A program made the position numbers and the translations under genes. A DNA stretch of 6,600 bases from Candidatus Roizmanbacteria bacterium (lineage in GTDB: Bacteria; Patescibacteriota; Microgenomatia; UBA1406; GWC2-37-13). The notes beneath the pieces are model-generated. The model saw only the letters and a program-made list of their open reading frames with translations. It was not told where the DNA came from and did not search any database. This document shows positions 1 through 6,600 of this stretch, one piece after another. The stretch lies in the NCBI GenBank assembly GCA_016186235.1, contig JACPMD010000124.1, forward strand, positions 1 to 6,600, in the 5' to 3' direction. Position 1 is the first letter of the stretch, and every line of letters starts with the position of its first letter.

Positions 1-1062
1 CCTGTACGTTATGGGTTTTTCTTTTTGGGGTAAAAGTAGACTCATCCTTCGATCTCTTTTATTAATTCGCTCTATGAAGACTTTTATCTTTTGACCTGTT
101 TCGAGTTCTTCTTTCCCAGTGAGTTTGCTTATATGGATAAGTCCTTCTACGCCTGGCTCTAGTCGTACAAAGTAACCATATCGTTCTTTTCGTACTACCT
201 CTCCCTCTATTTCTTTATCTTTGGGATATTTCTTCTCGATATCCTCCCACGGATCTTGTGTGAGTCGTTTGAGTGATAAGTTAAGTTTTAAATCTTGTGT
301 ATTTTTTTCCACAACCAAGACATCGAGCATTTCGCTAACCTTGACGTAATCAGCAGCGCTTGACACTTTTTCCCAAGAAATTTCTGATATGTGAATGAGG
401 CCTTCTACTCCTTCAACTTCACAGAAAATGCCAAACTCTGAAACTCCTAATACTTTTGCCTTATATTTTTTTCCAACTTTGATTTTATCGAAACGGCGCT
501 TTAGTTCTTTCTGAGAGATCTTAAGAACGGCGGCCTTCTGAGAAACGACAAGACGATTTTTCTCTTCATCTACCTCTAAAATTTTTACCTTGGTTTTTTG
601 GCCCTGTAGTTTCTCTGGATTATTGATGTACTCTTCAGTCAGCTGAATTTTTGGAATAACGCCTCGTATTCCCATGAAATCTATGAACACTCCGCCCTTT
701 CCATATTCGCCGCACACCACTTCTATTTCTTCTTCTTTTTCTTTTTTTTCATTAAGTATCTCCCATTTTCCTTTGTGGAAAAACTTTCGTAGCGAAACTA
801 CAGGAAACCCCTCCTTTGACTCAGGAGTAATAATCCTCACCCTCACAACACCACCTTCTTTTAAGTAGGGTGAATAGGATGTGATTTCCTTGAGTTCAAG
901 ATCTCCTAACACCGCGTACGCCTTTGCTCCTATGTCAAAAAGCACTCCCTTTTTTGACAACGTTACTATTTTGGCGTCTAGTTCTTCTCCTTTTTTAAGA
1001 AAGGGGGGCTTGTGTTTTTTAAGAAGCGCCTCCATTGGGTGCGCAGATATTTTTCTTGGCAT
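1..1062 (-). CDS. rpsA: 30S ribosomal protein S1 (C-terminus cut by window edge)
   Basis: The frame is open from an ATG at 1062 to base 1 with no stop, giving the first 354 residues. I see four S1 (OB-fold) RNA-binding repeats at about residues 24-93, 111-177, 196-266 and 282-345. Repeats 3 and 4 are the most typical, each with a GVEGLIHIS motif, and repeat 3 ends in LNLSLKRL followed by DPWEDI, a hallmark of S1. In the ribosome S1 binds mRNA on the 30S subunit and helps initiation. Four repeats is fewer than the six of E. coli, but short forms are common in other phyla; the remaining C-terminus may be short. The start is fixed by an AGGAGG motif 10 nt upstream, and repeat 1 begins about 20 residues later. 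It is divergent from the recombinase-like gene. Another S1-repeat RNA-binding protein is possible but less likely. Confidence 0.92.
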   Translation of the reverse strand, partial: MPRKISAHPMEALLKKHKPPFLKKGEELDAKIVTLSKKGVLFDIGAKAYAVLGDLELKEITSYSPYLKEGGVVRVRIITPESKEGFPVVSLRKFFHKGKWEILNEKKEKEEEIEVVCGEYGKGGVFIDFMGIRGVIPKIQLTEEYINNPEKLQGQKTKVKILEVDEEKNRLVVSQKAAVLKISQKELKRRFDKIKVGKKYKAKVLGVSEFGIFCEVEGVEGLIHISEISWEKVSSAADYVKVSEMLDVLVVEKNTQDLKLNLSLKRLTQDPWEDIEKKYPKDKEIEGEVVRKERYGYFVRLEPGVEGLIHISKLTGKEELETGQKIKVFIERINKRDRRMSLLLPQKEKPITYR

Positions 1063-1072
1063 CAAATGTTTT

Positions 1073-1078
1073 CCTCCT
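1073..1078 (-). promoter_or_regulatory. Shine-Dalgarno of the S1 gene
   Basis: On the minus strand the S1 ATG is preceded, after 10 nt, by AGGAGG inside GAAGGAGGAA. This is the strongest ribosome-binding site in the window. It contrasts with most other starts here, which have none. Confidence 0.8.
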
Positions 1079-1101
1079 TCAGATTCAAGACAGGAGATAT
1101 A

Positions 1102-1130
1102 ACTATAACAAACTCAAGCAAAAAAAACAA
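1102..1130 (-). promoter_or_regulatory. Promoter of the S1 gene (extended -10)
   Basis: Read on the minus strand: TTGTTT at 1130-1125, a 17-nt spacer, then TATAGT at 1107-1102 preceded by TGT, which makes an extended -10. The predicted start near 1095 would give a leader of about 33 nt that contains the Shine-Dalgarno. The -35 matches consensus at only three positions, so the call rests mainly on the -10 and the spacing. Confidence 0.55.
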
Positions 1131-1143
1131 GCCAAATTGCTAC

Positions 1144-1172
1144 TTGATTTTGATGACTTGGTGGTGTATATT
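1144..1172 (+). promoter_or_regulatory. Promoter of the recombinase-like/RNase H operon
   Basis: TTGATT (1144-1149), a 17-nt spacer, and TATATT (1167-1172). An overlapping alternative is TTGATG (1150-1155), 16 nt, TATAGG (1172-1177). Either places the transcription start at or within a few bases of the ATG at 1183. Only a weak AGGG (1175-1178) lies before the start, so the mRNA is probably leaderless or nearly so. Confidence 0.55.
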
Positions 1173-1182
1173 ATAGGGTACT

Positions 1183-2055
1183 ATGGATAATGTATTACTT
1201 CCGAATCTACTTGAGAAGTTTGTCAATCACTTAAAATCTCAGGGAAAGTCAGATTTTACTATCGTTGCCTATAGGAAAGATCTTGAACAATTTATAGGCT
1301 TTTTAACAGGGAAAGAAAAGAATGATATTAGAGAAGTAAAGAAAGAGGACATCGATGCATTTATCGCAAAACTGCTTCAAGACAACTATACAAAAAAGTC
1401 TGCGTCCCGGAAACTCAATTCAATTCGAACTTTTTTTAGATACCTTAAAAATGAAGGAGTAATCGAGCAAAATCCATCACTCGACGTATCTCATCCCAAA
1501 TACACGCAGTCGCCTCCACGAATATTCAGCAAGCTCGAGTATAGGGCGCTACGCGACGTTGCCAAAGAGGATCCTCGAACTTATGCTCTTGTCGAACTTT
1601 TATTGCAAACAGGGATTAAAATTGGAGAACTTGCCAACTTAAGGCTTTCTGATATTAAGGATTCTTCCCTTTATATTCGTTCCTATGGAAAAAACCCTCA
1701 AAGAGATGTTCCGCTCAATAAAGCGGCAAAAAAATCTCTCCAAGAATACTTAAAAGCAAGAGGCGGAAACGCCCAAAACGGCCAAGACGATCACTTCTTT
1801 ATCACGCGAACTGGACACCCTCTTCTTATTCGAAACATCCGACAAATCATCACGCGTTGCTTTCGTGAAGTTGGGATTGAAAACGCAACGGTGAATGATC
1901 TACGAAATACCTTTATCGCCTACCAACTCATGAATGGCGCATCAATTGAGTATATTGCTAAAGTTGTAGGACATAGGCGCCTCTCCTCTACCGAACGCTT
2001 CCTCAACCTCGTCAAGGAAGAGACCGAAAGAAAAGAAAAGTTAGGAGAATTATGA
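1183..2055 (+). CDS. XerC/XerD-like tyrosine recombinase homologue lacking catalytic residues
   Basis: The 290 residues match the Xer family in length and layout. An N-terminal SAM-like core-binding domain spans about residues 6-92 and the catalytic-fold domain about 112-280. Family motifs are recognisable: QTGIKIGEL, GKNPQRDVPL, VNDLRNTF and VVGHRRLSSTERF. Active members use Arg, Lys, His, Arg, His and a Tyr nucleophile. Here those positions read K146, K170, N238, R241, H264 and F273, so the first Arg, the second-motif His and the nucleophilic Tyr are all replaced. The flanking residues are intact and the frame is unbroken, so this looks like a maintained protein that binds DNA but cannot cut and rejoin it. 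Degenerate Xer homologues (for example XerD-like proteins of streptococci) are a precedent. It overlaps the RNase H start by ATGA, implying coupled translation. I gave no xerC or xerD symbol because the activity is doubtful. Confidence 0.9.
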   Translation: MDNVLLPNLLEKFVNHLKSQGKSDFTIVAYRKDLEQFIGFLTGKEKNDIREVKKEDIDAFIAKLLQDNYTKKSASRKLNSIRTFFRYLKNEGVIEQNPSLDVSHPKYTQSPPRIFSKLEYRALRDVAKEDPRTYALVELLLQTGIKIGELANLRLSDIKDSSLYIRSYGKNPQRDVPLNKAAKKSLQEYLKARGGNAQNGQDDHFFITRTGHPLLIRNIRQIITRCFREVGIENATVNDLRNTFIAYQLMNGASIEYIAKVVGHRRLSSTERFLNLVKEETERKEKLGEL

Positions 2056-2537
2056 ATCTTAACGTTTTCACCGATGGGGGTTCGATCAACAACCCGGGTC
2101 GAGCTGCAATAGCTTACATCGTCTCCTTAAACGACAAATTGCTCTTTAAGTTCTCAAAACGAATTGGAATCAACACGAACAATTTCGCCGAATATTCAGC
2201 TCTCGTTGGCGCGCTGGAATGGGTAAAGAATAATACGAAACTCCTCTACTCACAAAATAATGCATGCGTTAGAATTCCCCTGCGATTTTTAGGAAATCGG
2301 AGACAGGAGTCTGCTCAAATTACAAAAGTGGTTTGTCATTCCGACTCTCATTTAATGGTCAATCAACTCAATGGACTATTTAAAGTAAAAAATTCTGTGA
2401 TCCGCGACTTTATAATGAAGGTTCGAATCGTAGAGCAGGAGGTAACTATACCAATACTTTATAAATACATTCCCAGGGAGCAAAACAGATTTGCCGATTC
2501 GCTCGTTAAGAAGGAACTGCTATTCTTACCGGCATGA
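2052..2537 (+). CDS. Type I ribonuclease H with an in-frame insert
   Basis: This 161-residue protein has the RNase HI fold signatures: TDGGSINNPG near the N-terminus, TNNFAEY, CHSDSHLMVNQLNGLFKVK and PREQNRFADSL. The four metal-binding acidic residues are present as D8, E47, D98 and D149, so it should cleave the RNA strand of RNA-DNA hybrids (primers, R-loops). The motif style resembles the archaeal/YpdQ-like branch rather than E. coli RnhA. The distance from E47 to D98 is 51 residues, against roughly 24 in relatives I recall; the extra 26 or so residues (about 64-89) coincide with a palindromic DNA insert. The ATG lies in an ATGA overlap with the upstream gene and has AGGAG (2043-2047) 4 nt before it, so the two genes are probably coupled. 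The last 32 bp overlap the end of convergent dnaN. Confidence 0.9.
   Translation: MNLNVFTDGGSINNPGRAAIAYIVSLNDKLLFKFSKRIGINTNNFAEYSALVGALEWVKNNTKLLYSQNNACVRIPLRFLGNRRQESAQITKVVCHSDSHLMVNQLNGLFKVKNSVIRDFIMKVRIVEQEVTIPILYKYIPREQNRFADSLVKKELLFLPA
2241..2318. repeat. Putative palindromic element inserted in frame in the RNase H gene
   Basis: These 78 bp (26 codons, residues 64-89) are the part of the RNase H gene with no counterpart in ordinary RNase HI. They contain an imperfect hairpin: CGATTT (2283-2288) pairs with AAATCG (2294-2299) around TTAGG, and CCTG (2279-2282) pairs with CAGG (2304-2307), with GAGA (2300-2303) bulged. Weaker complementarity continues outward to about 2270 and 2313. 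The insert peptide is Arg/Gln/Asn-rich (GNRRQES). Similar short strings flank it (ACGAAA at 2235-2240, ACAAAA at 2322-2327), possibly a decayed duplication. Only one copy lies in this window, so its repeat status is inferred. Confidence 0.5.
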
Positions 2538-3606
2538 TGATATGAAGAAAGTGTTCGCCGTCTTCGGTTTTAAAAACGACTGGGGCATCCGGTCTAAGCA
2601 CCTCTATAATAATTTTTTTGCTTTTGCTGTGATTGAGAAAATCGAGTAGAAATTTGTAGTTAAAAGCCACTTTCTGCTCATCCCCGTCTATTTCTGCTTC
2701 TTGAAAGGCATTGTTTTCGTCTCCTGCGTCGGTTTTCGGCTTGATCCATATGCCATCCTTTACCATCTGTACAATTACGATATTAGAAAAGTCTCGAGCA
2801 AAAACAGAAATGAGTTTAATATTTCGTAAAAATTCCTCTGCTTCGATAGTCACCGTTGTCCTTCTTTCCGTGGGAATTACCTTTTCAAAGGGGGGAAAAT
2901 CTCCTTCTATGAGGCGTGAAAAAAATTCTGCATTATCAAGAGAAAACACAATCATCTTTTCATTTTTTAAGTAACAGAACTTCACTTCTTTTTCCTCCTT
3001 AATGAATTGAAGAACCTCGCTCAAAAAATCCGCGGGAATAATAACCGATGGAATATCTATTTCTTTTTTGGCTTTTACTAAGGAAAGTCTGAAACCGTCG
3101 GTTGAGACAATGATGAGATTTTCCTGGGTAAGAAAATTCACTCCCGTGAGAACCGGCCTTGTTTCATCGTAAGATGCTGAGAACAATACTATTGGAAGGT
3201 TTTTGAGTAAAAAATCCGTCTTTATTGTCTGTCCTTTTTCCTCTATTTTAGGAGGAAGTGGAAAGTCTTCTTTAGCTATAAGAGGAAAGTTTCCCTTCGT
3301 TTTTCCAGAGACAATAGTTATTTGTTTTTCCTTTACCTCGATCTCGAGTTTCCCAGGAGGTAAGAAATTTATATATTCGCTTAGTTTTTTTGGCTCAATT
3401 ACAACTTCTATTTCTTTTTCTAACTCTACTTTTAAACTTGTATGAAGATATGAACTAAGATTGCTCGAGTAAAAGTGTAAAGAATTTTTCGTTCCTTTGA
3501 GTAAGACGCCTTGTAGAGTTAACGAAGAAGTTAATTTGGTTGAGGTAAAATGAGACGCGAGTGTTAATTTTTCAAGGAATAACTCTTTGTTTATGATGAA
3601 TTTCAT
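2506..3606 (-). CDS. dnaN: DNA polymerase III subunit beta (sliding clamp)
   Basis: The 366-residue length and sequence match the beta clamp, the ring that tethers the replicative polymerase to DNA and docks other replication and repair proteins. Recognisable segments are the N-terminal MKFIINKELF, SYDETRPVLTGVNF (145-158), STDGFRLSL (168-176), SRLIEGDFPPFEKVIP (230-245) and the C-terminal IIMPVRI (356-362). These fall across the three repeated clamp domains. The usual protein ends right after the MPMRL-like motif; here four more residues (AVPS) follow, encoded inside the overlap with the RNase H gene. The ATG at 3606 fits the family N-terminus, but no clear Shine-Dalgarno precedes it. It follows dnaA in the same direction after 121 bp. 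Confidence 0.98.
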   Translation of the reverse strand: MKFIINKELFLEKLTLASHFTSTKLTSSLTLQGVLLKGTKNSLHFYSSNLSSYLHTSLKVELEKEIEVVIEPKKLSEYINFLPPGKLEIEVKEKQITIVSGKTKGNFPLIAKEDFPLPPKIEEKGQTIKTDFLLKNLPIVLFSASYDETRPVLTGVNFLTQENLIIVSTDGFRLSLVKAKKEIDIPSVIIPADFLSEVLQFIKEEKEVKFCYLKNEKMIVFSLDNAEFFSRLIEGDFPPFEKVIPTERRTTVTIEAEEFLRNIKLISVFARDFSNIVIVQMVKDGIWIKPKTDAGDENNAFQEAEIDGDEQKVAFNYKFLLDFLNHSKSKKIIIEVLRPDAPVVFKTEDGEHFLHIIMPVRIAVPS

Positions 3607-3727
3607 TTATTTCTTTATTAAAGATATTAATAGTAGTATTAGCGCTTGGGTATAAAAAAATAAAAAACAGAAGGGATTTTCAAGACAAAGAGAATTGAAA
3701 TTTTTCCGTGTTTATAAGGAGTGGATA
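3607..3727. other. dnaA-dnaN intergenic region: candidate origin unwinding module
   Basis: This 121-bp AT-rich gap holds a run of TAN trinucleotides, TATTAATAGTAGTATTAG (3625-3642), then CGCT, then TGGGTATAA (3647-3655), which differs from the DnaA box TGTGNATAA at one base. A second one-mismatch box, TGTTTATAA, lies at 3709-3717, and a weaker AGTGGATAT at 3720-3728, all in the same orientation. In Bacillus-type origins, DnaA-trios ([T/A]A[G/A] read 5' to 3') lie beside a DnaA box across a short GC-rich step and mark where strands open. Two of the six triplets here are TAT and do not fit that rule. The region must also contain any dnaN promoter; TTTAAT on the minus strand, 10 nt before the dnaN ATG, is a weak candidate. 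Confidence 0.5.
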
Positions 3728-5056
3728 TCATGTTGAAAGACCAAGAGATGTAATAATCCCATCAATCTCCTGCTTAATCGTCGGATTTTTTATAATGAGC
3801 CCGCTCATTTTATCAACAGCATGGATTACCGTGGTGTGATCCTTTCTCTTTAAAAGGAAGGCAATCTCTTCCAGTTTTAACTTAAGGTGACTTCTGAGGA
3901 TGTACATCACGATTTGCCGCGGCAAAACGATACTTTCATTTCTGACCGGGCCACGAAGATGAGACTGTTTAACATTGTAATAAGAGCAAACTGTTTTTAT
4001 GACATCTTGAGGAAGAACGCGGAATGAGTTGGTTTTTTGTCTTTGGGAGAAGAAAAGATCCACGGCTTCTAGGTCTATTTTTTCTTTCTGGCCCAAGATT
4101 TTTGCATATAAGGAAAGAAGTGTTCCTTCTAGCCCGCGCGTATCGGTTATCTGTTCGGCGATGATTTTTGCGGCGTCGATATCGATTTCTATATTTTTCT
4201 CTCTTGCTTTGATGAGAAGAATCGCCGTTCTGAGTTCAAAATCCGGCGGCTGTATATCTACAATGAGTCCGCCCGAAAATCTCGACCGAAGACGGTCCTC
4301 TAAGTTTTTAATTTCTGACGGCGGCCTGTCTGAGGTGAGAATAATCTGTCCTCCGGCAGAAACAACAGAGTTAAACGTGTGGAAAAACTCTTCTTGTACG
4401 GTTTGTTTTCCTGCAATGAACTGGACGTCATCAACAATAAATAGAGAGAGTTTTCGATATTTTCTTCTGAAACGAGGCGTTGATTTTTCCCTAATACCCT
4501 CGATGAGCTCGTTAGTGAACTGATCTCCTGGACAGAAAAAAACCTTTTTACTTGTATCTTTTTGTAGAACCTTTCTTGCGACCGATTGAGCGAGATGTGT
4601 TTTTCCTACCCCTACCCCGCCATAAAAGAGAAGGGGGTTATATGAGTGTCCTGGATTATCTGCGACGGCCTGAGCTGCGGCAAACGCAACCTGATTTGTC
4701 GTTGAGACCGCAAAGTTTTCGAAGCTATATTTTGCATGCAACCCAGCTTGATAAAAAACATCCTCAAGAGAAGGCTGAAAGGAAAGAAGCGGCGCCTCTT
4801 TCGGAATTTTTTTAGAGGGGATTACCACAAGTTCAACAGACATTTTTTTATGAGTAAAAGCAGAGAGCGTCAGTTCTATCTCGCTCACTTTCTTCTCCAA
4901 AAAGAATTTAAATGCTTGGTTGTGGCAGCCGAGGATTATTCTATTTTCGCTCAGCTCGATGGGTTTTAACTGCTTAAGAAGCGAGTATAAAACCGGAATT
5001 TTTTTCTTGTTTGTCTCTAAAGATTTAAGAAAGCCAGTCCAGAAAGCAGACAGCAT
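3728..5056 (-). CDS. dnaA: Chromosomal replication initiator DnaA
   Basis: The 442 residues cover all DnaA parts: domain I at about 1-78, a very short linker domain II (about 79-92), the AAA+ domain III (about 93-325) and the DNA-binding domain IV (about 345-442). In the AAA+ domain I see Walker A GGVGVGKTH (146-154), Walker B LFIVDD (205-210), sensor 1 ILTSDRPP (239-246), the box VII arginine in RSRF (259) and sensor 2 R307 in TRGLEG. Domain IV has the helix-turn-helix and the DnaA signature RKDHTTVIHA (404-413). ATP-bound DnaA multimerises on DnaA boxes and opens the origin. The usual tryptophan after SRF (SRFEWG or SRFGWG) is replaced: this protein reads SRFSGG. The ATG at 5056 gives a normal N-terminus; no Shine-Dalgarno precedes it. 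DnaA boxes in its own promoter suggest autorepression. Confidence 0.98.
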   Translation of the reverse strand: MLSAFWTGFLKSLETNKKKIPVLYSLLKQLKPIELSENRIILGCHNQAFKFFLEKKVSEIELTLSAFTHKKMSVELVVIPSKKIPKEAPLLSFQPSLEDVFYQAGLHAKYSFENFAVSTTNQVAFAAAQAVADNPGHSYNPLLFYGGVGVGKTHLAQSVARKVLQKDTSKKVFFCPGDQFTNELIEGIREKSTPRFRRKYRKLSLFIVDDVQFIAGKQTVQEEFFHTFNSVVSAGGQIILTSDRPPSEIKNLEDRLRSRFSGGLIVDIQPPDFELRTAILLIKAREKNIEIDIDAAKIIAEQITDTRGLEGTLLSLYAKILGQKEKIDLEAVDLFFSQRQKTNSFRVLPQDVIKTVCSYYNVKQSHLRGPVRNESIVLPRQIVMYILRSHLKLKLEEIAFLLKRKDHTTVIHAVDKMSGLIIKNPTIKQEIDGIITSLGLST

Positions 5057-5072
5057 AAAGATAATTTACTAA

Positions 5073-5110
5073 TGTGGATAACTTGTCCACAAATCCTACA
5101 CATTTTCACA
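5073..5110. other. DnaA-box cluster upstream of dnaA (candidate oriC/autoregulatory site)
   Basis: TGTGGATAA (5073-5081) is a perfect DnaA box in minus orientation. One base away, TTGTCCACA (5083-5091) is a one-mismatch box facing it, so together they form the 19-bp near-palindrome TGTGGATAACTTGTCCACA. Weaker two-mismatch boxes follow at 5094-5102 (TCCTACACA) and 5102-5110 (ATTTTCACA), with another at 5152-5160 on the minus strand. Clustering beside dnaA is typical of oriC and of dnaA autoregulation. The region is short, so the full origin may also need the dnaA-dnaN gap. Confidence 0.7.
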
Positions 5111-5121
5111 CGACCAGTCAA
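5093..5121 (-). promoter_or_regulatory. Promoter of dnaA
   Basis: On the minus strand TTGACT (5121-5116), a 17-nt spacer and TAGGAT (5098-5093). Transcription would begin near 5086, inside the facing DnaA-box pair, which suits repression by DnaA. This gives a leader of about 30 nt. An alternative -10, TAAATT, lies 6 nt before the ATG and would make a leaderless mRNA with the box pair in its spacer. Confidence 0.5.
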
Positions 5122-5153
5122 TAGGTATAAATGGATCAATTAGAATAGAAATG

Positions 5154-5162
5154 TGGTAAGAT
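5154..5162 (+). promoter_or_regulatory. Extended -10 promoter of the PIN/RNase P gene
   Basis: TGG followed by TAAGAT (5157-5162) forms an extended -10 ending 6 nt before the ATG at 5169, which points to a leaderless mRNA. No good -35 is visible. An alternative -10, TAGAAT at 5141-5146, matches consensus better and would give a leader of about 16 nt, but that leader has no Shine-Dalgarno. Confidence 0.4.
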
Positions 5163-5168
5163 ACTCCT

Positions 5169-5801
5169 ATGCGAAAATACACTCTTGACGCCAATCTGTT
5201 TTTTAACATGGAGGCTGACTTGGGATTGGGAGAAAAAACTGAAGAAGTGGTAACGCAGCTTGCCAGTATGGGTAAAAAATTAAAGACAAGTAAAAAAGCC
5301 GAATTTTTTATGCCGCCACGAGTAGTCGATGAGTTTTTGAGTTTTTTTGACGACAAAGGACAACCGTTTATAAAAGATTTTTTGTCTGTGATTACTGTTC
5401 AGTCTCCTGACCTAGGGAAGCTTGCTTTCCCGGCGCAAACATTTTACAAGCTCGTTGATGATATACGCTTAAGAAGCTATAAGGGTTTAAATATCGGCGA
5501 GGAGGAAATTGAAAAAGCCGGCAGGCTTATGATGGGAAAAAAAGAGCTCGCTACAAAAGAATTTCAAATACAGATAGGCGAGGTTATCAAAAAATTTCGC
5601 GCCCGGTACCGCCAGGCTACCCGATTCGGTTTCTTAGATAGCCTAGCAGATCTCGATCTTATTACCCTAACAAAAGAACTCGGTGGAATTTTAGTATCAA
5701 CTGATGAAGGAGTAATTGGTTGGGGAAGAGTTTTTGGCGTTAAAGAGGCGCCGCCTGAGGTGTGGAAGAAGCAGTTGGACGACCTACTTGCGGAGTCTTA
5801 A
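5169..5801 (+). CDS. RNA-free ribonuclease P, HARP type (PIN domain, former UPF0278/COG1458)
   Basis: I recognise the family formerly called UPF0278 or RNA ligase partner, now known as HARP (homologues of the Aquifex protein-only RNase P). Members are PIN-domain proteins of about 190-230 residues that cut the 5' leader from pre-tRNA without an RNA subunit. This one has 210. Family-like segments are YTLDANLFFN (4-13), FFMPPRVVDEF (46-56), the helical middle FPAQTFYKLVDDIR (87-100) leading into SYKGLNIGEEEI, and RYRQATRFGFLDSLADLDLI (146-165) with GGILVSTDEGVIGWG (172-186). PIN-type metal-binding acids are D7, D157, D161, D163 and D179, spaced as I recall for the Aquifex enzyme; E55 is also conserved-looking. 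It is divergent from dnaA, with no RNA ligase gene beside it in view. Another PIN nuclease is possible but the match is specific. Its last 62 bp overlap the convergent membrane-protein gene. Confidence 0.86.
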   Translation: MRKYTLDANLFFNMEADLGLGEKTEEVVTQLASMGKKLKTSKKAEFFMPPRVVDEFLSFFDDKGQPFIKDFLSVITVQSPDLGKLAFPAQTFYKLVDDIRLRSYKGLNIGEEEIEKAGRLMMGKKELATKEFQIQIGEVIKKFRARYRQATRFGFLDSLADLDLITLTKELGGILVSTDEGVIGWGRVFGVKEAPPEVWKKQLDDLLAES

Positions 5802-6315
5802 CTTCTTCTTCATCAGGAATAAGGCGTGAAAGCGCATCTACCATTTTATCGGTGAAACTTCTCTGTGGTTTTTCTTGATAGATCAAGTGTTCAGAGAGAA
5901 TGAGCGTGAGATGCTTTTTTAACTCTTCATTCGGTACCACCATATAAGCGTGGTAGTAGTAAGGCGCATGTCCCACGAGCGTTAAGACAAAAAATCCAAA
6001 TCGCGTTGTGAAATAGAAATGTGAGATTCCTTCCCAGCGCAAGGTGATTCCTGTTGTCTCAATGCCAAACTTGGTAATCTTGTTCTCTACTTCAGGCGGA
6101 GGAGTTATGGTCAAAACGTAAAAAAGAAATAGCAGAGACCAAATAGGAATAAGAAGAATCTTGTCGCCAAAAAAGAGAATAATAAGCGATAAAAGCAATG
6201 CTACGGTTAGGTAAAAACGAAGTACTAATTTAGACCTTTTTTTATAGGGCCGAAGCGGCGCCTTCCAGGAAAATAATACTTGAGGGTTTTCTGTCTTTGT
6301 TTGCTGATCATTCAT
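5740..6315 (-). CDS. Conserved-looking two-helix membrane protein with a C-terminal beta-rich domain
   Basis: Starting at the ATG at 6315 the protein has 191 residues. A basic N-terminal stretch (SWKAPLRPYKKRSK) precedes two membrane helices at about 32-49 and 53-70, followed by PPPEVENKITKFGIETTGITLRWEGISHFYF and further beta-like strands to about residue 145. The hairpin plus small beta domain with a central W-E-x-I motif resembles bacterial PH-like (bPH, YdbS/YcxB-type) membrane proteins. That resemblance is inference; I do not recognise a named function. The soluble part is probably cytoplasmic. The last 20 residues are Pro/Thr/Ala-rich and are encoded almost entirely within the overlap with the RNase P gene. 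A TTG at 6342 would add nine residues, but the predicted promoter lies across that stretch, so the ATG is preferred. Confidence 0.82.
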   Translation of the reverse strand: MNDQQTKTENPQVLFSWKAPLRPYKKRSKLVLRFYLTVALLLSLIILFFGDKILLIPIWSLLFLFYVLTITPPPEVENKITKFGIETTGITLRWEGISHFYFTTRFGFFVLTLVGHAPYYYHAYMVVPNEELKKHLTLILSEHLIYQEKPQRSFTDKMVDALSRLIPDEEEVKTPQVGRPTASSTPQAAPL

Positions 6316-6320
6316 ACTAT

Positions 6321-6349
6321 ATTCTCGACTTTTTTCGAGCAAAAGTCAA
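6321..6349 (-). promoter_or_regulatory. Promoter of the two-helix membrane protein gene
   Basis: On the minus strand TTGACT (6349-6344), a 17-nt spacer, GAGAAT (6326-6321), then five nt to the ATG at 6315. This favours a leaderless mRNA and rules against the upstream TTG start. The -10 matches four of six positions. Confidence 0.45.
6327..6347. repeat. Inverted repeat in the promoter spacer (possible operator)
   Basis: GACTTTT (6327-6333) and AAAAGTC (6341-6347) are perfect 7-bp inverted arms around a 7-nt centre. A second overlapping pair, CTCGA/TCGAG, lies at 6324-6328 and 6335-6339. The repeats fill the spacer of the minus-strand promoter, where a regulator could act. A chance AT-rich repeat cannot be excluded. 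Confidence 0.35.
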
Positions 6350-6383
6350 GCGTGGGTCGTATAGAGCTATATTAATAGAGAGG

Positions 6384-6412
6384 TTGTTTTAACAATCTTA
6401 TTTTGGTATAAT
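6384..6412 (+). promoter_or_regulatory. Promoter of the Pro/Thr-rich anchored protein gene
   Basis: TTGTTT (6384-6389), a 17-nt spacer ending in TGG, then a perfect TATAAT (6407-6412): an extended -10 and the best promoter in the window. Transcription should start at about 6418-6420, at the GTG start codon (6419), which implies a leaderless mRNA. Confidence 0.7.
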
Positions 6413-6418
6413 AGCTGC

Positions 6419-6600
6419 GTGGACAATTTCAATAAAATTCTTTCCTTTGTTTTGGGTCTTGTTGTGGTAATCGTGTTTATTGCAGTGATAACAGGAAGAC
6501 TTAACTTAAGAAATAGACTTGCGCGAGTAAGCGGCGTGAGTCCAACGCCGAAACAGAGTCCAACACCAACGAGAAATGTTTATATTACTCCCACGCCTAC
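6419..6600 (+). CDS. Membrane-anchored Pro/Thr-rich protein (C-terminus cut by window edge)
   Basis: The frame is open from a GTG at 6419 to the window edge, giving 60 complete codons. Residues 8-24 form one hydrophobic helix (LSFVLGLVVVIVFIAVI), followed by an Arg-rich stretch (27-36) and a Pro/Thr/Ser linker with PTPKQSPTPT and TPTPT. This suits an N-terminally anchored protein with an extended linker before a domain beyond the window, or an uncleaved signal-anchor surface protein. The positive charges after the helix favour a cytoplasmic C-terminus, while such linkers are usually external, so topology is open. The start is chosen because the extended -10 promoter ends 6 nt upstream and no Shine-Dalgarno or in-frame ATG is present. 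No function can be assigned. Confidence 0.75.
   Translation, partial: MDNFNKILSFVLGLVVVIVFIAVITGRLNLRNRLARVSGVSPTPKQSPTPTRNVYITPTP

Follow-up and report, generated by a model that had tools for sequence, protein, structure and literature searches.

The window, i.e., the whole stretch of 6,600 nucleotides analyzed here, belongs to contig C104 of a genome that comprises 820,033 bases in 162 contigs and is estimated to be ~80% complete. Its gene order is S1-domain protein (reverse strand), tyrosine recombinase, RNase HI, DnaN (reverse strand), DnaA (reverse strand), PIN_5 protein and a last ORF without Pfam match; a 200-aa ORF at 5740–6342 on the reverse strand, for which no Pfam match was found, shares ~60 bases with the PIN_5 gene in a tail-to-tail arrangement. 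The RNase HI gene (2052..2537, forward strand; 161 aa, stop codon included, according to the ORF list) overlaps the stop of the recombinase gene with its start (ATGA at 2052–2055), while its 3′ end lies within the tail of dnaN in a tail-to-tail overlap of 32 bases (2506–2537). In genome G054, the RNase H gene is adjoined by an ORF that ends in FLHIIMPV and a few further residues and resembles the window's dnaN. The RNase HI ORF product was matched by the Pfam families RVT_3 (5.1e−10) and RNase_H (6.3e−08), the comparison with PDB retrieved 41 distinct sequences at E ≤ 0.01 with RNase H 3u3g at the top, and the organism-named database proteins nearest to it among the matches listed are those of Candidatus Roizmanbacteria, so that the genome likely belongs to a relative of this group. 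Four columns were invariant in 38 sequences, i.e., D8 (codon at 2073..2075), E47 (2190..2192), D98 (2343..2345) and D149 (2496..2498, all on the forward strand), which we take, from what is known of the RNase H family, to be the catalytic residues. By this D-E-D-D set and the predicted fold, the ORF at 2052–2537 is assigned to RNase HI.

Between E47 and D98, the initial annotation had delimited an in-frame insert of 26 codons (2241..2318, forward strand) and had claimed a spacing about 26 residues longer than usual. The ORF confirmed that the insert keeps the frame and contains no stop codon, and the spacing is indeed longer than usual, the claimed excess being slightly too high: against the closest insert-free relatives, which have 25–28 residues in the loop, the net excess amounts to 21–24 codons, with borders that are uncertain by a few codons. 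From AEY (E47) to DS (D98), the window's protein has 49 residues, as compared to a median of 27.5 (range 24–49) among the database homologues fitted by the landmark pattern, 152 of 161, from which the length statistics were taken; in these 152 proteins, the D8–E47 stretch was 35–36 residues long and the D98–D149 stretch always 40. The family loci (28 of 30 parsed) had lengths of 35–37 for D8–E47, 40 for D98–D149 and 23–55 for E47–D98. Nearly all the length variation between D8 and D149 is held by the E47–D98 loop, and in RNase HI the loop leading from the helix to D98 is situated at the end distant from the active site. In an AlphaFold model (75 sequences), 10-residue blocks had pLDDT values of 91–98 over residues 1–60 and 91–160 and of 60–71 over residues 61–90 (the last residue was also less confident), and the insert appeared as a low-confidence predicted loop between helix 43–61 and strand 92–97, with a short strand, likewise of low confidence, at residues 73–76. 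This predicted strand counts in favor of an ordinary lineage-specific loop that never was a palindromic repeat and was extended by slippage, by duplication or point by point, with its core under weak selection for a small surface element, an explanation that we regard as a plausible contender and weigh further below.

The insert had also been described as an imperfect hairpin, and the pairing is real: at 2280..2302 (no strand assigned), the arms 2280–2288 (CTGCGATTT) and 2294–2302 (AAATCGGAG) pair at 8 of 9 bases around a 5-nt loop. The structure appears weak. RNA folding energies were ordinary for the 78-nt insert stretch (56 of 200 shuffles as good, z −0.53) and for the entire E47–D98 stretch (127 of 200 shuffles, z 0.31) and marginal for the 38-nt core (20 of 200 shuffles, z −1.22); with DNA energies, none of 200 shuffles matched the 30-nt core and 2 of 200 matched the 40-nt core, both cores having been picked post hoc. 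Equally good folding places in the 6600-base window, the insert included, numbered four at 30 nt, six at 38 nt and 19 at 78 nt. Stems of six bases enclosing loops of 3–8 had 16 start positions. ATGAC, the motif of RPE-4/-6/-7 (a subset of the Rickettsia palindromic elements, RPEs), is absent from 2241–2318, and so is GTCAT. The weakness of the hairpin is another point in favor of an ordinary loop. A candidate deletion footprint, a flanking direct repeat of 17 nt at 76%, was rejected because its spacing of 70 is no multiple of three, and it is probably due to chance.

Of 7997 proteins scored against a profile of five carriers of the insert, 6896 reached E ≤ 0.001, and the 120 top-ranking ones were examined. 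Six of these best 120 of 6896 carry the insert, namely the window's own protein (P0001), P0002–P0005 and P0121, and share the core C..[IV]P.R (in the window's protein the peptide CVRIPLRF, 2265..2287, forward strand), in which C, P and R are identical in all six while the rest has diverged. Both states of the gene, with and without the insert, were found when orthologues were compared as the initial annotation had proposed; the insert, which keeps the frame of a conserved gene, is absent from some orthologues, and carrier P0121 and the insert-free P0011 are identical at 133 of 142 positions (94%) outside one clean gap of 20 residues, the same gap that separates P0004 from P0011. Such an all-or-none difference between near-identical homologues speaks against an ordinary loop, whereas the sameness of C, P and R in six copies would suit it.

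In a tree calculated with the loop excised (52 rows, P0121 included), the carriers need four changes, which also weighs against an ordinary loop, and a single carrier clade was rejected (AU p 0.0007, for a group defined by the trait itself). All six carriers are contained in a group of 12 rows (support 80/75), the other six rows of which are non-carriers, and within this group one gain plus three losses costs the same as four gains. In an earlier tree (60 rows), five carriers were scattered (AU p 0.0026); since the second tree gathers the six carriers within 12 rows, we now favor a single gain with subsequent losses, and since the carriers do not form one clade, repeated gains are also allowed. 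The identity of the inserts (16–72%) is lower than that of their flanks (60–88%) in all 15 pairs, and insert divergence tracks flank divergence (rho 0.65 over 15 pairs that are non-independent), a pattern that fits an old insert wearing faster than the enzyme and, as divergence in step with the gene, fits an ordinary loop as well.

Two further explanations can be weighed on these data. The insert could be a coding element with a site preference that is mobile to this day and made several independent entries at the same RNase H codon, for which the lack of one carrier clade (AU p 0.0007), the four changes on the tree and a presence that differs between 94%-identical proteins can be adduced; we consider this unlikely, as all six carriers belong to one 12-row group for which one gain and three losses are an equally short account, as the inserts are more diverged than the flanks that they track in every one of the pairs, and as no other copy was found in the window's own genome (G000) or, for the readable part of its insert, in G054. 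It could also be a functional extension (e.g., a contact for the substrate, the clamp or another protein) that was gained once and kept where needed, as the conserved C, P and R core and the tail-to-tail overlap of the gene with dnaN might suggest, but it is missing from very close relatives and the model confidence within it is low, which makes this reading improbable, even more so than the preceding one.

Recurrence of the insert within its own genome, a possibility raised in the initial annotation, was not borne out: a single copy was found by the 90-nt, core-peptide and profile searches. Of CGGAGACAGGAGTC and CCCCTGCGATTT, the sequences named there, the pattern search was run with CGGAGACAGGAGTC and found this 14-mer with ≤ 2 mismatches at 6 places in the genome, the window's own included, as compared to 5 for the reversed control. 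The sole match of the 90-nt insert in the ~80% complete genome was itself, a degenerate pattern for the core peptide matched the insert alone, and a profile of five insert peptides had no match in this genome beyond the window's insert. A short-word BLAST of the insert against 40 of the 162 contigs gave no match > 13 bp, its comparison with 1,383,025 bases of other loci gave nothing above the level of 20 shuffled queries, and no similarity was found to the verified repeats of relatives that are described below. Over 72 family genomes, the insert-peptide profile was convincingly matched by a single further sequence, the G054 RNase H (E 2.3e−5), the remaining matches having E-values of 0.019 or worse. 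For the readable part of the G054 insert, no further copy was found in G054 and 82 of 200 shuffles fold as well; a hairpin common to the window and G054 was rejected, as this readable part folds like shuffled sequences. When the insert peptide was sought in unrelated proteins only the query was recovered (one candidate), a search that says little because exact words were required and the proteins had ~88–282 aa. The searches lend no support to a mobile element specific to the window's insert, as no further copies were found in them. An ordinary loop is favored by the single copy found in these searches; the initial annotation had named, as refuting its repeat reading, an insert unique in the genome and present with diverged sequence in all orthologues, and this largely applies to the window's copy, which is single in the genome as searched, with a diverged version in some orthologues and not in all.

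The five longest of the loops parsed from loci L008–L118 are those of the window, G065 (L013), G024 (L010), G064 (L020) and G007 (L012 = L043), and the fold z was −5.98 for G065, −7.69 for G024, −0.66 for G064 and −2.87 for G007, as compared to a mean of −0.29 for 91 loops under 34 residues, 5 of which were below −2. The RNase H loop inserts of G024, G065 and G007 were verified as dispersed palindromic repeats. The insert of G024 (VILSESDVTSDESRD), used as a 60-nt query, had 8 matches in its own genome including itself, five of them over 47–52 positions at 77–96% and two of 18–20 bases. One of the copies is read in the frame of a 742-aa ORF that has an O-antigen ligase domain (Wzy_C), where it encodes almost the same peptide; among the five further long copies one is intragenic, L148 lies outside long ORFs, and L145, L146 and L149 are located, by reading, ahead of likely gene starts. 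For the G007 insert, which starts with CGTCAT and ends in ATGAC, four further BLAST stretches of 24–59 bases at 92–98% were found in a sample of 308,309 of ~900,000 bases, and in this sample none of the copies lies in a long ORF beyond RNase H. The GTCAT start is common to the G024 and G007 inserts. No matches were obtained with the G024 query in G065 and G007 or with the G065 query in G007, so that the three inserts are without detectable kinship.

The insert peptide of G065 begins with HPLPEGGP, and its repeat had 4 matches in G065, itself included, and 20 in the genus-mate G064, the best reaching up to 94% over 98 bp. These copies occupy 24 loci, of which 5 are too close to a contig end and 19 assessable; 11 of the 19 (58%), the RNase H copy among them, are well within ORFs of 150 aa or longer, as compared to 679 of 920 random 60-nt stretches from these loci (74%). 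The repeats are thus not drawn to genes, being found inside long ORFs less often than random stretches. The reading frame is shared, by reading, by 10 of the 11 intra-ORF copies, and four of six frames are open in the L013 copy. Among their in-frame hosts in G064 and G065 are GatB, MiaA (two copies), a Pol X-like protein, LeuRS and another class I tRNA synthetase (ValRS by reading), TatD, transketolase and a citrate synthase/CoA-ligase protein. Compared with the solved GatB 3h0l, the GatB copy corresponds to ~32 extra residues (query 222–265 vs. chain 200–211). The G064 GatB (L225, ORF 826–2295, forward strand) contains, besides the HPLPEGGP repeat, a second foreign-looking stretch, VIASAAKQSNSKEIATSTTSPRND, of which ~15 residues are missing from the solved GatB, and the two copies in the G064 MiaA (L226, ORF 1278–2306, forward strand) are in different frames.

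The G064 loop insert (L020) has an LPAG-type look and was left out of the three verified repeats because it has a single near copy (L243) in the loci examined and an ordinary fold. Short foreign-looking inserts (LPAGKAG, FAKASADK, HPPAGG) were also seen in the same RNase H loop of P0113, P0114, P0126 and P0071; LPAGKAG and FAKASADK, which we take to be common peptides of Patescibacteria, occur at the loop spot in P0113 and P0114.

Perfect stems of at least 10 bases were found 8 times in 40 of the 162 contigs of the window's own genome. In the first 20 contigs together with the window, stems of at least 10 bases numbered 3 vs. 1, 1 and 2 in Markov controls, and those of at least 12 bases 2 vs. 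0, 0 and 0. A perfect palindrome of 28 bp (L162, 333–360, contig C12) contributes the in-frame peptide QAMPAGRHGF to a 577-aa ORF that is cut by the contig end and has a thioredoxin-like C-terminal domain and, by reading, membrane segments. Another palindrome of 19 bp, GTCCGATGTAACATCGGAC, is the core of the G024 insert and is read in frame, as SDVTSD, within a Pol IV-like ORF of the own genome (L170, ORF 2917–4086, reverse strand, contig C24); with one mismatch allowed, it has matches in 7 of the 72 family genomes, as compared to zero for the reversed control. In the Pol IV-like ORF, SDVTSD directly precedes QMELF, which presumably resembles a clamp-binding motif. The LPAG-type palindrome CCTGCCGGCAGGCA was present in 38 of the 72 family genomes (control 0), with up to 33 forward matches per genome, and such palindromes are rarer within genes: of 30 loci, sampled at one per genome, 8 had them in long ORFs vs. 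379 of 600 random stretches.

Genes are invaded in an RPE-like manner in this lineage, with the RNase H loop as a hot spot, as follows from the loop repeats of G024, G065 and G007, the in-frame copies of G064 and the two in-frame palindromes of the own genome. The protein-invading palindromic repeat proposed in the initial annotation is thereby supported at the same loop in G024, G065 and G007 and in the Pol IV-like and thioredoxin-domain membrane protein ORFs of the own genome, though not in the window's copy itself. That the same loop of relatives takes demonstrable dispersed repeats is also the third point against an ordinary loop. A palindromic-repeat origin appears to us the likeliest single account of the insert, still short of being probable in its own right and closely followed by an ordinary lineage-specific loop. 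We tentatively read the insert as an old, decayed palindromic-repeat insertion in a hot-spot loop, predicted to form a tolerated, flexible surface extension. As no second copy of it and no similarity to the verified repeats were found and its hairpin is weak, its descent from a repeat is something that we infer. A palindromic repeat would have entered the RNase HI loop, possibly by transposition-like copying, and given rise to the insert; the loop may accept such sequences because it is away from the active site, and one old gain would then have been followed by several (about three) in-frame losses. With slightly more reserve, we suggest that the loop is a recurrent landing site in Roizmanbacteria-like Patescibacteria within a broad RPE-like invasion of essential genes, and that the window's insert could be an old fossil in which selection later acted on the C..[IV]P.R core.

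The present data place palindromic repeats in frame within genes for translation and DNA handling in another group of bacteria with small genomes. Protein-coding palindromes are known from Rickettsia, Wolbachia and Methanocaldococcus and, as REPs, from some other bacteria (PMC3767692, PMC2996958, PMC3733652), and no paper reporting them in Patescibacteria was found among the matches listed in the openly licensed full-text literature. One small enzyme shows filled and empty insert sites side by side, so that the insertion of a peptide, its tolerance, wear and loss become directly testable on one gene.

Compared with ordinary RNase HI loop variation, the window's insert is alike in being in frame, in diverging with the gene and in not having been found to recur, whereas the loop is set apart by the proven dispersed repeats that three relatives carry in it. 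A second parallel is offered by intragenic REPs (GTAG- and CGTC-tagged), described as palindromes of 20–40 bp within ORFs, many of them for DNA repair or tRNA enzymes, with different REPs at about one site in the recB of two Xanthomonas (PMC3733652); the likeness lies in palindromes within ORFs and in different ones at one site. The RPEs (RPE-1 to RPE-7) and the Wolbachia palindromic elements (WPEs) are described, in PMC3767692 and PMC2229807, as dispersed and inserted in frame in conserved genes, where they encode a solvent-exposed peptide, and RPE-4/-6/-7 and the WPEs are reported to have the motif ATGAC; for RPE-4/-6/-7, different groups may occur at orthologous sites, which the authors ascribe to hot spots or a common origin (PMC3767692). 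The window's insert differs from RPEs in being single-copy as searched, ~63 nt net, without ATGAC and weakly palindromic, and the host lineage is Roizmanbacteria-like and not Rickettsiales; the systems are likened here by their features. The relatives' repeats, on the other hand, are like RPEs and WPEs dispersed, palindromic and in frame in conserved genes as extra peptide: the inserts of G024, G065 and G007 have dispersed copies and a strong hairpin, copies lie in several genes for the G065/G064 and G024 types (not for the G007 type, in the sample), and the G007 insert ends in the same ATGAC as RPE-4/-6/-7 and the WPEs.
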